From Cryobacterium sp. Y11 (lineage in GTDB: Bacteria; Actinomycetota; Actinomycetes; Actinomycetales; Microbacteriaceae), in NCBI RefSeq assembly GCF_002929535.1, contig NZ_PJJO01000057.1:124001-188000 (forward strand): 64,000 bases of DNA, in the 5' to 3' direction. A program made the translations under genes and the position numbers. The notes beneath the pieces were generated by a model. The model searched no databases. It saw only the letters and a list, made by a program, of their open reading frames with translations, and had not been told where the DNA came from. Shown in pieces: positions 1 through 64,000 of the stretch (its first letter is position 1; every line of letters begins with the position of its first letter).

Positions 1-1761
1 GCGCTCGCCAGTGCCAAGGTCGCCTCCCGTGAGCAGCGTGATGTGATTGCAGAACTGATCGGCGAGTTTCGGTTCACCACGAGCTTTGGCAAAACCCTGT
101 CGCGGCTCATTCGCATGGGAATCGGCGTGCACCACGCCGGCATGCTTCCGAAATACCGCCGGTTGGTCGAGCAGCTCGCGCAGCGCGGCTACCTGCGCGT
201 GATCTGCGGCACCGACACCCTCGGCGTCGGCATCAACGTGCCCATTCGCACCGTGCTGTTCACGGCCCTCACCAAATACGACGGCGTGAAGATGCGCCAG
301 GTGAACGTGCGCGAGTTCCATCAGATCGCGGGCCGGGCCGGCCGGGCCGGGTACGACACCGCCGGCACGGTTGTAATCCAGGCGCCGGAGCACGAGAGCG
401 ACAACCTCAAGGCCATCGAAAAAGCCGGCGACGACCCGAAAAAGAAGCGCAAGATCGTGCGCAAGAAGGCGCCGGACGGCTTCGTGTCCTGGGGCGAGCC
501 GAGCTTTCGCCGGCTGGTCGACGCCGAGCCCGAAACCCTCTCTTCGAGCATGCAGATGACCGCGGCGATGCTCATCAACGTGATCGGACGCGGCGGCGAT
601 GCCTTCGCCCACGTCCACTCGCTGGTCTTCGACAACCACGAACCGTGGCGGCGACAGCTGGTGCTGGCCCGACGCGCCCTCGGTATCTACAAGACGCTGC
701 GCGAAGCCGGCATTGTGGAGCAGAGCGCGAGCGGCAGCATCCGCTTGACCGTTGATTTGCAGGCGAACTTCGCGCTCAACCAGCCGCTGTCACCCTTTGC
801 CCTGGCCGCATTCGAGCTGCTCGACCCCGAATCACCCACCTATTCGCTCGATATGATCTCGATTCTGGAGTCAACCCTCGACGACCCGCGGCCGGTGCTG
901 ATGGGCCAGCAGTTCGCGGCCCGCGGCGAGGCCGTCGCGGCAATGAAGCGTGAGGGCATCGAATATGACGAGCGGATGGCGCTACTCGAGGAGATCACGC
1001 ACCCCAAGCCGCTCGAAGAGCTGCTGAACTATACCTTTGACACCTACAAGGCCTCCCAGCCGTGGATCGCTGACTTCGAACTGAAGCCCAAGGCCGTCGT
1101 GCGCGACATGTACGAGCGGGCCATGTCGTTTGGCGAGTTCATCGCGTTTTATAAGCTCGCTCGCAGCGAGGGCGTCGTGCTGCGCTACCTGTCCGACGCC
1201 TACCGCGCAGCCCGGCAGACCATTCCAGACGAAGCCAAGAATGAGGACCTGCTCGACCTGATCGAGTGGCTCGGTGAGCTGGTGCGCCAGGTGGACTCGA
1301 GCCTGCTCGACGAGTGGGAAGAACTGTTGCACCCCGATCTGGCCGCGCACGCAGCCGAATCGCACGCGATTCTGCCGCCGCCACCGCGCCGGCTCACGAC
1401 CAATGTGCGGGCGTTTCGCATTCTGGTACGTAACGAACTGTTTCGCCGGGTGCAGCTGGCGGCGCTTGAGCACTACGACCAGCTCGGCGAGCTCGACCGG
1501 GAGCACGGCTACGGGGCCGATGTCTGGGCTGACGCGATGGACGGCTACTTTGCCGAACACGACGAACTGCTCACCGGCGGCAACGCCCGCAGTTCTGACC
1601 TGCTCATGATCGAGGAGGGCGTAGAGGAGTGGACCGTGCGCCAAATTTTCGACGACCCGGCCGGCGATCACGACTGGGGCATCAGCGCGAGCGTGAACCT
1701 CGCCGACTCCGACGAGCTCGGCGAGGCCGTCGTGCGCGTAACAGGGGTCAACCGGCTGTAA
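1..1761 (+). CDS. DEAD/DEAH-box helicase, C-terminal part (5' end outside window)
   Basis: The reading frame is open from base 1, so the gene starts upstream; 586 residues are visible. The visible part begins inside the second RecA-like domain of a superfamily 2 helicase: GVHHAGMLPKYRR, then CGTDTLGVGINVP (motif V) and HQIAGRAGRAGYD (motif VI, the QxxGRxGR arginine fingers). The remaining ~450 residues resemble the actinobacterial DUF3516 C-terminal region. Such proteins unwind RNA or nucleic-acid hybrids using ATP; the exact substrate is not known to me. A lysine-rich stretch (DDPKKKRKIVRKKAPDG) follows motif VI. The next gene is convergent. Confidence 0.9.
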   Translation, partial: ALASAKVASREQRDVIAELIGEFRFTTSFGKTLSRLIRMGIGVHHAGMLPKYRRLVEQLAQRGYLRVICGTDTLGVGINVPIRTVLFTALTKYDGVKMRQVNVREFHQIAGRAGRAGYDTAGTVVIQAPEHESDNLKAIEKAGDDPKKKRKIVRKKAPDGFVSWGEPSFRRLVDAEPETLSSSMQMTAAMLINVIGRGGDAFAHVHSLVFDNHEPWRRQLVLARRALGIYKTLREAGIVEQSASGSIRLTVDLQANFALNQPLSPFALAAFELLDPESPTYSLDMISILESTLDDPRPVLMGQQFAARGEAVAAMKREGIEYDERMALLEEITHPKPLEELLNYTFDTYKASQPWIADFELKPKAVVRDMYERAMSFGEFIAFYKLARSEGVVLRYLSDAYRAARQTIPDEAKNEDLLDLIEWLGELVRQVDSSLLDEWEELLHPDLAAHAAESHAILPPPPRRLTTNVRAFRILVRNELFRRVQLAALEHYDQLGELDREHGYGADVWADAMDGYFAEHDELLTGGNARSSDLLMIEEGVEEWTVRQIFDDPAGDHDWGISASVNLADSDELGEAVVRVTGVNRL

Positions 1762-1823
1762 CACCGCGTGCCGCGCGACCGCGACCGCGCCTGCGCCGGG
1801 TGTGAGTGCGCCGACCGGGGCCG

Positions 1824-1841
1824 GGCCGGCCGTGACCGGCC
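1824..1841. terminator. weak GC hairpin between convergent genes
   Basis: GGCCGG and CCGGCC pair over a six-base loop, between the stop of the helicase gene and the stop of the convergent LysM lipoprotein gene. There is no T tract on either side, so intrinsic termination is only a guess from position. Confidence 0.3.
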
Positions 1842-1872
1842 GCAGGTATCCGCTTGTTTGCGGGTTTGCGGG

Positions 1873-2373
1873 TTAGCGGGTGGTGGTCCAGTCGAGGTTG
1901 ATGATCTGCTTGATGTAGATGTTCTCGCCGAGCCCCGGCACCGAGGGATTCATGGTGAGCAGCAGCTGCACCGGAATATTGAACCGCTGCGCGATGTCGA
2001 AGAAGGCGTCGGCCTCGATGACCGTATAGGTGAGCAGCGCTCCGGCACCATCGGATGTGGTTGTGCCGCGCGCCCCCGGCGTGCTGCCCTGATCGGCGGC
2101 CGGGCCCTGCGGCAGAGGCACCGGTTCAGCGTTGGGCACCAGATCGGGAACCGTGGGGTTGGGTATGAGGGCCGCTTCCTCCGTGGGAGTGGGAGTGGGG
2201 GTCGGAGTAGGCGTTGGTGTTGGTGTTGGTGTTGGTGTTGGTGTTGGTGTGGCGCTCGGCGTGATGGTCACGGTGACGGCCGGTGCCGGCTCCCCAGCGC
2301 AGCCGGCCAGCGTCACGAGCAGAACGGCAGCAACGGCGATACCCCACGGGCGACGTGCGAAAAGAGTGCGAAT
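1873..2373 (-). CDS. LysM-like lipoprotein with Thr-Pro linker (probable ATT start)
   Basis: About 166 residues. The N terminus has two arginines, a hydrophobic stretch and the lipobox LAGC, so it should be a membrane-anchored exported lipoprotein. A linker of about eleven Thr-Pro pairs and a charged/proline region follow. The last ~50 residues (LLTYTVIEADAFFDIAQRFN ... IYIKQIINL) read as one LysM-like fold, a peptidoglycan-binding domain. Start choice: no ATG, GTG or TTG lies near the signal peptide in frame; an ATT sits 7 bases after a good GAAAGG Shine-Dalgarno motif (complement of 2381-2386). A CTG (complement of 2382-2384) is the alternative. The frame also continues upstream without a stop to 3069, but that part is the shadow of sdaA. 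Confidence 0.75.
   Translation of the reverse strand: MRTLFARRPWGIAVAAVLLVTLAGCAGEPAPAVTVTITPSATPTPTPTPTPTPTPTPTPTPTPTEEAALIPNPTVPDLVPNAEPVPLPQGPAADQGSTPGARGTTTSDGAGALLTYTVIEADAFFDIAQRFNIPVQLLLTMNPSVPGLGENIYIKQIINLDWTTTR
2183..2248 (+). repeat. hexanucleotide microsatellite encoding Thr-Pro repeats
   Basis: Eleven tandem GTNGGN hexamers, the last six being exact GTTGGT copies (2213-2248). Read on the minus strand each hexamer encodes one Thr-Pro dipeptide of the LysM lipoprotein linker. Copy number could change by slippage without shifting the frame. Confidence 0.9.
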
Positions 2374-2489
2374 GGTGAAACCTTTCAGATGAACGACGGT
2401 TTGGCCCGGCCGACCCACGCGTTCAGCTAGCTTAGGGTGGCATAGCGCCGGAGCGAAAGGCGCGACTACCCCCGTTGGGGGCAAAGCGC

Positions 2490-3875
2490 TCAGCACTCGA
2501 TGACGTTGACCGCGAGGCCTCCTTCGCTGGTCTCCTTGTACTTGGTCATCATGTCGAGGCCGGTCTGCCGCATGGTTTCGATCACGGCGTCCAATGAGAC
2601 GAGGTGGGTTCCGTCGCCGTGCAGCGCCAGCCGCGCGGCAGAGACAGCCGTCGATGAGGCGATCGCGTTGCGTTCGATGCACGGCACCTGCACGAGGCCG
2701 CCGACCGGGTCGCAGGTGAGGCCGAGGTGGTGTTCCATGGCAATCTCGGCCGCATTCTCGACCTGGCGCGGTGTGCCGCCGAGCACGGCGCACAGTGCGC
2801 CGGACGCCATGGCGCACGCTGCCCCGACCTCGGCCTGACACCCACCCTCGGCTCCCGAGATCGATGCGTTCGCCTTGACCAGGGAACCAATCGCAACGGC
2901 GGTGAGCAGATACCGACGGATGCCCGCAGCATCCGCTCCGCGAACAAAGCGCAGGTAGTAGTGTCCGACGGCCGGAATGATGCCAGCCGCCCCATTGGTC
3001 GGAGCGGTGACGACGCGTCCGCCAGCTGCATTCTCCTCGTTGACGGCGAGGGCGAAGGCGTGCAACCACTCGGTGGAGGTGTCGCGGTCGCGCAGCGGCA
3101 GGCGGTCATATTCCTCCAGGCGCATACGTACGGCCGCCGCCCTACGCTTAACCGTGAGACCTCCTGGCAATATACCGTCGGTGTTGAGTCCGGACTCAAC
3201 GCACACGTGCATGGCGTCCCAGATGGCGTCGAGTCCGGCGTCGAGCACGACAGGGCCGTGGAGGGCTTCTTCATTGCGGCGGGCAACCTCGCAAATGTTG
3301 AGGTTGTTGGCGTCGCAGAGCGCGAGCAGTTCGGCGCTGGAATCGTAGGGGAGTGGCTGCGCAGCAACTGCGCGCACCCGGTCGCCATCGTGCCGAATGA
3401 ATCCGCCGCCGATGGAATAGAACGTCTCCTCCCACACGACCGCCTGGGCGCCGGCGCCACACTCATCGGAGCCGAACGCCGTTATGGTCAGCGCGTTCGG
3501 ATGGCCGGGGAGTCGGGTGCGCGGTTCGAAGTGCACGTCATGTTGGCTGATCGGTATGGTGTGCCCACCGAGCAGCGTGATAGTCGCAGTCGCGCCCAAA
3601 CCAGACCAGGCCGCGTGTACCTCGCTCGGATCGCAGGACTCCGGTCGCAGCCCCGTCAGGCCAGCCAGAACGGCGTCGGGGGTGCCATGGCCGAGCCCGG
3701 TAGAACCGAGCGAGCCATACAGCGAGCAGCGGATGCGAGTGACCTCGGCTAGACGACCGGTCTGCTGCAGATGCTCGGCGAACACGCGGGCAGCGCGCAT
3801 CGGCCCCACCGTATGAGAACTGGATGGACCAATTCCGATGGAGAACAGGTCAAGAGCCGAGACGTACGCTGTCAC
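2490..3875 (-). CDS. sdaA: L-serine ammonia-lyase (L-serine dehydratase), iron-sulfur type
   Basis: 461 residues, the usual length of the single-chain [4Fe-4S] enzyme that converts L-serine to pyruvate and ammonia in the cytoplasm. The N-terminal beta domain starts with [20 protein letters not shown]; the C-terminal catalytic domain carries [20 protein letters not shown] and [20 protein letters not shown] with the cluster-binding cysteines. The protein ends in Ile-Glu-Cys; in the Legionella enzyme a C-terminal cysteine folds back as the fourth cluster ligand, so the same tail-in-mouth state is inferred here. The GTG start lies exactly six bases after a TAGCAT -10 box, which suggests a leaderless mRNA. 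Confidence 0.97.
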
Positions 3876-3881
3876 ACCCCC

Positions 3882-3887
3882 ATGCTA
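3882..3887 (-). promoter_or_regulatory. -10 box of sdaA (leaderless type)
   Basis: TAGCAT on the minus strand, six bases before the GTG start of sdaA, so transcription should begin at or next to the start codon. No clear -35 box is visible. Confidence 0.6.
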
Positions 3888-3933
3888 GGGCTATTGGCAG
3901 CGAAATTCGTCGCGCCTCGCACGGGTTGAATAC

Positions 3934-3965
3934 TTGAGCCCCCTTGCGGCAACAAGGGGGCTCAA
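3934..3965 (-). terminator. strong hairpin terminator of the WxL cluster
   Basis: A perfect 13-bp stem (3934-3946 with 3953-3965) closes a six-base loop just after the stop of the last WxL gene and before sdaA. The T tract on the minus strand is poor. Stem strength and position support a terminator that separates the two minus-strand genes. Confidence 0.75.
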
Positions 3966-3988
3966 GAGTTAGGGGAGCGAACTGCTCG

Positions 3989-4573
3989 TTACGCGATGGT
4001 GAAGGTGATGGTTGCGACGTACGGGTTCACAACGGAGTCGCCATAGGCGCCGGCGTAGTTGGAGCGGAACGAGTTGGCCGGAACGGTCAAGTCGAACACG
4101 GGGTTGAGCGTGTAACGGCCCTTGCCGAGCGTGTACGACGAGACGAGCGCTGCCGCTGTGTTCGACATCGTGATGGGCACGGTGGTCGGGGCTGCGTCGG
4201 ATCCGGCACCGGCCGTGACGGTGCCGGGGGTGATCACGAGGTTGCTGGCCGCCAGCACACGAGCCGTTGTATCGACGGTGCCGGCGGCGCTTTCGAAGTC
4301 GGTGACGTTGGCCGAGAGGGACCAGGCCGCGTCGGTGCCGCGAGCGTTGACGACATTCCATTCGGCGGCCTGCCCGGTGGAGATCTTGGTGCTGATGCCA
4401 TCGAGAACGACGGAGGTCATCGCGTCTGGCGCGCTGGCCTGAGCGGTGAGTGAACCAGAGGTGACCGTGGCGTCAACCGTGTCGGTGCTGTCGGCGTAGG
4501 CGGGGGTGAGGGCCACTGCGAGGAGTACGCCGGTGGAAGCGATGATGCTGGTGGCTTTGATGAATGCGTGCAT
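3989..4573 (-). CDS. secreted WxL-domain-like surface protein
   Basis: 194 residues. Signal peptide 1-27 ends AYA before DSTDTV. The mature part is one WxL-type domain: the W-x-L motif is W84-S-L86 (AAWSLSANVTDF) and the C terminus is YVATITFTIA, where the second W-x-L of Firmicutes WxL proteins is replaced by F-T-I. WxL domains bind cell-wall peptidoglycan non-covalently in Gram-positive bacteria (known from Enterococcus, Lactobacillus and Listeria). ATG at 4573 was chosen because AGAGGA lies seven bases upstream and the signal peptide begins there; the frame stays open upstream. It is the last gene of a four-gene minus-strand cluster and closely related to the first. Confidence 0.8.
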   Translation of the reverse strand: MHAFIKATSIIASTGVLLAVALTPAYADSTDTVDATVTSGSLTAQASAPDAMTSVVLDGISTKISTGQAAEWNVVNARGTDAAWSLSANVTDFESAAGTVDTTARVLAASNLVITPGTVTAGAGSDAAPTTVPITMSNTAAALVSSYTLGKGRYTLNPVFDLTVPANSFRSNYAGAYGDSVVNPYVATITFTIA

Positions 4574-4818
4574 GGTGTGTCCTCTGGGTGATGCGGGGGT
4601 GTGAGCGCGCCAAAAAGCATGACCACACGGAGCGGGCTGGAGAAGATGTAGGGCAGCTAATCGCAGGCACGACACGGAAGGTGTCAGTGCCGAACTTGTC
4701 AGTTGCGAGAACGAGTTCCGGTGGCGATAAGTAATCTTCACATGGGTAAAGCCCAAAATGAGTCTCGGTGACGCAGGACTCGATCAGCGTTAGCGCAAGG
4801 TTCGCGCAGCCAGCGCGT

Positions 4819-5871
4819 TTACTCCGCCGGCGGGTTCGACTCGCCCCGGTCGGTCTGGGCAACCTGGGCAATGGCGCGCTTGGCGCGCCGCACGAACACG
4901 GTGCCGCGCCAAATCGTGAGTGCCACGAGCAGCAGCACGAGCACGGCGATGGTGATGATCCACCACGGCAGGTAGACCAAGCTGGTGCTGACCGTATCGG
5001 TACCGGCATCGCTCTGCAGGGTGGCACGGGCGGTACCGGCCTGAATGAGTGGCAGCCCGGTGAGCATGGCCGTAAGTGTGAGTGACGCCCCGGGCAGGAT
5101 GCTTTCGGGGGTGCTGAAGGTCAGCGACGTGTTCACACCGATTGGGCTCTCGATCGACAGCGCACCGGTCGGATTCAAGATCGTGTTGCCGGTATTGGTG
5201 ATGGGCAACGCGAAGGTGATGTCGTCGCCGGAGCGTTCCCAACTCAGGTCTCCGTGCTCCAGCACCGCGGAAGCCGTTCCGTCGACGGTCAGATAGATGC
5301 GCACCCCTTGGCGCTGGATCACGTCGAGTCGCAGAGCAGCATCGCCGCCGCTTGTCGTTGTTTCGCCCTGCACCGGCGGGCTCTGAATGATCAGGCCACC
5401 GGCATAGTCGCCGGGGGTGGTGCCGACCGGAACCGCGACGCGAAACGGTACCGCCAGATCCGAATTGGCCTGCACAGTGATTTCGGCGGCGCCGAGCGTA
5501 ACCCAGGCACCGACCCCGATGCTCGTGTCGGCCTGTGCGGCCAGGGCAAATGCTCCTTGGGCTGTGCTCTGACCGTCGACGGCATAGTTCAGCAGCGTCA
5601 CCGCGGCATCCGTGTGGTTGCTGACGATGGCGGTGGCGTCGATAGCGGCTCCGGGCGCCAGAGAGATATGAAAAAAGTCCGACTCGAGTTGGGGACGAAT
5701 GCCGAGGGTTCCGTCGTCGATAGCCTGTGCCGTTTGCGGAATGCTTAATGCCAGGCCAACCGGCGCGAGCAGGGCAGCGGTCAGCAGCAGGGCGACGCCA
5801 CGACGGGACCGATTATTGTGATGGTGCGCGGTCCGACGGGGGCGGGCGGGGCGTCGGAACGTGAGGAGCAT
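4819..5871 (-). CDS. DUF916-type WxL-interacting membrane protein
   Basis: About 350 residues. A basic N terminus and signal peptide ending QTAQA lead into the extracellular part. Residues ~50-165 fit the DUF916 (WxLIP peptidoglycan-binding) domain: FFHISLAPGAAIDATAIVSN, GAWVTLG and VPVGTTPGDYAGGLI. A second beta domain (~170-295, position of the DUF3324 domain) follows, then one transmembrane helix (~303-321) and a basic cytoplasmic tail. In Firmicutes such proteins are always encoded beside WxL proteins and bind them at the surface. Here it lies between two WxL genes. ATG 5871 has AAGG eight bases upstream. Confidence 0.82.
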   Translation of the reverse strand: MLLTFRRPARPRRTAHHHNNRSRRGVALLLTAALLAPVGLALSIPQTAQAIDDGTLGIRPQLESDFFHISLAPGAAIDATAIVSNHTDAAVTLLNYAVDGQSTAQGAFALAAQADTSIGVGAWVTLGAAEITVQANSDLAVPFRVAVPVGTTPGDYAGGLIIQSPPVQGETTTSGGDAALRLDVIQRQGVRIYLTVDGTASAVLEHGDLSWERSGDDITFALPITNTGNTILNPTGALSIESPIGVNTSLTFSTPESILPGASLTLTAMLTGLPLIQAGTARATLQSDAGTDTVSTSLVYLPWWIITIAVLVLLLVALTIWRGTVFVRRAKRAIAQVAQTDRGESNPPAE

Positions 5872-5995
5872 GGGGTGAACCTTAGACGAGTAAACGGGTG
5901 GACCCCCGGATGAGGGCACAGTGATAGTGAAATGCGCGGTACTGAAAATGCACGGTATCAAAGCGCGAACAGCCACGCTTGAACGCACGAGTGCG

Positions 5996-7231
5996 TCAGC
6001 TGATGGTGAACGTGAGAGTTGAAACATAAGGGTTCAGCGGGGAAGCATTGATGTCGCCGGCATAGTTCGGCCGGAAGGCATTGGACGGGATGGCGAGGCT
6101 GAAGGTCGGCGTGAGCAGGTAGGTGCCCGTGTTCGATCCCACGCTCGACAACAAGGTTTGGGGCGCGCCACTCATCGTGAGGGCAGGCCCAACGATGAGC
6201 TCCGGATTCACGCCGTTGGGTCCGAGAGTGATCGGGCCAGGGTCGATCACCAGGCTGCCGACGGGCAAGCTACGCGCGACCAACTCGACCGTGCCGGCCG
6301 CGCTCGTGGCCGCCGTCGCGGTGACCGTCAGCGTCCACGCGGCGCCAGTGCCGCGATCGTCGATGACGGACCACTGGGTTCCGGAGCCGGTCGCGTACTG
6401 GGTGCTCGTACCGTTGAGAACGACCTCGGACAGTGGCGCACCGCCGGTCGACGCGGTCAGCGTGCCGTGGCGCACCGGAGTGAGTGTGAAGGTATTTGAA
6501 TCGAGGGTGACCGCCCCGTCGAGGGCGAGCGCGCGACCGTCGAAGGCCGTTCCGGTGGTGACAGTGATTGACGCCTGCGCCAGGATGGTGCCGGCGAAAA
6601 TGGTCATGGCACCCAGCGTGGCTGAGCTGCCGACCTGCCAGAACACGTTGGATGCCTGGGCGCCGTTGATCAGGCTGACGGCGCTGCCAGACGCGGTGGT
6701 GAGGGTAGAGCCAATCTGCATGATGAAGACCGCGTTGCGGTCATTGCCGGCGTCGAGGGTGAGCGTTCCGGTGATGCCGACGCTGCTTACCGCTCGATAG
6801 ACGCCCGGAATGAGCGTTGTACCGACAATTTCGGGGGCGAGGATTGCGTTGGATTCTCGACCAGCGGCATCCGCGTAGGCCAGTTGCAGGTCAGCGTGGG
6901 CCTCGGCTGCATCGGCGCCGACCTTGATGGAACCGGCTACGTTCTCCGGGGGCATGCCGGTCACGGCCGTACCCGGGCTGACCCCGACGTCGCCGCTTGT
7001 CGTGGTGAGTCCGGTGTTGGTTGCCGTCGATGCGCCCAGGACCGAGAAGCTCTCCGCTACACCAAGGGCGACTGGTGCCGGCGAGGACCAGGCCTGCGCC
7101 GGCAGTGCAGTTCCGGCGACCAGGGCCAGCGCGAGCGTGAGCGTGAGGGTAAGCGTAAGGGCGCGAGCGCGCAGACGGGTCGACACAGTGACGCCGGTCA
7201 TAGGCGTTCTGTTCGATCGGTGAGCGGGCAT
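5996..7231 (-). CDS. ice-binding-like (DUF3494) protein fused to a WxL-like domain
   Basis: 411 residues. Signal peptide about 1-47 (run of Leu-Thr repeats, cleavage after AQA). Residues ~55-250 fit DUF3494, the beta-solenoid fold of microbial ice-binding proteins: SFSVLGASTATNTGLTTTSG, IPGVYR, FWQVGSSATLG and GTILAQASITVTTGTAFDGR. Residues ~255-411 form a WxL-like domain with W299-T-L301 and the end YVSTLTFTIS. So an ice-binding-type domain is joined to a wall-binding domain. It begins 11 bases after the upstream WxL stop, consistent with translational coupling; ATG at 7201 is an alternative start. DUF3494 is also found in non-ice adhesins, so ice binding needs testing. Confidence 0.85.
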   Translation of the reverse strand: MPAHRSNRTPMTGVTVSTRLRARALTLTLTLTLALALVAGTALPAQAWSSPAPVALGVAESFSVLGASTATNTGLTTTSGDVGVSPGTAVTGMPPENVAGSIKVGADAAEAHADLQLAYADAAGRESNAILAPEIVGTTLIPGVYRAVSSVGITGTLTLDAGNDRNAVFIMQIGSTLTTASGSAVSLINGAQASNVFWQVGSSATLGAMTIFAGTILAQASITVTTGTAFDGRALALDGAVTLDSNTFTLTPVRHGTLTASTGGAPLSEVVLNGTSTQYATGSGTQWSVIDDRGTGAAWTLTVTATAATSAAGTVELVARSLPVGSLVIDPGPITLGPNGVNPELIVGPALTMSGAPQTLLSSVGSNTGTYLLTPTFSLAIPSNAFRPNYAGDINASPLNPYVSTLTFTIS

Positions 7232-7242
7232 GGCGGTTGGGC

Positions 7243-7854
7243 TTAGGCGATGGTGAAAACGATGGTCGACGTGTATGGGTGCACGCCGTCGACGCCCACG
7301 TTGGAGCGGAAGGCATTGGCGGGAATGTCCAGGCTAAACAGAGGCGCCGCGAGAACAAACGAGCCCTTGGCGCCGGTTCCTGAAACGGGCGCGGAGACGA
7401 GTGCCTGGGCGAGCGTTGACATCGTAACGGCGGCGGTGTCGGGCGCGGTATCTGCGCCGCCGGCCGCGACCACTGTGCCGGGGGTGATGACGAGATTCGT
7501 CACGGCAATCGTGCGTGGCACCAGTTCGTCCGCCGAAGTTCCGGGGGCACTCGTGAAGTCTGAAGCGGATGCCGACAGGGTCCAGCTGGCTCCGGACCCC
7601 CGCGCGTCACTGATGGTCCACGGCGCGGCGGTGCCGGTTGAGCGTTGCTCGCCGCTTCCCAGCACGACGCGAGACATGCCGCGAGGCGCCGACACTGTGG
7701 ATTGCAGCCCACCAGACATAACGGTGAACTGAACGGTGTCTGTCGAGTCGGCTGAGGCCGGCTCCCCTCGATACACAGTTGCGCCGACCAGGGACGTGCC
7801 CACCAAGAGTCCGGTGACGATGAGGGTGCGAACCATCGTGGTGCGTATGCGCAA
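7243..7854 (-). CDS. secreted WxL-domain-like surface protein, first gene of cluster
   Basis: About 203 residues. A signal peptide ending EPASA precedes DSTDTVQFTV. The domain has W-T-L in GASWTLSASASDF and ends YTSTIVFTIA, so it parallels the protein at 3989-4573 over its whole length. Start choice: TTG at 7854 lies six bases after AGGAGA; ATG at 7836 is the downstream alternative. The frame runs further upstream without family resemblance. It is the promoter-proximal gene of the WxL cluster and leads directly into the DUF3494-WxL gene. Confidence 0.78.
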   Translation of the reverse strand: MRIRTTMVRTLIVTGLLVGTSLVGATVYRGEPASADSTDTVQFTVMSGGLQSTVSAPRGMSRVVLGSGEQRSTGTAAPWTISDARGSGASWTLSASASDFTSAPGTSADELVPRTIAVTNLVITPGTVVAAGGADTAPDTAAVTMSTLAQALVSAPVSGTGAKGSFVLAAPLFSLDIPANAFRSNVGVDGVHPYTSTIVFTIA

Positions 7855-7930
7855 TGGACGTCTCCTGAGCGAGATAGGGGCGGGAACAAACCGAGTGCAT
7901 CGTCGTTGCCGCGAAAAATGCCCTGAGTTA

Positions 7931-7963
7931 ACTCTGAAGAGAGTGAGACTCTGAAAGAGTGAG
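7931..7963 (-). repeat. imperfect tandem repeat upstream of the WxL operon
   Basis: Two adjacent copies, 17 and 16 bases (ACTCTGAAGAGAGTGAG and ACTCTGAAAGAGTGAG), lie about 80-110 bases before the first WxL gene. Their place in the promoter region makes a regulator-binding role possible, but nothing else shows it. Confidence 0.5.
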
Positions 7964-8071
7964 AACTGTGGAAAGAACGACAGCTCCGCTCTTGAGTGGA
8001 CACTGTAGCACTCCTTGATGCCCATTTGATACAAGCTCAGAAATGGGCAGGAATGCAGGGCGGGACACGAA

Positions 8072-8097
8072 AAGGCCGCCTCCGGGGAGACGGCCTT
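8072..8097 (-). terminator. terminator of the desaturase gene
   Basis: AAGGCCG pairs with CGGCCTT around an inner CTC/GAG stem; on the minus strand the stem runs into TTTT. It lies 20 bases after the desaturase stop. Confidence 0.8.
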
Positions 8098-8117
8098 CGT
8101 GTGCGATTTTGCGATTG

Positions 8118-9218
8118 TCAGTGCGTGCGGAACCGAGCGGTCATCGGGCAGTCGAACGGGTCGCGAGCGGCCAGTCCGACCTTGTTGAGGTAGGCGATGA
8201 CAATGCCGTAGCTCTCAAAGACGCCGGTCTCGGTGTACTTCACATCGTGCGACTGGCAGTATTCCTTGGCGATCACCTGCGCCTTACGCAGGTGCGGGCG
8301 GGCCATGTTCGGAAACAGGTGGTGCTCGATCTGATAGTTGAGCCCGCCCATGTAGTGGTCGATGAAGCTTCCACCGCGAATGTTACGGCTGGTCAGCACC
8401 TGGCGGCGTAGAAAATCGACCCGGCTTTCGGCCGGAAGCTGTGGCATCCCCTTGTGGTTAGGCGCGAAGGTCGCTCCCATGTAGACCCCGAATACGGCCA
8501 TTTGCACGCCAACGAAAGCGAACGCCATGCCGAGTGGCAGAAAATAAAAAATTACGGCGAAGTAGAGCGCGAGACGCGTCACGAGCATGCTGATTTCGAC
8601 CCAGCGTTCGCTGACCTTGTTCTTACCGAAGACGGTCTTGAAACCCTGGACGTGCAGGTTGATGCCTTCGAACATGAGCAGTGGGAAGAATAGGTAGCCC
8701 TGCTTGCGGGTGACGAAGGAACTGAGCCAGCTGACCTGCTTGGCGTCATTCTCGGTGAACACGATGAAGTCGGGTTCGATATCGGGGTCTTTTCCGATGA
8801 CGTTCGGCTGGGCGTGGTGACGACTGTGCTTGGTCATCCACCAGGCGTAGCTGATGCCGACGAACAGGTTGGCGAGAATACGGCCGGCCCGGTCGTTGGC
8901 CTTGCCGGAGGTAAACACGGCGCGGTGCGAGGCTTCGTGGGCCAGAAAAGCGAACTGGGTGAAGAGCAAGCCGAGAGCTGCGGCGATGATGAGCTGGTAC
9001 CAGGTGTCACCGAGCAGAATGAAGCCGGCAGCGGCACCGCCGGTGGCGACGACGAGGATGGAGAAAACCATCCAATAGAAACCGGTGCGCCGTCCGAGGA
9101 GGCCCAGATTGCGCACGGTGTGCAACAGTGCCGAATATTCGGTTGTGGGATTTTTGGTGTCTCCACCCGGCCGGGTCCTGATGATGCGGACCGATGGTGC
9201 GGCTGTTATTTCCGACAT
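8118..9218 (-). CDS. membrane fatty acid desaturase (front-end type)
   Basis: 366 residues with several transmembrane helices. The three histidine boxes of membrane di-iron desaturases are H94EASH98, H131SRHH135 and Q296IEHH300. Glutamine as first residue of the third box is typical of front-end (delta-5/delta-6-like) acyl desaturases and related actinobacterial enzymes, which insert a double bond into membrane-bound acyl chains with oxygen and reduced ferredoxin or cytochrome. No cytochrome b5 domain is fused. Its likely role is keeping membranes fluid at low temperature. ATG 9218 has AGGAAGG four bases upstream. Regiospecificity cannot be read from sequence. Confidence 0.92.
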   Translation of the reverse strand: MSEITAAPSVRIIRTRPGGDTKNPTTEYSALLHTVRNLGLLGRRTGFYWMVFSILVVATGGAAAGFILLGDTWYQLIIAAALGLLFTQFAFLAHEASHRAVFTSGKANDRAGRILANLFVGISYAWWMTKHSRHHAQPNVIGKDPDIEPDFIVFTENDAKQVSWLSSFVTRKQGYLFFPLLMFEGINLHVQGFKTVFGKNKVSERWVEISMLVTRLALYFAVIFYFLPLGMAFAFVGVQMAVFGVYMGATFAPNHKGMPQLPAESRVDFLRRQVLTSRNIRGGSFIDHYMGGLNYQIEHHLFPNMARPHLRKAQVIAKEYCQSHDVKYTETGVFESYGIVIAYLNKVGLAARDPFDCPMTARFRTH

Positions 9219-9390
9219 GAGGCCTTCCTGAGTCTGAAATTCTCAGTGTGCGGGACTTCTCAGTCGGGACGTGAGCAATTACTCGTGAAGCAGATAGCCG
9301 CCAGTCTACGTTCGTCGGGGCCCAATCCGCGCCTCATTCACACAGCATTCTCAGTGATTATATGCCAAAAATGGAATGTATCTGACCGAT

Positions 9391-10995
9391 TTATCTCCAA
9401 CTTGGCATCCAAATATGGGCCTGCCAAAATGCGAACGGTGTCTGCATTCCAGTCCACACAGGGAAGAAAAATGCGGTGACCAGCAGCGCTACGGCCAGGT
9501 AGATGACAATAACGTTCAGGGTGTTTACCCGCTGACGAGGGTCAATTTCAGATAACTGCGAATGTGCTGAACGTCGACGTGTGGGTCGCGCCTGGTCCGG
9601 AATTCGGTGCAGAAGCAGCCCAATGACGAAGGTGAGCCCGAGCAGCAGGTACGGCTCGAAAGCAATCGTGTAGAACTGAAAAACCGTGCGGTTCAGGTAC
9701 ATCAGCCACGGCAGGTACCCGGCGACCATACCCATCAGGATGAATCCGACCCGCCACTCCCGATACCGGGCCAGGCGGTAGACGAGATAAAACAGCGCTG
9801 CCGTGGCAGCCCACCAGATGAGCGGATTGCCGACCGAGGTGATGGCTTCCGAACAGCTCTGAAACTGGCAGCCGAATTCGCCATCGCTGGATCCCTGGTA
9901 ATACATGCTGGTCGGTCGAATCATGAACAGCCAGGTCAGCGGGTTTGCCTGGTAGGGATGCGGCGTGGCGAGGCCGACATGGTACGTATACGCGGCGGCC
10001 TGATAATGCCAGAAGCTCTGCAGGGTGTGTGGAACCCAGGCCAGCGGGCCGGTCCAGGCGGCTCCCGCCCCATCGGACCAGTCGCGGTAGTATCCGCCGC
10101 GCGTAACGAACCATCCAGTCCAAGACGCCAGAAACGTGGCGACGGCGATGGGAACCAGAAGCAGAAATGTGACCGGGGCTTGTTTCAGGATGGCGGCACT
10201 GAGCCAGAACGAGACTCCATTTCGGCGCCGGGCCAGTGCATCGACGACAACCAGGTAGATGCCGAACGCGGCCAGAAAATACAGTCCTGACCATTTCACC
10301 GAGCTGGTCAGTCCGAAGGCGAGGCCGGCGGCGAGTAGCCATGGTCGCCACCACAGCGCCGGGCCCCAGCCCGGCGCCGGTGTGTCGGCTGTGGCGCCCG
10401 CTCGCCGATCGGCCAGTCGAACGGCGAGCCGCGTCGCGTGCCAGTCTCTGTCCATCAACACAGCGCCGAAGCCGAGAAGCGCGAAGAACATCACGAAGTT
10501 GTCCAGCAGCGCGACGCGGCTCAGCACGATCGCGTGGCCGTCGATGGCGAACAGAAAACCGGCGATCACCGCCAGGAGGCGGGACTGAAAAAGCTTGCGG
10601 GCGATGAGCATAATCAGCACCACGGCGAGTACCCCGGCCACAGCGGTCGCCAGTCGCCAGCCCCATGAATTGCCGGGGCCGAGCAGATTCATGCCGAGCG
10701 CGATGAGCCATTTGCCGAGCGGGGGATGCACCACGAACGAGGGATCCGCCGTGAAAATATTGGTATGCCCGGATTCGAACAATGGATTGGCGTCTGCGGG
10801 CCAGGTGGACTCGTATCCGTTGTTGAACAGGGTCCAGGCGTCCTTCACATAGAAGGTCTCGTCGAAGACGAGCGCGTGCGGCACTCCGAGGTTCCACAGA
10901 CGTAACACAGCGGCCAGCAGGACCACGGCGAGGGGCGCGCCCCAATTCATCCAGCGACTAGTTGCCAGCACCTGACCATCGTAGTGACTGAGCAT
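9391..10995 (-). CDS. protein O-mannosyltransferase (Pmt family, GT39)
   Basis: 534 residues, polytopic membrane protein. The first extracytoplasmic loop has VFDETFYVKDAW with the Asp45-Glu46 pair essential in yeast and mycobacterial PMTs, and HPPLGKWLIALG follows. In actinobacteria this enzyme moves mannose from polyprenyl-phosphate-mannose to Ser/Thr of secreted proteins during Sec export. The window encodes several Thr/Pro- or Ser/Thr-rich exported proteins (LysM lipoprotein, Ig-like membrane protein, WxL proteins) that could be substrates; that is inference. It is divergent from rsmI with 37 bases between. An internal ATG at 10950 (MNWGAPLAV) is an alternative start. Confidence 0.9.
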   Translation of the reverse strand: MLSHYDGQVLATSRWMNWGAPLAVVLLAAVLRLWNLGVPHALVFDETFYVKDAWTLFNNGYESTWPADANPLFESGHTNIFTADPSFVVHPPLGKWLIALGMNLLGPGNSWGWRLATAVAGVLAVVLIMLIARKLFQSRLLAVIAGFLFAIDGHAIVLSRVALLDNFVMFFALLGFGAVLMDRDWHATRLAVRLADRRAGATADTPAPGWGPALWWRPWLLAAGLAFGLTSSVKWSGLYFLAAFGIYLVVVDALARRRNGVSFWLSAAILKQAPVTFLLLVPIAVATFLASWTGWFVTRGGYYRDWSDGAGAAWTGPLAWVPHTLQSFWHYQAAAYTYHVGLATPHPYQANPLTWLFMIRPTSMYYQGSSDGEFGCQFQSCSEAITSVGNPLIWWAATAALFYLVYRLARYREWRVGFILMGMVAGYLPWLMYLNRTVFQFYTIAFEPYLLLGLTFVIGLLLHRIPDQARPTRRRSAHSQLSEIDPRQRVNTLNVIVIYLAVALLVTAFFFPVWTGMQTPFAFWQAHIWMPSWR

Positions 10996-11020
10996 CGCCA
11001 GAACGCCCGGCTGCGCCTGC

Positions 11021-11026
11021 GAGACT
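11021..11026 (+). promoter_or_regulatory. -10-like box of rsmI (leaderless type)
   Basis: GAGACT lies six bases before the rsmI ATG, the same spacing as the TANNNT boxes at sdaA, metG, ispE and mfd. The first base deviates from consensus, so confidence is modest. Confidence 0.4.
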
Positions 11027-11032
11027 TACAGC

Positions 11033-11896
11033 ATGATCATTCTTGCTGCCACCCCGATCGGAAACCTCGGCGATGCTTCCCGGCGCCTGATCGAGACCCT
11101 CGACACCATTACCATCGTGGCCGCCGAGGACACCCGCGTCACCGTGCACCTGCTCAAGGCCCTCGGCATCGAGAACCGGCCGAGGCTCATCGCCCTGCAC
11201 GACCACAACGAACGTGGCAAGGCCGCCGAGCTGGTCGAACTGGCCCGCGAGGTCGACATTCTCGTGCTGAGCGACGCCGGCATGCCCACCGTCTCCGATC
11301 CTGGCTTTCATCTCGTGGATGCCGCGGTGGCGGCCGGCGTGCAGGTCACCGCCCTGCCGGGGCCATCGGCCGTACTGACCGCACTCGCCGTCTCCGGGCT
11401 GCCGACCGACCGGTTCACGTTCGAGGGATTCTTGCCGCGCAAGCACGGCGAACGAGTCAAACTGCTGCGCGACTTGAGCGCCGAGCGCCGCACCATGGTG
11501 TTCTTCGAATCCCCCAACCGCCTGGCCGATTCGCTCCTTGACCTCGCCGCAACCTTCGGCGCAGACCGTCGCGTTGTGGTCTGCCGGGAACTGACCAAAT
11601 TCTTCGAGGAGGTCAAGCGTGGCACGGCGAGCGAACTGGCCGAGTGGGCGGCTGCGGGGGTGCGCGGCGAGATCTGTATCGTCGTTGCGGGCGCCGACGT
11701 GCGGGTTCTCGACCTGGCCATGGGGGTGGCCGAGGTGCTCGAGCTGGTGGCCGGCGGCATCCGCTTGAAAGATGCCGCCGCCGATGTTGCGGCGGCCAGC
11801 GGATTGGGTAAGCGCGAGCTGTATGAGCATGCGCTACAGGCCAAGACGGGCGCTTCGGCGCCGAAACCCGACCGGTCAGCCTTTCCGTTGGGTTAG
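11033..11896 (+). CDS. rsmI: 16S rRNA (cytidine1402-2'-O)-methyltransferase
   Basis: 287 residues, standard for RsmI, a SAM-dependent tetrapyrrole-methylase-fold enzyme that methylates C1402 in the ribosomal P site. Diagnostic segments are LAATPIGNLGDAS at the N terminus, EDTRVT, SDAGMPTVSDPG and ALPGPSAVLTALAVSGLP, then FFESPNRL. It starts the forward housekeeping block rsmI-metG-tatD-rsmA-ispE. No Shine-Dalgarno motif precedes the ATG. Confidence 0.96.
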   Translation: MIILAATPIGNLGDASRRLIETLDTITIVAAEDTRVTVHLLKALGIENRPRLIALHDHNERGKAAELVELAREVDILVLSDAGMPTVSDPGFHLVDAAVAAGVQVTALPGPSAVLTALAVSGLPTDRFTFEGFLPRKHGERVKLLRDLSAERRTMVFFESPNRLADSLLDLAATFGADRRVVVCRELTKFFEEVKRGTASELAEWAAAGVRGEICIVVAGADVRVLDLAMGVAEVLELVAGGIRLKDAAADVAAASGLGKRELYEHALQAKTGASAPKPDRSAFPLG

Positions 11897-11926
11897 ATGA
11901 GGGCGTACGAGAACGGATGCTGCGCA

Positions 11927-11932
11927 TAAGAT
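11927..11932 (+). promoter_or_regulatory. -10 box of metG (leaderless type)
   Basis: TAAGAT followed by six bases and the metG ATG; no ribosome-binding site is present in that gap. Confidence 0.6.
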
Positions 11933-11938
11933 GAACGC

Positions 11939-13513
11939 ATGTCCGCAGGCTCTTTTTACATCACCACGCCCATTTTCTACGTGAATGATGTGCCGCACAT
12001 CGGGCACGCCTACACCGAGGTGGCGGCCGACGTGCTCGCACGCTGGCACCGGCAGTCGGGCGATGACGCCTGGCTGCTCACCGGAACCGACGAACACGGC
12101 CAGAAGATTTTGCGCACCGCGACCGCCAACGGCGTCACTCCCAAGGAATGGGCCGACCGCCTGGTCGAGACCGCGTGGAAGCCGCTCCTAGCGACCGTCA
12201 ACATCGCCAACGACGACTTCATTCGCACGACCGATGAACGCCACGAGGTGAACGCGCAGAAGTTTCTGCAGCATCTGCACGATGAGGGTCACATCTATAC
12301 CGGCGAGTATGAGGGCTACTACTGCGTCGGCTGCGAGGAATACAAGCAGACCACCGACCTCGTCGATGGTACCGGGGAGTATGCCGGCCAGCTCGTCTGT
12401 GCGATCCACTCCAAACCAGTCGAGCTGCTGCACGAGAAGAACTACTTCTTCAAGATGAGTGCCTTCGCCGACCGACTGCTTGCCCTCTACGAAGAGAATC
12501 CCAACTTTGTGCAGCCGGAGGCGGCCCGCAACGAGGTCATGTCCTTCGTCAAGCGGGGCCTGTCCGACTTGTCGATCTCGCGGTCGAGCTTCGACTGGGG
12601 CATCAAGGTTCCGTGGGACGAGACGCACGTCGTCTACGTCTGGTTCGACGCGTTGCTCAACTACATCACCGCGGCCGGTTACGGCCAGAACGATGAGGAA
12701 TTCGCCAGCCGCTGGCCGGCCACCCACATCGTCGGCAAGGACATTCTGCGTTTTCACGCCGTCATCTGGCCAGCCATGCTCATGGCCGCCGGCATCGAGG
12801 TGCCCAAGCAAGTCTTCGGCCACGGCTGGTTACTGGTTGGCGGCGAAAAGATGAGCAAGTCCAAGCTCACCGGCATTGCCCCGAGCCAAATTACCGACAC
12901 CTTCGGCTCCGACGCCTTTCGCTACTACTTCATGCGAGCCATCAGCTTCGGCCAGGACGGCTCGTTCAGCTGGGAAGACCTCTCAGCCCGGTACCAGTCC
13001 GAACTGGCTAACGGTTTTGGCAACCTCGCCTCCCGCGTGATCGCCATGGTCGTGCGCTACTGCGACGGCACGGTGCCCGCAGCCGGTGAACTCACGGCCG
13101 ACGACCTCGCGATTGCGGCGACCGAAAAGCGGGTAACGGATGCCGCCGGTGCGTTCATCGAGACCCTCGCCATCCACGACGCCCTCACCAGCGTGTGGGA
13201 ACTCGTCGACGAGCTCAACGGCTACATCACCCTGCAAGAGCCGTGGGCCCTGGCCAAGAACCCGGAAACCAGGGCGCGCCTGGAGAGCGTGCTGCACACC
13301 GCCGTGCGCGGTCTCGGTACCCTCACCGTGCTGCTCTCCCCGGTCATTCCCATCGCCACCGGCAAGCTGTGGACCGCCCTCGGTGGCGACGGTGCCCTGA
13401 CCGACCAGCGCCTCGATCGAGCCTCGGAGTGGACCGGCGGCGCCCAGGTCAGCCCGCTTGAACCGCTGTTCCCGCGCATCGAATCGATCGTGGAGCCGAC
13501 CGATGCCTCATGA
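11939..13513 (+). CDS. metG: methionyl-tRNA synthetase
   Basis: 524 residues. A class I synthetase charging tRNA-Met: HIGH motif at residues 20-23 (PHIGHAYTE), KMSKSK at 304-309, and a connective-peptide cysteine pair YYCVGCEEY. It is the short form without the C-terminal tRNA-binding appendix. The last 11 bases overlap the start of tatD, so the two are co-translated. The start follows a -10 box by six bases, which suggests leaderless translation. Confidence 0.97.
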   Translation: MSAGSFYITTPIFYVNDVPHIGHAYTEVAADVLARWHRQSGDDAWLLTGTDEHGQKILRTATANGVTPKEWADRLVETAWKPLLATVNIANDDFIRTTDERHEVNAQKFLQHLHDEGHIYTGEYEGYYCVGCEEYKQTTDLVDGTGEYAGQLVCAIHSKPVELLHEKNYFFKMSAFADRLLALYEENPNFVQPEAARNEVMSFVKRGLSDLSISRSSFDWGIKVPWDETHVVYVWFDALLNYITAAGYGQNDEEFASRWPATHIVGKDILRFHAVIWPAMLMAAGIEVPKQVFGHGWLLVGGEKMSKSKLTGIAPSQITDTFGSDAFRYYFMRAISFGQDGSFSWEDLSARYQSELANGFGNLASRVIAMVVRYCDGTVPAAGELTADDLAIAATEKRVTDAAGAFIETLAIHDALTSVWELVDELNGYITLQEPWALAKNPETRARLESVLHTAVRGLGTLTVLLSPVIPIATGKLWTALGGDGALTDQRLDRASEWTGGAQVSPLEPLFPRIESIVEPTDAS

Positions 13514-14495
13514 ATTGCCCGGGCTTTCCGGCGGCGTCGACGGATACGGCAGTGCCATTCGCCGCCGCGAAAACACTACGCGCCGCGACCTGAGCTACCC
13601 GCCGTTGCCCGAGCCGCTCACGATTTCTGTCTACGACAACCACACCCATCTCGAAATCGCCGATGGCGAGCATCCGCTCAGCTATCGGGAACAGCTCGAC
13701 CGCGCATCGAGCGTTGGCGTGCGAGGCGTGATCCAGGTTGGTGGCGACGTGGAAACGTCACGCTGGTCGGCCGCAGCCGCCCTGATCGAGCCGCGCATGC
13801 TCGCCGCCGTTGCCATCCACCCCAACGAGGCACCAGCACTGGAAGAAGCCGGCACCCTCGATGACGCCCTTGCCGTGATCCACGAACTCGCCGGTCAGCC
13901 GCGCGTGGTTGCGATCGGCGAAACCGGTCTAGATTTCTTTCGCACCCCAGAAGAAGGCCGCGCCGCCCAGTTTCGTTCCTTCGAAGCGCACATTCGCATC
14001 GCCAAGGAGCACAACCTCGCCATGCAGATTCACGACCGTGACGCCCATGAAGCCGTGATCGAGACCCTGCTGAGGGTTGGTGCCCCCGAGCGCACCGTCT
14101 TTCACTGCTTCTCGGGCGACGCCGACATGGCCCGGCTGTGCGCCGCGCAGGGCTGGTACATGTCTTTCGCCGGCAATGTCACGTTCAAAAACGCCGGCAA
14201 CCTGCGGGAAGCTTTGTCCGCAGCCCCGCGCAACCTGCTGCTGGTTGAAACGGATGCTCCCTTTCTCACCCCGCTGCCCTACCGCGGCCGGCCCAATGCA
14301 CCGTACCTGCTGCCCAACACGTTGCGCGGCATGGCTGCCCACCTTGAAACGGATGTCTCCCTGCTCGCCGCTCAAATTACCGCGAACACGGAGCTGGTCT
14401 ACGGCCGTTGGGACGCCGAGCCCGTCACCGCAGCCTTTGCCGATCAGAATGAGGATCAGAATCCCGATCGAGCCCCGCTCGGCGGCCTGGCATGA
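13503..14495 (+). CDS. tatD: TatD-family metal-dependent hydrolase
   Basis: About 330 residues. The metal ligands of the TatD TIM-barrel family are present: NHTHLEIA (HxH), IHPNEA, GETGLDFF, IHDRDAHEA, FHCFSGD and ETDAPFLTP. Family members are Mg-dependent 3'-5' DNA exonucleases/DNases acting in DNA repair or tRNA proofreading. Residues 1-45 form an extension before the barrel. ATG 13503 overlaps the metG stop; the frame is open further upstream but lies inside metG. It ends in an ATGA overlap with rsmA. Confidence 0.93.
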   Translation: MPHELPGLSGGVDGYGSAIRRRENTTRRDLSYPPLPEPLTISVYDNHTHLEIADGEHPLSYREQLDRASSVGVRGVIQVGGDVETSRWSAAAALIEPRMLAAVAIHPNEAPALEEAGTLDDALAVIHELAGQPRVVAIGETGLDFFRTPEEGRAAQFRSFEAHIRIAKEHNLAMQIHDRDAHEAVIETLLRVGAPERTVFHCFSGDADMARLCAAQGWYMSFAGNVTFKNAGNLREALSAAPRNLLLVETDAPFLTPLPYRGRPNAPYLLPNTLRGMAAHLETDVSLLAAQITANTELVYGRWDAEPVTAAFADQNEDQNPDRAPLGGLA

Positions 14496-15526
14496 CCGGC
14501 CGTCACTCCCCGGAGCACATCCCCACCGAGCCGCAGGAGCCGCCAGCGGCGGCCACACCCGATCCCGACAACGACCGCAACCCGGTGGTCGAAATCTCGA
14601 CAGGCTCGATCCACAGCGTGAATATCGAGGCCGCTATTTTGACGCCGCCGCAATCAACTCACCCGGCCATCCCGGAAAAGCCCACCAAAACCCTCCTCGG
14701 CCCGGCCGAGATTCGCGACCTCGCCGAGATGCTCGGCGTCAACCCCACCAAAAAGCTCGGCCAGAACTTCGTCATCGACGGCAACACCGTGCGGCGCATC
14801 GTTAAGGTCGCCACCGTAGCGCAAGGTGACACCGTTGTCGAGGTCGGTCCCGGCCTCGGCTCACTCACCCTCGGCATGCTCGAAATTGGCGCGGCTGTCG
14901 TAGCCGTCGAGATTGACGACCGCCTGGCCGAGCAGCTTCCGCTGACCGTCGAGCTGATGCAGCCGGGCGCGCAGCTTACCGTGATCCGCGCGGACGCCCT
15001 GAAAATTACCGAGCTGCCCGGAGACCCCACCAGGCTTGTCGCGAACCTGCCCTACAACGTCTCGGTGCCGGTGTTGCTCTACCTGCTGGAGCACTTCGCA
15101 TCCATTCGTGCCGGTGTTGTCATGGTGCAGGCGGAGGTTGGTGAGCGTCTCGCCGCCCCGCCCGGCAACAAGGTTTACGGAAGCCCGAGCGTCAAGGCCG
15201 CCTGGTATGGCGACTTTCGCACCGCCGGCAAGGTAAGCCGTCAGGTGTTCTGGCCGGTACCCAATGTCGATTCGATCCTGATCGCCTTTGAGCGCCGTGT
15301 GGCTCCGTTGGAATCCGAAGAACTGCGTCTCAAGACCTTCGCGCTTGTCGACGCGGCCTTTCAACAGCGTCGCAAGATGCTGCGGCAGTCGCTCTCTGTT
15401 GTTCTCGGAGACTCGACGGCGGCATCCACTGTCATGACGGCCGCCGGAATCGACCCGACCACGCGCGGCGAGCAGCTGACCGTGCACGACTTTCTCGCCA
15501 TTGCCCGTGTCTGGACCGAGAACTAG
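14492..15526 (+). CDS. rsmA: 16S rRNA dimethyladenosine transferase (RsmA/KsgA)
   Basis: 344 residues from the ATGA overlap with tatD. It dimethylates A1518 and A1519 of 16S rRNA. The SAM-binding motif VVEVGPGLGSLTLGMLE, the NLPYNVSVPVLLYLL motif (catalytic NLPY) and KKLGQNF are clear. Residues 1-~65 are an unusual extension; conserved sequence begins at LLGPAEIRDLAEMLG. A TTG at 14639 with GAGG eight bases upstream would give about 295 residues, the normal size, and may be the true start. The extension DNA contains a 19-base repeat also found between genes at 38352-38370. Confidence 0.95.
   Translation: MTGRHSPEHIPTEPQEPPAAATPDPDNDRNPVVEISTGSIHSVNIEAAILTPPQSTHPAIPEKPTKTLLGPAEIRDLAEMLGVNPTKKLGQNFVIDGNTVRRIVKVATVAQGDTVVEVGPGLGSLTLGMLEIGAAVVAVEIDDRLAEQLPLTVELMQPGAQLTVIRADALKITELPGDPTRLVANLPYNVSVPVLLYLLEHFASIRAGVVMVQAEVGERLAAPPGNKVYGSPSVKAAWYGDFRTAGKVSRQVFWPVPNVDSILIAFERRVAPLESEELRLKTFALVDAAFQQRRKMLRQSLSVVLGDSTAASTVMTAAGIDPTTRGEQLTVHDFLAIARVWTEN
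14589..14607 (-). repeat. 19-base dispersed repeat inside rsmA 5' region
   Basis: The minus strand reads GAGCCTGTCGAGATTTCGA, identical to 38352-38370 on the plus strand in non-coding DNA. It falls in the non-conserved N-terminal extension of RsmA. Confidence 0.8.
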
Positions 15527-15594
15527 AAAGCTCTCGCGAAACGGTGGTGTCCTCGAACGTGGCCGCCGCGTCGATAGCGGCCAAGCGGCTGGGC

Positions 15595-15600
15595 TAGGTT
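15595..15600 (+). promoter_or_regulatory. -10 box of ispE (leaderless type)
   Basis: TAGGTT lies six bases before the first ATG of ispE. If transcription begins there the mRNA is leaderless. Confidence 0.5.
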
Positions 15601-15606
15601 TAAGGC

Positions 15607-16542
15607 ATGACGATGACCGCCGGTGCCCCTGTTGTGCACGCGCGGGCCCCCGGCAAAATCAATGTCTTTCTCAAGGTCGGTGCCGTCATGGAGGACGGCT
15701 ACCACGACCTCGCGACCGCCTATCAGGCCGTCTCACTGTTTGAAGAGGTGCGTGCCACCCCGGCCACCGACTTCTCCGTCGAGTTCAGCGGCAGCATCGA
15801 CTCATCGGGCCTCGCCACCGGCGGAACCAACCTCGCCATCAAGGCAGCTCGGGCCCTCGCCCGCAAGGCCGGCTTCCGCGGCGGCGTGCACCTCGAGATC
15901 GAAAAAAACGTGCCGATCGCCGGGGGAATGGGCGGCGGGTCGGCCGACGCCGCGGCCACCCTGCTCGCCTGTGATGCGCTCTGGGGCACCACCGCCACCA
16001 AGGATGAACTGCTCGCCATCGCGGCAACGCTCGGCGCCGATGTGCCGTTCTCCTTCACCGGCGGAACCGCCATCGGCACCGGCCGCGGCGACCAGCTCAG
16101 CCCGGCCCTGGCCAAGGGCAAGTTTCAGTGGGTCCTCACCCTGGCGGACTTTGGTATGTCCACGCCCGGTGTCTATCAGGAACTCGATCGGCACCGCGAC
16201 CGCCACGCGCAAGATATTTTCCCGGCCCAGCATCAGCCCTCTGTCGACGCAAATGTGCTGCAGGCGCTGCGGGCCGGCGACCCGCATATGCTCGCCGACG
16301 TGCTGCACAACGACCTGCAGGCTCCCGCACTGCACCTCGCGCCGGGCCTCGGCAAGGTATTGCAGCTTGGCGAAGAGAACGGCGCCCTCGCCGGCATCCT
16401 CTCTGGCTCTGGCCCAACGGTCGCATTTTTGGTAGCGGATGCCGACAGCGCGCTCGAATTGCAGGTCGCGCTCTCCGCCTCTCGCCTCCGCGTCGTGCGG
16501 GCTACCGGCCCGGTACACGGTGCCCGCCTGATCAACGACTAA
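15607..16542 (+). CDS. ispE: 4-diphosphocytidyl-2-C-methyl-D-erythritol kinase
   Basis: 311 residues. A GHMP kinase of the MEP isoprenoid pathway, phosphorylating the 2-OH of CDP-ME. Motif 1 is [14 protein letters not shown], the ATP-binding glycine loop is [18 protein letters not shown], and the C-terminal motif is [13 protein letters not shown]. Two ATGs compete: 15607 fits a leaderless start six bases after TAGGTT, while 15613 has AAGG seven bases upstream. It follows rsmA by 80 bases, the order common in actinobacteria. Confidence 0.96.
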
Positions 16543-16968
16543 CGGGGCTTTGGCGCAGCACTCTGAGTTGTGTCTCGATGTGGGGGAGCTGTGAAGCTCC
16601 GGTCGGGGCGGATGGAGCCAAGACGGCTGTGCCACTAAGGCGGATGACCCGTCTCGGTGGTTTGTTCGACGCCGGTCTGGCCGCCGAACCGGCAGGGGTC
16701 TGCCATGAAACGACGTATACGTCGTCACTTCAGGTGATGTACAACAGTTTGCGCCCAATAAGCGGGCGCGTCACCTGCACGTAATCTCCCATTCACAATC
16801 GCCGTGTTTTGTATGCAGAGAAGGCACACGCCTGGGCTCGGCGTCTAACTGAAAGGCGTCGGAGGGGAACCCGCCCAGCGAAGGGAACACGAGACAGCTG
16901 ACAGCGTCACTTTTTGTAAAGAATCTGCACGGCGAAACATTGATGAATGACATGGGAATGGGCATTAC
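16543..16968. other. intergenic region before the accessory ABC operon
   Basis: About 425 bases without a convincing gene. It holds a hairpin GCGCCC/GGGCGC at 16751-16769, a perfect 16-base palindrome at 16710-16725, and TGACAGCGTCA (16899-16909). Base composition becomes more A/T-rich toward the operon. Short frames in it look random. Confidence 0.6.
16710..16725. promoter_or_regulatory. perfect 16-bp palindrome, candidate operator
   Basis: ACGACGTATACGTCGT is its own reverse complement. It lies about 245 bases before the solute-binding protein gene and 170 after ispE. A dimeric repressor site is plausible; no regulator gene is adjacent, and the family cannot be named. Confidence 0.45.
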
Positions 16969-18231
16969 GTGGTGAACAAGGTTTCAAAGAAGGCTCCTCT
17001 AGCTCTAGCGCTGTTGGCAGTGCTTGGCTTGGTTGGCTGTGCTGGAGGTGCCCAGGCTGTGCCCGGGGGCGATGAGCCGATCGAACTTGAGTTCGTAACG
17101 TGGCAATTGGAGGAAGCGGGAATCCAGGATTGGTGGACTGCCGTGATTGATGAGTTTGAATCCGAACACGACGGCGTCACGATCGTTCCACGCCACGTCG
17201 ATGGAAACGACATGGCAGAGTTTGTGACGACCCGTTTTGCGGCCGACTCGGCACCGGCAATACTCCATCTACCCACCGAAGTGTTTGCCGTCTTTGCGGA
17301 AGAGGGGTGGCTTGAGGAACTGGATTCCCGTTTAGCCGACACCGACATTCCACAGACCTGGCCGGAGACGCAGTCTCTTATGGAATGGGACGGCACTACT
17401 CAAGGCCTGATGGTCTTCGGATACTCGGTTCAACTTTTCTATAACGAGCAGCTGCTCGAAGAGGCCGGGCAAAGTGTACCGACGACATCGGAAGAACTGG
17501 TGGCCGTGGCTAAAGCTCTCACCGAAGGTGACGTTTATGGCTATGGAAGCGTGACGACCCAGCATCGGGATCTGTTTCGCCAGGCTTCTTCCTATGTGGT
17601 CGGCTTCGGTGGAGCGTGGGCGAAAGATGGGGAATACCAATTCACGTCCACGGAGGTCGTGGCAGCGCTCGAGAACTACCGCGAGGTGTCCAAATTCTCA
17701 CCACAAGGCATCAGTAGCGACCAGAAACGCGAACTATTCTTCCAGGGCAAGGTCGCGATGATGCTGGATGGTCCATTCAACATTCCCGCGTTGGCCGATG
17801 CTGCGCCCGAGGTGAAGGACTACGTGAAGGTAGCTCGATCACCGTTCGATGCGATCAGCTACTACCCAGCAAATGGATTGCACATTCCGTCGACGGGCAC
17901 AGACCGAGAGAAAGACCTTGCGTGGGACTTCCTCGAACTGAGCGCATCCGCAGAGATGCAGGATTTGTTCGTTGAGCTATACCAGTCCCCGGCCGCTCGC
18001 GCCGGTGCCGGGAGCGAGGCGGAGGTCTCGCCACTGCTCGAGGAGTTCATCACCGGATCCGCCGAATCTGTCGGGATCATCCCCAGCTCCGCCAGCATCC
18101 GGGCGAACTTCGGAACCTTCGATCGCCTGGTTCAAGATGGACTGATGGAGATGTTGACCAGCGATCGCAGCATTAGTGACATCTTTGCGGATGTCGAGGA
18201 GCGCTTGCTGAGCGAAGACATCCAGCCTTAG
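16969..18231 (+). CDS. extracellular solute-binding lipoprotein (family 1, sugar-type ABC)
   Basis: 420 residues. The lipoprotein signal is LALALLAVLGLVGC with Cys as lipid anchor. The body fits family 1 binding proteins of carbohydrate importers: EFVTWQLEEAGIQDWWTAVI near the start, FFQGKVAMMLDGPFN in the middle. It should capture a solute outside the membrane and deliver it to the two permeases downstream. Two GTG codons in tandem (16969, 16972) compete as start. No ATPase gene is in the operon, as usual for such systems in actinobacteria that share an MsiK-type ATPase. The ligand is unknown. Confidence 0.9.
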   Translation: MVNKVSKKAPLALALLAVLGLVGCAGGAQAVPGGDEPIELEFVTWQLEEAGIQDWWTAVIDEFESEHDGVTIVPRHVDGNDMAEFVTTRFAADSAPAILHLPTEVFAVFAEEGWLEELDSRLADTDIPQTWPETQSLMEWDGTTQGLMVFGYSVQLFYNEQLLEEAGQSVPTTSEELVAVAKALTEGDVYGYGSVTTQHRDLFRQASSYVVGFGGAWAKDGEYQFTSTEVVAALENYREVSKFSPQGISSDQKRELFFQGKVAMMLDGPFNIPALADAAPEVKDYVKVARSPFDAISYYPANGLHIPSTGTDREKDLAWDFLELSASAEMQDLFVELYQSPAARAGAGSEAEVSPLLEEFITGSAESVGIIPSSASIRANFGTFDRLVQDGLMEMLTSDRSISDIFADVEERLLSEDIQP

Positions 18232-18254
18232 CGCCAGAAGGGGAGTGTCGCGCG

Positions 18255-19232
18255 ATGCCTACTGGCGCCGCGACGCTCCCTCGAGCCTATTTCCTGCGAC
18301 TAATGCATCTTGGAGTACCAGTGAGTTCCATCGCCCAACGGGCAGTCAAGTTCAGCCGGTCGAAGCCGTTCATGGGGTATGTCTTTTTACTCCCCGCCAT
18401 TTTACTCGCGCTTCTCCTTTTTGTTTATCCGATCTACCTGGTCACCAGTATCAGCCTGCGTGACATCGATGTGGTGAGCCTCAGCCGGTTGGAGTCGGCA
18501 CCACTTACTCAGGAGAACTATGTACAGATGATTATCGGCGCCGATATCGGCACCACGATCTGGCGCTCGGTGCTCTACATGGTCGGTGTTTCCGTCCCCT
18601 CCTTCTTGATCGGGCTGGGCGCCGCACTCCTGTTCAACAAGAAGTTTCGTGGCAACAGGCTTCTGCGCACCCTCACGTTGATTCCCTGGGCGGTTCCGGG
18701 CGTAGTGGCTGGTGCCGCATTCCTGTGGATGCTCGATGGTTCGTACGGAATCATCAACTATGCGCTGGCCAGCGTCGGGCTGATCACCGAATATGTGCCG
18801 TGGCTCTCCCGGCCCGAAACGGCACTGATCGGCGTCATCGTGCCGACGGTATGGACGCAGTTTCCCTTCTACACCCTCGTCCTACTCGCCTCGCTACAGA
18901 ATGTACCGGTAGAGCTCTACGAAGCGGCCGGGATGGACGGCGCAAACGCCTTCCAGCGTTTTCGGCATATCACCTGGCCGGCCATCCGCAGCAGTGCATC
19001 TCTAGCACTGCTTCTCGGTGCGCTGACAGCTTTCAGGGAATTCGACTTGATCTACTCGCTTACCCGCGGCGGCCCAATTGGTGCCACCGAGACTCTTGCA
19101 GTTCGCATTTACAACGAGTTCTTCGTCTACTTCGACGGTGGCGTGGCCGGGGCTATCGCCATATTAACCATGATCGCGTGTGCCCTCGGCGTTGGCGTGC
19201 TCTATCCCTACGTCAAGAAGGAGTTCTTTTGA
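18255..19232 (+). CDS. ABC transporter permease (MalF-like)
   Basis: 325 residues, six or so membrane helices. The EAA loop reads EAAGMDGANAFQRFRHITWP, the docking site for the ATPase. It follows the binding-protein gene by 23 bases with AAGGGGAG nine bases before the ATG; ATG at 18303 is an alternative that would remove a non-conserved N terminus. The stop overlaps the start of the second permease. Confidence 0.92.
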   Translation: MPTGAATLPRAYFLRLMHLGVPVSSIAQRAVKFSRSKPFMGYVFLLPAILLALLLFVYPIYLVTSISLRDIDVVSLSRLESAPLTQENYVQMIIGADIGTTIWRSVLYMVGVSVPSFLIGLGAALLFNKKFRGNRLLRTLTLIPWAVPGVVAGAAFLWMLDGSYGIINYALASVGLITEYVPWLSRPETALIGVIVPTVWTQFPFYTLVLLASLQNVPVELYEAAGMDGANAFQRFRHITWPAIRSSASLALLLGALTAFREFDLIYSLTRGGPIGATETLAVRIYNEFFVYFDGGVAGAIAILTMIACALGVGVLYPYVKKEFF

Positions 19233-20104
19233 TCCCGACACTGGCCTACCCCGGTATCCGGCGTCAGCGTCGCCGTTGGCAGCCGAAGTCCATAGTGCTA
19301 CTGGGCGCGGCCATTGTCGTTGCTGCAATGGCCATTTTTCCGCTCTACTGGATGTTTCTCACTTCGGTGACGCCGATGGGGGCTTTGCTCACCAAGCAGC
19401 CCACTCTGTTCCCACAGTTAGAACTACTCAGCATCGATGCCTATGTGTCTGCATTCACAGACAAGGACGTACTGCGATGGTTCGGCAACTCGGTTATGGT
19501 CACCGTCGGCTCCTCAGCTCTGGCAATGGTGGTCTCCCTGATGGCCGGCTACAGCCTATCGAGGCTCCCGTCACGCGGGCAAGGTGCCACGGGGTATGCA
19601 CTATTGCTGACGCGCATCATCCCGGGAACCGTGCTGGTATTGCCACTCTTCATCATGTTCAACAGCATTGGACTGACCGACGGCCTGCTCGCGCTGGTTC
19701 TGGCCAACGCCACCATTATTGTGCCGTTTGCTGCTTGGCTGATGAAGGGATTTTTTGACGGGATCCCGTACGAACTCGAGGAAGCGGCAATGATCGATGG
19801 TTGTTCCCGCTTTCAGGCAGTCTGCAAAATCGTGCTGCCCTTGACGGCCCCAGGGCTTGCAGCCACCGCGCTCTATGCCACTATGACGGCCTGGGGAGAC
19901 TTCCTCTTTGCTCGCACACTCATCGACAGCACCGACCTCTGGACTCTGACCGTGGGCCTGTCAACCTTCATGAATGAGAACGGCACCGACTGGAGCGGCT
20001 TGATGGCGGTAGGCCTGCTGTCTGTGCTACCGCTGGTTGTTTTGTTCTTCGTCTTGCAGCCCTTCTTCGTCGGCGGCCTGGCAAGTGGAGGGGTCAAGGG
20101 ATGA
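19229..20104 (+). CDS. ABC transporter permease (MalG-like), TTG start
   Basis: 291 residues. The EAA motif is EEAAMIDGCSRFQAVCKIVLP. The start is TTG at 19229, five bases after AAGGAG, overlapping the previous stop as TTGA; the same frame is open for 500 bases upstream but that part is the shadow of permease 1. Its stop overlaps the next gene as ATGA, so binding protein, both permeases and the hydrolase are tightly coupled. Confidence 0.9.
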   Translation: MIPTLAYPGIRRQRRRWQPKSIVLLGAAIVVAAMAIFPLYWMFLTSVTPMGALLTKQPTLFPQLELLSIDAYVSAFTDKDVLRWFGNSVMVTVGSSALAMVVSLMAGYSLSRLPSRGQGATGYALLLTRIIPGTVLVLPLFIMFNSIGLTDGLLALVLANATIIVPFAAWLMKGFFDGIPYELEEAAMIDGCSRFQAVCKIVLPLTAPGLAATALYATMTAWGDFLFARTLIDSTDLWTLTVGLSTFMNENGTDWSGLMAVGLLSVLPLVVLFFVLQPFFVGGLASGGVKG

Positions 20105-21576
20105 CGCAGCACAATGGGCCCGAGTTGGTCTTCATCAACGGGCTGAACCACATCGGAGGTACGCAGCTGGCATTACGCACCGCCGAGGCAGAGATATTCT
20201 TCGACGTGGGGCTGGCACAGACCGAGCAAGCGGCGCTCTTCAACGCCCAGGTGCCGCCCGGCGTGAGAGGACAACCCCTCGCCGACTACCTGCGCTCAGC
20301 GATGGCCCCGTTGGTCGACGGGCTATATCGAGCGGATGCCCTGGGGCAACCCTTAGCGGATCTGATCGATCCGCTGCGAGATAAAGCTAAGTTCCTAGAG
20401 CATGCGCCCTATTTTCCGCAACGGGGTAACGCTCGCGCTGTATTCGTTAGTCACCTGCACTCCGACCACGCCGGGCTCTTGCCTTACCTCAGCGAGGACC
20501 AGCCGGTGCACCTGAGTGAGGTGAGCCACAAACTGCAAGGGGCCCTAGAACGCTCCGGACTGGTACAACCGACAATTGCAGCCCTGACCGGACACCCGGA
20601 TGGGCGCCGCGTAAATGTGGGTGACATCGAGTTAACCTTAATTGACACCGATCATGACACCCCTGGTGCGATGGGATTTATTGCTGAGACCGATGCGGGA
20701 ACGGTGGCATACACGGGCGACTGGCGGTACCACGGGCTAAATCCCCAGAAAATGGATGCCTTCGCGGAGCTTTGCTACGCCCGCTCAGTCGACGTACTGG
20801 TCACCGAAGCGTCAACGGCGGTGCCAGCCGGCGCAGCGCGCTGGCCCTGGGGCGGAGGTATTCCCGCCGAAGCGGTGGGCCACACCATAAGCGCGGTACC
20901 GCTGAACGAGCATGACGCCTGCGATGCACTTTACGGTGCTATCACGGCTGCTCCGGGTCTCGTTTTTTTCTGCTTTCATCAACAACAGCTCGAGCGCGCA
21001 GCCGCGCTGGGCGCTGCGCTGGAAGCGTCCGACCGCCGCGTCGTGGTCGAAGCGCGAACTGCTGCGTTTTGGTTGGAGGCCATACGTGGTGGGTTACTCG
21101 ACATCCACCCATCCCGAGTGCTCGCGTTCGAAGAGTCCCCGCTAGCCAAAGGGGATGAGCCGGACCGCTCTTTCCCTATTACTTACGTGACTCTGGCGCA
21201 GATTCGGGCGGATCGCGATTCGTACGTATGTCAGCTCAGCACAGCGACATATGCGGCGATGCTGGAAGTTGGAATGGGTCCATCGGACCTGATCATTCAC
21301 GCCAACGGCCATCCGCTCGGTTCCCAGTACCCGGGGTGGATAGCGCTGACCAACTGGGTTCGTCAACTGGGTGTGCCGTTCCTGGTCATAGACGCGCACG
21401 GTCACGCCACTCCGGACGCGTTGCGACGCTTCGTGGCTGCTACCGGCGCACCGATGGTCATTCCGGTGCACTCTGACCATCCACAATTTGCGTCAGTGCC
21501 CGCTGGCGCGATGTACTTGCCCAGCCGCTGGGAATCCGTCCGACTGAATCCAACGAGACTGCGGAGCATAAAATGA
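20101..21576 (+). CDS. metallo-beta-lactamase-fold hydrolase, RNase J-like
   Basis: 491 residues, no signal peptide, so cytoplasmic. The metal-binding motif is H118-L-H120-S-D122-H123, followed by DTDHDTPGAMGF and YTGDWRYHG ligands. A middle domain and the late HANGHPLGSQ and IPVHSDHPQF segments are arranged like the beta-CASP domain of RNase J/CPSF proteins. The true substrate is not evident: RNase J relatives cut RNA, but a gene coupled to a solute importer suggests a small-molecule hydrolase. Start ATG overlaps the permease stop, and its own stop overlaps the next start (ATGA). Codon use is more A/T-rich than in the flanking housekeeping genes. Confidence 0.85.
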   Translation: MTQHNGPELVFINGLNHIGGTQLALRTAEAEIFFDVGLAQTEQAALFNAQVPPGVRGQPLADYLRSAMAPLVDGLYRADALGQPLADLIDPLRDKAKFLEHAPYFPQRGNARAVFVSHLHSDHAGLLPYLSEDQPVHLSEVSHKLQGALERSGLVQPTIAALTGHPDGRRVNVGDIELTLIDTDHDTPGAMGFIAETDAGTVAYTGDWRYHGLNPQKMDAFAELCYARSVDVLVTEASTAVPAGAARWPWGGGIPAEAVGHTISAVPLNEHDACDALYGAITAAPGLVFFCFHQQQLERAAALGAALEASDRRVVVEARTAAFWLEAIRGGLLDIHPSRVLAFEESPLAKGDEPDRSFPITYVTLAQIRADRDSYVCQLSTATYAAMLEVGMGPSDLIIHANGHPLGSQYPGWIALTNWVRQLGVPFLVIDAHGHATPDALRRFVAATGAPMVIPVHSDHPQFASVPAGAMYLPSRWESVRLNPTRLRSIK

Positions 21577-22388
21577 CCCTGAAACAAGACGATGCCGTTG
21601 CGACGCAGCAGGCGTCGGCCCTCCTCGTTCACTTAGTCGAATCACATCTGGCTGGTGAGGTGCAGACCAGCGTCGCGAACACGAAGCTGAAGATGAGCCG
21701 ACTTTTAGCGGGCAACCCTGCGTGCACGTTTGGTCTAAACGACTGGCAGACGGCAACGGAGGCGGACGTGGCGGACGCGATCATGCTCACCTCCGGGGCG
21801 AGCCTGAATGTAGATGACGAGACTCGTGGGTATATTGACCCGATCATCACGCTGGTAGGTATCGACCGTTATGCGGGACTGCTCTCTCCGTATCTACGCA
21901 CGGGGGGCGCGAACGTACTCATCGCTACCGGACATCCGACCGGTCTTCTGGAGCACTACATTGACCTTGGACGCGCCCTGCAGGTCGCCGGCAACAGACT
22001 GCTCAGCGCCCACGATGACGGGCCGACCATTACAGCCCCAACCGACTCCGAAAGTGCACGCACCGTGCGTTTCGTCGGTTCGGTCGGTTGCGTCTATGAC
22101 GGTCTTTCCCTGGTGCACTCTCACCTGGCCGACTATATGGAGGTCATGCTGAATGAGCTCGAACAGGATGGGGAGCGGATCGACCTAGTCATCGCCGACC
22201 ACGGTATGGCCGGAGCCGCGATCGCTCGAGGTATACCAACCTTGTCGATCGCTGATGTCAATGATCCGGCGCTGCCGCTAGCGTACGCACGCGGCAGCCA
22301 CGACGGCGTCTTCGTTATTGATGACAACTTGGCACCCGCGCTCTTTCGCCCAGTGACCCGGTACATTCTTCAGCGGGCGACCGAGTGA
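21573..22388 (+). CDS. uncharacterised protein of a family labelled phosphatase in actinobacteria
   Basis: 271 residues, cytoplasmic. I recall a Streptomyces family, annotated by pipelines simply as phosphatase, with the same order of motifs: a TIDPELT-like segment (here YIDPIITLVGIDR), an ATGHPTGLLEHY loop, a LVHSHL segment and the late VIADHGMAGAA and ADVNDPALP motifs. I know of no experimental function. Histidines and aspartates in these motifs look like a metal or phosphate site. It is the last gene of the transporter operon, four-base overlap with the hydrolase, so it likely acts on the imported or hydrolysed compound. Confidence 0.6.
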   Translation: MTLKQDDAVATQQASALLVHLVESHLAGEVQTSVANTKLKMSRLLAGNPACTFGLNDWQTATEADVADAIMLTSGASLNVDDETRGYIDPIITLVGIDRYAGLLSPYLRTGGANVLIATGHPTGLLEHYIDLGRALQVAGNRLLSAHDDGPTITAPTDSESARTVRFVGSVGCVYDGLSLVHSHLADYMEVMLNELEQDGERIDLVIADHGMAGAAIARGIPTLSIADVNDPALPLAYARGSHDGVFVIDDNLAPALFRPVTRYILQRATE

Positions 22389-22467
22389 TGGCAGACAGTC
22401 GGCAGCTTCGGACGAGCGCCGCAGCACAGTCCCTGGTGCCGCTGAGTTCACCGACACTCCCGTGCCG

Positions 22468-22473
22468 TAAACT
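22468..22473 (+). promoter_or_regulatory. -10 box of the ABC-F gene
   Basis: TAAACT lies eight bases before the ATG at 22482; a GGAGG overlaps the gap but is only two bases from the ATG, too near to be an ordinary ribosome-binding site. Confidence 0.5.
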
Positions 22474-22481
22474 TGGAGGCT

Positions 22482-24275
22482 ATGGCACATCTTCTCGGGG
22501 CTGAGTCCCTGCACCTCGAATTTCCCACCCGCGTCATCTTTGACAGCGTCACCGCCGGCCTCAACGAAGGCGACCGCATCGGTGTCGTCGGCAAGAATGG
22601 CGATGGCAAGTCCACCCTCATGCGCCTCTTGGCCGGCCGGATGGAGCCCGACGAGGGCCGCGTCACCCGTCGTCGCGGTGTCACCATCGGCATGCTCGAC
22701 CAGTCCGACGACCTCGCCTCCGGCCAGACCGTCGGCCACACCATCGTCGGCGGCATCGAGGAACACGTCTGGGCTGGCGACGCCAAGGTGCGCGACGTCA
22801 TCGGCGGACTCGTTCGCGACATTCCCTGGGACGCCCTCGTTGACGACCTCTCCGGTGGCCAGCGTCGCCGGGTGGCCCTGGCCGCGGTGCTCATCGGCGA
22901 CTACGACGTGATCTTTCTCGACGAGCCCACCAACCACCTCGACGTGGAGGGCATCTCCTGGCTCGCCGGTCACCTCAAGACCCGCTGGGCTACTCAGAGC
23001 GGCGGGCTCGTGGTCGTCACCCACGACCGGTGGTTCCTCGACGAGGTCTGCAACATCACCTGGGAAGTGCACGACCGCCTGATCGAACCCTTCGAGGGAG
23101 GCTACGCCGCCTACATTCTGCAGCGCGTCGAGCGTGACCGCATGAGTAGCGTGGTCGAATCCAAGCGGCAGAACCTCATGAAAAAGGAGCTGGCTTGGCT
23201 GCGCCGCGGCGCTCCGGCCCGCACCGCAAAGCCCAAATTTCGCATCGATGCCGCCAACGTGCTGATCGAAAACGAGCCGCCGCCCCGCGACACCGTCTCG
23301 ATGCAGTCGATGGCCATGCAGCGCCTCGGCAAGGACGTCGTCGACCTCATCGACATCGGCGTGAAGTTCGGCGACAAGACCGTGCTGAACGACATCACCT
23401 GGCGCATCGCGCCGGGGGAGCGCACCGGCATCATGGGCGTCAACGGTGCCGGCAAGTCCACCCTGCTGAACCTGGTCGCCGGCACCTTGCAGCCAACGAC
23501 CGGTACCGTGAAGCGCGGCAAGACCATCAAGGTCGCCGTACTCACCCAGCAGCTGTTCGAACTCGACGAGATTCGCAACGACCGCGTGAGCGACGTCATC
23601 GGTCGTCAGAAGACGAGCTACATGGCCGGCGGCAAGGAGATCACGCCCGGCCAGATGCTCGAACGCATGGGTTTTTTGAGCGCCCAGCTCACCACCCAGG
23701 TCAAGGACCTCTCCGGTGGTCAGAAGCGGCGCCTGCAGCTGCTGCTGATCGTGCTCGACGAGCCCAACGTGCTCATTCTCGACGAGCCCACTAACGACCT
23801 CGACACCGACATGCTCGCCGCCATGGAAGATCTGCTCGACTCCTTCCCGGGCACCCTGCTCGTCGTCTCGCACGACCGGTACCTCATTGAGCGCGTCACC
23901 GACAACCAGTACGCGGTCATGGACGGCGGCTTTCGTCACCTTCCTGGCGGCGTCGACCAGTACCTCGAGGTGCGCCGCAAGGCCGTTGCCGGCCCGGCAG
24001 CTGGCTCGCCAACGGATGCGTCCGGCACGACCAAGAAGATTCCCACCCTGGGCGGGGCCGAACTGCGCAACGCCCAGAAGGAGCTCGGTTCAATCGACCG
24101 CAAGGTGGTCAAGCTGCAGGAGCGTATCGCCCTCAAACACGAGAAGCTGGCCGCGCACGATCAGTCCGATTTTGCCGGTCTGGGCGCGCTCGGGGTGAAG
24201 TTGACCGAACTTGAAGAGACCATCGCAGCGCTCGAAACGCGGTGGGTCGAACTTACCGAGCTGATCGAGGGCTAG
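22482..24275 (+). CDS. ABC-F family ATPase
   Basis: About 597 residues with two ATPase cassettes and no membrane segment. Walker A loops are GKNGDGKST and GVNGAGKST, signature motifs LSGGQRRR and LSGGQKRR, Walker B FLDEPTNHLD and ILDEPTNDLD. The C-terminal ~80 residues are a coiled coil (KELGSIDRKVVKLQERIALK). ABC-F proteins act on the ribosome, in translation rescue or antibiotic protection; this one is the Uup-like type, inferred from the C-terminal coil. A TTG at 22473 would add three residues; ATG 22482 fits a leaderless start. Confidence 0.93.
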   Translation: MAHLLGAESLHLEFPTRVIFDSVTAGLNEGDRIGVVGKNGDGKSTLMRLLAGRMEPDEGRVTRRRGVTIGMLDQSDDLASGQTVGHTIVGGIEEHVWAGDAKVRDVIGGLVRDIPWDALVDDLSGGQRRRVALAAVLIGDYDVIFLDEPTNHLDVEGISWLAGHLKTRWATQSGGLVVVTHDRWFLDEVCNITWEVHDRLIEPFEGGYAAYILQRVERDRMSSVVESKRQNLMKKELAWLRRGAPARTAKPKFRIDAANVLIENEPPPRDTVSMQSMAMQRLGKDVVDLIDIGVKFGDKTVLNDITWRIAPGERTGIMGVNGAGKSTLLNLVAGTLQPTTGTVKRGKTIKVAVLTQQLFELDEIRNDRVSDVIGRQKTSYMAGGKEITPGQMLERMGFLSAQLTTQVKDLSGGQKRRLQLLLIVLDEPNVLILDEPTNDLDTDMLAAMEDLLDSFPGTLLVVSHDRYLIERVTDNQYAVMDGGFRHLPGGVDQYLEVRRKAVAGPAAGSPTDASGTTKKIPTLGGAELRNAQKELGSIDRKVVKLQERIALKHEKLAAHDQSDFAGLGALGVKLTELEETIAALETRWVELTELIEG

Positions 24276-24517
24276 CTTCGCAGAAGCTGTGACGCAGTGT
24301 GTCGAAACGGCCCACGCGTCGCAGCTTCGGCACGTATCGTTAAGGGGTGCCTGCGCAGCCGCGGTACATCGCCCCACGTGGGCACATCCCCTCCCCCTGA
24401 CCGGTGGGTTTCATGTGCCCGCGAACAGTCGGAACGATGCGTTATTTCGTTTGCTGGGGCATCCGCTGCAGGCAATACCCATGCCATGTGACACTGAAAT
24501 CGTCTGAAGGAATCATC

Positions 24518-25423
24518 GTGAAGAAGACTGCCACCATCAAGAGCGTGCTCGCCGCACTCGCCGTCGTACCGCTCGTCGCCCTGTTGGCCGGCTGCGCGGG
24601 CGCCTCCGAAGGGCCGGCTGCCGGCACCGACGGCGACGCCATCAAGATCGGCGTCGTCGGAGCGAGCGACCCGTACTGGGCGGTGTACACCGAGGCCGCC
24701 GCGGCCGAGGGCATTGAGATCGAGATTGTCGACTTTGCGCAGTATCCGCAGGTGAACCCGGCCCTCGCCGCTGGCGAGATCGACATTAATCAGTTTCAGC
24801 ACATCGTCTACCTCGCCGAGTACAACGAGGCGAGCAACGAGAACCTCGCCCCGATCGGTGCCACGGCGATCTACCCGATCGGCCTGTACTCGACCCAGTA
24901 CAGCAGCGTTGACGACATCGTGAAGGGTGACACCGTCGCTGTGCCCGACGACGACAGCAACCAGGCTCGCGCGCTCGTCGTGCTGCAGTCCAACGGGCTA
25001 ATCGTCCTGAAAGACGGCGGCTCGATTTTCTCCGGCCTCGACGACATTGACGAGGAGGCCTCGAAGGTCAAGGTCAAGGCCCTCGAAGCATCGCTCACGG
25101 TGGCCTCGCTGCCCGACGTCGCCGCCGCGGTCATCAACAACGACTTCGCCGAGAAGGGTGGACTCAAGTTCGAGGACGCCATCGCCACCGACGACGCCAC
25201 CGACCCGCAGGCGCTGCCCTACATTAACATCTTCGTCACGCGTGACGAAGACAAGAACAACGAGACGTTCCTGAAGCTCGTCGAGATCTACCAGAACACC
25301 CAGGACGTGCAGGACGGCGTGATGGCTGTCTCCGGTGACACCGCCCAGATGGTCACCACTTCGGCGGCTGACCTAGCCGAGTCGCTCGCGACGGTTCAGG
25401 CCGATATCAAGGCCACCCAGTAA
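24518..25423 (+). CDS. metQ: D/L-methionine-binding lipoprotein
   Basis: 301 residues of the NlpA family. Lipobox LLAGC after KSVLAALAVVPLVA, then IKIGVVGASDPYWAVYTEAA, DFAQYPQVNPALAAGEIDIN and FQHIVYL, all typical of MetQ. It binds methionine outside the membrane and feeds MetNI. The GTG start has GAAGGA about six bases upstream. The 240-base leader from 24276 contains a CCCACGTGGG palindrome and inverted repeats, but no riboswitch that I recognise. Confidence 0.94.
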   Translation: MKKTATIKSVLAALAVVPLVALLAGCAGASEGPAAGTDGDAIKIGVVGASDPYWAVYTEAAAAEGIEIEIVDFAQYPQVNPALAAGEIDINQFQHIVYLAEYNEASNENLAPIGATAIYPIGLYSTQYSSVDDIVKGDTVAVPDDDSNQARALVVLQSNGLIVLKDGGSIFSGLDDIDEEASKVKVKALEASLTVASLPDVAAAVINNDFAEKGGLKFEDAIATDDATDPQALPYINIFVTRDEDKNNETFLKLVEIYQNTQDVQDGVMAVSGDTAQMVTTSAADLAESLATVQADIKATQ

Positions 25424-25440
25424 ACATCCGCTAGCGGTGT

Positions 25441-25476
25441 AGCGCAGTCCGGGGAGCACGAGACCCGGACTGCGCT
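25441..25476 (+). terminator. strong hairpin between metQ and metN
   Basis: A perfect 13-bp stem (25441-25453 with 25464-25476) and ten-base loop, followed by GTTGTGTT. It lies inside the operon, 18 bases after metQ, so it may reduce read-through so that the binding protein is made in excess over MetNI, or protect the metQ 3' end. Confidence 0.8.
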
Positions 25477-25519
25477 GTTGTGTTCAGCGGTACAAGCATG
25501 AAATGAGCGAGGCAAACGG

Positions 25520-26548
25520 ATGGCTGTAGTCAGTCTGCGAAATGTGGGCAAGGTGTACCCGCCTCAGACCAAAGATGGCGCGAGCGTCACGGCGATCGAC
25601 GATGTCAGCCTCGACGTTGAGGCCGGCGATATTTACGGCATCATCGGCTATTCCGGTGCGGGCAAGAGCACCCTGGTGCGACTCGTCAACGCGCTGGAAC
25701 ACTCCACTTCCGGCGAGATCTGGGTGAACGGTCAGAACATCGCCGCGCTGCGGGAGCGCGAGCTGCGCCAGGTGCGCCTCGGTATCGGCATGATCTTTCA
25801 ACAGTTCAATCTGCTCGGTTCCCGTACGGTGGCCCGCAACGTTGCTTACCCGCTTGAAGTAGCTGGGCATCCCAAGGTAGAGCGCGCCGCCCGCGTGGCC
25901 GAATTGCTCGACTTTGTCGGCCTCGCCGACAAGGCCGGGTCCTTTCCTGACCAGCTTTCCGGTGGCCAGAAGCAGCGGGTGGGCATCGCCCGCGCCCTCG
26001 CCACGCAGCCGAGCATTCTGCTGGCCGACGAGGCCACGAGTGCCCTCGACCCGGAAACCACGCACGAGGTGCTCGCGCTGCTCAAGCGCGTGAACGCGGA
26101 ATTCGGGGTCACGATTATCGTGATCACCCATGAAATGGATGTCATCCAAACGATTGCGACCAAGGTCGCCGTAATGGACCAGGGTCGGGTGATCGAGCGC
26201 GGACCGGTCTTTGACGTGTTTTCGAATCCGCAGGCAGCGGCATCCGCTCGATTCGTCTCGACGGTGGTTAAGGGGGTGCCATCGCCCGACGAACTTGCCG
26301 TGCTGCGCGCGCGGCACGCTGGACGCATCGTCACCCTCGCTTTTCGCGACAACGCGGTTGACCAGACGGCCGTCTTTGGCGAACTATCGCGGGCCGGCGT
26401 GGCGTTTGAGGTCGTTTACGGTGGCATCAATGAGATTCAGGGGCGCCCGTTCGGGCATCTGACCCTCGCCCTCACCGGAGCTGACCCCGTGATCGACACC
26501 GTGCTCGCCCATATTCGAACGCTCACGACTGTCACGGAGGTGCGCTGA
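25520..26548 (+). CDS. metN: methionine ABC importer ATPase
   Basis: 342 residues. Walker A GYSGAGKST, Q-loop IFQQFNLLGSRTV, signature LSGGQKQRVGIARAL, Walker B LLADEATSALD. The C-terminal ~90 residues fit the NIL domain that binds methionine and inhibits the transporter when internal methionine is high. ATG after GAGGCAAACGG. It overlaps or abuts metI closely (stop at 26548, metI ATG at 26550). Confidence 0.96.
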   Translation: MAVVSLRNVGKVYPPQTKDGASVTAIDDVSLDVEAGDIYGIIGYSGAGKSTLVRLVNALEHSTSGEIWVNGQNIAALRERELRQVRLGIGMIFQQFNLLGSRTVARNVAYPLEVAGHPKVERAARVAELLDFVGLADKAGSFPDQLSGGQKQRVGIARALATQPSILLADEATSALDPETTHEVLALLKRVNAEFGVTIIVITHEMDVIQTIATKVAVMDQGRVIERGPVFDVFSNPQAAASARFVSTVVKGVPSPDELAVLRARHAGRIVTLAFRDNAVDQTAVFGELSRAGVAFEVVYGGINEIQGRPFGHLTLALTGADPVIDTVLAHIRTLTTVTEVR

Positions 26549-26549
26549 T

Positions 26550-27209
26550 ATGGATGCCCTGATCGATCTGCTGCCCGAACTGTGGACGGCCACCTACGAG
26601 ACGCTGTACATCGTCGCGCTCACCCTGTTTTTTGGCGGCATCGGCGGGGTGCTGCTCGGTCTCGGACTCTATCTCACCCGAGCCGGCAGCATCCTCGAGA
26701 ACAAGCCGTTCTTTTTTGTGCTCAACCTGCTGGTGAACTTCGTTCGCCCGATTCCGTTCATTATCTTTCTGGCCGCAGCGCAACCACTTGCCCGGGCTGT
26801 CACCGGCAGTGGTATCGGCAATAACGCGATCATCTTCACCATCGCACTCGCGGCATCCTTCGCCATGGCCCGCATCGTGGAGCAGAACCTGCTCACGGTG
26901 ACGCCCGGCGTGATCGACGCGGCGCGAAGTGTGGGTGCCGGGCCGATTCGCATCATCTTCACGGTATTGCTGCCCGAAGCGCTCGGACCGCTGATCCTCG
27001 GCTACACGTTCATCTTCGTCGCGCTCGTGGACATGTCGGCGGTCGCCGGCTACGTCGGTGGCGGGGGCCTCGGAAGCTTCGCCCTGCTCTACGGCTACCG
27101 GCAGTACAACCCTGTCGTGACCTGGGCCGCTGTGCTGCTGATTATCGTGCTGGTTCAGCTCGTGCAGTTCCTCGGAAACTACCTCGCCCGCAAGGCGCTC
27201 CGCCGCTAG
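26550..27209 (+). CDS. metI: methionine ABC importer permease
   Basis: 219 residues, five or six helices. MetI features include NFVRPIPFIIFLAA near the middle and the cytoplasmic loop VTPGVIDAARSVGAGPIRII, which contacts MetN. It completes the metQNI importer and ends nine bases before the convergent MarR regulator. Confidence 0.96.
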   Translation: MDALIDLLPELWTATYETLYIVALTLFFGGIGGVLLGLGLYLTRAGSILENKPFFFVLNLLVNFVRPIPFIIFLAAAQPLARAVTGSGIGNNAIIFTIALAASFAMARIVEQNLLTVTPGVIDAARSVGAGPIRIIFTVLLPEALGPLILGYTFIFVALVDMSAVAGYVGGGGLGSFALLYGYRQYNPVVTWAAVLLIIVLVQLVQFLGNYLARKALRR

Positions 27210-27218
27210 GTTGAGCCG

Positions 27219-27710
27219 CTAGTCGAAGTCGAGGCTCAGCTTGCGCAGCAGACCGGCCAGGCGCTCCTGGTCGGTCAGCGAGAGGGTCGCGAGCAGGTCG
27301 GCCTCGGCGTCGACCAGCCGGGTGATGGCGGCATCCACTCGGCTGAGCCCGGCGGGCGTCATGCCCACCAGGATGCCACGGCCGTCGTTCGGTGCAGAGC
27401 GGCGCTTAACGAGCCCCCGGTCGACGAGGCCATCAATGCGGTTGGTCATGGTGCCGCTCGAGACGAGTGTCTGCTGCAGCAGAGCCTTCGGGCTGAGCTC
27501 ATAGGGTGTGCCGGCCCGGCGAAGGGCCGAGAGCACGTCGAACTCCCAGTAGGCGAGCTCGGAGCGAGAGAAGGCGGTGCGGCGGGCCCGGTCGAGGTGC
27601 TTCGACAGTCGGGCAACCCGGCTGAGCACTTGCAGCGGCGCGAAGTCGAGATCTGGGCGTTCACGCAGCCACGAATCGACGATTCGGTCGACTTCATCAT
27701 GGCCAGGCAT
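27219..27710 (-). CDS. MarR-family transcriptional regulator
   Basis: 163 residues. A winged-helix core: SELAYWEFDVLSALRRAG, then LLQQTLVSSGTMTNRIDGLV (recognition helix) and the wing KRRSAPNDGRGILVGMT. The protein should bind DNA as a dimer; its ligand and targets are unknown. ATG 27710 was chosen because a GATAAT -10 box ends six bases before it; the frame is open far upstream, across the tRNA, so that part is not coding. Position near metQNI is convergent and may be accidental. Confidence 0.93.
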   Translation of the reverse strand: MPGHDEVDRIVDSWLRERPDLDFAPLQVLSRVARLSKHLDRARRTAFSRSELAYWEFDVLSALRRAGTPYELSPKALLQQTLVSSGTMTNRIDGLVDRGLVKRRSAPNDGRGILVGMTPAGLSRVDAAITRLVDAEADLLATLSLTDQERLAGLLRKLSLDFD

Positions 27711-27716
27711 TGCTCC

Positions 27717-27722
27717 ATTATC
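27717..27722 (-). promoter_or_regulatory. -10 box of the marR-like gene
   Basis: GATAAT on the minus strand, six bases before the ATG. GGAG lies in the gap but is only two bases from the ATG. Confidence 0.55.
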
Positions 27723-27833
27723 CCGCTTATCGGGGGGTTTCTTCGCCGTAAGCGGCGTTCGCAGCACTCGAGTGTGCATGCTGGCCGCTGGAATCTGGCA
27801 GACTTGACTGGTTGCTGGCCTCGGCCAGCATGG

Positions 27834-27905
27834 TCCGCCATAGTGTAACGGCAGCACGGCAACCTTTGGAGTTGTTCGGTCCAGGTTCGAATCCTGGTGG
27901 CGGAG
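27834..27905 (+). tRNA. tRNA-Gln (anticodon TTG)
   Basis: A 72-base cloverleaf. Acceptor arms TCCGCCA and TGGCGGA with G as discriminator, T arm GTTCGAATC, and a 7-base anticodon loop CTTTGGA with anticodon TTG at 27866-27868, reading CAA. CCA is not encoded. glmU begins 31 bases downstream. Confidence 0.96.
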
Positions 27906-27936
27906 CCCCTCACTTTCTCTACGTGTTAGGAATCCT

Positions 27937-29376
27937 GTGACAGACGCCCGCCTCGCCATCATCGTGTTGGCCGCTGGCCAGGGCACCCGCATGAAGTCCA
28001 GCCTGCCGAAGCTGCTGCATCCGCTCGCCGGAGTGCCCATCGTCAGCCACGTGCTGGCCACCGCGCGCGCCCTCGAAGCCGCGCACGTCATTACCGTCGT
28101 GCGGCACGAACGCGACCTGCTGGCCGCTGTCGTCGCGCAGGACCTGCCGGAGGGCACCATTGTCGACCAGGACGAGATTCCCGGCACCGGTCGGGCTGTC
28201 GAGCAGGCCGTCGCCGCGCTGCCGGCGTCCTGGGACGGTGACGTGCTCATCATCAACGGCGACGTGCCGCTGCTGAACGCCGCGACCCTCGCCTCGTTCA
28301 TCGCTTCCCACCGCACCGGTGCCGCCGCCGGCACAGTACTCTCCGCGTACCCCGACGACGCCACCGGCTACGGCCGCATCATCCGCTCGGTGGAGGGTGC
28401 TTTTGACCGCATCGTCGAGCAGAAAGATGCGACGGATGCCGAATTGGCCGTTACCGAGATCAACGCCGGTGTGTACCTGTTCGCACTTGGCGCGCTGCGC
28501 GAGCAGCTGGCCGAGCTCACCACCGAAAACGCGCAGGGCGAGAAATACCTCACCGATGTGATCGAACTGCTGCGCCGGGCCGGCTCCGAGGTGAGCGCCG
28601 TTCCCGTCGCCGATGCCTGGATCGTGGCTGGCATCAATGACCGCGCCCAGCTCGGTGACACCGCCCAGAAGCTCAACGCACTCATCGTGCGCGGCTGGCA
28701 ACTCTCCGGTGTGACCGTGCAAGACCCGGCCACGACCTGGATTGACCTGAAAGCCGTGCTCGAACCCGACGTGACCCTGCTGCCGGGCACTCAGATCGAG
28801 GGCGCCACCGTCGTGGCGACCGGCGCCATCGTCGGCCCGGACACCACCCTGCGCGACTGCGAGATCGGCGAAGGCGCTCGCGTCAATCGCACCGACGCGA
28901 CGCTCGCGGTGATCGCGGCCGGGGCATCCGTCGGGCCGTTCTCGTACCTGCGCCCGAACACCGTGCTCGGTGAAGACGGCAAGATCGGTGCCTTCGTTGA
29001 GACCAAGAATGCCCAGATTGGAGCCGGCAGCAAGGTGCCGCACCTGAGCTACGTGGGCGATGCCACGGTCGGCGTCGGGTCGAACATCGGAGCCGGAACG
29101 ATCTTCGCGAACTATGACGGCGTGGCCAAACATCACTCGGCGATCGGGTCGCACGTGCGCACCGGGTCGCACAACGTGTTCGTCGCTCCGATTACAATTG
29201 GTGACGGGGCGTATACGGGGGCTGGCACGGTCGTTCGCAAGAGCGTTCCGGCCGGTGCACTGGCCATTAACGTGGCCCCGCAACGCAATATGGACGGCTG
29301 GGTCGAGACCAACCGTGCAGGCACTGCGGCAGCCGAAGCTGCCGCAGCGAGCAGCACCACACAGACTGGAGAATAA
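27937..29376 (+). CDS. glmU: bifunctional glucosamine-1-phosphate acetyltransferase / UDP-GlcNAc pyrophosphorylase
   Basis: 479 residues. The N-terminal uridylyltransferase has VLAAGQGTRMKS and the metal-binding INGDVPLL; the C-terminal half is a left-handed beta helix with hexapeptide repeats, and PFSYLRPNTVL and FANYDGVAKHHS of the acetyltransferase site. It makes UDP-GlcNAc for peptidoglycan. GTG start with AGGA five bases upstream. The stop is followed directly by the GTG of prs, the classical glmU-prs pair. Confidence 0.97.
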   Translation: MTDARLAIIVLAAGQGTRMKSSLPKLLHPLAGVPIVSHVLATARALEAAHVITVVRHERDLLAAVVAQDLPEGTIVDQDEIPGTGRAVEQAVAALPASWDGDVLIINGDVPLLNAATLASFIASHRTGAAAGTVLSAYPDDATGYGRIIRSVEGAFDRIVEQKDATDAELAVTEINAGVYLFALGALREQLAELTTENAQGEKYLTDVIELLRRAGSEVSAVPVADAWIVAGINDRAQLGDTAQKLNALIVRGWQLSGVTVQDPATTWIDLKAVLEPDVTLLPGTQIEGATVVATGAIVGPDTTLRDCEIGEGARVNRTDATLAVIAAGASVGPFSYLRPNTVLGEDGKIGAFVETKNAQIGAGSKVPHLSYVGDATVGVGSNIGAGTIFANYDGVAKHHSAIGSHVRTGSHNVFVAPITIGDGAYTGAGTVVRKSVPAGALAINVAPQRNMDGWVETNRAGTAAAEAAAASSTTQTGE

Positions 29377-30354
29377 GTGTCGGAAATCAAGACCAGCGGC
29401 GACAAACGACTAGTACTGGTTTCGGGGCGAGCGCACCCGCAGCTCGCACTCGACATCGCCACGGAGCTTGGTTCTGAGCTGCTCCACACCGACGCACGCA
29501 CCTTCGCCAACGGCGAGCTGTATGCCCGGTTCGACGAGAGCGTGCGCGGCTCGGATGCCTTCGTCATTCAGTCGCACACCGCCCCGATCAACGAGTGGCT
29601 GATGGAACAGCTCATCATGGTGGACGCGCTCAAGCGGGCATCCGCCAAGCGCATCACCGTGGTCGCCCCGTTCTATCCGTACGCCCGGCAAGACAAAAAG
29701 GGTCGCGGTCGTGAGCCGATCTCGGCCCGACTGGTCGCGGACCTGTTCAAGGTGGCCGGCGCCGATCGCATCATGTCAATCGACCTGCACGCCGCCCAGA
29801 TTCAGGGATTCTTCGACGGCCCCGTCGACCACCTGTTCGCCATGCCGGTGTTGCTCGATCACTTCCGCGAGAAGCTCGACCCTGCCACTCTGACGGTCGT
29901 CTCGCCTGACATGGGCCGCGTGCGCGTCGCCGACATCTGGAGCGACCGCCTCGGCGTTCCGCTCGCGATCATCCACAAGCGTCGCGATCCGCTCGTGCCC
30001 AATCAAGTCTCGGTGCACGAGATCGTCGGCCAGGTTCAGGGTCGTGTCTGCCTGATTGTTGACGACATGATCGACACCGGTCGCACGATCGCCCTGGCCG
30101 CTGAGGCCCTGCGCGAGGCTGGCGCCATCGGCGTCGTCGTCGCGGCCACTCACGCCGTGTTTAGTGATCCGGCCGTTGAGATGTTACAGAACCCGGCCAT
30201 CAGCGCCGTTGTTGTCACCGACACGCTGCCGATTCCGCCGGAAAAGCGCTTCCCGACGCTGACGGTGCTGCCGATCGCGCCGCTGCTCGCGCGTGCCATC
30301 CACGAGGTCTTTGACGAGGGTTCGGTCACCTCGATGTTCGACGGCGCCGCGTAG
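29377..30354 (+). CDS. prs: ribose-phosphate pyrophosphokinase
   Basis: 325 residues, hexameric class I PRPP synthetase. Flexible-loop and ATP-site segments PFYPYARQDKKGRGREPISA, the Mg-binding SIDLHAAQIQGFFD and the PRPP loop VDDMIDTGRTIA are present. It makes PRPP for nucleotides, His and Trp. The GTG start abuts the glmU stop with no gap. A strong terminator follows. Confidence 0.97.
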   Translation: MSEIKTSGDKRLVLVSGRAHPQLALDIATELGSELLHTDARTFANGELYARFDESVRGSDAFVIQSHTAPINEWLMEQLIMVDALKRASAKRITVVAPFYPYARQDKKGRGREPISARLVADLFKVAGADRIMSIDLHAAQIQGFFDGPVDHLFAMPVLLDHFREKLDPATLTVVSPDMGRVRVADIWSDRLGVPLAIIHKRRDPLVPNQVSVHEIVGQVQGRVCLIVDDMIDTGRTIALAAEALREAGAIGVVVAATHAVFSDPAVEMLQNPAISAVVVTDTLPIPPEKRFPTLTVLPIAPLLARAIHEVFDEGSVTSMFDGAA

Positions 30355-30372
30355 CATCTGCATGGCTAATTT

Positions 30373-30410
30373 CTGGAGGCGGTGGCTGCGGCCACCGCCT
30401 CCAGTTTGTT
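30373..30410 (+). terminator. terminator of glmU-prs
   Basis: A perfect 14-bp stem (30373-30386 with 30391-30404), tetraloop TGCG, then TTTGTT. It lies 18 bases after the prs stop. Confidence 0.92.
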
Positions 30411-30469
30411 AACCACGCCAAACGGATGCTCCCGCTCCCGTTCGTGCCCCGCTGGGGGCATCCGTTTCA

Positions 30470-30610
30470 CGAGGCGCGGGAGGTGCGCCGCTACGTGGGA
30501 GGCCCAACTCCCGCGCACTGGCGCAGATCCCGCGCGACGTGGTGCGCGGGAGTTCCGGGCAGTACCGAACTCCCGCGCACTGGCGCAGATCCCGCGCAGT
30601 GCAGCTAAGT
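30470..30610. repeat. GC-rich palindromic intergenic repeat, copy 1
   Basis: The block contains two copies of AACTCCCGCGCACTGGCGCA and a 12-bp inverted pair (30544-30555 with 30567-30578) around an 11-base loop. Nearly the same order of elements, with the same loop length, recurs at 44990-45165. The right edge supplies the stop codon of the next minus-strand gene. Confidence 0.8.
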
Positions 30611-30970
30611 TCGGGTTGCTGGGGCGAGCTGGCGCGGTGCGGCGGGAATGATTCCGAGCGGCGTGACGAAGGTGTCGCGCTCGTTCTGGTCGATCGCGTA
30701 ACACTGCCAGCCGAACCCGCCCGGTCCGGTCAGGTCGAAGCGGGCGTCGTAGTCGACGGCTAATGGATAGTACTGGGCCACGGTCGTCACGCAGGCGTTG
30801 TTCGCGGTGTTGGTGGCGACCCGCATGGTGGTGAGTACACCGGGCACAACCAAAGCAATGAGCCCAAGCACGACAGTGACCCGCAATATAGAGGTGAAGT
30901 GCTTCCCGCGCAGGGGACGGTAGTTGTCGTTCGGCTCGTAGCCGGAGAGCTCGGGGTGGTTGTCAGTCAT
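30605..30970 (-). CDS. small conserved membrane protein of unknown function
   Basis: 121 residues. A hydrophilic N terminus is followed by one transmembrane helix (ILRVTVVLGLIALVVPGVLT) and an extracytoplasmic part with two cysteines (NACVTT and WQCYAI) that could form a disulfide. It resembles small actinobacterial proteins without assigned function. ATG 30970 is preceded by GCCTCCC and an AATAAT box, so it may be leaderless. Confidence 0.65.
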   Translation of the reverse strand: MTDNHPELSGYEPNDNYRPLRGKHFTSILRVTVVLGLIALVVPGVLTTMRVATNTANNACVTTVAQYYPLAVDYDARFDLTGPGGFGWQCYAIDQNERDTFVTPLGIIPAAPRQLAPATRT

Positions 30971-31022
30971 GGGAGGCTTATTATTCCAGACCAGGGTGTG
31001 AGACGACCCGGTAAAACGAAGC

Positions 31023-31062
31023 GGCCGGCAGCATCCGCTTAAACAAGCGGATGCTGCCGGCC
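31023..31062 (-). terminator. terminator of gnd
   Basis: A perfect 18-bp stem (31023-31040 with 31045-31062) with a four-base loop, 16 bases after the gnd stop. The stem itself contains one CGGATGC/GCATCCG pair of the over-represented motif. Confidence 0.88.
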
Positions 31063-31078
31063 GGCGGGGTTGGTGCTG

Positions 31079-32536
31079 TTAGTGAGTCGATGCCTCGGTG
31101 ACGATCTCGCTGCGGTCGCCCGACCACAGCGTGTGGAAGGTTCCTGGCATGTCGACGCGGTGGTAAGTGTGCGCTCCGAAGAAGTCGCGCTGACCCTGAA
31201 CCAGAGCGGCCGGCAGGCGCTCACTCGCGAGCGAGTCGAAGTAGCTCAGGCTCGAACCAAAGCCGGGAACCGGGATGCCCGACAGCGCGGCGGTCGAGAC
31301 TACTCGGCGCCACGCGGCTTCACCGGCGGCGATGGCCTCGGCGAAGTACGGGTCGACGAGCAGGCTCGGGATCGACGGGTTGTTGTTGTATGCATCGACG
31401 ATGCGGTTGAGGAACTGGGCACGAATGATGCAGCCGCCGCGCCAGATTGTGGCGATGGCGCCCTTGTCAATGTTCCAATCGTACTTTGTCGCTCCGGCGA
31501 TGATTGCGTCGAAACCCTGCGCGTAGGCAATGATCTTCGAGGCGTAGAGCGCTTGGCGCACGTCTTCCTGGAAGGTGTCGTCGACGGCAGCAATCTCGGG
31601 GCGAGCGCCGAGGATGGCGCGCACCGGTCCGCGCTGCTCCGGGTGGCTGGAAACGGCGCGGGCAAAGACGGCTTCGGCGATTCCGCCGACGGGAACGCCT
31701 AGGTCGAGGGAGTTCTGTACGGTCCAGACGCCGGTTCCCTTGGAGCCAGCCTCGTCGAGCACGACGTCGATGAACGGTGCACCGGTCTTCGCGTCAACCT
31801 GGCGCAGAATCTCGGAGGTGATTTCGATGAGGTAGCTGTTGAGCTCACCGGTGTTCCAGTCGGTGAAGATGTCGGCGATGGCCTCGGGGGAGTGCCCGCC
31901 GACCTTGCGGAGCAGGTCGTAGGCTTCAGCGATGAGCTGCATGTCGGCGTATTCAATGCCGTTGTGCACCATCTTGACGAAGTGGCCGGCGCCGTCGGTG
32001 CCGATGTGGGTGACGCAGGGCACACCGTCGACGACGGCTGCAATGGATTCGAGGATCGGGCCGAGGGTCTTGTAGGCCTCGACCGAACCGCCGGGCATGA
32101 TGCTCGGACCGTTGAGGGCGCCCTCTTCGCCACCGGAGATGCCGGCGCCGACGAAGTTGATTTCCTTGGCGCTCTGTTCCTTTTCGCGACGGATGGTGTC
32201 GGTGAATTCGGCATTACCGCCATCGACGATAATATCTCCGGGCTCGAACAGCTCGGAGAGCTGCGAGATAACGGCGTCGGTTCCGCGGCCAGCCTGCACC
32301 ATAATGATGGCGGTGCGCGGCTTGGTGAGCGAAGCGACGAAATCGGCGATGTTCTCGGAAGCGACGAAGTTCGCCTCGGGGTGTTCGGTCGTGAGCAGAC
32401 GGGTGCGTTCAGGGGAGCGGTTGTACACCGCGACCGTGTTCCCTGTGCGGCCAGCGAGGTTGCGGGCGAGATTCGAACCCATCACCGCCAGACCGACGAC
32501 ACCAATATTTGCCTGCGCTGCGCGGGAATCTGACAC
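31079..32536 (-). CDS. gnd: 6-phosphogluconate dehydrogenase, decarboxylating
   Basis: 485 residues. The Rossmann motif is VVGLAVMGSNLARNLA; the 6-phosphogluconate-binding segment is FVGAGISGGEEGALNGPSI and the catalytic lysine lies in GAGHFVKMVHNGIEYADMQL. It oxidises 6-phosphogluconate to ribulose-5-phosphate in the pentose phosphate pathway. GTG 32536 has AAGGAG seven bases upstream; the frame stays open upstream without resemblance. It is divergent from gntK, whose product feeds it, with a LacI-type operator between. Confidence 0.97.
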   Translation of the reverse strand: MSDSRAAQANIGVVGLAVMGSNLARNLAGRTGNTVAVYNRSPERTRLLTTEHPEANFVASENIADFVASLTKPRTAIIMVQAGRGTDAVISQLSELFEPGDIIVDGGNAEFTDTIRREKEQSAKEINFVGAGISGGEEGALNGPSIMPGGSVEAYKTLGPILESIAAVVDGVPCVTHIGTDGAGHFVKMVHNGIEYADMQLIAEAYDLLRKVGGHSPEAIADIFTDWNTGELNSYLIEITSEILRQVDAKTGAPFIDVVLDEAGSKGTGVWTVQNSLDLGVPVGGIAEAVFARAVSSHPEQRGPVRAILGARPEIAAVDDTFQEDVRQALYASKIIAYAQGFDAIIAGATKYDWNIDKGAIATIWRGGCIIRAQFLNRIVDAYNNNPSIPSLLVDPYFAEAIAAGEAAWRRVVSTAALSGIPVPGFGSSLSYFDSLASERLPAALVQGQRDFFGAHTYHRVDMPGTFHTLWSGDRSEIVTEASTH

Positions 32537-32647
32537 GTTTTTTCTCCTTTGGGGCTGTGTTGAACAGACCATCTGCAAGTTTACCTCACGAGGATGAACA
32601 GACCCACCGGTGGGGGACGAACACGATTTCACTGAAGCAGACATAAA

Positions 32648-32661
32648 TGCTAGCGTTTTCA
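32648..32661. promoter_or_regulatory. LacI-family operator between gnd and gntK
   Basis: TGCTAGCGTTTTCA fits the general LacI-family operator pattern TGNNANCGNTNNCA at every fixed position. It lies in the A/T-rich 200-base region shared by gnd and the gluconate operon. A LacI-type gluconate repressor is expected; none is in the window. Confidence 0.6.
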
Positions 32662-32738
32662 TTGTAATCAGATTTATTACGCCCTTGTCGCGTGGTGATT
32701 CGATGCGAAGAAGCAGCGGCCGACCGGAGCGGAGCACC

Positions 32739-33251
32739 ATGCCAGATACCTTTTCTACGCCCATAGTCGTGATGGGCGTCCAGGGCTGTGGCAAATCGAC
32801 TGTCGGTCAGGGTTTAGCGGATGCCCGCGGCCTGCGTTTTCTCGATGGCGACGACCTGCACAGCGCGGCGGCTCGCGCCAAGATGGCGTCCGGGCATCCG
32901 CTCACCGACAAAGACCGCCTGCCGTGGCTCACTCGCATCGCGGAAACCATAGCGGAGGCCCTGGAGCAGGGCGAACCCCTCGTCGTGGCGTGCTCAGCCC
33001 TCAAGCGCAGCTACCGAGACCTGTTGCGCCAATTCGTGCCGACCCTCGTCTTCGCCGAGCTGTACGGCAGCCAGGAACTCATCGCCGAGCGGCTCACCCA
33101 CCGCAACCACGAGTATATGCCGCCTACCCTACTCGACTCGCAATTCGCGACGCTCGAACCGCTCGCAGCTGACGAAGCTGGCACGCGGGTCGACCTCATC
33201 CATACCCCCGACGAACTGGTCGGATTGTTACAGAAAGAGATAGTTCGCTGA
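32739..33251 (+). CDS. gntK: gluconokinase
   Basis: 170 residues, the size of the P-loop gluconate kinase family. Walker A GVQGCGKST, LDGDDLHSAAARAKMASG and the LTDKDRLPWL segment, then CSALKRSYRDLLR. It phosphorylates D-gluconate to 6-phosphogluconate, the Gnd substrate. ATG 32739 is the start nearest the family consensus; CGGAG lies four bases upstream. An upstream in-frame ATG (32703) is possible. Its stop overlaps the gntP start by one base. Confidence 0.95.
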   Translation: MPDTFSTPIVVMGVQGCGKSTVGQGLADARGLRFLDGDDLHSAAARAKMASGHPLTDKDRLPWLTRIAETIAEALEQGEPLVVACSALKRSYRDLLRQFVPTLVFAELYGSQELIAERLTHRNHEYMPPTLLDSQFATLEPLAADEAGTRVDLIHTPDELVGLLQKEIVR

Positions 33252-34651
33252 TGACCGATCTTGAATTGAACTGGGTGTTGTCGACACCCGCGCTGCTCGG
33301 CGTTGCTGCCGGCTCCATCGCGCTGCTACTCGTTTTGATCATGAAGTTCAAGGTGCACGCCTTTCTCTCCCTGATCATGGTGAGCATGCTGACGGCCGTT
33401 GCCACCGGAATCCCCACGTCCAGCCTCATTCCCACCCTGCTCGACGGATTCGGTGGCACGCTGGCCAGCGTTGCGCTACTGGTCGGCCTCGGCGCGATGC
33501 TCGGGCGCATGCTGGAAACCAGCGGTGGAGCCAAGGTGCTGACGGATGCCCTGATCAACCGGTTTGGCGAGAAACGTGCACCATTCGCCCTGGCGGTCGC
33601 CTCCCTGATGCTCGGCTTCCCCATCTTCTTCGACGCCGGCCTGGTCGTCATGTTGCCGATCATCTTTGCGGTAGCCCGCCGCCTCGGCGGATCATTCCTC
33701 GCCTATGGTTTCCCGTCCGCCGTGGCCTTCTCGGTCATGCACATCTTCGTGCCGCCGCACCCGGGGCCGGTCGCCGCCACCGGGTTGCTTGGAGCGGATG
33801 TCGGCCTCGTTTTGATCTTCGGCCTGATCGTTGCCCTGCCCACCTGGTTTGTCGTCGGGCATCTGTTTGGTCGTTACGTCGGCCGCAAGTACAACATTCC
33901 CGTACCCTCCATTCTGAGTGGCAAGAGCGAAAACTTCGCCGAGTTCGAGTCGACTCCCAAGGTCGGTATCGTCCTGACACTGCTGCTGCTTCCAATTGGC
34001 CTGATCTTTCTCAACACCGGTCTCAACATGGCCGCTTCGGCGGGGCTGGTCTCGCTCGACGACGCTTGGGTGCAAATTCTGCGCGCTTTCGGTGAGACCC
34101 CCGTCGCGCTGCTGATCACGGTGCTCCTCGGCATGATTCTGCTCGGCTGGCAGAAGCGCAAGTCATCCGGTCTGATCGAAGCTGTCGTCGACAGCGCGCT
34201 CGGCCCAGTGTCTGCGGTCATTCTCATCACTGGTGCCGGTGGAATGTTTGGCGGGGTGTTGCGGGCTAGCGGCATCGGCGACGCCATTGCCGAGTCCCTC
34301 GATGCCATCGGGCTGCCGGTGATCGTGGCCGGCTTTGTGATCGCCGCCATCGTTCGCATCGCCCAAGGGTCAGCGACCGTGGCACTCACCACGTCCGCAG
34401 CGCTCTTGCAACCCGTCGTCATGAGCAACACCACGTTCAACCCGGTGGAGCTGGCCGCGATCGTGCTCGCGCTCGCCGCCGGGTCGGTTTTCGCCGGCCA
34501 CGTGAACGACTCAGGCTTCTGGCTGATCAGCCGGTTCTTTGAGATGGACACCAAGACCACCCTGAAGACCTGGACCGTCGGTCAGGCCCTGGTCGGTGTG
34601 GTCGGATTCATCATCGCTCTGGCGATCTACCTCGTCGCCACCCTCTTCTAA
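33251..34651 (+). CDS. gntP: gluconate:H+ symporter (GntP family)
   Basis: 466 residues, 12-14 membrane helices. GntP landmarks: FLSLIMVSMLTAVATGIP, GFPIFFDAGLVVMLPIIF, HIFVPPHPGPVAA, and the late AGSVFAGHVNDSGFWLISRF. Takes up gluconate, possibly also idonate. It is translationally coupled to gntK and to idnO (both overlap or abut). Confidence 0.96.
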   Translation: MTDLELNWVLSTPALLGVAAGSIALLLVLIMKFKVHAFLSLIMVSMLTAVATGIPTSSLIPTLLDGFGGTLASVALLVGLGAMLGRMLETSGGAKVLTDALINRFGEKRAPFALAVASLMLGFPIFFDAGLVVMLPIIFAVARRLGGSFLAYGFPSAVAFSVMHIFVPPHPGPVAATGLLGADVGLVLIFGLIVALPTWFVVGHLFGRYVGRKYNIPVPSILSGKSENFAEFESTPKVGIVLTLLLLPIGLIFLNTGLNMAASAGLVSLDDAWVQILRAFGETPVALLITVLLGMILLGWQKRKSSGLIEAVVDSALGPVSAVILITGAGGMFGGVLRASGIGDAIAESLDAIGLPVIVAGFVIAAIVRIAQGSATVALTTSAALLQPVVMSNTTFNPVELAAIVLALAAGSVFAGHVNDSGFWLISRFFEMDTKTTLKTWTVGQALVGVVGFIIALAIYLVATLF

Positions 34652-35442
34652 TGTCTGTGAGTCACTTCGCTCCGACCACCCCGTTCAGTATCGAAGGCCG
34701 GGTGGCGCTCGTCACCGGGTCCAGCCGCGGCATCGGACGGGCAATCGCGGAGGGACTCGCCGCTGCCGGCGCCCTTGTCGTGCTCAACGGCGTCAACAGT
34801 GAGCGCCTTGCGGCGACCCATGCCGAGTTTGCCGAGCGTTTCGGCGCCGAGCGGGTATTCTCCCGCGCCTTCGACGTGACGGATGCCGTGGCCGTCTCAA
34901 CGGGGATCGATTGGGTTGAGCAGACCGTCGGTCCGCTCCGCATCCTCGTGAACAACGCCGGGGTGCAGCACCGGGTGCCGCTGCTCGACCTGGAACTTGC
35001 CGACTGGGAACGGGTCATGACGACCAACCTTACAAGCGCGTTCCTCGTTGGCCGGGCAGTGGCCCGCCACATGATTCCGCGCGGCACCGGCAAGATCATC
35101 AACGTCGCCTCCGTGCAGACCGACCTTGCCCGACCGACCATCGCGCCGTACACCGTCTCCAAGGGTGGGCTACGCAACCTGACCCGGGCGATGACGGCGG
35201 AGTGGGCCGAGCACGGCCTGCAGATAAACGCCATCGCGCCCGGGTACATCCACACGGCAATGACCCAGAAACTCGTCGACGACGAGACCTTCAACCAATG
35301 GATTCTCGGCCGCACCCCTGCCCATCGCTGGGGAACCGTGGCCGACCTGGTCGGCCCTGCCCTGTGGCTGGCCGGCGACGGCTCCAACTTTGTCAACGGA
35401 CAGGTCGTCTTCATTGACGGCGGTATGACCGTCGTCGTCTGA
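34651..35442 (+). CDS. idnO: SDR-family gluconate 5-dehydrogenase
   Basis: 263 residues. Short-chain dehydrogenase with TGSSRGIGRAIAEGL cofactor loop, NNAGVQHR, the catalytic Ser in NVASVQTD and Tyr-x-x-x-Lys in YTVSKGG. The operon with gntK, gntP and an idonate dehydrogenase points to 5-ketogluconate/D-gluconate interconversion. Its ATG overlaps the last base of gntP. Other SDR substrates cannot be excluded from sequence alone. Confidence 0.88.
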   Translation: MSVSHFAPTTPFSIEGRVALVTGSSRGIGRAIAEGLAAAGALVVLNGVNSERLAATHAEFAERFGAERVFSRAFDVTDAVAVSTGIDWVEQTVGPLRILVNNAGVQHRVPLLDLELADWERVMTTNLTSAFLVGRAVARHMIPRGTGKIINVASVQTDLARPTIAPYTVSKGGLRNLTRAMTAEWAEHGLQINAIAPGYIHTAMTQKLVDDETFNQWILGRTPAHRWGTVADLVGPALWLAGDGSNFVNGQVVFIDGGMTVVV

Positions 35443-35496
35443 ACCTGTGAGCCGCTGAGCCGCTGAGACCAAATCACCCCGCATCCGGAAGGCCCC

Positions 35497-36555
35497 GTGA
35501 ATACTCCAACCGATACCGTCATCCCCACGCACAGCCTCGCCGTCGTCGCCCACGCGGCGGGTGATCTGCGCGTGGACACCGTTCCCGTTGCGGTGCCAAC
35601 ACGCTCGGAAGTCCTCGTAGCGGTCGCTTACGGCGGTATCTGTGGCTCCGACCTGCACTACTGGCAGCATGGCGCCGCCGGCGAGTCGGTGCTGCGGGCG
35701 CCGATGCGGCTTGGCCACGAAGTCGTGGGCACGGTCATCACGGCCGCCGCTGACGGCACCGGGCCGGCAGCGGGAACCCGGGTTGCCGTGCACCCGGCGA
35801 CCCCAGGAGCAGGCGACGGCAGCCCGTTCCCGGCCGACCGCCCCAACCTCTCGCCGGGATGCACCTATCTCGGCAGCGCGGCACGATTTCCGCACACCGA
35901 AGGGGCATTTGGTAGCCACGTAGCCCTGCCAGCGCGCATGCTGCGGGCGCTACCGGACGGACTGTCCCTCCGCGTCGCTGCCCTCGTCGAACCGGCGAGC
36001 GTCGCGTGGCATGCCGTCTCCCGTGGTGGCACCGTTGCCGGCCGCCGCGTGCTCGTCATTGGAGCCGGACCGATCGGATCCCTCATTATCGCGGTACTGA
36101 AGCGCGCTGGCGCCGTCGAGATTATCGCCGTCGACATCCATGAGCGTCCGCTCGAGGCCGCTCTAGAGCTCGGCGCCACCCAGGTGCTCCGGGCGACGGA
36201 TGCTGCGGCCATCGCATCCGTGAACGCCGACGTGGTCTTCGAATCGTCCGGTAGCGCCCGCGGGCTCGCCTCGGCCGTGCACGGAGCGCGCAGAGGCGGG
36301 CGGGTCGTGATGGTCGGCTTGCTGCCTTCGGGCGAGCAGCCCGCACTGATCAGCCTCGCCATCACCCGCGAACTCGAACTCGTCGGCTCCTTCCGCTTCA
36401 ATGATGAGATCGATGACGTGATGGATGCACTGGCCGACGGTTCGCTACGGGTAGGCCCAGTGGTCACCCACGAGTTCGCCGCGGCAGACGCTCTCGAGGC
36501 GTTCGCGGTAGGCCGCGACGCGGCCGTCAGCGGCAAGGTGCTGCTGCGCTTCTAA
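35497..36555 (+). CDS. idnD: zinc-dependent L-idonate 5-dehydrogenase
   Basis: 352 residues. Medium-chain dehydrogenase: catalytic-zinc segment GGICGSDLHYWQHG, GHEVVGTV, and the Rossmann loop VIGAGPIGSLI. The usual four structural-zinc cysteines are not evident: the segment between the two sites is HPATPGAGDGSPF..NLSPGC. This fits the IdnD-type enzymes that oxidise L-idonate to 5-ketogluconate. The GTG start has GGAAGG four bases upstream, 54 bases after idnO. Confidence 0.88.
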   Translation: MNTPTDTVIPTHSLAVVAHAAGDLRVDTVPVAVPTRSEVLVAVAYGGICGSDLHYWQHGAAGESVLRAPMRLGHEVVGTVITAAADGTGPAAGTRVAVHPATPGAGDGSPFPADRPNLSPGCTYLGSAARFPHTEGAFGSHVALPARMLRALPDGLSLRVAALVEPASVAWHAVSRGGTVAGRRVLVIGAGPIGSLIIAVLKRAGAVEIIAVDIHERPLEAALELGATQVLRATDAAAIASVNADVVFESSGSARGLASAVHGARRGGRVVMVGLLPSGEQPALISLAITRELELVGSFRFNDEIDDVMDALADGSLRVGPVVTHEFAAADALEAFAVGRDAAVSGKVLLRF

Positions 36556-36772
36556 CGCACAGATAAACGTCGGCTCGTGTCTTGTGTCGTAAGTCCGGAC
36601 GGGATTGCCATGTTTGAAGAGAAATACAGCGAAGACACCCACGCTCAGATCACTGACCTGGACGGCCTGCTTTCGGTCTAGTCTTGCGACCGATTGCGGT
36701 GCGGCTGAAGCGCAGTACTCGGGTGACGCAGATGACGAATGCTTCGGCCTGGGTATCATCCGTCATATGGAG

Positions 36773-37774
36773 TCAGAGTAAGTCGGCGTGGTGGGCCGCG
36801 GCCACGTTGGGGTGGGCGCGTAAGCGGTAGCGCAGGGCGTTGTCACCGTAGGTCGTCTCGAGAATGGGACTGTTGGTGGGGTCGGCAGAGAGCCCGCGGG
36901 CCTCGCGAGAGAGGCTCTCGTCGAGCTGTAGCCGCGGCATCACAGTGTCGAGTGCGGGGTTGAAGAAGAACGGTACGGAAATGCGGTCGGACCCGTCTTG
37001 AGGGGAGAAGACGCGGTGCAGGGTGGCTTTGAGGTAGCCATCCGTTGCAAGTTCTAGCATTTCGCCGATGTTCACGACGAAGGCGTCGTCGAGCGGGGGA
37101 GCGTCGATCCACTCGCCCTCGTGCTCGACTTGCAGGCCATCTTTGCCCGGTTCGACGAGCAGGAGTGTGAGAACTCCACCGTCGCGGTGCTCGCCCACGC
37201 CCTGAGCGCGCACTGGCTGGCCGGGATAGCGCACGATCTTAGTCAAGAGGAACGGGTTCTGGGCGAAAGCGGCGTCGAAGACGTTCTCGGGGCTGCCGAG
37301 GGCGAGTGCCCAGGCGCGGAGCAAACGAAGCGCGATGCGGCTCAGTTCGTCGTTCCAGCGCAGGGCGACGGCTTTGAGCTCGGGCAGGGACTCCGGCCAG
37401 AGGTTTGGGCCCTCGAGGCGCCAATAATCGGAAGTACCGTCGGCGAGGGGTACAGGCTCGCGGTCTACCCCGATGTCGATTTGCTCACGCCAGTCAACGG
37501 CGTTGGCGGTGAGCTCACCTCCGACGCGGGTATAACCGCGAAACTGCGGGCTGTGGATGTTTTCCAGCATGAGTTTCTGCTCGTCCGGCAAGTCGAAGAA
37601 TTTGCGGGAGACGGCGAGGAGCTCCTTCGTGAGCTGCGGGTCGACGCCGTGGCCGGTCAGGTAGAAGAACCCGACCTCGTGGGTGACGCGCAGGAGTTCG
37701 GCGCGGAATGCCGCAGCTTCGGCATCGCCAGCGTCGAGTTGAGAGAAATCGAGGATCGGAAGTGAAAGCACCAT
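36773..37774 (-). CDS. 2-oxoglutarate/Fe(II)-dependent oxygenase, isopenicillin-N-synthase family
   Basis: 333 residues. N-terminal DIOX_N part (LPILDFSQLD ... GFFYLTGHGV) and a C-terminal jelly roll with the iron triad H196-R-D198 and H253, and the 2-oxoglutarate motif R264-I-S266. Family members hydroxylate or cyclise small metabolites; true isopenicillin N synthases are rare, and nothing nearby suggests beta-lactam synthesis. Substrate unknown. Stand-alone gene, with no partner next to it. Confidence 0.9.
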   Translation of the reverse strand: MVLSLPILDFSQLDAGDAEAAAFRAELLRVTHEVGFFYLTGHGVDPQLTKELLAVSRKFFDLPDEQKLMLENIHSPQFRGYTRVGGELTANAVDWREQIDIGVDREPVPLADGTSDYWRLEGPNLWPESLPELKAVALRWNDELSRIALRLLRAWALALGSPENVFDAAFAQNPFLLTKIVRYPGQPVRAQGVGEHRDGGVLTLLLVEPGKDGLQVEHEGEWIDAPPLDDAFVVNIGEMLELATDGYLKATLHRVFSPQDGSDRISVPFFFNPALDTVMPRLQLDESLSREARGLSADPTNSPILETTYGDNALRYRLRAHPNVAAAHHADLL

Positions 37775-38007
37775 GGTTCAAGTTTGACACCGAGCAGGCC
37801 ACGCGGCGAATTGTGACGACTCCGAGCCTGAGACCGGGATACGAATGAGCTGACATTCGCTTGGATGTGCGGGGTGGCACCTCTCACAGGCTTGTGAATT
37901 AGTCAAATATGCGACGCAAAGGTTTCTGGCGCGTGGCGTTCGGTAATGATCGTTCGCAAGACACTCTGAGACTTCCTCGCCGTCCTCGCCACCGAACACG
38001 CACACGC

Positions 38008-38178
38008 AGGGTCAATGAGCGCGCAACCGCCGTCACACCCGACACGCTCGCAGCGGCGAGAAACTCCACCCAAATCACCAAGGCCCTCGGCGTCTCAGGA
38101 ATGACGATCCACCGTCACCTCAACCCTGAGCGCCAACCACCGTTCCACTACTGGCGAGACCCCGACTTCGACACTTGA
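38008..38178 (+). pseudogene. possible C-terminal helix-turn-helix remnant of a site-specific recombinase
   Basis: The frame reads TPDTLAAARNSTQITKALGV then SGMTIHRHLNPERQPP, which resembles the C-terminal helix-turn-helix of serine resolvases/invertases (pattern ALGVSxxTxxRHL). No catalytic domain precedes it in any frame. It could also be a chance match, since it is short. Confidence 0.3.
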
Positions 38179-38351
38179 TTAGTGGGGTAGATGATTCACA
38201 TGCTGAGGCTCTCGGGCGAGCATGAACGCTGTGTTCCAGACCCGGTTACGTTCGTCGATGGTGGTCTCGGCGCGCTCGGCCAACGAATATGGACGGGTTT
38301 CGCGGATAGCCAGCGTTGGTCCGCGGCGGTTTCGTGCGCAAGCCTGGGGGT

Positions 38352-38370
38352 GAGCCTGTCGAGATTTCGA
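38352..38370 (+). repeat. 19-base dispersed repeat, intergenic copy
   Basis: GAGCCTGTCGAGATTTCGA, identical to the minus strand at 14589-14607. Confidence 0.8.
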
Positions 38371-38620
38371 TCAACGGGGATGGGCGGATTTTGCAGGCGG
38401 CCGGCCACGGTCTGTGGCGGTCGACAAGCGCTGCCAGCGGGGAGGAGAGGATTGCGCAGGCACGCTGCGTTGGTCTGCGGGGCTCGGCGAGCTCGATCCA
38501 ACGAGACGCGGCTGTTTTCGCAGGCGGGCAACGGGGTACAACGTCGACAACGGACTCCCGACGCAGGACAGGAGAACTCTAAGAATTTCGCCGCGTAAAC
38601 TGACTAACCCCGCATGGTCA

Positions 38621-38668
38621 GGGCTATGGGGCTATGGGGCTATGGGGCTATGGGGCTATGGGGCTACG
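38621..38668 (+). repeat. 8-bp tandem repeat, six copies
   Basis: Five exact GGGCTATG units and a sixth with one change (GGGCTACG), 48 bases in all. It is outside any credible gene and could vary in copy number. Confidence 0.95.
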
Positions 38669-38871
38669 GCGACAGCAAGCCCGGGTAACAAATGCTTCCG
38701 CAAGCTAGACCGCAGACTCGCAGGGCATGTGCTGGCTGGCAATCTCACTTGCGAGTGCGGCCGTCGCCGCAACTATCGGCGGGGGAGTAGGAATAATTTA
38801 GGCGTGGCCCAGTGGTTTTGCTCTCTGGCTCGATGTACAAGCGAAAATCTCGGACTTGGCCGATAGTTTGC

Positions 38872-39597
38872 CTAGTCGGTGGCCGCGAAGAACATGCGGG
38901 GCGTGTCGGCCCACGACGCTTCCACCTCGGCAATGGTGCGGCGCATTATAAGTTCCATCGATTCACGCGCGCGAAGCGGATGGCCGCCCTGGATGGCGTC
39001 GGCTACGTCGACGTGCCATTGCAGCGCGGTCTCGTGCGGGTGGGCTGGCATGAGGCCGAGGCCGGTGCGGCCGGAAAGTACGGCGGCGATCACCTCGTCG
39101 AGCTTGGCGAACATTTCATTGCCCGAACCATGCAGTACCAGCCGGTGAAAGTGGATGTCGAGGGCCAGAAAGCGATCGAGGTCGCCCGAGCGCCCAACGG
39201 TGCGCATCTGCGCGGCCACGCTCATGAGTTCGCCCGACATCTGCTGGGGGCAGTGCGCAGCGGCGAGCTCGGCGGCCATCGGCTCAACGGATGCCCGCAA
39301 CTCGGACAGCGACCGCAGCTGCGCGCCCCGATCCGGCCCGGCCAGGCGCCAGCGAATGAGTACCGGATCAAAGGCATTCCACCCCGATTGCGGTCGCACT
39401 CGGATGCCGATCCGTTTGACCGATTCGACCAGTCCCATCGCGGCGAGCACGCGCACGGCTTCGCGCACGACCGATCGGCTGACGCCCTGTGACCGCTCAA
39501 TATGTTCGGACAGCATGACAGTTCCGGCCGGCGTGCGACCGTCAACTATTGGAGTGCCTACAGCGTCGACCACGCGATTGTGCAGGCTGAATGGCAT
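38872..39597 (-). CDS. FadR-type GntR-family transcriptional regulator
   Basis: 241 residues. N-terminal winged helix (MLSEHIERSQGVSRSVVREA, RVLAAMGLVESVKRIGIRV) and an all-helical FCD ligand domain with the metal-site pattern: DIHFHRLVLHGSGN and WHVDVADAIQGG histidines. Such regulators bind carboxylic acids or sugar acids. The gluconate operon 2.3 kb away is an obvious candidate target, but that is inference. It follows the decayed region and is divergent from rplY. Confidence 0.93.
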   Translation of the reverse strand: MPFSLHNRVVDAVGTPIVDGRTPAGTVMLSEHIERSQGVSRSVVREAVRVLAAMGLVESVKRIGIRVRPQSGWNAFDPVLIRWRLAGPDRGAQLRSLSELRASVEPMAAELAAAHCPQQMSGELMSVAAQMRTVGRSGDLDRFLALDIHFHRLVLHGSGNEMFAKLDEVIAAVLSGRTGLGLMPAHPHETALQWHVDVADAIQGGHPLRARESMELIMRRTIAEVEASWADTPRMFFAATD

Positions 39598-39867
39598 GCT
39601 CCGACACTAACGGACTGGAGCGGTACAGCTGCCCTGAACGACACGCCGGGCTCGCTGGCGCTGCCCAAACTGTGTAAGCTGAATAATTGAACTTCGGCGA
39701 GGGATCTGCCGGTCTGAATCAGGACCGACGGCATCCGTTATCGACGCGGCGAAAAGGCCTTGGGCTTTTCCTCACGCTGACATGCGTTCGAGTTGAATCA
39801 ACATCCCACCTTCGGACCTTGGCCCGAAAACCCACATCTGGGTCTTATACCCGCTAGGAGAAACACC

Positions 39868-40482
39868 ATGGCTACTAAAAAAGAAGTAAATGCCGTCGTC
39901 GCTGAACTGCGCGAAAACTTTGGCAAGGGTGCGGCCCGCAAGCTGCGCGTGCTCGGCCTGATCCCGGCCGTCATCTACGGCCACGGCACCGAGCCGGTGC
40001 ACGTGTCGCTGCCCTCGCACCGCATCGGCCTGCTGCTGCGTCGTAAGAACATGATCCTCGAACTCGACATTGCCGGCGCCAAGCAGCTCGTGCTGGTCAA
40101 GGACGTGCAGAAGGACCCGGTCAAGGCCATCATCGAGCACATCGACCTCATCGTCGTGCGCAAGGGTGAAAAGGTTCAGGTTGAGGTTCCCGTGCACATG
40201 ACCGGCGAATCGTTCCCCGGCACCATCGCCGACTTCGACACCAAGGCGCTTCTGCTTGAGGTTGAAGCCACCGACATTCCCGAGAACCTCGTATTGTCGA
40301 TCGAGGGCCTCGAAGATGGCGCTCAGGTGCACGCCAAGGATGTCGCGCTGCCCGCCGGCGCAGCACTCGTCTCTGACCCCGATACCCTCGTCGTCTACGT
40401 TCACACGCCGCGTGGCGAGGACGAGTCCGACGAGACCGAGGTCATTACGGCTGGTACCCCGGCCGCAACGCCCGCCGCGTAG
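39868..40482 (+). CDS. rplY: 50S ribosomal protein L25 / general stress protein Ctc
   Basis: 204 residues, the long Ctc form: N-terminal L25 domain (NFGKGAARKLRVLGLIPAVI, YGHGTEPVHV) binding 5S rRNA and a C-terminal TL5-like beta domain, then an acidic/Ala-Thr tail. ATG 39868 follows AGGAG by six to seven bases. The leader from about 39690 contains an AAAAGGCC..GGCTTTT hairpin before the ribosome-binding site. It is followed by pth, the usual pair. Confidence 0.96.
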   Translation: MATKKEVNAVVAELRENFGKGAARKLRVLGLIPAVIYGHGTEPVHVSLPSHRIGLLLRRKNMILELDIAGAKQLVLVKDVQKDPVKAIIEHIDLIVVRKGEKVQVEVPVHMTGESFPGTIADFDTKALLLEVEATDIPENLVLSIEGLEDGAQVHAKDVALPAGAALVSDPDTLVVYVHTPRGEDESDETEVITAGTPAATPAA

Positions 40483-40523
40483 TAGCCATCGTCAACTGGT
40501 TCCCGTTCACACGGAGGATTCCC

Positions 40524-41108
40524 CTGGACGCGAACCAGTGGCTCGTAGTCGGGCTCGGCAACCCCGGGCCCGACTACGCCGGCAACCGCCACAACGTCGG
40601 ACAGATGGTGACGGGCGAGGTGGCCGACCGGCTCACCTCAAATTTCAAGCGCCACAAAACGGCTGCCCTGGTCGCCGAGGGTCGGCTCTCACCCGGCGGC
40701 CCCAAACTGGTGTCGGCCAAACCGACCACGTTCATGAACGTCTCCGGCAGCCCGGTCGCCGCCCTGCTGCGCTTCTACTCGCTGCCCATCACCCGGCTCA
40801 TCGTCGTGCACGATGACCTCGACCTGCCCTTCGACACCCTCAAGATCAAGGTCGGCGGCGGTCACGGCGGGCACAACGGCCTGCGTGACATCATCGCCGC
40901 CACCGGCAGCAATGAGTTCATTCGCATTCGGATGGGCATCGGCCGGCCGCCCGGCCGCCAGAATGCGGCCGACTTCGTGCTGCACGACTTCGCAACCGCC
41001 GAGCGTAGCATTCTGCCCAATCTAATAGCGGATGCCGCCGATGCGATCGAGATGATCGCCAGCGACGGCGTCGTCGCGGCCCAGCAGAAGTTCCACTCGC
41101 CGTCATAG
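40524..41108 (+). CDS. pth: peptidyl-tRNA hydrolase, CTG start
   Basis: 194 residues if it starts at CTG 40524. The family N terminus WLVVGLGNPGPDYAGNRHNV (catalytic Asn and His) lies upstream of the first in-frame ATG (40605), so that ATG would remove the active site. In frame the only plausible initiator is CTG, exactly six bases after GGAGG (40513-40517). Later motifs KPTTFMNVSGSPV, HDDLDLPFDT and GHGGHNGLRDI are complete. The enzyme recycles peptidyl-tRNA. It lies between rplY and mfd. Confidence 0.93.
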   Translation: MDANQWLVVGLGNPGPDYAGNRHNVGQMVTGEVADRLTSNFKRHKTAALVAEGRLSPGGPKLVSAKPTTFMNVSGSPVAALLRFYSLPITRLIVVHDDLDLPFDTLKIKVGGGHGGHNGLRDIIAATGSNEFIRIRMGIGRPPGRQNAADFVLHDFATAERSILPNLIADAADAIEMIASDGVVAAQQKFHSPS

Positions 41109-41109
41109 G

Positions 41110-41115
41110 TAGACT
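41110..41115 (+). promoter_or_regulatory. -10 box of mfd (leaderless type)
   Basis: TAGACT followed by six bases and the GTG start of mfd; no ribosome-binding site is present. Confidence 0.6.
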
Positions 41116-41121
41116 CGTTTA

Positions 41122-44100
41122 GTGATCCTTCAGGGCTTAATCGCAGCGCTTGCACGCGCCTCCACCTTCGACAACGCCCTCGCCTACGCCAGCCGGGACG
41201 CTGATTTCAGTCTGACCGAGGGCCTGCGTGCCCCGCTGCTCGCCGCGTTGCTCGACCTGCGCCGCGATGATGCCCAGGCCCTGTTCGTGATCACCGCGAC
41301 CGGCCGCGAGTCAGAGGCGTTGCGCGAGAACCTCGGCTGCTTCGCCACGAGCGCCGAAATCGTCGACTTTCCGGCCTGGGAAACCCTGCCTCACGAACGC
41401 CTCAGCCCGAGCGCCGAAATCGTCGGCAAGCGCCTGCACGCTCTGCGCCGCATGCGCGAGTGGCAGGAGGCCGACCCGGCCACGCGGCATCCGCTTATCG
41501 TTGTTGCGTCGGTGCGCGCCGCCCTGCAACCCGTCGCCGACAACCTCACCGACTATGAACCGATCGAGCTCACGGTCGGAGCGCGCGGCCACGACCTCGC
41601 GGCGATCGTGCTGCAGCTGGTCAATGTGGCCTACGCCCGGGTCGACATGGTTACCCGGCGCGGCGAATTCGCCGTGCGCGGGGGAATTCTCGACGTGTTT
41701 CCGCCGGTCGCTTCGCACCCCTACCGAGTCGAATTCTTCGGTGATGAGGTCGAGCAGATTCGCCTGTTCAGTGTCGCCGACCAGCGTTCGCTGCCCGAAC
41801 CGGTCGAATCGGTCAGCCTACCGCCGAGCCGGGAACTGCTGCTGAGCCCTGCCGTGCGGCAGCGCGCCCGCGAGATGCAGCACGAGTTTCCGAGCCTGGC
41901 CGGCCTGCTGGCCAAGATTGCCGAGGGTATTCCGGTCGAGGGCATGGAAAGCCTCGCGCCGGCGCTGGTCGACCGGCTCGTTCCGGTCACTCACTACCTG
42001 CCGAGCAATGCCGCCGTTGCCGTGATCTCGCCCGAGCGCGTCGCGAGCCGCGCGATCAGCCTCGCCGAAACCAACCGCGAGTTTTTGGGGGCCGCCTGGA
42101 GCGCGGCCACGGCCGGTGCCGATGCCCCGATCGACCTCGAATCGGGCGATTTTCTCACCCTCGGCCGCCTGCGCGACAGCGTGAAGTACTCAGCTCCCGG
42201 CGCGCCAGCATCCGGTCACAACTGGTGGACGTTGAGCACATTTCAGGCCGCGCCGACGGACGCGCCGGTATTGCCCGAACATCGTGAAATAGACGACCTG
42301 CTCACCATTCGCATCGAAGCGGATGCCGTTCCCACCTTTGCCGGCAGCGTCGATGGCGCCGTGGGTCACGTTGCCTCCCGGTTGCACGACGGCTGGGTCG
42401 TCGGAATCGTCGCCCAGGGGGCTGGGCTGGTCGAGCGGGCGGCGCAGGTGTTGGCCGAGCGCGAGCTTCCGGCGCGGGTCGTCGACGTGTGGCCGCTGGA
42501 GCCGGAACCGGGTATTGCCTACCTGCTGAAGGCATCCGTCGATCAGGGTTTTGAGCTGCCGACCAGCAAGCTGTCGCTGATGAGCGAGAGCGAATTTTAT
42601 GGGCGCACCGTCGGCTACTCGGCGCGGCAGATTAAGAAGCTCGCCAGCCGCCGTAAAAACGTCGTCGACCCACTGCAGCTCGTGGCCGGCGACCACGTCG
42701 TGCATCAGACGCACGGTATTGGCCGTTTTCTCGAATTGACCCAGCGTGAGGTGTCGAGCGGCGGGCGCAATCCGGTCAAGACCACTCGCGAATACCTTGT
42801 GCTCGAATATGCGCCGTCGAAGCGCGGTCACGCCGGCGACCGGCTGTACGTACCGACGGACCAGCTTGACCTGGTCACTCGCTATGTCGGCGGTGAGGCG
42901 CCGACGCTGAGCAAGATGGGCGGCAGCGATTGGTCGAGTGCGAAGAGCAAGGCGCGCAAGGCCGTGCGGGACATTGCCGTCGAACTGGTCAAACTGTATT
43001 CGGCGCGGATGGCCAGCAGGGGCCACGCCTTCGGGCCGGATACGCCGTGGCAGCGCGAGCTCGAAGAGGCGTTTCCGTTCGTGGAGACCCCCGACCAGCT
43101 CACCACGATTGATGAGGTCAAGGCCGACATGGAACGGCCCATTCCAATGGACCGGCTGCTGAGCGGTGACGTTGGTTTCGGCAAGACCGAGGTCGCCATT
43201 CGCGCCGCGTTCAAGGCCGTGCAAGACGGCAAGCAGGTCGCCATGCTGGTTCCGACGACGCTTCTGGTCAGCCAGCACATGGAAACTTTCAAGGAACGCT
43301 TTGCCGGATTTCCCATTCACCTGCGTGCCCTGTCGCGGTTTCAAACCGACAAGGAGTCACGGGAGACGATCGCCGGCATGCTCGACGGCACCGTCGACGT
43401 AGTCATCGGCACGCACCGGCTGCTGTCACCGTCGATTATCTTCAAGGACCTCGGCCTGGTCATCATCGACGAGGAGCAGCGCTTTGGTGTTGAGCACAAG
43501 GACGCCCTCAAGAAGCTTAAGACCAACGTTGATATTCTCGCGATGAGCGCGACGCCCATCCCGCGCTCGCTCGAGATGGCGGTCACCGGCATTCGTGAAA
43601 TGTCGACCCTGGCCACCCCTCCCGAGGATCGGCACCCGATTCTGACCTTTGTGGGGCCGTATTCGCAGCGGCAGGTGGCCGCGGCCATCCGTCGGGAGCT
43701 GCTGCGCGAGGGCCAGATTTTCTTCGTGCACAACCGGGTCACGAGCATTAACCGCATCGCGTCGGAGCTCGCCGAGCTCGTGCCGGAGGCGCGCATCGCG
43801 ATCGCGCACGGGCAGCTGCCGGAGGCGCAGTTGGAGCAGGTCGTTGGGGATTTCTGGGAGCGTAAGTTCGATATTTTGGTCTGCACCACGATCATCGAGA
43901 CCGGCCTTGACATCAACAACGCCAACACCATCATCATCGACCGAGCCGACAAGTTCGGTCTGAGTCAGCTGCACCAGTTGCGCGGCCGGGTGGGGCGTGG
44001 GCGCGAACGGGCCTACGCCTATTTTCTGTACGACGAGAACAAGCCGCTGTCGGAGACCGCGCACGACCGGCTTGCCACGATCGCGGCGAACAACGAGCTC

Positions 44101-44751
44101 GGTGCCGGTATGCAGGTCGCGCTGAAGGACCTCGAGATTCGTGGCGCCGGCAACCTGCTCGGCGGCGAGCAGGCCGGGCACATCGCCGGTGTGGGCTTCG
44201 ACCTGTACCTGCGCATGATCGGTGAGGCCGTGTCGACGTTCCGCGGCGATGTCGCCGACGGGCAGACCGAGCTGCGGCTGGAGCTACCGGTCGACGCGCA
44301 CATTCCGCACGACTTCGTCGACAGTGAGCGCCTGCGCCTCGAGGCGTATCAGAAGCTTTCTAGCGCGAGTTCGCCGACGGCGACCGACGACCAGATTGAT
44401 CTGGTGCTCGAGGAGCTCACCGACCGCTACGGCGAACCGCCCCTGCCGGTGCAGAACCTGGTGGCCGTGTCGCGGTTGCGCTGGCTTGCCCAGCAGGCGA
44501 ACCTCAGCGAGGTTGTCGCTATGGGGTCGAACCTGCGGGTCGCACCGGCCGATCTGGCCGACTCCATTCAAATCCGTTTGCAGCGGATGTATCCCGGCTC
44601 ACGTTACGTGTCGGCCACCGGGGCGCTGAGCGTGCCGATGCCCAGGCCAAACGGAGAGCCGCTCGATGACAACGCCCTGATCGAGTGGACCAAGACGCTG
44701 CTCGCCGCGATCTTCCCGCCGGCCGTTCCGGCCGTTGCCGCGAAGGCGTAG
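41122..44751 (+). CDS. mfd: transcription-repair coupling factor
   Basis: 1209 residues. UvrB-homology N terminus, a CarD-like RNA polymerase interaction domain (starting near residue 523, GDHVVHQTHGIGRFLEL), a RecG-like translocase (Walker A SGDVGFGKTEVAIRAAF, DEEQ box IIDEEQRFGVEHK, SATPIPRSLEMA) and a TRCF C-terminal domain. It pushes stalled RNA polymerase off DNA lesions and recruits UvrA. GTG start six bases after a -10 box. Confidence 0.97.
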   Translation: MILQGLIAALARASTFDNALAYASRDADFSLTEGLRAPLLAALLDLRRDDAQALFVITATGRESEALRENLGCFATSAEIVDFPAWETLPHERLSPSAEIVGKRLHALRRMREWQEADPATRHPLIVVASVRAALQPVADNLTDYEPIELTVGARGHDLAAIVLQLVNVAYARVDMVTRRGEFAVRGGILDVFPPVASHPYRVEFFGDEVEQIRLFSVADQRSLPEPVESVSLPPSRELLLSPAVRQRAREMQHEFPSLAGLLAKIAEGIPVEGMESLAPALVDRLVPVTHYLPSNAAVAVISPERVASRAISLAETNREFLGAAWSAATAGADAPIDLESGDFLTLGRLRDSVKYSAPGAPASGHNWWTLSTFQAAPTDAPVLPEHREIDDLLTIRIEADAVPTFAGSVDGAVGHVASRLHDGWVVGIVAQGAGLVERAAQVLAERELPARVVDVWPLEPEPGIAYLLKASVDQGFELPTSKLSLMSESEFYGRTVGYSARQIKKLASRRKNVVDPLQLVAGDHVVHQTHGIGRFLELTQREVSSGGRNPVKTTREYLVLEYAPSKRGHAGDRLYVPTDQLDLVTRYVGGEAPTLSKMGGSDWSSAKSKARKAVRDIAVELVKLYSARMASRGHAFGPDTPWQRELEEAFPFVETPDQLTTIDEVKADMERPIPMDRLLSGDVGFGKTEVAIRAAFKAVQDGKQVAMLVPTTLLVSQHMETFKERFAGFPIHLRALSRFQTDKESRETIAGMLDGTVDVVIGTHRLLSPSIIFKDLGLVIIDEEQRFGVEHKDALKKLKTNVDILAMSATPIPRSLEMAVTGIREMSTLATPPEDRHPILTFVGPYSQRQVAAAIRRELLREGQIFFVHNRVTSINRIASELAELVPEARIAIAHGQLPEAQLEQVVGDFWERKFDILVCTTIIETGLDINNANTIIIDRADKFGLSQLHQLRGRVGRGRERAYAYFLYDENKPLSETAHDRLATIAANNELGAGMQVALKDLEIRGAGNLLGGEQAGHIAGVGFDLYLRMIGEAVSTFRGDVADGQTELRLELPVDAHIPHDFVDSERLRLEAYQKLSSASSPTATDDQIDLVLEELTDRYGEPPLPVQNLVAVSRLRWLAQQANLSEVVAMGSNLRVAPADLADSIQIRLQRMYPGSRYVSATGALSVPMPRPNGEPLDDNALIEWTKTLLAAIFPPAVPAVAAKA

Positions 44752-44786
44752 CTTCACCGCGCATTCTGCGGCGCACGGAAGGCCGT

Positions 44787-44870
44787 TGGCGTGACCGGTT
44801 TGCGGATGTCTCCATCCGCTGATCGAGTCTGCCGAGATCACCATCGACTGGCGTGACCGGTTTGCGGATG
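44787..44870 (+). repeat. 22-base direct repeat, 62 bases apart
   Basis: TGGCGTGACCGGTTTGCGGA plus TG occurs exactly at 44787-44808 and 44849-44870. Each copy ends with the CGGATG core of the over-represented motif. Confidence 0.9.
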
Positions 44871-44989
44871 CTGGATGGCCGGCTTCAGAGTCACGGCCGC
44901 GTAGGTCGGCGGCCAGCTTGAGTGCAAAGCGGCTCAATACGTCGGTTGGATGGCGCTGTTCTGAGTGCGACGGCGGGTCAGGTGCCTCC

Positions 44990-45165
44990 ACTACGTGCTG
45001 CGCGGGAGTTGTGCCGCTACGCGGGAGGCCCAACTCCCGCGCAGCGCCGCAAGTCCCGCGCGACGAGCTACGCGGGGGTTCTGGCCAGGCCCGAACTCCC
45101 GCGCACTGGCGTACGTCGCGCGCACTGGCGCGACTCCCGCGCGTGCAACCGGCGTGGTGCCCGGG
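44990..45165. repeat. GC-rich palindromic intergenic repeat, copy 2
   Basis: Shares with 30470-30610 the ordered elements GGGAGGCCCAACTCCCGCGC, TCCCGCGCGACG, a CGCGGGNGTTC arm, an 11-base loop and CGAACTCCCGCGCACTGGCG. One extra CGCGGGAGTT arm lies at its left end. Confidence 0.8.
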
Positions 45166-45207
45166 TTTCCTAGACCAAGCGACTCCCGCCAGGCCAAGCG
45201 TCGGGCG

Positions 45208-46560
45208 CTAGCGCGTCTGTTCCTGCTCGTAGACATCTGGAATGCCGTCGTTGTCACTGTCGACAGTTTCCTTCTCGGCGATGCGCCCATAATGCCGGTT
45301 GCGTATGCGCAGGATAACCGTGGCCAGCAGTGCTGCAATGAGAGAACCGGCCAGGATGGCGACCTTGGCGTGGTCGTCGTGGGGGCTGCCCTGGCCGAAG
45401 GCGAGCTCGCTGATCAGCAGCGACACGGTGAAGCCGACGCCTGCCAGCAGGGCAACGCCGGTAACGTCGATCCAGGCCAGGTCGGGGTCGAGCGCCGCCC
45501 GCGTGGTTTTGGTCACGATGAAGGTCGCGAGCAAAACCCCAATGGGCTTGCCGACGACGAGCGCGATGACGATGCCCAGTGCTACCGGGTCGGTGAGTGC
45601 CCGGTACAGGCCATCGGCCCCGCCGATGGTGACACCGGCCGAGAAGAACGCGAACACCGGAATGGCGATTCCGCTGGAGAGCGGACGGATGCGATGTTCC
45701 AGGGTTTCGGCTAGGCCCGGCCCGGCGTCTGGCCCGCCGCCGCGCTTGCTGCGCAGCACCGGCACTGCAAAGCCGAGGAGCACGCCGGCCACGGTCGCGT
45801 GCACGCCGGAATCATGCACGAGCGCCCAGACAATGAAGCCGAGAGGCAGCAGCACCGTCCATGCTGCCCAGGCCCTGGTGCCAAAGAAGTAGGAGAATTT
45901 GTGCGTCAACACCCAGAACACCACGAGGAGTCCCAGGGCTAGCACGAGTGGCAGCAGGGCGATGCCGGTGGTGTAGAAGAAGGCGATGATCGCGATGGCG
46001 AGGAGGTCGTCGACCACGGCGAGGGTCAGCAGAAAGATGCGCAGCGCGGGCGGAAGCTTCGATCCAATGACGGCGAGAACGGCCACGGCGAACGCAATGT
46101 CGGTCGCGGTGGGAATTGCCCAGCCGCGCAGTGTTTCGGCGCCGGAGTCGAGGTTGATCAGGGTGTAGATGACCGCCGGAACGATGACGCCACCAACCGC
46201 TGCGGCCACCGGAACGATGGCCCGGTTCACACTGCGCAGGTCACCAGCCACGAATTCGCGTTTCAGCTCGAGGCCGGCCAGAAAGAAGAAGATCGCCAGC
46301 AAGCCGTCGGCAGCCCAGGCGCCGAGGCTCAGCTCGAGGTGCCAGGGCTCGTAGCCGATCTTGAAGTCACGAAAGGCGTAATAGGCATCCGAGAATCCGG
46401 AATTGGCCATGATCAGCGCGGCCACGGTAGCGGCCAGCAGAATGGCACCACCGACGGTTTCCTTGCGAAGAATGGCGGAGATGCGCACGAATTCGCGGTG
46501 GCTACCGCGACGAAGCACGGTGGCGGTCGATGGGGTGGGCACTCGGGATGGTTCAGTCAT
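45208..46560 (-). CDS. nhaA: Na+/H+ antiporter NhaA with Asp-rich tail
   Basis: 450 residues, about 12 helices. NhaA landmarks: [53 protein letters not shown] (the Asp-Asp ion site), and [14 protein letters not shown]. It exchanges sodium for protons in salt or alkaline stress. The last ~17 residues, [17 protein letters not shown], resemble a thrombospondin-type-3 calcium loop. ATG 46560 has AGAGGA five bases upstream; the frame extends upstream without family resemblance. Confidence 0.95.
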
Positions 46561-46703
46561 AAAAATCCTCTGGTCTTTGGGCGCGCACAAGCAACTGCCG
46601 ACCAGACTTCCCGGCTCACCTTAATCCAGAATACACCAGGTAGCTGAGCGATCATCGGGTGGCCGCCCGTACGATTGGAGCAACCGATCCAGGAGTGCAG
46701 ACC

Positions 46704-47615
46704 ATGACGAATCCGCTGTTTTCATCCGCCCCGGCACGGGAATCCGCGCCGTCGCGCGCGGCATCGGCCGACGTGACCCGCGCAGCGCCGGAGGCCGACG
46801 AGCACGGCATTGAGCCGGCATCCGCTCGCGAAACACCGGTGCGACCCAGCAACCTCGACACCCCCAGCGCCCTCGACACCCCGAGCACCCTCGACACCCC
46901 GAGCACCCTCGACACCCCGAGTACCCTCGACGCCCCGAGCGCATTCGACACCCTGATCGCAACCGTCGCCCGGCTGCGCGCCCCAGACGGATGCGCGTGG
47001 GACGCCGACCAGACTCACGCTTCGCTGGTGCGTCATTTGGTCGAGGAGACCCACGAACTGATCGAGGCGATTGAACAGGGCAGCCGCGACGACCTGCTCG
47101 AAGAGCTCGGCGATGTGCTTTACCAGGTGCTCTTTCACGCCGATCTCGCCGCGAACACGCCGGAGGAGAACTTCGATATTCAGGATGTTGCCGCTCGCCT
47201 GACCGAGAAAATGGTCGGGCGGCATCCGCACGTGTTTGGCGATGTCACGCTCGATACCGCTGAGGCGGTCTCGGCGGCCTGGGACGGTTTCAAGGCCGCG
47301 GAGAAGCCGGGTCGCACGAGCGTGCTCGACGGCATTCCGGCCGGCATGCCGGCGCTCGCCCTGGCCGATAAGGTGTTGGGCCGGGCCGAGAAGATTGGCC
47401 TGATCGAAGCGGATGCCGGCTTCCCGCTTCCGATTGAGTCCGAAGCCGATCTGGGCCCCTTGCTACTGGCCATCGTGGCCTCCGCTCGCGCCCAGGGCCT
47501 CGACGCCGAGCGCGCCCTGCGTGCCGCCGTGCGCGACCTGCAGGGTGAGATTCGCGGAGCCGAGGTGCCGCTGGACGAGTCCTTCGACGCCGGCGTAATC
47601 GCCCTCCCGTCCTAA
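46704..47615 (+). CDS. mazG: nucleoside triphosphate pyrophosphohydrolase MazG
   Basis: 303 residues. The MazG core has the Mg-binding motifs EETHELIEAIEQ and EELGDVLYQVLFH, preceded by RLRAPDGCAWDADQTHASL. It hydrolyses (d)NTPs to NMP and pyrophosphate. Unusually, residues 1-~85 form a non-conserved leader with five copies of the hexapeptide LDTPST. ATG 46704 follows AGGAG by eight bases. The second catalytic repeat of E. coli MazG is reduced to a short C-terminal part. Confidence 0.93.
   Translation: MTNPLFSSAPARESAPSRAASADVTRAAPEADEHGIEPASARETPVRPSNLDTPSALDTPSTLDTPSTLDTPSTLDAPSAFDTLIATVARLRAPDGCAWDADQTHASLVRHLVEETHELIEAIEQGSRDDLLEELGDVLYQVLFHADLAANTPEENFDIQDVAARLTEKMVGRHPHVFGDVTLDTAEAVSAAWDGFKAAEKPGRTSVLDGIPAGMPALALADKVLGRAEKIGLIEADAGFPLPIESEADLGPLLLAIVASARAQGLDAERALRAAVRDLQGEIRGAEVPLDESFDAGVIALPS
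46854..46943 (+). repeat. 18-bp minisatellite in mazG
   Basis: Five tandem 18-base units (46854, 46872, 46890, 46908, 46926), the middle ones nearly identical, each encoding LDTPS plus Thr or Ala. Copy number change keeps the frame. Confidence 0.95.
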
Positions 47616-47636
47616 CTCTCTCGGACATCACGCGAG

Positions 47637-47685
47637 AGCGGGAAAAGTGTTGCTTCGCTGGTACTGAAGCAGCAATTTTCCCGCT
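47637..47685. terminator. bidirectional terminator between mazG and the ABC permease
   Basis: Arms 47637-47656 and 47666-47685 pair at 18 of 20 positions with a nine-base loop. A-rich and T-rich runs lie within the arms (GGGAAAA and TTTTCCC), as in bidirectional terminators of convergent genes. Confidence 0.85.
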
Positions 47686-47735
47686 TTCGCGGAACGGAAC
47701 GGAGGGAGGGAGGGGGAGTGAGGGAGGAGGGGGGT

Positions 47736-48845
47736 TTAGGCGATGCGACTGCCGGCGGGGAGGTGGGCCGTGGGGGTTTGGGTGCGGCGCCAGGCCCAGG
47801 TTAGGGCGGCCACCGCTAGTACGAGGTGCATGGCCAGGCCGATGAACCAGCTCGGTGCTGCGCTGTTGTAGGTCTCCTGCGCGGTTGGCGGCTGCTCGAA
47901 GGCTTGACCCGAGAAGGCTCCACGCTCGTCGTAGCTACTCGTTGCGGCCTCGTCGCATCCGTTGTATTCGGTGTACAACTTCGGGGGCACTTGTGCGCTG
48001 CGCGCGCCGACGGCAATCTGGCCGAACAGGTCGGTGGGGTAGCCAGCATCATTGAAACTGCCGGGAGCGGCATCTGCCACCACCACGTAGGGGTTGGCAG
48101 CCAGAAAGAACCAGTAGTAGTCGAAGCGTGGCACGTTGGAAGTCGTGGTTTGCGCGGTGGAACAGACAATGTTCAACTGTTTGCCGGTGGCCTCATCAAA
48201 GGTCGATGACACGACCTGGTAGCTCACGTTCGTCGCCTGCTGCTGGGTGGCGGTGCCGAGCAGGGCGAATGCGATGAGCGTGCCGAGGCTGAGCGCCGCA
48301 ACGACGAGGTAGGTCACCACGATCGAAAATAGTGGACGGGTCAAAATGCCGGAGAGTCCAACCCCGATGGCCGCGATCACGCCAAGCTCGGCCGCGAGCA
48401 CGAGCACCGACACGGTGATGGTGCCGAGCGAGACCTCGCCGAGCACGACGGCGAAGATGAGAAATGGCAGGGCCGCCGCAAGAAAGGCCAGGGCCGTGAT
48501 CCAGGCGGCCAGAAACTTGCCGAACACGAGCTGCCCGGTACTGATCAGCGTGACCTGCGTCGTGGCGAGGGTGCCGGCATCCCGGTCGCCGTTTACGGCA
48601 TTGCCCGAGAGCGCTGGCGATACCAGGGTGCCGAGCAACAGCACGAAAAAGATGATGGTCGAAAACACCCCGCCGCCGCCGGAGAGCCAGGCCGAGGTCG
48701 CCAACCAGAGCAAAAACGTGACAATACCAACGAGCAGCATGAAGAGGCCCAACAACACATACCAGGAGGGGCCGCGCACTCGCTGACGAAGCTCGAGGGT
48801 GACGATGAGCCAGAGCCCGGAAAGGAACACCCGCGAGTCGGTCAT
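47736..48845 (-). CDS. ABC-2 type exporter permease
   Basis: 369 residues. About six helices; helix-rich N terminus (LWLIVTLELRQRVRGPSWYV, then GIVTFLLWL and FFVLLLGTLVSPALSGNAVN), a long extracytoplasmic loop (about residues 205-320) with a few cysteines, then a last helix. GDRDAGTLATTQVTLI is the cytoplasmic motif common in ABC-2 permeases. Its start overlaps the stop of the ATPase gene (48842-48845, ATGA), so the two form an export pair. Substrate unknown. Confidence 0.88.
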   Translation of the reverse strand: MTDSRVFLSGLWLIVTLELRQRVRGPSWYVLLGLFMLLVGIVTFLLWLATSAWLSGGGGVFSTIIFFVLLLGTLVSPALSGNAVNGDRDAGTLATTQVTLISTGQLVFGKFLAAWITALAFLAAALPFLIFAVVLGEVSLGTITVSVLVLAAELGVIAAIGVGLSGILTRPLFSIVVTYLVVAALSLGTLIAFALLGTATQQQATNVSYQVVSSTFDEATGKQLNIVCSTAQTTTSNVPRFDYYWFFLAANPYVVVADAAPGSFNDAGYPTDLFGQIAVGARSAQVPPKLYTEYNGCDEAATSSYDERGAFSGQAFEQPPTAQETYNSAAPSWFIGLAMHLVLAVAALTWAWRRTQTPTAHLPAGSRIA

Positions 48846-49843
48846 TCTCGCGCCTCCGAGTCAATGATGGTCGACCGCGTGAGGTCGAGAAAGGTGTGCT
48901 CGAGATTGCCGACGGCCGGTCCGAAATCGCAGACCGGAACGCCGCTCAGCACGAGGTTGTGCAGCAAGGCGGCGGCCGAGGCCTCGTTCTCTACTTGCAC
49001 CAGCGTGCCGAGCTTGTCGACGCCGAGCACCATGACGAGCGCTCCGAGTACGCCGGGAGCGGCGAGGGCACGGTCCAGCGCAGTCTCGTCCAGTGAACGG
49101 ATGCGCCAGGCTCGCGCGCTCGCGCCCGCCGCCGCGACCTGCTCCGGGCTGGCCGTGCGCCCAGCGGCGAGGTACACCGCGGCATCGGCCATCTCGTCGA
49201 GTTCGGCCAGAACGTGGCTCGACACCAGAATGGCGGTGCCATCGCCACCCAGGCGACGGAGCAGCTGGCGCAGCGCCGCGCGGGCCGCCGGGTCGAGGCC
49301 AGAGGCCGGCTCGTCGAGCAGGAGCACGCTGGGGGAGTGCACGAGGGCGCGCGCCAGGCTCAGGCGCTGCTTCTGACCGCGGGAGAGCACCCGCGACGGT
49401 CGGTCGGCGAAATCAGTGAGGTCGGTCAACCGGATCAGTTCGTCGGCGCGCACAGCGGCCTGTTCGCGGGTCATCCGGTACATGCGCCCGGTGGTCTGCA
49501 AAGCGGCGCGGGCGCTCAGGCTCGGCCAGGAACCGAGGGTGTCCGGCATCCATCCCATCAGGGCGCGTACGCGTTCTGGCTCGGTCGCCGGGTCGAAACC
49601 GTTGATCCGAATGATGCCGGCATCCGGGGTGAGCAGCGTCGCCAGCATGAGCAGCAGCGTCGTCTTACCCGAGCCGTTTGGCCCGATTAGCGCCGTGACC
49701 GACCCGGCCGGAACGGTCAGCGTGGCATCGAGCACCGCCAAGACACTGCCAAACGACCGGCTCACCCCGCTGACCACGATTCCGGTCGGTTCGATCCAGC
49801 TCGACCGTGCCGCAGACGGGCCCGGTGCTGTCGTGAATGGCAT
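48842..49843 (-). CDS. ABC exporter ATPase
   Basis: 333 residues from ATG 49843. Walker A GPNGSGKTT, signature LSRGQKQRLSLARAL (SRGQ instead of SGGQ), Walker B VLLLDEPASGLD, H-loop LVSSHVLAELDE. It pairs with the downstream ABC-2 permease. ATG 49843 lies seven bases after a TAGACT box, pointing to a leaderless mRNA; the frame is open 57 bases further, into the hisS promoter region, which I take as non-coding. Confidence 0.92.
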   Translation of the reverse strand: MPFTTAPGPSAARSSWIEPTGIVVSGVSRSFGSVLAVLDATLTVPAGSVTALIGPNGSGKTTLLLMLATLLTPDAGIIRINGFDPATEPERVRALMGWMPDTLGSWPSLSARAALQTTGRMYRMTREQAAVRADELIRLTDLTDFADRPSRVLSRGQKQRLSLARALVHSPSVLLLDEPASGLDPAARAALRQLLRRLGGDGTAILVSSHVLAELDEMADAAVYLAAGRTASPEQVAAAGASARAWRIRSLDETALDRALAAPGVLGALVMVLGVDKLGTLVQVENEASAAALLHNLVLSGVPVCDFGPAVGNLEHTFLDLTRSTIIDSEARE

Positions 49844-49850
49844 GCCCCTG

Positions 49851-49856
49851 AGTCTA
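49851..49856 (-). promoter_or_regulatory. -10 box of the ABC ATPase gene
   Basis: TAGACT on the minus strand, seven bases before ATG 49843. The same hexamer serves mfd. Confidence 0.5.
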
Positions 49857-49905
49857 CGGGTCAGGCTTATTTGGGCGGCGGTGAATCGCGCCGTCGGCAT
49901 GCTGA

Positions 49906-49911
49906 GAGAAT
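49906..49911 (+). promoter_or_regulatory. -10-like box of hisS
   Basis: GAGAAT six bases before the ATG; deviates from TANNNT only at the first base. No ribosome-binding site is visible. Confidence 0.4.
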
Positions 49912-49917
49912 TGCAGC

Positions 49918-51186
49918 ATGGCTATTGCAGTGACCCCGCCGCGCGGCATGCGCGATTTTCTCCCCGCCGATAAGGCCCTGCGTGAACGCTCACTCGGCAT
50001 CATCCGCGAGAGTTTTCGTGCGCACGGCTTCGACGAGATCGAAACCCCGGTCATGGAAGACTCCGCCCGCCTGCACTCCGGCCTCGGCGGCGACAACGAG
50101 AAGCTCGCCTTCGCGGTGCTCAAACGCGGGCTCAGCCCAGCGGATGTCGCGGTCGCCGCCGAGCAGGACGACCTCCTCTCCCTGGCCGACCTCGGACTGC
50201 GATTCGACCTCACGGTTCCGCTGGCACGCTTTTATGCGACCCACCGCGCAGCGCTGCCCACCGTGTTCCGCTCGATTCAGATCGCACCGGTCTGGCGAGC
50301 CGAACGCCCGCAGAAGGGCCGCTACCGCCAGTTCATGCAGTGCGATATCGACATCATTGGCGAAGCGGGCGCGCTCGCCGAAATTGAACTGATCACAGCG
50401 ACGGCCGCGACGCTGGCCAAGCTTGGGCTGACGGGCTGCTCGATCCGCATCAACGATCGCCGCATCCTCAGTGCCCTTCTCGCCCACTGGGGCGTCGCCG
50501 CCGAGCTGACCGAGCGGGCGCTGATCGTGATCGACAAGCTCGACAAGATCGGCGTCGACGGCGTAGCCACCGAGCTCGGCGCCCTCGGCATCGATGCTCC
50601 GGGCCTCGCCGCCCTGCTCACCGAGCTCGGCACCGGTGGCTGGGCCCTCGGCGACGACGCTTCGGGCGGCAGCGCACCGGCCTGGCTTGACCCCGCAGCG
50701 TTCGCCGACCTGGCCGCCCTGCGCGAAGCCCTGCCCGGCGTTGACCTGATCTTCGACCCCACCCTGGTGCGCGGCATGGGCTATTACACCGGCACCATCT
50801 TCGAAATCTCGCACCCCGATCTCGGCTATTCGCTGGGCGGCGGCGGACGCTACGACGGCATGATCGGTCGCTTCCTCGGCACCGACGTGCCGGCCTGCGG
50901 ATTCTCGATCGGTTTCGAACGCATCGTTGACCTGCTACAAGCGGATGCAGCATCCGCTGATCTGGCCGTTGTGCTCGTGCACGACAAAGACGCCGATCCG
51001 GCCGGCCTGGTCGCCCTCAAGCGTGACCTCGTGGCCACCGGGCTGCGCGTACGGCTTGAGCGCCGCACCAAGAACCTCAAGGCGCTGCTCGACCGAGCGG
51101 GCGAGGCCGGTTATGGGCGGTTCGCGTTTGTCATGGCCGACACCGCATCGGTCGACGATCTCGACTTCAAGCCGCTAGGCGCCTGA
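49918..51186 (+). CDS. hisS: histidyl-tRNA synthetase
   Basis: 422 residues. Class II motifs: PPRGMRDFLP at the N terminus, motif 2 FRSIQIAPVWRAERPQKGRY followed by RQFMQCDIDIIG, the histidine-binding GMGYYTGTIFEI and motif 3 GFSIGFERIVDLL. The C-terminal anticodon domain is complete (RRTKNLKALLDRAGEAGYGR). It charges tRNA-His. Confidence 0.97.
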   Translation: MAIAVTPPRGMRDFLPADKALRERSLGIIRESFRAHGFDEIETPVMEDSARLHSGLGGDNEKLAFAVLKRGLSPADVAVAAEQDDLLSLADLGLRFDLTVPLARFYATHRAALPTVFRSIQIAPVWRAERPQKGRYRQFMQCDIDIIGEAGALAEIELITATAATLAKLGLTGCSIRINDRRILSALLAHWGVAAELTERALIVIDKLDKIGVDGVATELGALGIDAPGLAALLTELGTGGWALGDDASGGSAPAWLDPAAFADLAALREALPGVDLIFDPTLVRGMGYYTGTIFEISHPDLGYSLGGGGRYDGMIGRFLGTDVPACGFSIGFERIVDLLQADAASADLAVVLVHDKDADPAGLVALKRDLVATGLRVRLERRTKNLKALLDRAGEAGYGRFAFVMADTASVDDLDFKPLGA

Positions 51187-51240
51187 CCTGCGCTCTGGCG
51201 AGCGAGCGAGCGACCGTGTCTGACGCTGTGGTTAGACTGA

Positions 51241-52614
<1,374 letters not shown>

Positions 52615-52798
52615 TTGATACCAACACCACACGAACACCAGAGCACTAAGCAGCAGTAGCGTCATCGGGTCCTCGATCACCGATTGTTTCGGTTGGTCGG
52701 GGGCCCACAGCTTTCGCTTGGTAGCATTTTCAGCAGTATCCACCACACGTACCGACGAGTATGACCGATCAGTAGGCCGACCAGTGAAAGGAGCCGTG

Positions 52799-53431
52799 AT
52801 GGCGCCGAAGCGACCTCAGCAGACGTCGTCCCAGCCCCAGTCGGGCCAGGCCAAGTCGGGCCAGGCCAAGTCGGTCCAGGCCCAACGCCCGCAGGCCCAG
52901 CGGCAACCAGTCCTGCGGCAACCTGGGGTCTCGGCGACGGAAACACCCACCGGCGGCTGGCTGCGCGGCATCCGCTTTTCGGGTTTTTCGCTCGTGATGA
53001 TGGTCATTCTGGTGCTTGCCGTCGTGATTCTTGCACCGAGCCTGCGTACCTACGCCGAGCAGCGGCAGCAGATCAGCCAGCTGAGCGTGACCGTTGCCGA
53101 CCAGCAGAGCGAAGTCGACCGGCTCAACAGCCAACGCGAACGCTGGAACGACCGCACCTATGTCACCACCCAGGCGCGCGAACGACTGTCGTACGTGATG
53201 CCAGGCGATATCAGTTTTCTCGTCTATAACGACCTGGCGGTGGTGGCCGCACGTGAAGCGGATGCCGCCCCGGTCAGCAGCAATATCCAAAGCACCAAGA
53301 TTGATTGGCTGGGTTCCTTGTTCGCCTCCACCATGACCGTTGGCCTCGCGCCGCAAGCCGCAGCGCCATCCACATCAACACCGGCCACATTAACACCGGA
53401 ATCCGACACCCCCGAAACGGTGGCGCCGTGA
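52799..53431 (+). CDS. FtsB/DivIC-like septum formation protein
   Basis: 210 residues. A Gln/Pro-rich cytoplasmic N terminus (with a short repeat GQAKSGQAKSVQAQ), one transmembrane helix (~61-80), then a coiled coil (~85-115, RQQISQLSVTVADQQSEVDR), and the RERLSYVMPGDISFLVY segment typical of DivIC. It should recruit later divisome proteins with FtsL/FtsQ. A Thr/Pro/Ala-rich extracytoplasmic tail ends the protein. ATG 52799 follows AAGGAG by five bases. The order eno - ftsB-like - DUF501 is standard in actinobacteria. Confidence 0.9.
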   Translation: MAPKRPQQTSSQPQSGQAKSGQAKSVQAQRPQAQRQPVLRQPGVSATETPTGGWLRGIRFSGFSLVMMVILVLAVVILAPSLRTYAEQRQQISQLSVTVADQQSEVDRLNSQRERWNDRTYVTTQARERLSYVMPGDISFLVYNDLAVVAAREADAAPVSSNIQSTKIDWLGSLFASTMTVGLAPQAAAPSTSTPATLTPESDTPETVAP

Positions 53432-53985
53432 CCCGGCCGCCGTTCGACGCCTTCACCGCGGCCGACATCGACCTTGTCTCTGCCCAGCTCGGGCGCCCGG
53501 CCCGCAACGTGGTCGGCATTGCCGCCCGGTGCGTCTGCGGTGCACCGACCGTCGTTGCTACCGCGCCGCGGCTCGCCGACGGCACCCCATTTCCCACCCT
53601 GTACTACCTCTGCCATCCCGCGGCCACCGCAGCGATCTCGTCGCTGGAGGCTACCCAGGTCATGAACGAATACAACGACCTGCTCGCCGACGATGACGAG
53701 GTGCGCGCCGCCTACCAGGCCGCGCACGACAGCTTTCTATTCGACCGAGACCAGCTCGGCAGTGTTCCGGAAATCGCCGGAATCTCCTCTGGCGGCATGC
53801 CCAGTCGGGTCAAATGCTTGCACGCCCTCGCCGCACATTCCCTCGCGGCGGGTCCCGGCGTGAATCCGATCGGCGACTTCGCGCTGGAACGCGCCACCTG
53901 GTCGCCCGCGGTCTGCGAGTGTCTGGACTATTCTATCGAGGCCGCGGTGCCACCGCCCATCGAGGCCGGGCCGGTTTCGGCGTGA
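53428..53985 (+). CDS. DUF501 family protein
   Basis: 185 residues; the GTG start overlaps the preceding stop as GTGA. Conserved cysteines (RCVCGAP, LCHP, RVKCLHAL, CECLD) and histidines suggest a metal site. Widely conserved in actinobacteria between the FtsB-like protein and Ppx- or protease-type genes; no function is known to me. Its stop overlaps the protease start in the same way. Confidence 0.88.
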   Translation: MTRPPFDAFTAADIDLVSAQLGRPARNVVGIAARCVCGAPTVVATAPRLADGTPFPTLYYLCHPAATAAISSLEATQVMNEYNDLLADDDEVRAAYQAAHDSFLFDRDQLGSVPEIAGISSGGMPSRVKCLHALAAHSLAAGPGVNPIGDFALERATWSPAVCECLDYSIEAAVPPPIEAGPVSA

Positions 53986-55328
53986 CCCAGACAGCGCAAC
54001 GGGTCAGTCGGCGTCGGGTGAGGGGGAGTCGAGTCACGGCGGCCGTCGGGCTCGCGCTGGCCACGACGCTGTTTGGCGGCACCGTTGCTGGCTCCGTCCT
54101 GCTCGACGCGACGGCAGCCCAGGCCGACCAGATTCGTGACTTGCAGTATTGGCTCACCGACTATGGCTTTACCGAGGCATGGAACACCACCCGGGGAGCC
54201 GGCGTCACGGTCGCCGTCATCGATTCCGGAATCGACGGCAGCGTCGCCGAGCTGGCCGGCGTTGTCATCGGGGGAACGGATGTCTCAGGGCTCGGCTCCG
54301 CCGACGGACAAACCCCGGTCGCCGGCGACGATGATGACGGCGAACACGGCACCCTGGTTGCCTCGCTTCTGGCCGGTCGCGGCACCGGAGAGGGTACCGG
54401 TCTGATCGGCGTTGCGCCGGAGGCATCCATTTTGGCTGTGTCGGTTGGGTTTGGCAGCACTCGTTCCGCCGTGAGCAACGACGACCAGATCGCTCAGGGC
54501 ATCCGTTGGGCCGTCGACAACGGGGCGGACGTGATCAACATGTCGCTCACCCGTAACACGCTGTACTGGCCGGAGAGCTGGGACGATGCTTTTCTCTATG
54601 CCTTCAAGAACGATGTGGTCGTCGTGGCCGCCGCCGGAAACCGGGGGAGTGGCACCACAGAGGTCGGGGCCCCTGCCACCATCCCGGGCGTGCTGACCGT
54701 TGCCGGCGTTGACCGCAACAAATCGGCCAGCTTTGACGCATCGTCGCAGGGCATCACCATCGCCGTCGCCGCACCGAGTGAGAAACTGGTCGGGGTGCTG
54801 CCCGATTCGACGTACGTGCAGTGGGACGGTACGAGTGCTGCGACACCACTCGTGTCGGGTCTCGTGGCCCTGGTGCGCGCCGCTTATCCGTATCTGGATG
54901 CCGCCGGCGTCATGAATCGGATCATCGCCACGGCCAACCCGAACGGGCATTCAGTGCCGAGCCCGATCTATGGCAACGGCCTGATCGATGCCGCCGCCGC
55001 CGTTACCCGCTATGTAGCGCCGGCGACCGGGGCGACCCCCACCGAGCTGCTCACGGAGTGGATCACGCTCCACCGCCGCGCCGAGATTGCGGTGGTTCCG
55101 ACCGAGGCTCCGGTGGCCGAGGCGCCGGTCGCCGCAGCAGCTGACCCGGCACTACCTGCCCAAAACGTGCTCACCGCCTGGGTCCCGAACCAACTGACAT
55201 TGACCTATATCAGTCTGCCGCTCGCTGTACTCGTGGGGTTTGGTATCCTAGTAACGCTGGTAGGCATTGGGGCCTCCCGGCACTTCAAGCGAATTCGACC
55301 CAACCCCAAAGATTTCGCACCGTCATAA
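53982..55328 (+). CDS. subtilisin-family (mycosin-like) membrane-anchored serine protease
   Basis: 448 residues. Signal peptide about 1-47; catalytic triad D81 (VAVIDSGIDG), H122 (DGEHGTLVASLLAG) and S285 (WDGTSAATPLVSG), oxyanion Asn in AAAGNRGSG. After a linker rich in Ala-Pro-Val a C-terminal helix (YISLPLAVLVGFGILVTLVG) and basic tail anchor it. The layout equals that of mycosins, the type VII secretion proteases, but no ESX genes are in the window. GTG 53982 overlaps the DUF501 stop; no ribosome-binding-site-based alternative is better. Confidence 0.92.
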   Translation: MTQTAQRVSRRRVRGSRVTAAVGLALATTLFGGTVAGSVLLDATAAQADQIRDLQYWLTDYGFTEAWNTTRGAGVTVAVIDSGIDGSVAELAGVVIGGTDVSGLGSADGQTPVAGDDDDGEHGTLVASLLAGRGTGEGTGLIGVAPEASILAVSVGFGSTRSAVSNDDQIAQGIRWAVDNGADVINMSLTRNTLYWPESWDDAFLYAFKNDVVVVAAAGNRGSGTTEVGAPATIPGVLTVAGVDRNKSASFDASSQGITIAVAAPSEKLVGVLPDSTYVQWDGTSAATPLVSGLVALVRAAYPYLDAAGVMNRIIATANPNGHSVPSPIYGNGLIDAAAAVTRYVAPATGATPTELLTEWITLHRRAEIAVVPTEAPVAEAPVAAAADPALPAQNVLTAWVPNQLTLTYISLPLAVLVGFGILVTLVGIGASRHFKRIRPNPKDFAPS

Positions 55329-55350
55329 TTCTGTAGGAGGCCTTCTCATC

Positions 55351-56838
55351 GTGCCCAAAATTCTCATTGTTGGTGGCGGCTACGCCGGTTTTTACACGGC
55401 ATGGAAGCTCGAGAAGTGGCTGCGATCCGGCGAAGCCGATGTCACCATGGTTGACCCGCTGCCATACATGACGTACCAGCCCTTCCTGCCGGAGGTCGCT
55501 GCCGGCTCCATCGAACCGCGTCACGCGGTCGTGTCGCACCGCCGTCACCTCAAGAAGACCAACGTCGTCACCGCCAAGGTCACTCACGTGAATCACGCCG
55601 AGAAGACCGCCACGATCACCCCGCCCACCGGCGAGCCGTACGAGTTCAAGTACGACATCATCGTGGTCACCGCTGGGGCCGTGTCGCGCACATTCCCGAT
55701 TCCGGGCGTTGCAGACCAGGCGATCGGCCTCAAGACCATCGAAGAGGCCGTCGCGATCCGCGACCGCGTACTGACCAACTTCGACAGGGCAGCCGCGCTG
55801 CCGGCCGGCCCAGAGCGCGATCGTCTGCTCACCTTCGTCGTCGTCGGTGGCGGTTTCGCCGGCATCGAGGTGTTCGCCGAGCTGCGCTCGTTCGCTACCT
55901 CGCTGCTCACCCTGTACCCCGAGATCAGCTTCGATGACACCAGCTTTCACCTCATCGAGGCGATGGGCCGCATTATGCCGGAGGTCTCGCTCAAGACAAG
56001 CCTCTGGGTCATCGACAACCTCGCTGGCCGCGGTGCCCAGATTCACCTCGACACCCAGCTGACCAGCGCGGTCGACGGCAAGATTGAGCTCTCCACCGGA
56101 GAGACCTATGAAACCGACCTCATCGTCTGGACCGCTGGCGTCATGGCGAACCCGACGATCGTGCGTCACACCGACCTTCCCATCGAAGAGCGTGGCCGCC
56201 TGCAGGTTCGCGCCGACCTCCGTGTCGGAACCGAAGACGACATCATCGTTGACGCCTGGGGCGCCGGCGATGTGAGCTGCGTTCCCGACCTGAGTGGCGG
56301 CGGCGTCGGCGGCAACTGCGTGCCCAACGCCCAGCACGCTGTTCGTCAGGGCAAGCTGCTGGCCAAGAACATCGTCGCCGTGCTCCGGGGCGAAGCGCCC
56401 GTGCAGTACTTCCACAAGAACCTGGGCGCCGTCGCCGGACTCGGTGTTGGCATTGGAGTGTTCCAGAACAGCAAGTTCGCGATGACGGGCCTGCCGGCCT
56501 GGTTCGCGCACCGCGGATACCACGGTCTGGCCATGCCGAGCTGGGAGCGCAAGCTGCGCGTGGTCTGGGGCTGGGTGAATAACTTCTTCCTCGGTCGCGA
56601 CGCCGTCTCGCTCAGCGCCACCGAGAACCCGCGCGCCACGTTCGTCGAGTTCGCTTCACGTCCCAAGCCGCCAGCTCCCGCCGCAGCCCCGGCTGCCGCG
56701 CCCGCCGCCAAGGCTCCGGCGGCTCCGCGTGCGCCCCGTGCACCGCGCAAGCCCGCGGTGAAGGCTGCAGAAGCCGCTTCCACGACCGCGGCGCCCGTCG
56801 CCGAGAAGTCGGCCGCTGAGGCATCCGCTTCGAAGTAG
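55351..56838 (+). CDS. ndh: type II NADH dehydrogenase (NDH-2)
   Basis: 495 residues. FAD motif IVGGGYAGFYTAWKLE, NADH motif VVVGGGFAGIEVFAEL, and the quinone/FAD-site segment GAGDVSCVPDLSGGG then NAQHAVRQGKLLAKNI. It passes electrons from NADH to menaquinone without pumping protons; NDH-2 sits on the inner membrane face. The last ~65 residues are an Ala/Pro/Lys-rich tail (KAPAAPRAPRAPRKP), longer than in most relatives. GTG start after AGGAGG, ten bases apart. A strong terminator follows. Confidence 0.94.
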   Translation: MPKILIVGGGYAGFYTAWKLEKWLRSGEADVTMVDPLPYMTYQPFLPEVAAGSIEPRHAVVSHRRHLKKTNVVTAKVTHVNHAEKTATITPPTGEPYEFKYDIIVVTAGAVSRTFPIPGVADQAIGLKTIEEAVAIRDRVLTNFDRAAALPAGPERDRLLTFVVVGGGFAGIEVFAELRSFATSLLTLYPEISFDDTSFHLIEAMGRIMPEVSLKTSLWVIDNLAGRGAQIHLDTQLTSAVDGKIELSTGETYETDLIVWTAGVMANPTIVRHTDLPIEERGRLQVRADLRVGTEDDIIVDAWGAGDVSCVPDLSGGGVGGNCVPNAQHAVRQGKLLAKNIVAVLRGEAPVQYFHKNLGAVAGLGVGIGVFQNSKFAMTGLPAWFAHRGYHGLAMPSWERKLRVVWGWVNNFFLGRDAVSLSATENPRATFVEFASRPKPPAPAAAPAAAPAAKAPAAPRAPRAPRKPAVKAAEAASTTAAPVAEKSAAEASASK

Positions 56839-56847
56839 TTGTCGCGG

Positions 56848-56886
56848 TAGGTGCTGCGGGGCGATTCCATCGTCCGGCAGCACCTA
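56848..56886 (+). terminator. terminator of ndh
   Basis: TAGGTGCTGC pairs with GCAGCACCTA, with an almost perfect inner stem around TCC. It lies ten bases after the ndh stop. Confidence 0.85.
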
Positions 56887-56912
56887 TGCTTTAACCGTCC
56901 GTCTTCGGGCAC

Positions 56913-56986
56913 GCCCCCATAGCCCAATTGGCAGAGGCAGACGACTTAAAATCGTCACAGTCTGGGTTCAAGTCCCAGTGGGGGCA
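56913..56986 (+). tRNA. tRNA with anticodon TAA (Leu), short variable loop
   Basis: 74 bases. Acceptor arms GCCCCCA and TGGGGGC with A as discriminator, T arm GTTCAAG, anticodon stem GACGA/TCGTC closing loop CTTAAAA, so the anticodon is TAA (56947-56949), reading UUA. The variable region is only about five bases, whereas normal tRNA-Leu has a long variable arm. A73 agrees with leucine identity. CCA is not encoded. Confidence 0.85.
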
Positions 56987-57159
56987 CTGGTTGTAGTTGC
57001 TGACACCATTTTCTGCAGGTTCTGAGAAAACGGAGTCCTCGGAACGGCTGGCATTCGCGTCGGAGCGCCCGCGAGATGCCACTAATGGCGGGTCGCGCGA
57101 GCGTAGGGGGCATCTGTGGCAGTTCGCGAAACACGGTAACGCCCCGCCCCGCGGTTGCC

Positions 57160-57552
57160 TCAGTTATCGGGAACTGCCGCCACGGCCTCGATCTCAACGA
57201 GAGCGCCGGGCCGTGCCGGAGTGATAGCGAGCACACTGACGGCGGTGCGGCGGTCTCCCCACACCGTAGCGGTGGCGGCGTACGCTTCCCCCGGGTCGAT
57301 GCCGGTCGCGAGATAAATGGTCAGTTTGACCACGTGCTCCGGACTGCTTCCGGCCTCAGCAAGCACGGCGAGCACATTGCGCAGGGCGAGTGCGGTTTGC
57401 GCTCCGAGCCCGTCGGCCAGGGCGCCAGTGCTGTCCGTTCCATTCTGCCCGCCGACATAGAGTGTGCGTCCAGCGGGAGCAATCATGCCTTGGGCAAAGG
57501 CTGGGCTCTGAAAAAGTTCGGGCGGGTCGATCGGTGTGGGGTACGAAATCAC
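57160..57552 (-). CDS. RidA-family deaminase/endoribonuclease-like protein
   Basis: 130 residues, the standard YjgF/YER057c/UK114 trimer subunit. GRTLYVGGQNGTDSTG, TALALRNVLAVLAEAGSS and the C-terminal RPGALVEIEAVAAVP are family marks. RidA removes reactive enamine intermediates; many paralogs lack the active-site Arg (IExxA here is IEAVA, with the usual Arg at about position 105 given by PARPGALVEIE). GTG start. It lies 12 bases after the stop of the DHFR-like gene, so both are one transcript. Confidence 0.9.
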   Translation of the reverse strand: MISYPTPIDPPELFQSPAFAQGMIAPAGRTLYVGGQNGTDSTGALADGLGAQTALALRNVLAVLAEAGSSPEHVVKLTIYLATGIDPGEAYAATATVWGDRRTAVSVLAITPARPGALVEIEAVAAVPDN

Positions 57553-57564
57553 GGTACTGTCCCG

Positions 57565-58116
57565 TCAGCTCGTGCGCATGCCGTAGGTAAGCAGGGCATT
57601 TCCCTTGCTCGTCATCAAAGATGTCTGCAACGTCAGCCGGGTCACCGGGTCGGTCGGCTCGAACAAATGTCGGCCCTCGCCAGCGATGACGGGGTGCATC
57701 ATCACGGTGAGGGAGTCGAGCAGGCCAGCGAACAGCAGATGGCGCACCAGTGAAATTCCGCCGACCACTGAAATCTCGCCGCCTGCGGTGTTCTTGAGCT
57801 CGGTCGCGAACTCGTTCACATCACCCGGAATGAGCGTGGAATTCTGCCAAGCCAGGTCACCGGTGAGGGTACGGGACGCGACGAACTTGGGAACGGGATT
57901 GATGAAGGCACCGAACGGGTCATCCTTGTCGGCATTCGGCCAATAGCTGGCCCACTGTTCGTAGCCGACGCGGCCGAGAAGTACGGTATCGACCCGTGTC
58001 ATCATGGCGCTCATTTCGACGCCGAGTTCTTCGTCGAAGCTGTCGAACTGCCACAAGTTTGGCGACTCCACGACGCCGTCGAGCGACATGAATAGGCCGG
58101 CGGTCAGTTTTCGCAT
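57565..58116 (-). CDS. dihydrofolate reductase / RibD C-terminal-like protein
   Basis: 183 residues. MRKLTAGLFMSLDGVVESPN, TVLLGRVGYEQWASYWP, and GGISLVRHLLFAGLLDSLTV are typical of the RibD_C/DHFR-fold family of stand-alone actinobacterial proteins. NADPH binding is likely; substrate is unknown. ATG 58116 follows AGGAGAG by six bases; the frame continues upstream into ppx antisense DNA and is not coding there. Followed by the ridA-like gene. Confidence 0.9.
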   Translation of the reverse strand: MRKLTAGLFMSLDGVVESPNLWQFDSFDEELGVEMSAMMTRVDTVLLGRVGYEQWASYWPNADKDDPFGAFINPVPKFVASRTLTGDLAWQNSTLIPGDVNEFATELKNTAGGEISVVGGISLVRHLLFAGLLDSLTVMMHPVIAGEGRHLFEPTDPVTRLTLQTSLMTSKGNALLTYGMRTS

Positions 58117-58150
58117 GCGAATCTCTCCTAGGATCGATGAATGTAAACGG

Positions 58151-59077
58151 CTAGCGCAGTCGGTCGAGGTAACGCAGGATGACCCCCTCCCGTAGCGCCC
58201 ACGGCGACACTTCGAGCTCAGCGGCCCCAAATGCCGCCATCGCAGCGCCAAGAACAATGCCGCCAGCGACGATCTGAAATGTGCGGTCGGCCGTGATTCC
58301 GGGCAGTGCAGGGCGCGCCTCCGCCGGAATGCGAGCGAGGCGCGGCACCCAATCGTTGAGCTCGGTACGGCCCAGCCGCAGCCGGTCGGTGGCGCCGACG
58401 CCATCCGAGGTCGTGCCGGCCAGACGGGCCAGCGAGCGAATCGCCTTCGACGAGCCGACAATGTGGTGCGGGGCGGGCAACTGCGAGAAGGAGCCGACGG
58501 CCTCTCGCAAAACGGATGCCGCGTGCTGCCGCAACGCAGACACCTCGTCCGGCAGCGGCGGATCGTGGTGCAGAAATCCGATCGTGCTGCGACCAGCGCC
58601 CAGTGGAAGCGACAGGGCGACCTCGGGAAATTCGCTGCCGCCGGCAGCGATCTCCAGCGAGCCGCCACCAATGTCGAACAGCAAAATGTTGCCGGCCGAC
58701 CAGCCATACCAGCGCCGAACCGCCAAAAAAGTCAGCCGGGCCTCGTCTTCGCCCGACAATACCTGCAGGGCAACACCGGTCTCGCGTTCGACTCGGACGA
58801 GCAATTCGGGCCCGTTAGTCGCGTCGCGTAGCGCCGAGGTGGCGAAGGGCAGCAGCTCGTCTATGTTGTGCTGCTGGGCGACATCCGCTGCATGCTGCAC
58901 GGCGGACAGCACCGCAGCGACGCCCTCGTCGTTGATCGCGCCGTCCGGCGTGATGTAGCGCATGAGGCGCAGCACGCTCTTGTCGGCGGCCATCGGCACG
59001 GGCGGAGCGCCTTCGTGCGCGTCGACAACCAACAGGTGGACGGTATTCGAACCGACGTCGAGAACTCCTAGGCGCAC
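58151..59077 (-). CDS. Ppx/GppA exopolyphosphatase family protein
   Basis: 308 residues. ASKHA-type nucleotide fold: RLGVLDVGSNTVHLLVVDA, TSALRDATNGPELL and the LLFDIGGGSLEIA phosphate loop. It is the short form (about 310 residues) found in actinobacteria, which degrades polyphosphate or pppGpp. GTG 59077 lies six bases after a TATCGT -10 box; the frame is open further upstream. Confidence 0.93.
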   Translation of the reverse strand: MRLGVLDVGSNTVHLLVVDAHEGAPPVPMAADKSVLRLMRYITPDGAINDEGVAAVLSAVQHAADVAQQHNIDELLPFATSALRDATNGPELLVRVERETGVALQVLSGEDEARLTFLAVRRWYGWSAGNILLFDIGGGSLEIAAGGSEFPEVALSLPLGAGRSTIGFLHHDPPLPDEVSALRQHAASVLREAVGSFSQLPAPHHIVGSSKAIRSLARLAGTTSDGVGATDRLRLGRTELNDWVPRLARIPAEARPALPGITADRTFQIVAGGIVLGAAMAAFGAAELEVSPWALREGVILRYLDRLR

Positions 59078-59083
59078 ATGTGC

Positions 59084-59089
59084 ACGATA
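59084..59089 (-). promoter_or_regulatory. -10 box of the ppx-like gene (leaderless type)
   Basis: TATCGT on the minus strand, six bases before the GTG start. Confidence 0.55.
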
Positions 59090-59103
59090 CAGCCTGCAGC
59101 GGT

Positions 59104-61386
59104 CTAGCGCTGGTTCGGCGCGACGAACCGCTGCCACACCCAGACGCTGCCGCACAGCGTGGCAAAGGCCGCGGCAACAATCCAGAGCACCGTTGCGCCG
59201 CCGTCACTCTGCAGCTGCTCAACGACCGGCGCGAGAGCTCCGAACAGCAGTGTGTAGGTCAGCACGGTCAGGCTGGTCCAGAGCGGCCATGACCAGGCGA
59301 GCATGCTTCGTCCGCTGGTGTGTCCGACCGGCACCAGCACGAGTACGGCCGAGCCGATCGAAGTGAGCACGATCGTGTTGACCGTCTCCGCGGCCAGCGA
59401 GGTCACGAAATCGGTCGGGCTCGGCAGCAGCGCCCCGAGCGACCAGGCGAGAACGGCGAGGACTATTAGGCTGCCGACGCGAACCAGGGCGAGCTGGCCG
59501 CTCTGCGCGGGCGTTGGCTGCGCGCCGGCTTGGCCGGCAGCATCCGTTTTGGCGGTCAGCATGACACTGCCGAGCAGCCCGAAGAGCAGAGCGGGGTGCA
59601 CGTCGAACAGTCGGGACGCGATCGCGGCAGCCGCAATAATCAGCAGGTAGCGCGGCAGAAATGTGGCAGATCCATGCAGGCCGAGCACCCGTGAGCTCCA
59701 CCAGAGCGGCACCAGAATGGCGACCGCATTGACCAGAACCAGACCGATAATCACCCCAGCGAGCAGTCGCAGGTAGGCGGGCTGATCCACGACCGGCCCG
59801 GAAAGCATCACGAAGGTAGCGGCAGCCACCAGCGCCGCGCCGCCGCGCGTCCACCGGTTCAGTTTCACGGTCGGTGCCACCTCAAATTCTTCCTTTTCCC
59901 GATTACGCCCCGCCAATGACGGCAGCGGCCCAAGCGGTCGTCCGCCGCGCGCGCGCGAAATGGTGCCGGCCAGCATCCGCAGCGGCAGGGCGATGAGCAG
60001 CATCGCCCCGAGGGCGAGCAGCGCGGCCTGCATCCACGGAAACGGTGAACCGTTTGCTGTCGGGCCGATGGTCGCGGCGAAACGCGTTGGATCGTTCCAC
60101 TGGTCACGAAAAACGGATGCCCCGGCCTCCTCCCGCTCCGGCGCTGCCGTGGCATCGTCCGGCGTTGGTTCCGCGGAATCAGGCCCTGACGACGGCGGGG
60201 CGGGTACAGCGGGCACAACCGCCGAGTCGTCCGGCGTTGCCGAGGCCGATTCGCTCGGCGCCGGCGTGCCCGGTTGCGTGCCCGGTGGCGTTGCCGCGGC
60301 GGACGCGGTCGGCGTCGGTGTCGGTGTAGTGGCAGCGACGTAGCTGACCGCTATTGGCGTGCTGCTCGGGCCGACGTTGCCGGCGGGGTCCTGCTGAACG
60401 GCCATGATCGAGTACGACCCGGCAGCCACTTCGCCGGCCGAACAGCTCCAGAGTGTGCCGTTCACCGGCGCGGAGCAGAGCGAGTATGGCCCGGCGAATA
60501 CCGTGACCACGGCCCCCGTCTCCCCGGTGCCGCTGTATTCGGTGCCGGTGACGGGAATCTGAGCGCCGGTGCTCGGAGTCGAAACGACGGGGGCGTCCGG
60601 TGCTGTCACGTCGAACACGATCGTCACTGGTGCACTCGAATTCGACGTCGACGGGCTGCTGAACGTCGTGCTCTGGCTCGCCGTGACGTCCCAGCTGCCG
60701 TCATCCAGGCCCGAAAACAGGCAGGCCCACGCTCCAGAGGTGTCGGCGCTGCTCGTGCAGCGCGCCCCGTTCGACAGCGACGCGGTGACGGTGGCCTGCG
60801 GGTATGCGGTTCCGCGAACCCAGCCGTCTGACACGTCGCTCGTTCGTCCGCCGAGCATCGTCGGAGCGCCGAGCACGGCGACCGACATCTCATCGCTCAG
60901 GCTCGAATCCCCGGTCACGACGACACGCAGGGTGATGGTGGGACCGTCCGGCAGGTACACGTTCTCGCAACTCCACGACGTTGTGGCGTCGGCGACGATG
61001 CACAGGGGGTCTGCGCCGAACGGCGACAGCAGTTGAATCTCCTGGTCGACAGACTTCGTTCCCGACACGCTCGTGTTATTGCTGCCAATGAACTGCCCGG
61101 TGCCTGGGCTCGTAATCGCTGGGCTGGCAGCAACCTCCGGTACTGCCTTCGGAATTGGCTCCGCGGTCGCAGTAGGTTCCGGCGTCGTGAGCAGCGAAGT
61201 CGTGGCCTGCGACGTGGCCGGTGGCTCGGAGGCTGACGGAGCCTCGCTGGCCTCGGCAGAGAAGAGCGTGGGGGCAAACAGGGCGATGGCACAGCCCAGC
61301 AGCAAGGTGGTGACGGCCGCCAAGCCGCGGGAGCGTCGCTGGCGTGTCGCTGCGCCCGACGCTGCGACACGATTTGATGCGAACAT
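59104..61386 (-). CDS. large Ig-like repeat membrane protein of unknown function
   Basis: 760 residues. A signal/anchor helix (~21-45) leads to a Ser/Thr/Pro region and three bacterial Ig-like domains (~88-350). Each has a cysteine pair 11-12 residues apart with Trp two before the second Cys: C129/C140, C210/C222, C304/C315. A Pro/Thr/Ala/Asp-rich linker (~350-430) follows, then about eight transmembrane helices (~448-750) resembling no transporter I know. It looks like an extracytoplasmic sensor or adhesin stalk on a polytopic base. ATG 61386 follows AGGGGG by about six bases. It is divergent from the GH1-like gene. Confidence 0.8.
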   Translation of the reverse strand: MFASNRVAASGAATRQRRSRGLAAVTTLLLGCAIALFAPTLFSAEASEAPSASEPPATSQATTSLLTTPEPTATAEPIPKAVPEVAASPAITSPGTGQFIGSNNTSVSGTKSVDQEIQLLSPFGADPLCIVADATTSWSCENVYLPDGPTITLRVVVTGDSSLSDEMSVAVLGAPTMLGGRTSDVSDGWVRGTAYPQATVTASLSNGARCTSSADTSGAWACLFSGLDDGSWDVTASQSTTFSSPSTSNSSAPVTIVFDVTAPDAPVVSTPSTGAQIPVTGTEYSGTGETGAVVTVFAGPYSLCSAPVNGTLWSCSAGEVAAGSYSIMAVQQDPAGNVGPSSTPIAVSYVAATTPTPTPTASAAATPPGTQPGTPAPSESASATPDDSAVVPAVPAPPSSGPDSAEPTPDDATAAPEREEAGASVFRDQWNDPTRFAATIGPTANGSPFPWMQAALLALGAMLLIALPLRMLAGTISRARGGRPLGPLPSLAGRNREKEEFEVAPTVKLNRWTRGGAALVAAATFVMLSGPVVDQPAYLRLLAGVIIGLVLVNAVAILVPLWWSSRVLGLHGSATFLPRYLLIIAAAAIASRLFDVHPALLFGLLGSVMLTAKTDAAGQAGAQPTPAQSGQLALVRVGSLIVLAVLAWSLGALLPSPTDFVTSLAAETVNTIVLTSIGSAVLVLVPVGHTSGRSMLAWSWPLWTSLTVLTYTLLFGALAPVVEQLQSDGGATVLWIVAAAFATLCGSVWVWQRFVAPNQR

Positions 61387-61573
61387 GATTCACCCCCTGC
61401 CCCAATTTGAGGGGGAGAGCGCGGTAAAGTCAACCTCCCGCGCGCGCATAAAGTAACAAACTGGGGGAATTCTTTGCGCTTCAACGTCTGCTGCCGCCGC
61501 CGGCTCATAAACATGACACGCTTAATACGAAGCGGATGCCCAGCATGAGACCGCCGAAGAAAGCCGCACCCCG

Positions 61574-63040
61574 ATGAATCCCACGCTTCGCACCCCCACA
61601 TCACTCTCGACGCGCGCCGTAGCCGCGCGGGACTGGGAACACCGCGCCGGCGAGTTCGGCGATCGTCTTGCGGGCGGGTTCGAGGTGGCCGTGGCTACCT
61701 CCGCCTTTCAGATCGAGGGTGCAGCCCGCGATGGTGGCCGCGGCGACAGCGTCTGGGACTCCTTCAGCCAACAGCCCGGTCGCATCCGCGACGGGTCGAA
61801 CGCGTCCATCTCGACCGACCACGTCAAGAATTACGAAACGGATGCCGCCCTGCTGCGCGATCTCGGCGTCGATTCCTACCGGTTCTCGCTCGGCTGGACC
61901 AGACTCCAGCCGGAGGGGCGGGGTGCCCTGAACCGCAATGGATTGGCGTTCTACGACCGTTTGCTCGACGCGTTGCTGGCCGACGGCATCCGTTCGACCG
62001 CCACTCTCTCGCACTTTGACCTTCCGGCGGCCCTCCGCGGTGGCTGGCTGAACCGCGACACCGCCGGCCGTTTCGCCGACTATGTCAACGCCGTGGGAGA
62101 GGCGTTCGGCGACCGCATCGATGCCTGGGTGACCATCGCCCAGCCGGCCACGGTCACCATCAAGGGCTATGCGCTCGGCATCCACGCGCCCGGCCGCACC
62201 CTGCTGTTCGACGCGTTGCCCACCGTGCACCACCAGCTGCTCGCGCACGGACTGGCCGTACAAGGCCTGCGCGCCGCTGACGTGCGTGGACGCATCGGCC
62301 TCGTGAACACCCACACTCCCGTGCAGTCGGCGACCGACCGGGATCAGGACCGCTCCTACGCCGCCCTCTACGATCTGCTGGCGAACCGCGTGTTCGCCGA
62401 TCCCGTGCTGCTCGGCCACTATCCGGACCCGCTCGAACCGTTCGCGGTGGAGCTGCGCACCCTGCTTGAGACCGACCCAGACGATCTGCGCACGATCCAC
62501 CAGCCGCTCGACTTCTACGGCGTGAACTACACCGAGCCAGCTCGCATCGCCGCCGGCCCGACGACGCTCACGGCCCCAGACGGGCAGCCGATCCCCGTCA
62601 CGTCCTGGCCGTTCCACCTCGAGCCCTTCCGCGAACACCCCACCACCGCCACCGGCGCCGTCAACGCGCCCGAGTACGTCGCCGTCGCGCTCGCCGAACT
62701 GGCCAAACGCTACCCCGCGCTACCACCCGTCTACCTGTCGCTGGCCGGCGGCGCCTTCTTCGATCAAGCGGATGCCCGCCACTTCGTGCACGATCCAGCC
62801 CGCATCGACTACCTCGCCGAACACCTCGTTGCCGCCCTCGACGCCACGACTTCCGGATCCCCTGCCGCCGCTATCGACCTCGCTGGCGTCGCCTTCTGGT
62901 CGCTGCTCGACGCGTTCGAGTGGAACGCCGGCTACACCCAGCCGACCGGCCTCGTGCACGTTGACTTCGCCAACGACCGCCGCACGCGCACCCCCAAATC
63001 GAGCTACCGCTGGCTGCAGCACGCCCTGGCGAACCGCTAG
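61574..63040 (+). CDS. GH1-fold protein lacking both catalytic glutamates
   Basis: 488 residues, full length for family 1 beta-glucosidases. Fold motifs are well kept: SAFQIEGAARDGGRGDSVWD, YRFSLGWTRLQPEG, SHFDLPAALRGGW, DFYGVNYTEP, FWSLLDAFEWNAGYTQPTGL and VHVDF. But the acid/base motif T-x-N-E-P reads TIAQP (Gln190 for Glu) and the nucleophile motif T-E-N-G reads LAGG (Ala391 for Glu). Without both glutamates, retaining glycosidase chemistry is not expected; a sugar-binding or regulatory role is inferred. No signal peptide. The ATG has no clear ribosome-binding site. Confidence 0.88.
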   Translation: MNPTLRTPTSLSTRAVAARDWEHRAGEFGDRLAGGFEVAVATSAFQIEGAARDGGRGDSVWDSFSQQPGRIRDGSNASISTDHVKNYETDAALLRDLGVDSYRFSLGWTRLQPEGRGALNRNGLAFYDRLLDALLADGIRSTATLSHFDLPAALRGGWLNRDTAGRFADYVNAVGEAFGDRIDAWVTIAQPATVTIKGYALGIHAPGRTLLFDALPTVHHQLLAHGLAVQGLRAADVRGRIGLVNTHTPVQSATDRDQDRSYAALYDLLANRVFADPVLLGHYPDPLEPFAVELRTLLETDPDDLRTIHQPLDFYGVNYTEPARIAAGPTTLTAPDGQPIPVTSWPFHLEPFREHPTTATGAVNAPEYVAVALAELAKRYPALPPVYLSLAGGAFFDQADARHFVHDPARIDYLAEHLVAALDATTSGSPAAAIDLAGVAFWSLLDAFEWNAGYTQPTGLVHVDFANDRRTRTPKSSYRWLQHALANR

Positions 63041-63756
63041 GGCGTGCGCCGCCGCCGCGTTACCGACCCGAGCACGACGATTCCCACAATCCACGCCCCA
63101 ATGATCAGCAGCTCCCCGCCGACATGGGCGGCGTCGTTCGAATCGGCAGCGACCGCCTACAGCGTGTCGATCGCGTGCGACAGCGGTAGCCCGTCGCTGA
63201 TCGCACGCAACACATCGGGCAGCTGCGCGCGCGGCAGAAAGATGCCGCCGAGCAGAATGTGCGAAAACACCAGCGCCGGTATGAACTGCACGACCTGAAA
63301 TTCCGTGCGGGCGAACGCGCTCGCGAGCAGGCCAAGGGTCGTGCCGAGCACGGCATCCGCTACCGCGACAGCGAGCAACAGCCAGGTCGACCCGGAGATC
63401 TCAAGCCTGCACACCCAGACCGTAGACGCCACGGCGACGGCCGACTGCGCCACCGCGAGCGTGTGCCCCAGAATGAGATCATCCGTGCCGAGCGGCATCG
63501 ACAGCAGCCGCTCGAGCGTGCCGGTGCGGCGTTCGCGCAGGGTCGTGATGCTCGTCACGAGAAACATCACGATGAACGGGAAGAGCGCGATCATGCCCGG
63601 CCCGATCGCGGCGAACACCACGGTGTCCGAGAAGATCCAGGCCACCAGTCCAATCAACAGGCTCGGCACCACGAGCAACAGTACGATTGCGCGCGGGTCG
63701 TGCCGCACCTAGCTGAGTACCCGGCCGGCCGCCGCGAGAGGGCGCTGCGGGGTCAT
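63037..63756 (-). pseudogene. ABC-2 permease interrupted by two in-frame amber codons
   Basis: From ATG 63756 (TGATG arrangement behind the ATPase reading frame) the frame encodes MTPQRPLAAAGRVLS, then TAG at 63709-63711, then RHDPRAIVLLLVVPSLLIGL ... LPLSHAIDTL, a second TAG at 63157-63159, then AVAADSNDAAHVGGELLIIG, further hydrophobic sequence and RRRRTP to TAG at 63037-63039. All three parts join in one frame as a 240-codon DrrB-like permease; family members have Gln near the first stop (RVLRQLRHDPR). So both stops could be CAG-to-TAG changes. The central open part alone (GTG 63708 to 63157, 183 residues) lacks the N terminus and last helix. Confidence 0.8.
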
Positions 63757-63790
63757 CAGGGGCTCGAATCACGCAGTGAATCGTCAGCGT

Positions 63791-63846
63791 GCGGATGCCG
63801 CGCAATCAGCGGCTCGAATTCTCAAGCGGATGCCGCGCAATCAGCG
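63791..63846 (+). repeat. 21-base direct repeat at the 3' end of the ABC ATPase gene
   Basis: GCGGATGCCGCGCAATCAGC plus G occurs exactly at 63791-63811 and 63826-63846; GGCTCGAAT also recurs (63761 and 63811). This looks like a local duplication that changed the C terminus of the ATPase. Confidence 0.9.
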
Positions 63847-64000
63847 CCAGGAAGGCTCCCTCGGTATCGCTGGGTCCGATCGCCGCGAGCAGTCCAACCG
63901 GCCTGTCATCGGCCAGAATCTCGCCGTCGCGCATGAGCAGCAACCGGTCGCAGCGGCTGGCCTCGTCCATCACGTGACTGGAAACGAGCAGGCTCGTTCC
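63806..64000 (-). CDS. ABC exporter ATPase (DrrA-like), C-terminal part
   Basis: Only the last 64 codons are in the window: SSHVMDEASRCDRLLLMRDG contains the H-loop histidine and is typical of DrrA-type ATPases paired with ABC-2 permeases. It ends LIARHPLENSSR at 63806. In the shifted frame of the second repeat copy, an alternative end LIARHPHADDSLRDSSP would stop at the TGATG that starts the permease, which was probably the original end. Confidence 0.85.
   Translation of the reverse strand, partial: GTSLLVSSHVMDEASRCDRLLLMRDGEILADDRPVGLLAAIGPSDTEGAFLALIARHPLENSSR

What the first reader, a model, noticed from the sequence alone, without database searches (positions are those of the whole stretch)
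3989..7854. A WxL-type surface complex in an actinobacterium, including an ice-binding-like member
Four adjacent minus-strand genes encode two secreted WxL-like proteins, a DUF3494-WxL fusion and a DUF916-type WxL-interacting protein with a membrane anchor. WxL/WxIP loci are best described in low-GC Firmicutes as wall-bound multiprotein complexes. Here all three WxL domains keep the first W-x-L (WSL, WTL, WTL) but replace the second by F-T-I at the very C terminus. The set could be a cell-surface assembly for attachment to ice or cold surfaces, with the DUF916 protein as its membrane base.
Basis: partly seen in the sequence, partly recalled or inferred. Interest (0 to 1): 0.85.

Follow-up and report, generated by a model that had tools for sequence, protein, structure and literature searches.

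The report
Ice-binding wall complex in Cryobacterium
A glacier-type bacterium appears to hold an ice-binding protein on its cell surface with a protein-anchoring kit best known from gut bacteria, which would give that kit a clearly host-free job: gripping or shaping ice.

Summary
Confirmed and extended. Four minus-strand genes at 3989-7854 encode two small WxL-like proteins, a DUF3494 (ice-binding) protein ending in a WxL-like domain, and a WxLIP (DUF916-type) membrane protein. WxLIP homology is firm: PF06030 just above cut-off, genus profile hits E. faecium WxLIP in the PDB (E 8.7e-6), best structural match 9i25_C (Z 18.2). The window's WxL hits are below Pfam's cut-off; WxL homology is firm only through other actinobacterial sequences, and the second W-x-L is replaced in 51 of 51 genus domains (here F-T-I). 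The genus is Cryobacterium. IBP-WxL occurs in 16 of 57 genomes, at one chromosomal site; in five others that site is closed up, one keeping a wxl2 remnant. The IBP here is the only DUF3494 domain found in its genome and has a Ser/Thr-rich ice-binding face (12 of 16 positions). IBP-free WxL+WxLIP pairs sit in Arthrobacter, Paenarthrobacter, Amnibacterium and C. fucosi. Best reading: an envelope-anchored ice-binding complex, a new variant of the WxL cluster; ice adhesion versus local ice shaping is untested. WxLIP also resembles pilus chaperones and the WxL-like domain, weakly, pilins, so a donor-strand assembled ice-binding fibre is not excluded.

The parts
7243..7854 (-). wxl1: small secreted WxL-like protein (TTG start, AGGAG upstream); WxL-like domain about 7246-7746
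   Evidence: (PF13731 23.8 bits, below cut-off); terminal FTI
5996..7231 (-). ibp-wxl: secreted DUF3494 ice-binding-like domain (about 6488-7042) fused to a C-terminal WxL-like domain (about 5999-6475)
   Evidence: PF11999 192.6 bits; PF13731 15.6, below cut-off; PDB 6eio E 2e-47; Z 31-35 to solved IBPs
4819..5871 (-). wxlip: DUF916-like first domain (about 5383-5685), HBD-like second domain (about 4972-5277), TM helix (about 4924-4980), R-rich C-terminal tail
   Evidence: PF06030 28.2 bits; 9i25_C Z 18.2
3989..4573 (-). wxl2: small secreted WxL-like protein; WxL-like domain about 3992-4489
   Evidence: (PF13731 23.3 bits, below cut-off); terminal FTI
8118..9218 (-). fatty-acid desaturase-like gene (name by recall), upstream boundary of the site; not part of the complex
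   Evidence: flank of occupied and closed-up sites
2490..3875 (-). L-serine ammonia-lyase-like gene (sdaA; name by recall), downstream boundary of the site; not part of the complex

Best explanation
The locus builds a surface complex that holds a DUF3494 ice-binding domain on the envelope of a Cryobacterium. WxLIP stays in the cell membrane by its C-terminal helix with the R-rich tail inside (inferred from the positive-inside rule). Its two Ig-like domains take hold of the WxL-like domains, by strand insertion if it works as modelled for Firmicutes WxLIP (inferred by homology). The two small WxL-like proteins and the WxL-like end of ibp-wxl bind the wall and one another (inferred), and the ice-binding domain points outward with its Ser/Thr face free. 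Outcome: cells hold on to ice or shape the ice next to them (inferred). Shown: homology of the parts, predicted folds, the conserved gene set and site, an intact ice-binding face. Not shown: ice binding, wall binding, contacts between the proteins.
For: WxLIP: PF06030 in 26 of 26 relatives, 11 of them distant paralogues; hhalign to four Firmicutes WxLIPs 97%, E 1.2e-10 over 226 columns; best PDB matches E. faecium WxLIP, Z 18.2 and 17.4. IBP: Z 31-35 to solved IBPs at 1.1-1.7 A (25 rows), 44% identity to 6eio over 211 residues; 6eio is, by recall, EfcIBP, which has thermal hysteresis (PMC10992025, passages). Outward residues on four B-face strands, places taken from AnpIBP (PMC7277481, passages): 12 of 16 Ser/Thr, 16 of 16 small, the S153 and T156 equivalents kept. 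Only DUF3494 domain found in this genome. IBP-WxL in 16 of 57 genomes at one site. Purifying selection against one sister, G019 (dN/dS 0.17-0.32). Eight of eight named species found with IBP-WxL lie in the mainly psychrophilic cluster 1.
Against: No assay. The window's WxL hits are below Pfam's cut-off; direct profile comparison with Firmicutes WxL covers 18-23 columns only (23.7% and 48.7%). The second WxL motif is absent. No Pfam hit to DUF3324. The site is closed up in five genomes, one with a remnant, so the locus is dispensable; 46 of 57 genomes carry some DUF3494 domain, so in most genomes it is not the only or not this one. In the three-IBP proteins of other species the face is poorer in Ser/Thr: first domain 2-6, second 3-9, third 2-5 of 16. 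The WxLIP-WxL contact was not modelled here.
Confidence: 0.62

Rival explanations
1. The WxL-like end holds the IBP only loosely, and its job is ice shaping or recrystallisation inhibition around the cell (partly shed into the medium), not adhesion.
For: WxL proteins are found both on cells and in the medium in Firmicutes (PMC5817068, passage). DUF3494 proteins of bacteria seem to control the ice around the cell (PMC5014055, passage). No extender repeats lie between IBP and WxL here.
Against: Two small WxL-like proteins and a membrane WxLIP usually stay with IBP-WxL at one site, more than a shed IBP needs; the window genome and G019 have no other DUF3494 hit.
Confidence: 0.23
2. The DUF3494 domain has left ice binding and works as an adhesin for polysaccharide, dust or other cells; the cold habitat is incidental.
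For: Beta-helical adhesin domains occur in the N-terminal part of some Firmicutes large WxL proteins (PMC9772566, parts 1-2 of 4 read). The locus is missing from many Cryobacterium genomes.
Against: Ser/Thr face kept at 12 of 16 places; purifying selection on the IBP part (dN/dS 0.22, one pair); WxL+WxLIP pairs of soil-type Arthrobacter have no IBP in the stretch fetched (soil habitat by recall).
Confidence: 0.12
3. The WxL-like domains are not wall binders but stacking modules that WxLIP chaperones, so that the complex sits on the membrane rather than on peptidoglycan.
For: After E. faecium WxLIP, the fold of WxLIP is nearest to pilus chaperones (Z 12.0 and below); the WxL-like part matches pilins weakly (Z 6-7.3).
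Against: Wall binding of the WxL domain was shown in Firmicutes (as told in PMC5817068); Z below 8 may be only a common arrangement (note).
Confidence: 0.15

Closest known systems
WxL gene cluster (csc) of Firmicutes
   Same: Small WxL + large WxL with an N-terminal binding domain + WxLIP, adjacent and secreted; [quoted passage not shown]
   Different: Actinobacterium of an ice genus; binding domain is DUF3494; second W-x-L is F-T-I; the large protein has small-type motif spacing (108, not about 68); no LPxTG protein among the four genes (by eye).
E. faecium WxLIP and WxLIP-long WxL complex (PDB 9i1y, 9i25)
   Same: Two Ig-like domains; Z 17-18 over about 235 residues.
   Different: 16-17% identity; rmsd 4.8-5.3 A. 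The paper behind the entries was not seen.
DUF3494 ice-binding proteins: 6eio (EfcIBP by recall), AnpIBP (7bwx), SfIBP_1 (6bg8)
   Same: Same fold at 1.3-1.7 A rmsd, B-face chemistry kept against AnpIBP and 6eio.
   Different: No WxL-like end in the chains compared (by length); S. frigidimarina IBP is tethered by Ig-like repeats (PMC9957290, passages).
MpIBP, the Marinomonas primoryensis ice adhesin
   Same: Ice-binding domain presented on the cell surface.
   Different: 1.5 MDa protein with extender domains and another ice-binding region (PMC5014055, passages and abstract); unrelated to DUF3494 by recall.
Chaperone-usher pili (FimC/FimG, CsuC/CsuA, Caf1M/Caf1)
   Same: WxLIP resembles the chaperones, the WxL-like domain weakly the pilins.
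   Different: Likeness of fold only; no usher was looked for; the chaperone-like part is membrane-anchored here.

Membership tests
WxL domain (PF13731) | First W-x-L motif in a D/N-x-R-G context | tested here: met
   Met in the three window domains; W and the D/N-x-R-G/A context in 51 of 51 genus domains, strict W-x-L in 45 (WTV 5, WGM 1)
WxL domain (PF13731) | Second W-x-L motif near the C terminus | tested here: not met
   FTI 44, YTI 3, ITI 2, FTM 1, YTL 1 of 51; hence 'WxL-like'
WxL domain (PF13731) | Score over Pfam's curated cut-off | tested here: not met
   23.8, 15.6, 23.3 bits against 25
WxL domain (PF13731) | Profile homology to recognised WxL | tested here: met
   99.4% to actinobacterial WxL, and those 96.8% to Firmicutes; direct comparison weak
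[quoted passage not shown]
   1 WxLIP and 3 WxL-like, adjacent; rests on counting WxL-like as WxL
WxLIP | PGBD (DUF916) over cut-off | tested here: met
   28.2 against 27.3 bits
WxLIP | HBD (DUF3324) second domain | tested here: inconclusive
   No DUF3324 hit in Pfam, but hhalign and the structure match run through it
WxLIP | C-terminal TM helix; 337-365 aa | tested here: met
   350 aa from ATG 5871; hydrophobic stretch, next 20 residues 5 K/R and 0 D/E
WxLIP | NQIDKxxxYFDLK motif | tested here: not met
   Window reads PQLESDFFHISL at this place: only in part alike
WxLIP | Physical binding to WxL | not testable with these tools
   no complex prediction or assay possible
DUF3494 IBP (PF11999) | Pfam score and beta-helix fold | tested here: met
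   192.6 bits; Z 31-35
DUF3494 IBP (PF11999) | Small, Ser/Thr-rich residues on the B-face | tested here: met
   12 of 16 Ser/Thr, 16 of 16 small on four strands; two further strands not compared
DUF3494 IBP (PF11999) | Ice binding | not testable with these tools
   needs protein
Chaperone-usher pilus | Outer-membrane usher | not tested
   not searched
Chaperone-usher pilus | Chaperone-like and pilin-like folds | tested here: inconclusive
   Z 12.0 and below for WxLIP, 6-7.3 for the WxL-like part

The most novel reading that the evidence does not exclude
A Gram-positive counterpart of chaperone-pilin assembly: WxLIP acts as a membrane-anchored donor-strand chaperone and base, the two small WxL-like proteins are stacking subunits, and IBP-WxL is the tip adhesin, giving a short ice-binding fibre. 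Basis: the WxLIP fold lies next to pilus chaperones and has a poorly ordered stretch (about residues 165-187 of 350) just before a long strand, which I take to match the hairpin that was modelled to enter WxL in Firmicutes; weak pilin likeness of the WxL-like domain; separate small and large WxL lineages mostly kept together.
Probability: 0.13. Interest if true: 0.88.

Novelty: new variant of a known kind. Interest (0 to 1): 0.64.

Why it matters
WxL clusters have been read as host-adhesion and virulence devices, with the WxLIP helix even proposed to enter host membranes (PMC10599100). Here the same kit sits in a genus of cold habitats with a binding domain whose likely ligand, ice, can be tested directly. 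In the 15 close WxLIPs aligned, the helix is followed by 3-6 K/R and no D/E in 20 residues (the 11 distant paralogues are mixed, one net negative), which fits anchoring in the bacterium's own membrane. It would also show one way in which a Gram-positive cell holds an ice-binding protein; no paper holding both 'ice-binding' and 'WxL' was found in the open library.

Tried and rejected
A conserved Arg pair in WxLIP (R187, R191) holding the WxL C-terminal carboxylate, as told from memory for pilus chaperones: dropped, because the Arg residues are not kept in four Firmicutes WxLIPs and one Firmicutes WxL has a long tail after its last motif. Profile match of the WxL-like domain to PDB sequences: A2 and A8 found nothing credible; 9i25_A (long WxL) was found only with a Firmicutes profile (E 0.0043), and it is not among the 50 rows listed for the IBP-WxL model (inconclusive). 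NCBIfam gave a sub-threshold IBP hit and no WxL. The consensus scan of 3800-8300 found no promoter and no terminator; Rfam found only two tRNAs in the window. The IBP-free loci of the genus as the same site before the IBP came: not supported, none of four such loci shows the flanks. One value (wxl1) came from a wrongly set reference and is void; one search replaces it. The two structure jobs went to IBP-WxL and WxLIP, so the small WxL proteins and any complex were not predicted. The species scan uses one peptide pattern; absence from it says nothing. An earlier wording of this report, 'lost in five', is withdrawn: only G036 shows a remnant.
Full report
Anatomy. The four genes are read right to left: wxl1 (7243-7854), ibp-wxl (5996-7231), wxlip (4819-5871) and wxl2 (3989-4573); starts of wxl1, wxlip and wxl2 are my choice within longer frames. 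Gaps are 11, 124 and 245 bases. Each protein starts with a signal-peptide-like stretch (by eye). Pfam gives Ice_binding 192.6 bits, WxLIP_PGBD 28.2 (cut-off 27.3) and WxL 23.8, 15.6 and 23.3 (cut-off 25). The W-x-L reading is right: W-T-L, W-T-L and W-S-L first, F-T-I at the end, with 108, 108 and 106 residues between.

Homology. Of 26 WxL-like domains of the genus 24 hit Pfam WxL at E<=0.1; of 26 WxLIPs (15 close, 11 distant paralogues) 26 hit PF06030. The genus WxL-like profile joins ten WxL sequences of other actinobacteria (99.4%, 1.9e-21), chosen from the 19 match rows; these join four Firmicutes small WxL (96.8%, 3.2e-10). The direct step is weak (48.7% over 23 columns; 23.7% over 18 columns against the set with large WxL); an unrelated pair gave 0.2%. 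WxLIP joins four Firmicutes WxLIPs directly (97%, 1.2e-10, 226 columns), and its profile hits E. faecium WxLIP in the PDB (E 8.7e-6, first domain only); the single sequence does not.

Structure. The WxLIP model (mean pLDDT 81.6, pTM 0.64) matches E. faecium WxLIP first (9i25_C Z 18.2, 4.8 A, 235 aligned; 9i1y_A Z 17.4, 5.3 A), then, among others, many pilus chaperones (Z 12.0 and below). The IBP-WxL model (pLDDT 86.2, pTM 0.69; the other four models 70-75) matches 25 DUF3494 chains over residues 1-211 (Z 31-35) and, over about 208-366, pilins, archaeal cannulae and other beta proteins at Z 6-7.3, which may be only a common arrangement. In the WxLIP model residues about 165-187 are poorly ordered just before a strand (187-196); in Firmicutes WxLIP the hairpin modelled to enter WxL is likewise unordered alone (PMC10599100, parts 1-2 of 4 read). 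That the two correspond is my inference.

Ice-binding face. With the B-face strands and outward positions told for AnpIBP (PMC7277481, passages), four strands compared, the window domain has 12 of 16 Ser/Thr and 16 of 16 small residues, as have G019 and the short form of G026; the 6eio protein has 12 and 14, AnpIBP 6 and 11. The two AnpIBP residues whose change to Tyr cut activity to 17% (S153, T156) are kept. In the three-IBP proteins of other species Ser/Thr number 2-6, 3-9 and 2-5 of 16 in the first, second and third domain, so ice binding is less sure there.

Genus. Names come (Cryobacterium). With WxLIP as query 32 of 57 genomes hit, 19 with the close form. A search with the WxL profile finds 21 of 57: 16 with IBP-WxL, three with IBP-free loci (G013 = C. 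fucosi, G020, G054), and fragments in G029 and G036. Of the 16, the window and G019 (C. levicorallinum) have one IBP domain; 14 have several in tandem (13 three full ones, G006 a shortened set), G026 having both kinds. At the 16 loci the desaturase is seen in 15 and sdaA in 15, both in 14 (G012: the contig ends; G014: no sdaA found); in G019 sdaA is in broken frames; at four IBP-free loci neither is seen. Of the other 41 genomes I looked upstream of sdaA in 40 (G039 left out): 5 have desaturase and sdaA 83-516 bases apart (G015, G020, G036, G037, G045), 27 have 2.4-4.9 kb of other sequence without a WxL, WxLIP or IBP hit, and 8 show no desaturase in the stretch, three of them because the contig ends. 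G036 holds a truncated wxl2 in the closed-up site, which shows one loss; the other four may be losses or never had it.

Lineages. In the tree of 50 WxL domains (midpoint root, for drawing only) the large ones (17 rows, 97/96) stand apart from most small ones (29 rows, 100/99); four small ones of IBP-free loci fall beside the large ones (21 rows together, 100/99). The small proteins next to the one-IBP form (window, G019, G026) make their own set (3 rows, 100/99), which suggests that a large protein travels with its own small partner (inference; the window and G019 are close kin). dN/dS against G019: IBP part 0.22, WxL part 0.18, wxlip 0.19, wxl2 0.32, wxl1 domain 0.17, wxl2 domain 0.27, desaturase 0.10.

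Outside the genus. Of 249 Microbacteriaceae genomes drawn evenly 12 match the WxL profile: four of this genus, eight others. Of the eight, G194 and G251 have IBP-WxL with three IBP domains; the other six matches are weak, in long proteins not scanned for IBP. Loci of Arthrobacter, Paenarthrobacter and Amnibacterium have small WxL + WxLIP with no IBP hit in the stretch fetched. In 396 actinobacterial genomes WxL occurs in 15, WxLIP in 33, both in 10, then within 3 kb (p 9e-9).

Ecology. The eight named species found with IBP-WxL (levicorallinum, suzukii, melibiosiphilum, frigoriphilum, aureum, gelidum, flavum, ruanii) all belong to cluster 1 of PMC10067761, where most psychrophiles lie; C. fucosi lies in cluster 3 (section 9 part 1 and section 14 read). 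Growth: suzukii, gelidum, frigoriphilum 0-18 C, fucosi 0-24 C (passages). Cluster 1 has 14 strains; the other six are not accounted for, and kinship alone could give this pattern. DUF3494 is found in 46 of 57 genomes of the genus; the window genome and G019 have one match each, this one.

Literature. Searches: WxL + Actinobacteria + surface protein (six papers), WxL + DUF916, ice-binding + WxL (none), Cryobacterium + ice-binding protein (eight), WxLIP (two), DUF3494 with Gram-positive or ice adhesin, WxL domain + Arthrobacter (one, on bee-gut bacteria). PMC9772566 gives over 91% of WxL sequences to Firmicutes, so others were known. Nothing that I saw describes an IBP-WxL; most of these papers I know from the listing only, and the library lacks most subscription journals.

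Verdict. A new variant of the WxL cluster, with ice the likely ligand. The domains fail the second motif and the Pfam cut-off, so I call them WxL-like; that lowers 'it is a WxL domain', not 'the set works like a WxL cluster'.

Noticed in passing
L178 (G036) about 118-516: Truncated wxl2 left between desaturase and sdaA: a scar of loss of the locus.
   Followed up: yes
L052 2738-7154 (G032): A distant WxLIP paralogue follows a phosphoesterase-like protein (name by recall) whose C terminus has a WxL-like motif (D-x-R...W-S-V) and ends in YKATLTLTALS; before it a HupE-like gene (name by recall). This recalls the DUF916/metallophosphatase neighbourhood told in PMC12537917 (passages).
   Followed up: partly
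window about 1873-2480, minus strand: Lipoprotein-like gene with a PT-repeat linker and a LysM-like end (by eye) beside sdaA, found beside most of the IBP loci.
   Followed up: no
L044 (G026) 1120-9048: One genome holds both the one-IBP and the three-IBP WxL proteins around a single WxLIP.
   Followed up: partly
L039 (G034) 6021-7214 and L043 (G006) 5976-6878: wxlip is interrupted or shortened although neighbouring WxL and IBP genes stay open; in G033 wxl1 is broken instead.
   Followed up: no
G053:C10:493307-494992: A second long frame (837 aa) with two or more DUF3494 domains and no WxL match; its anchor was not looked at.
   Followed up: no
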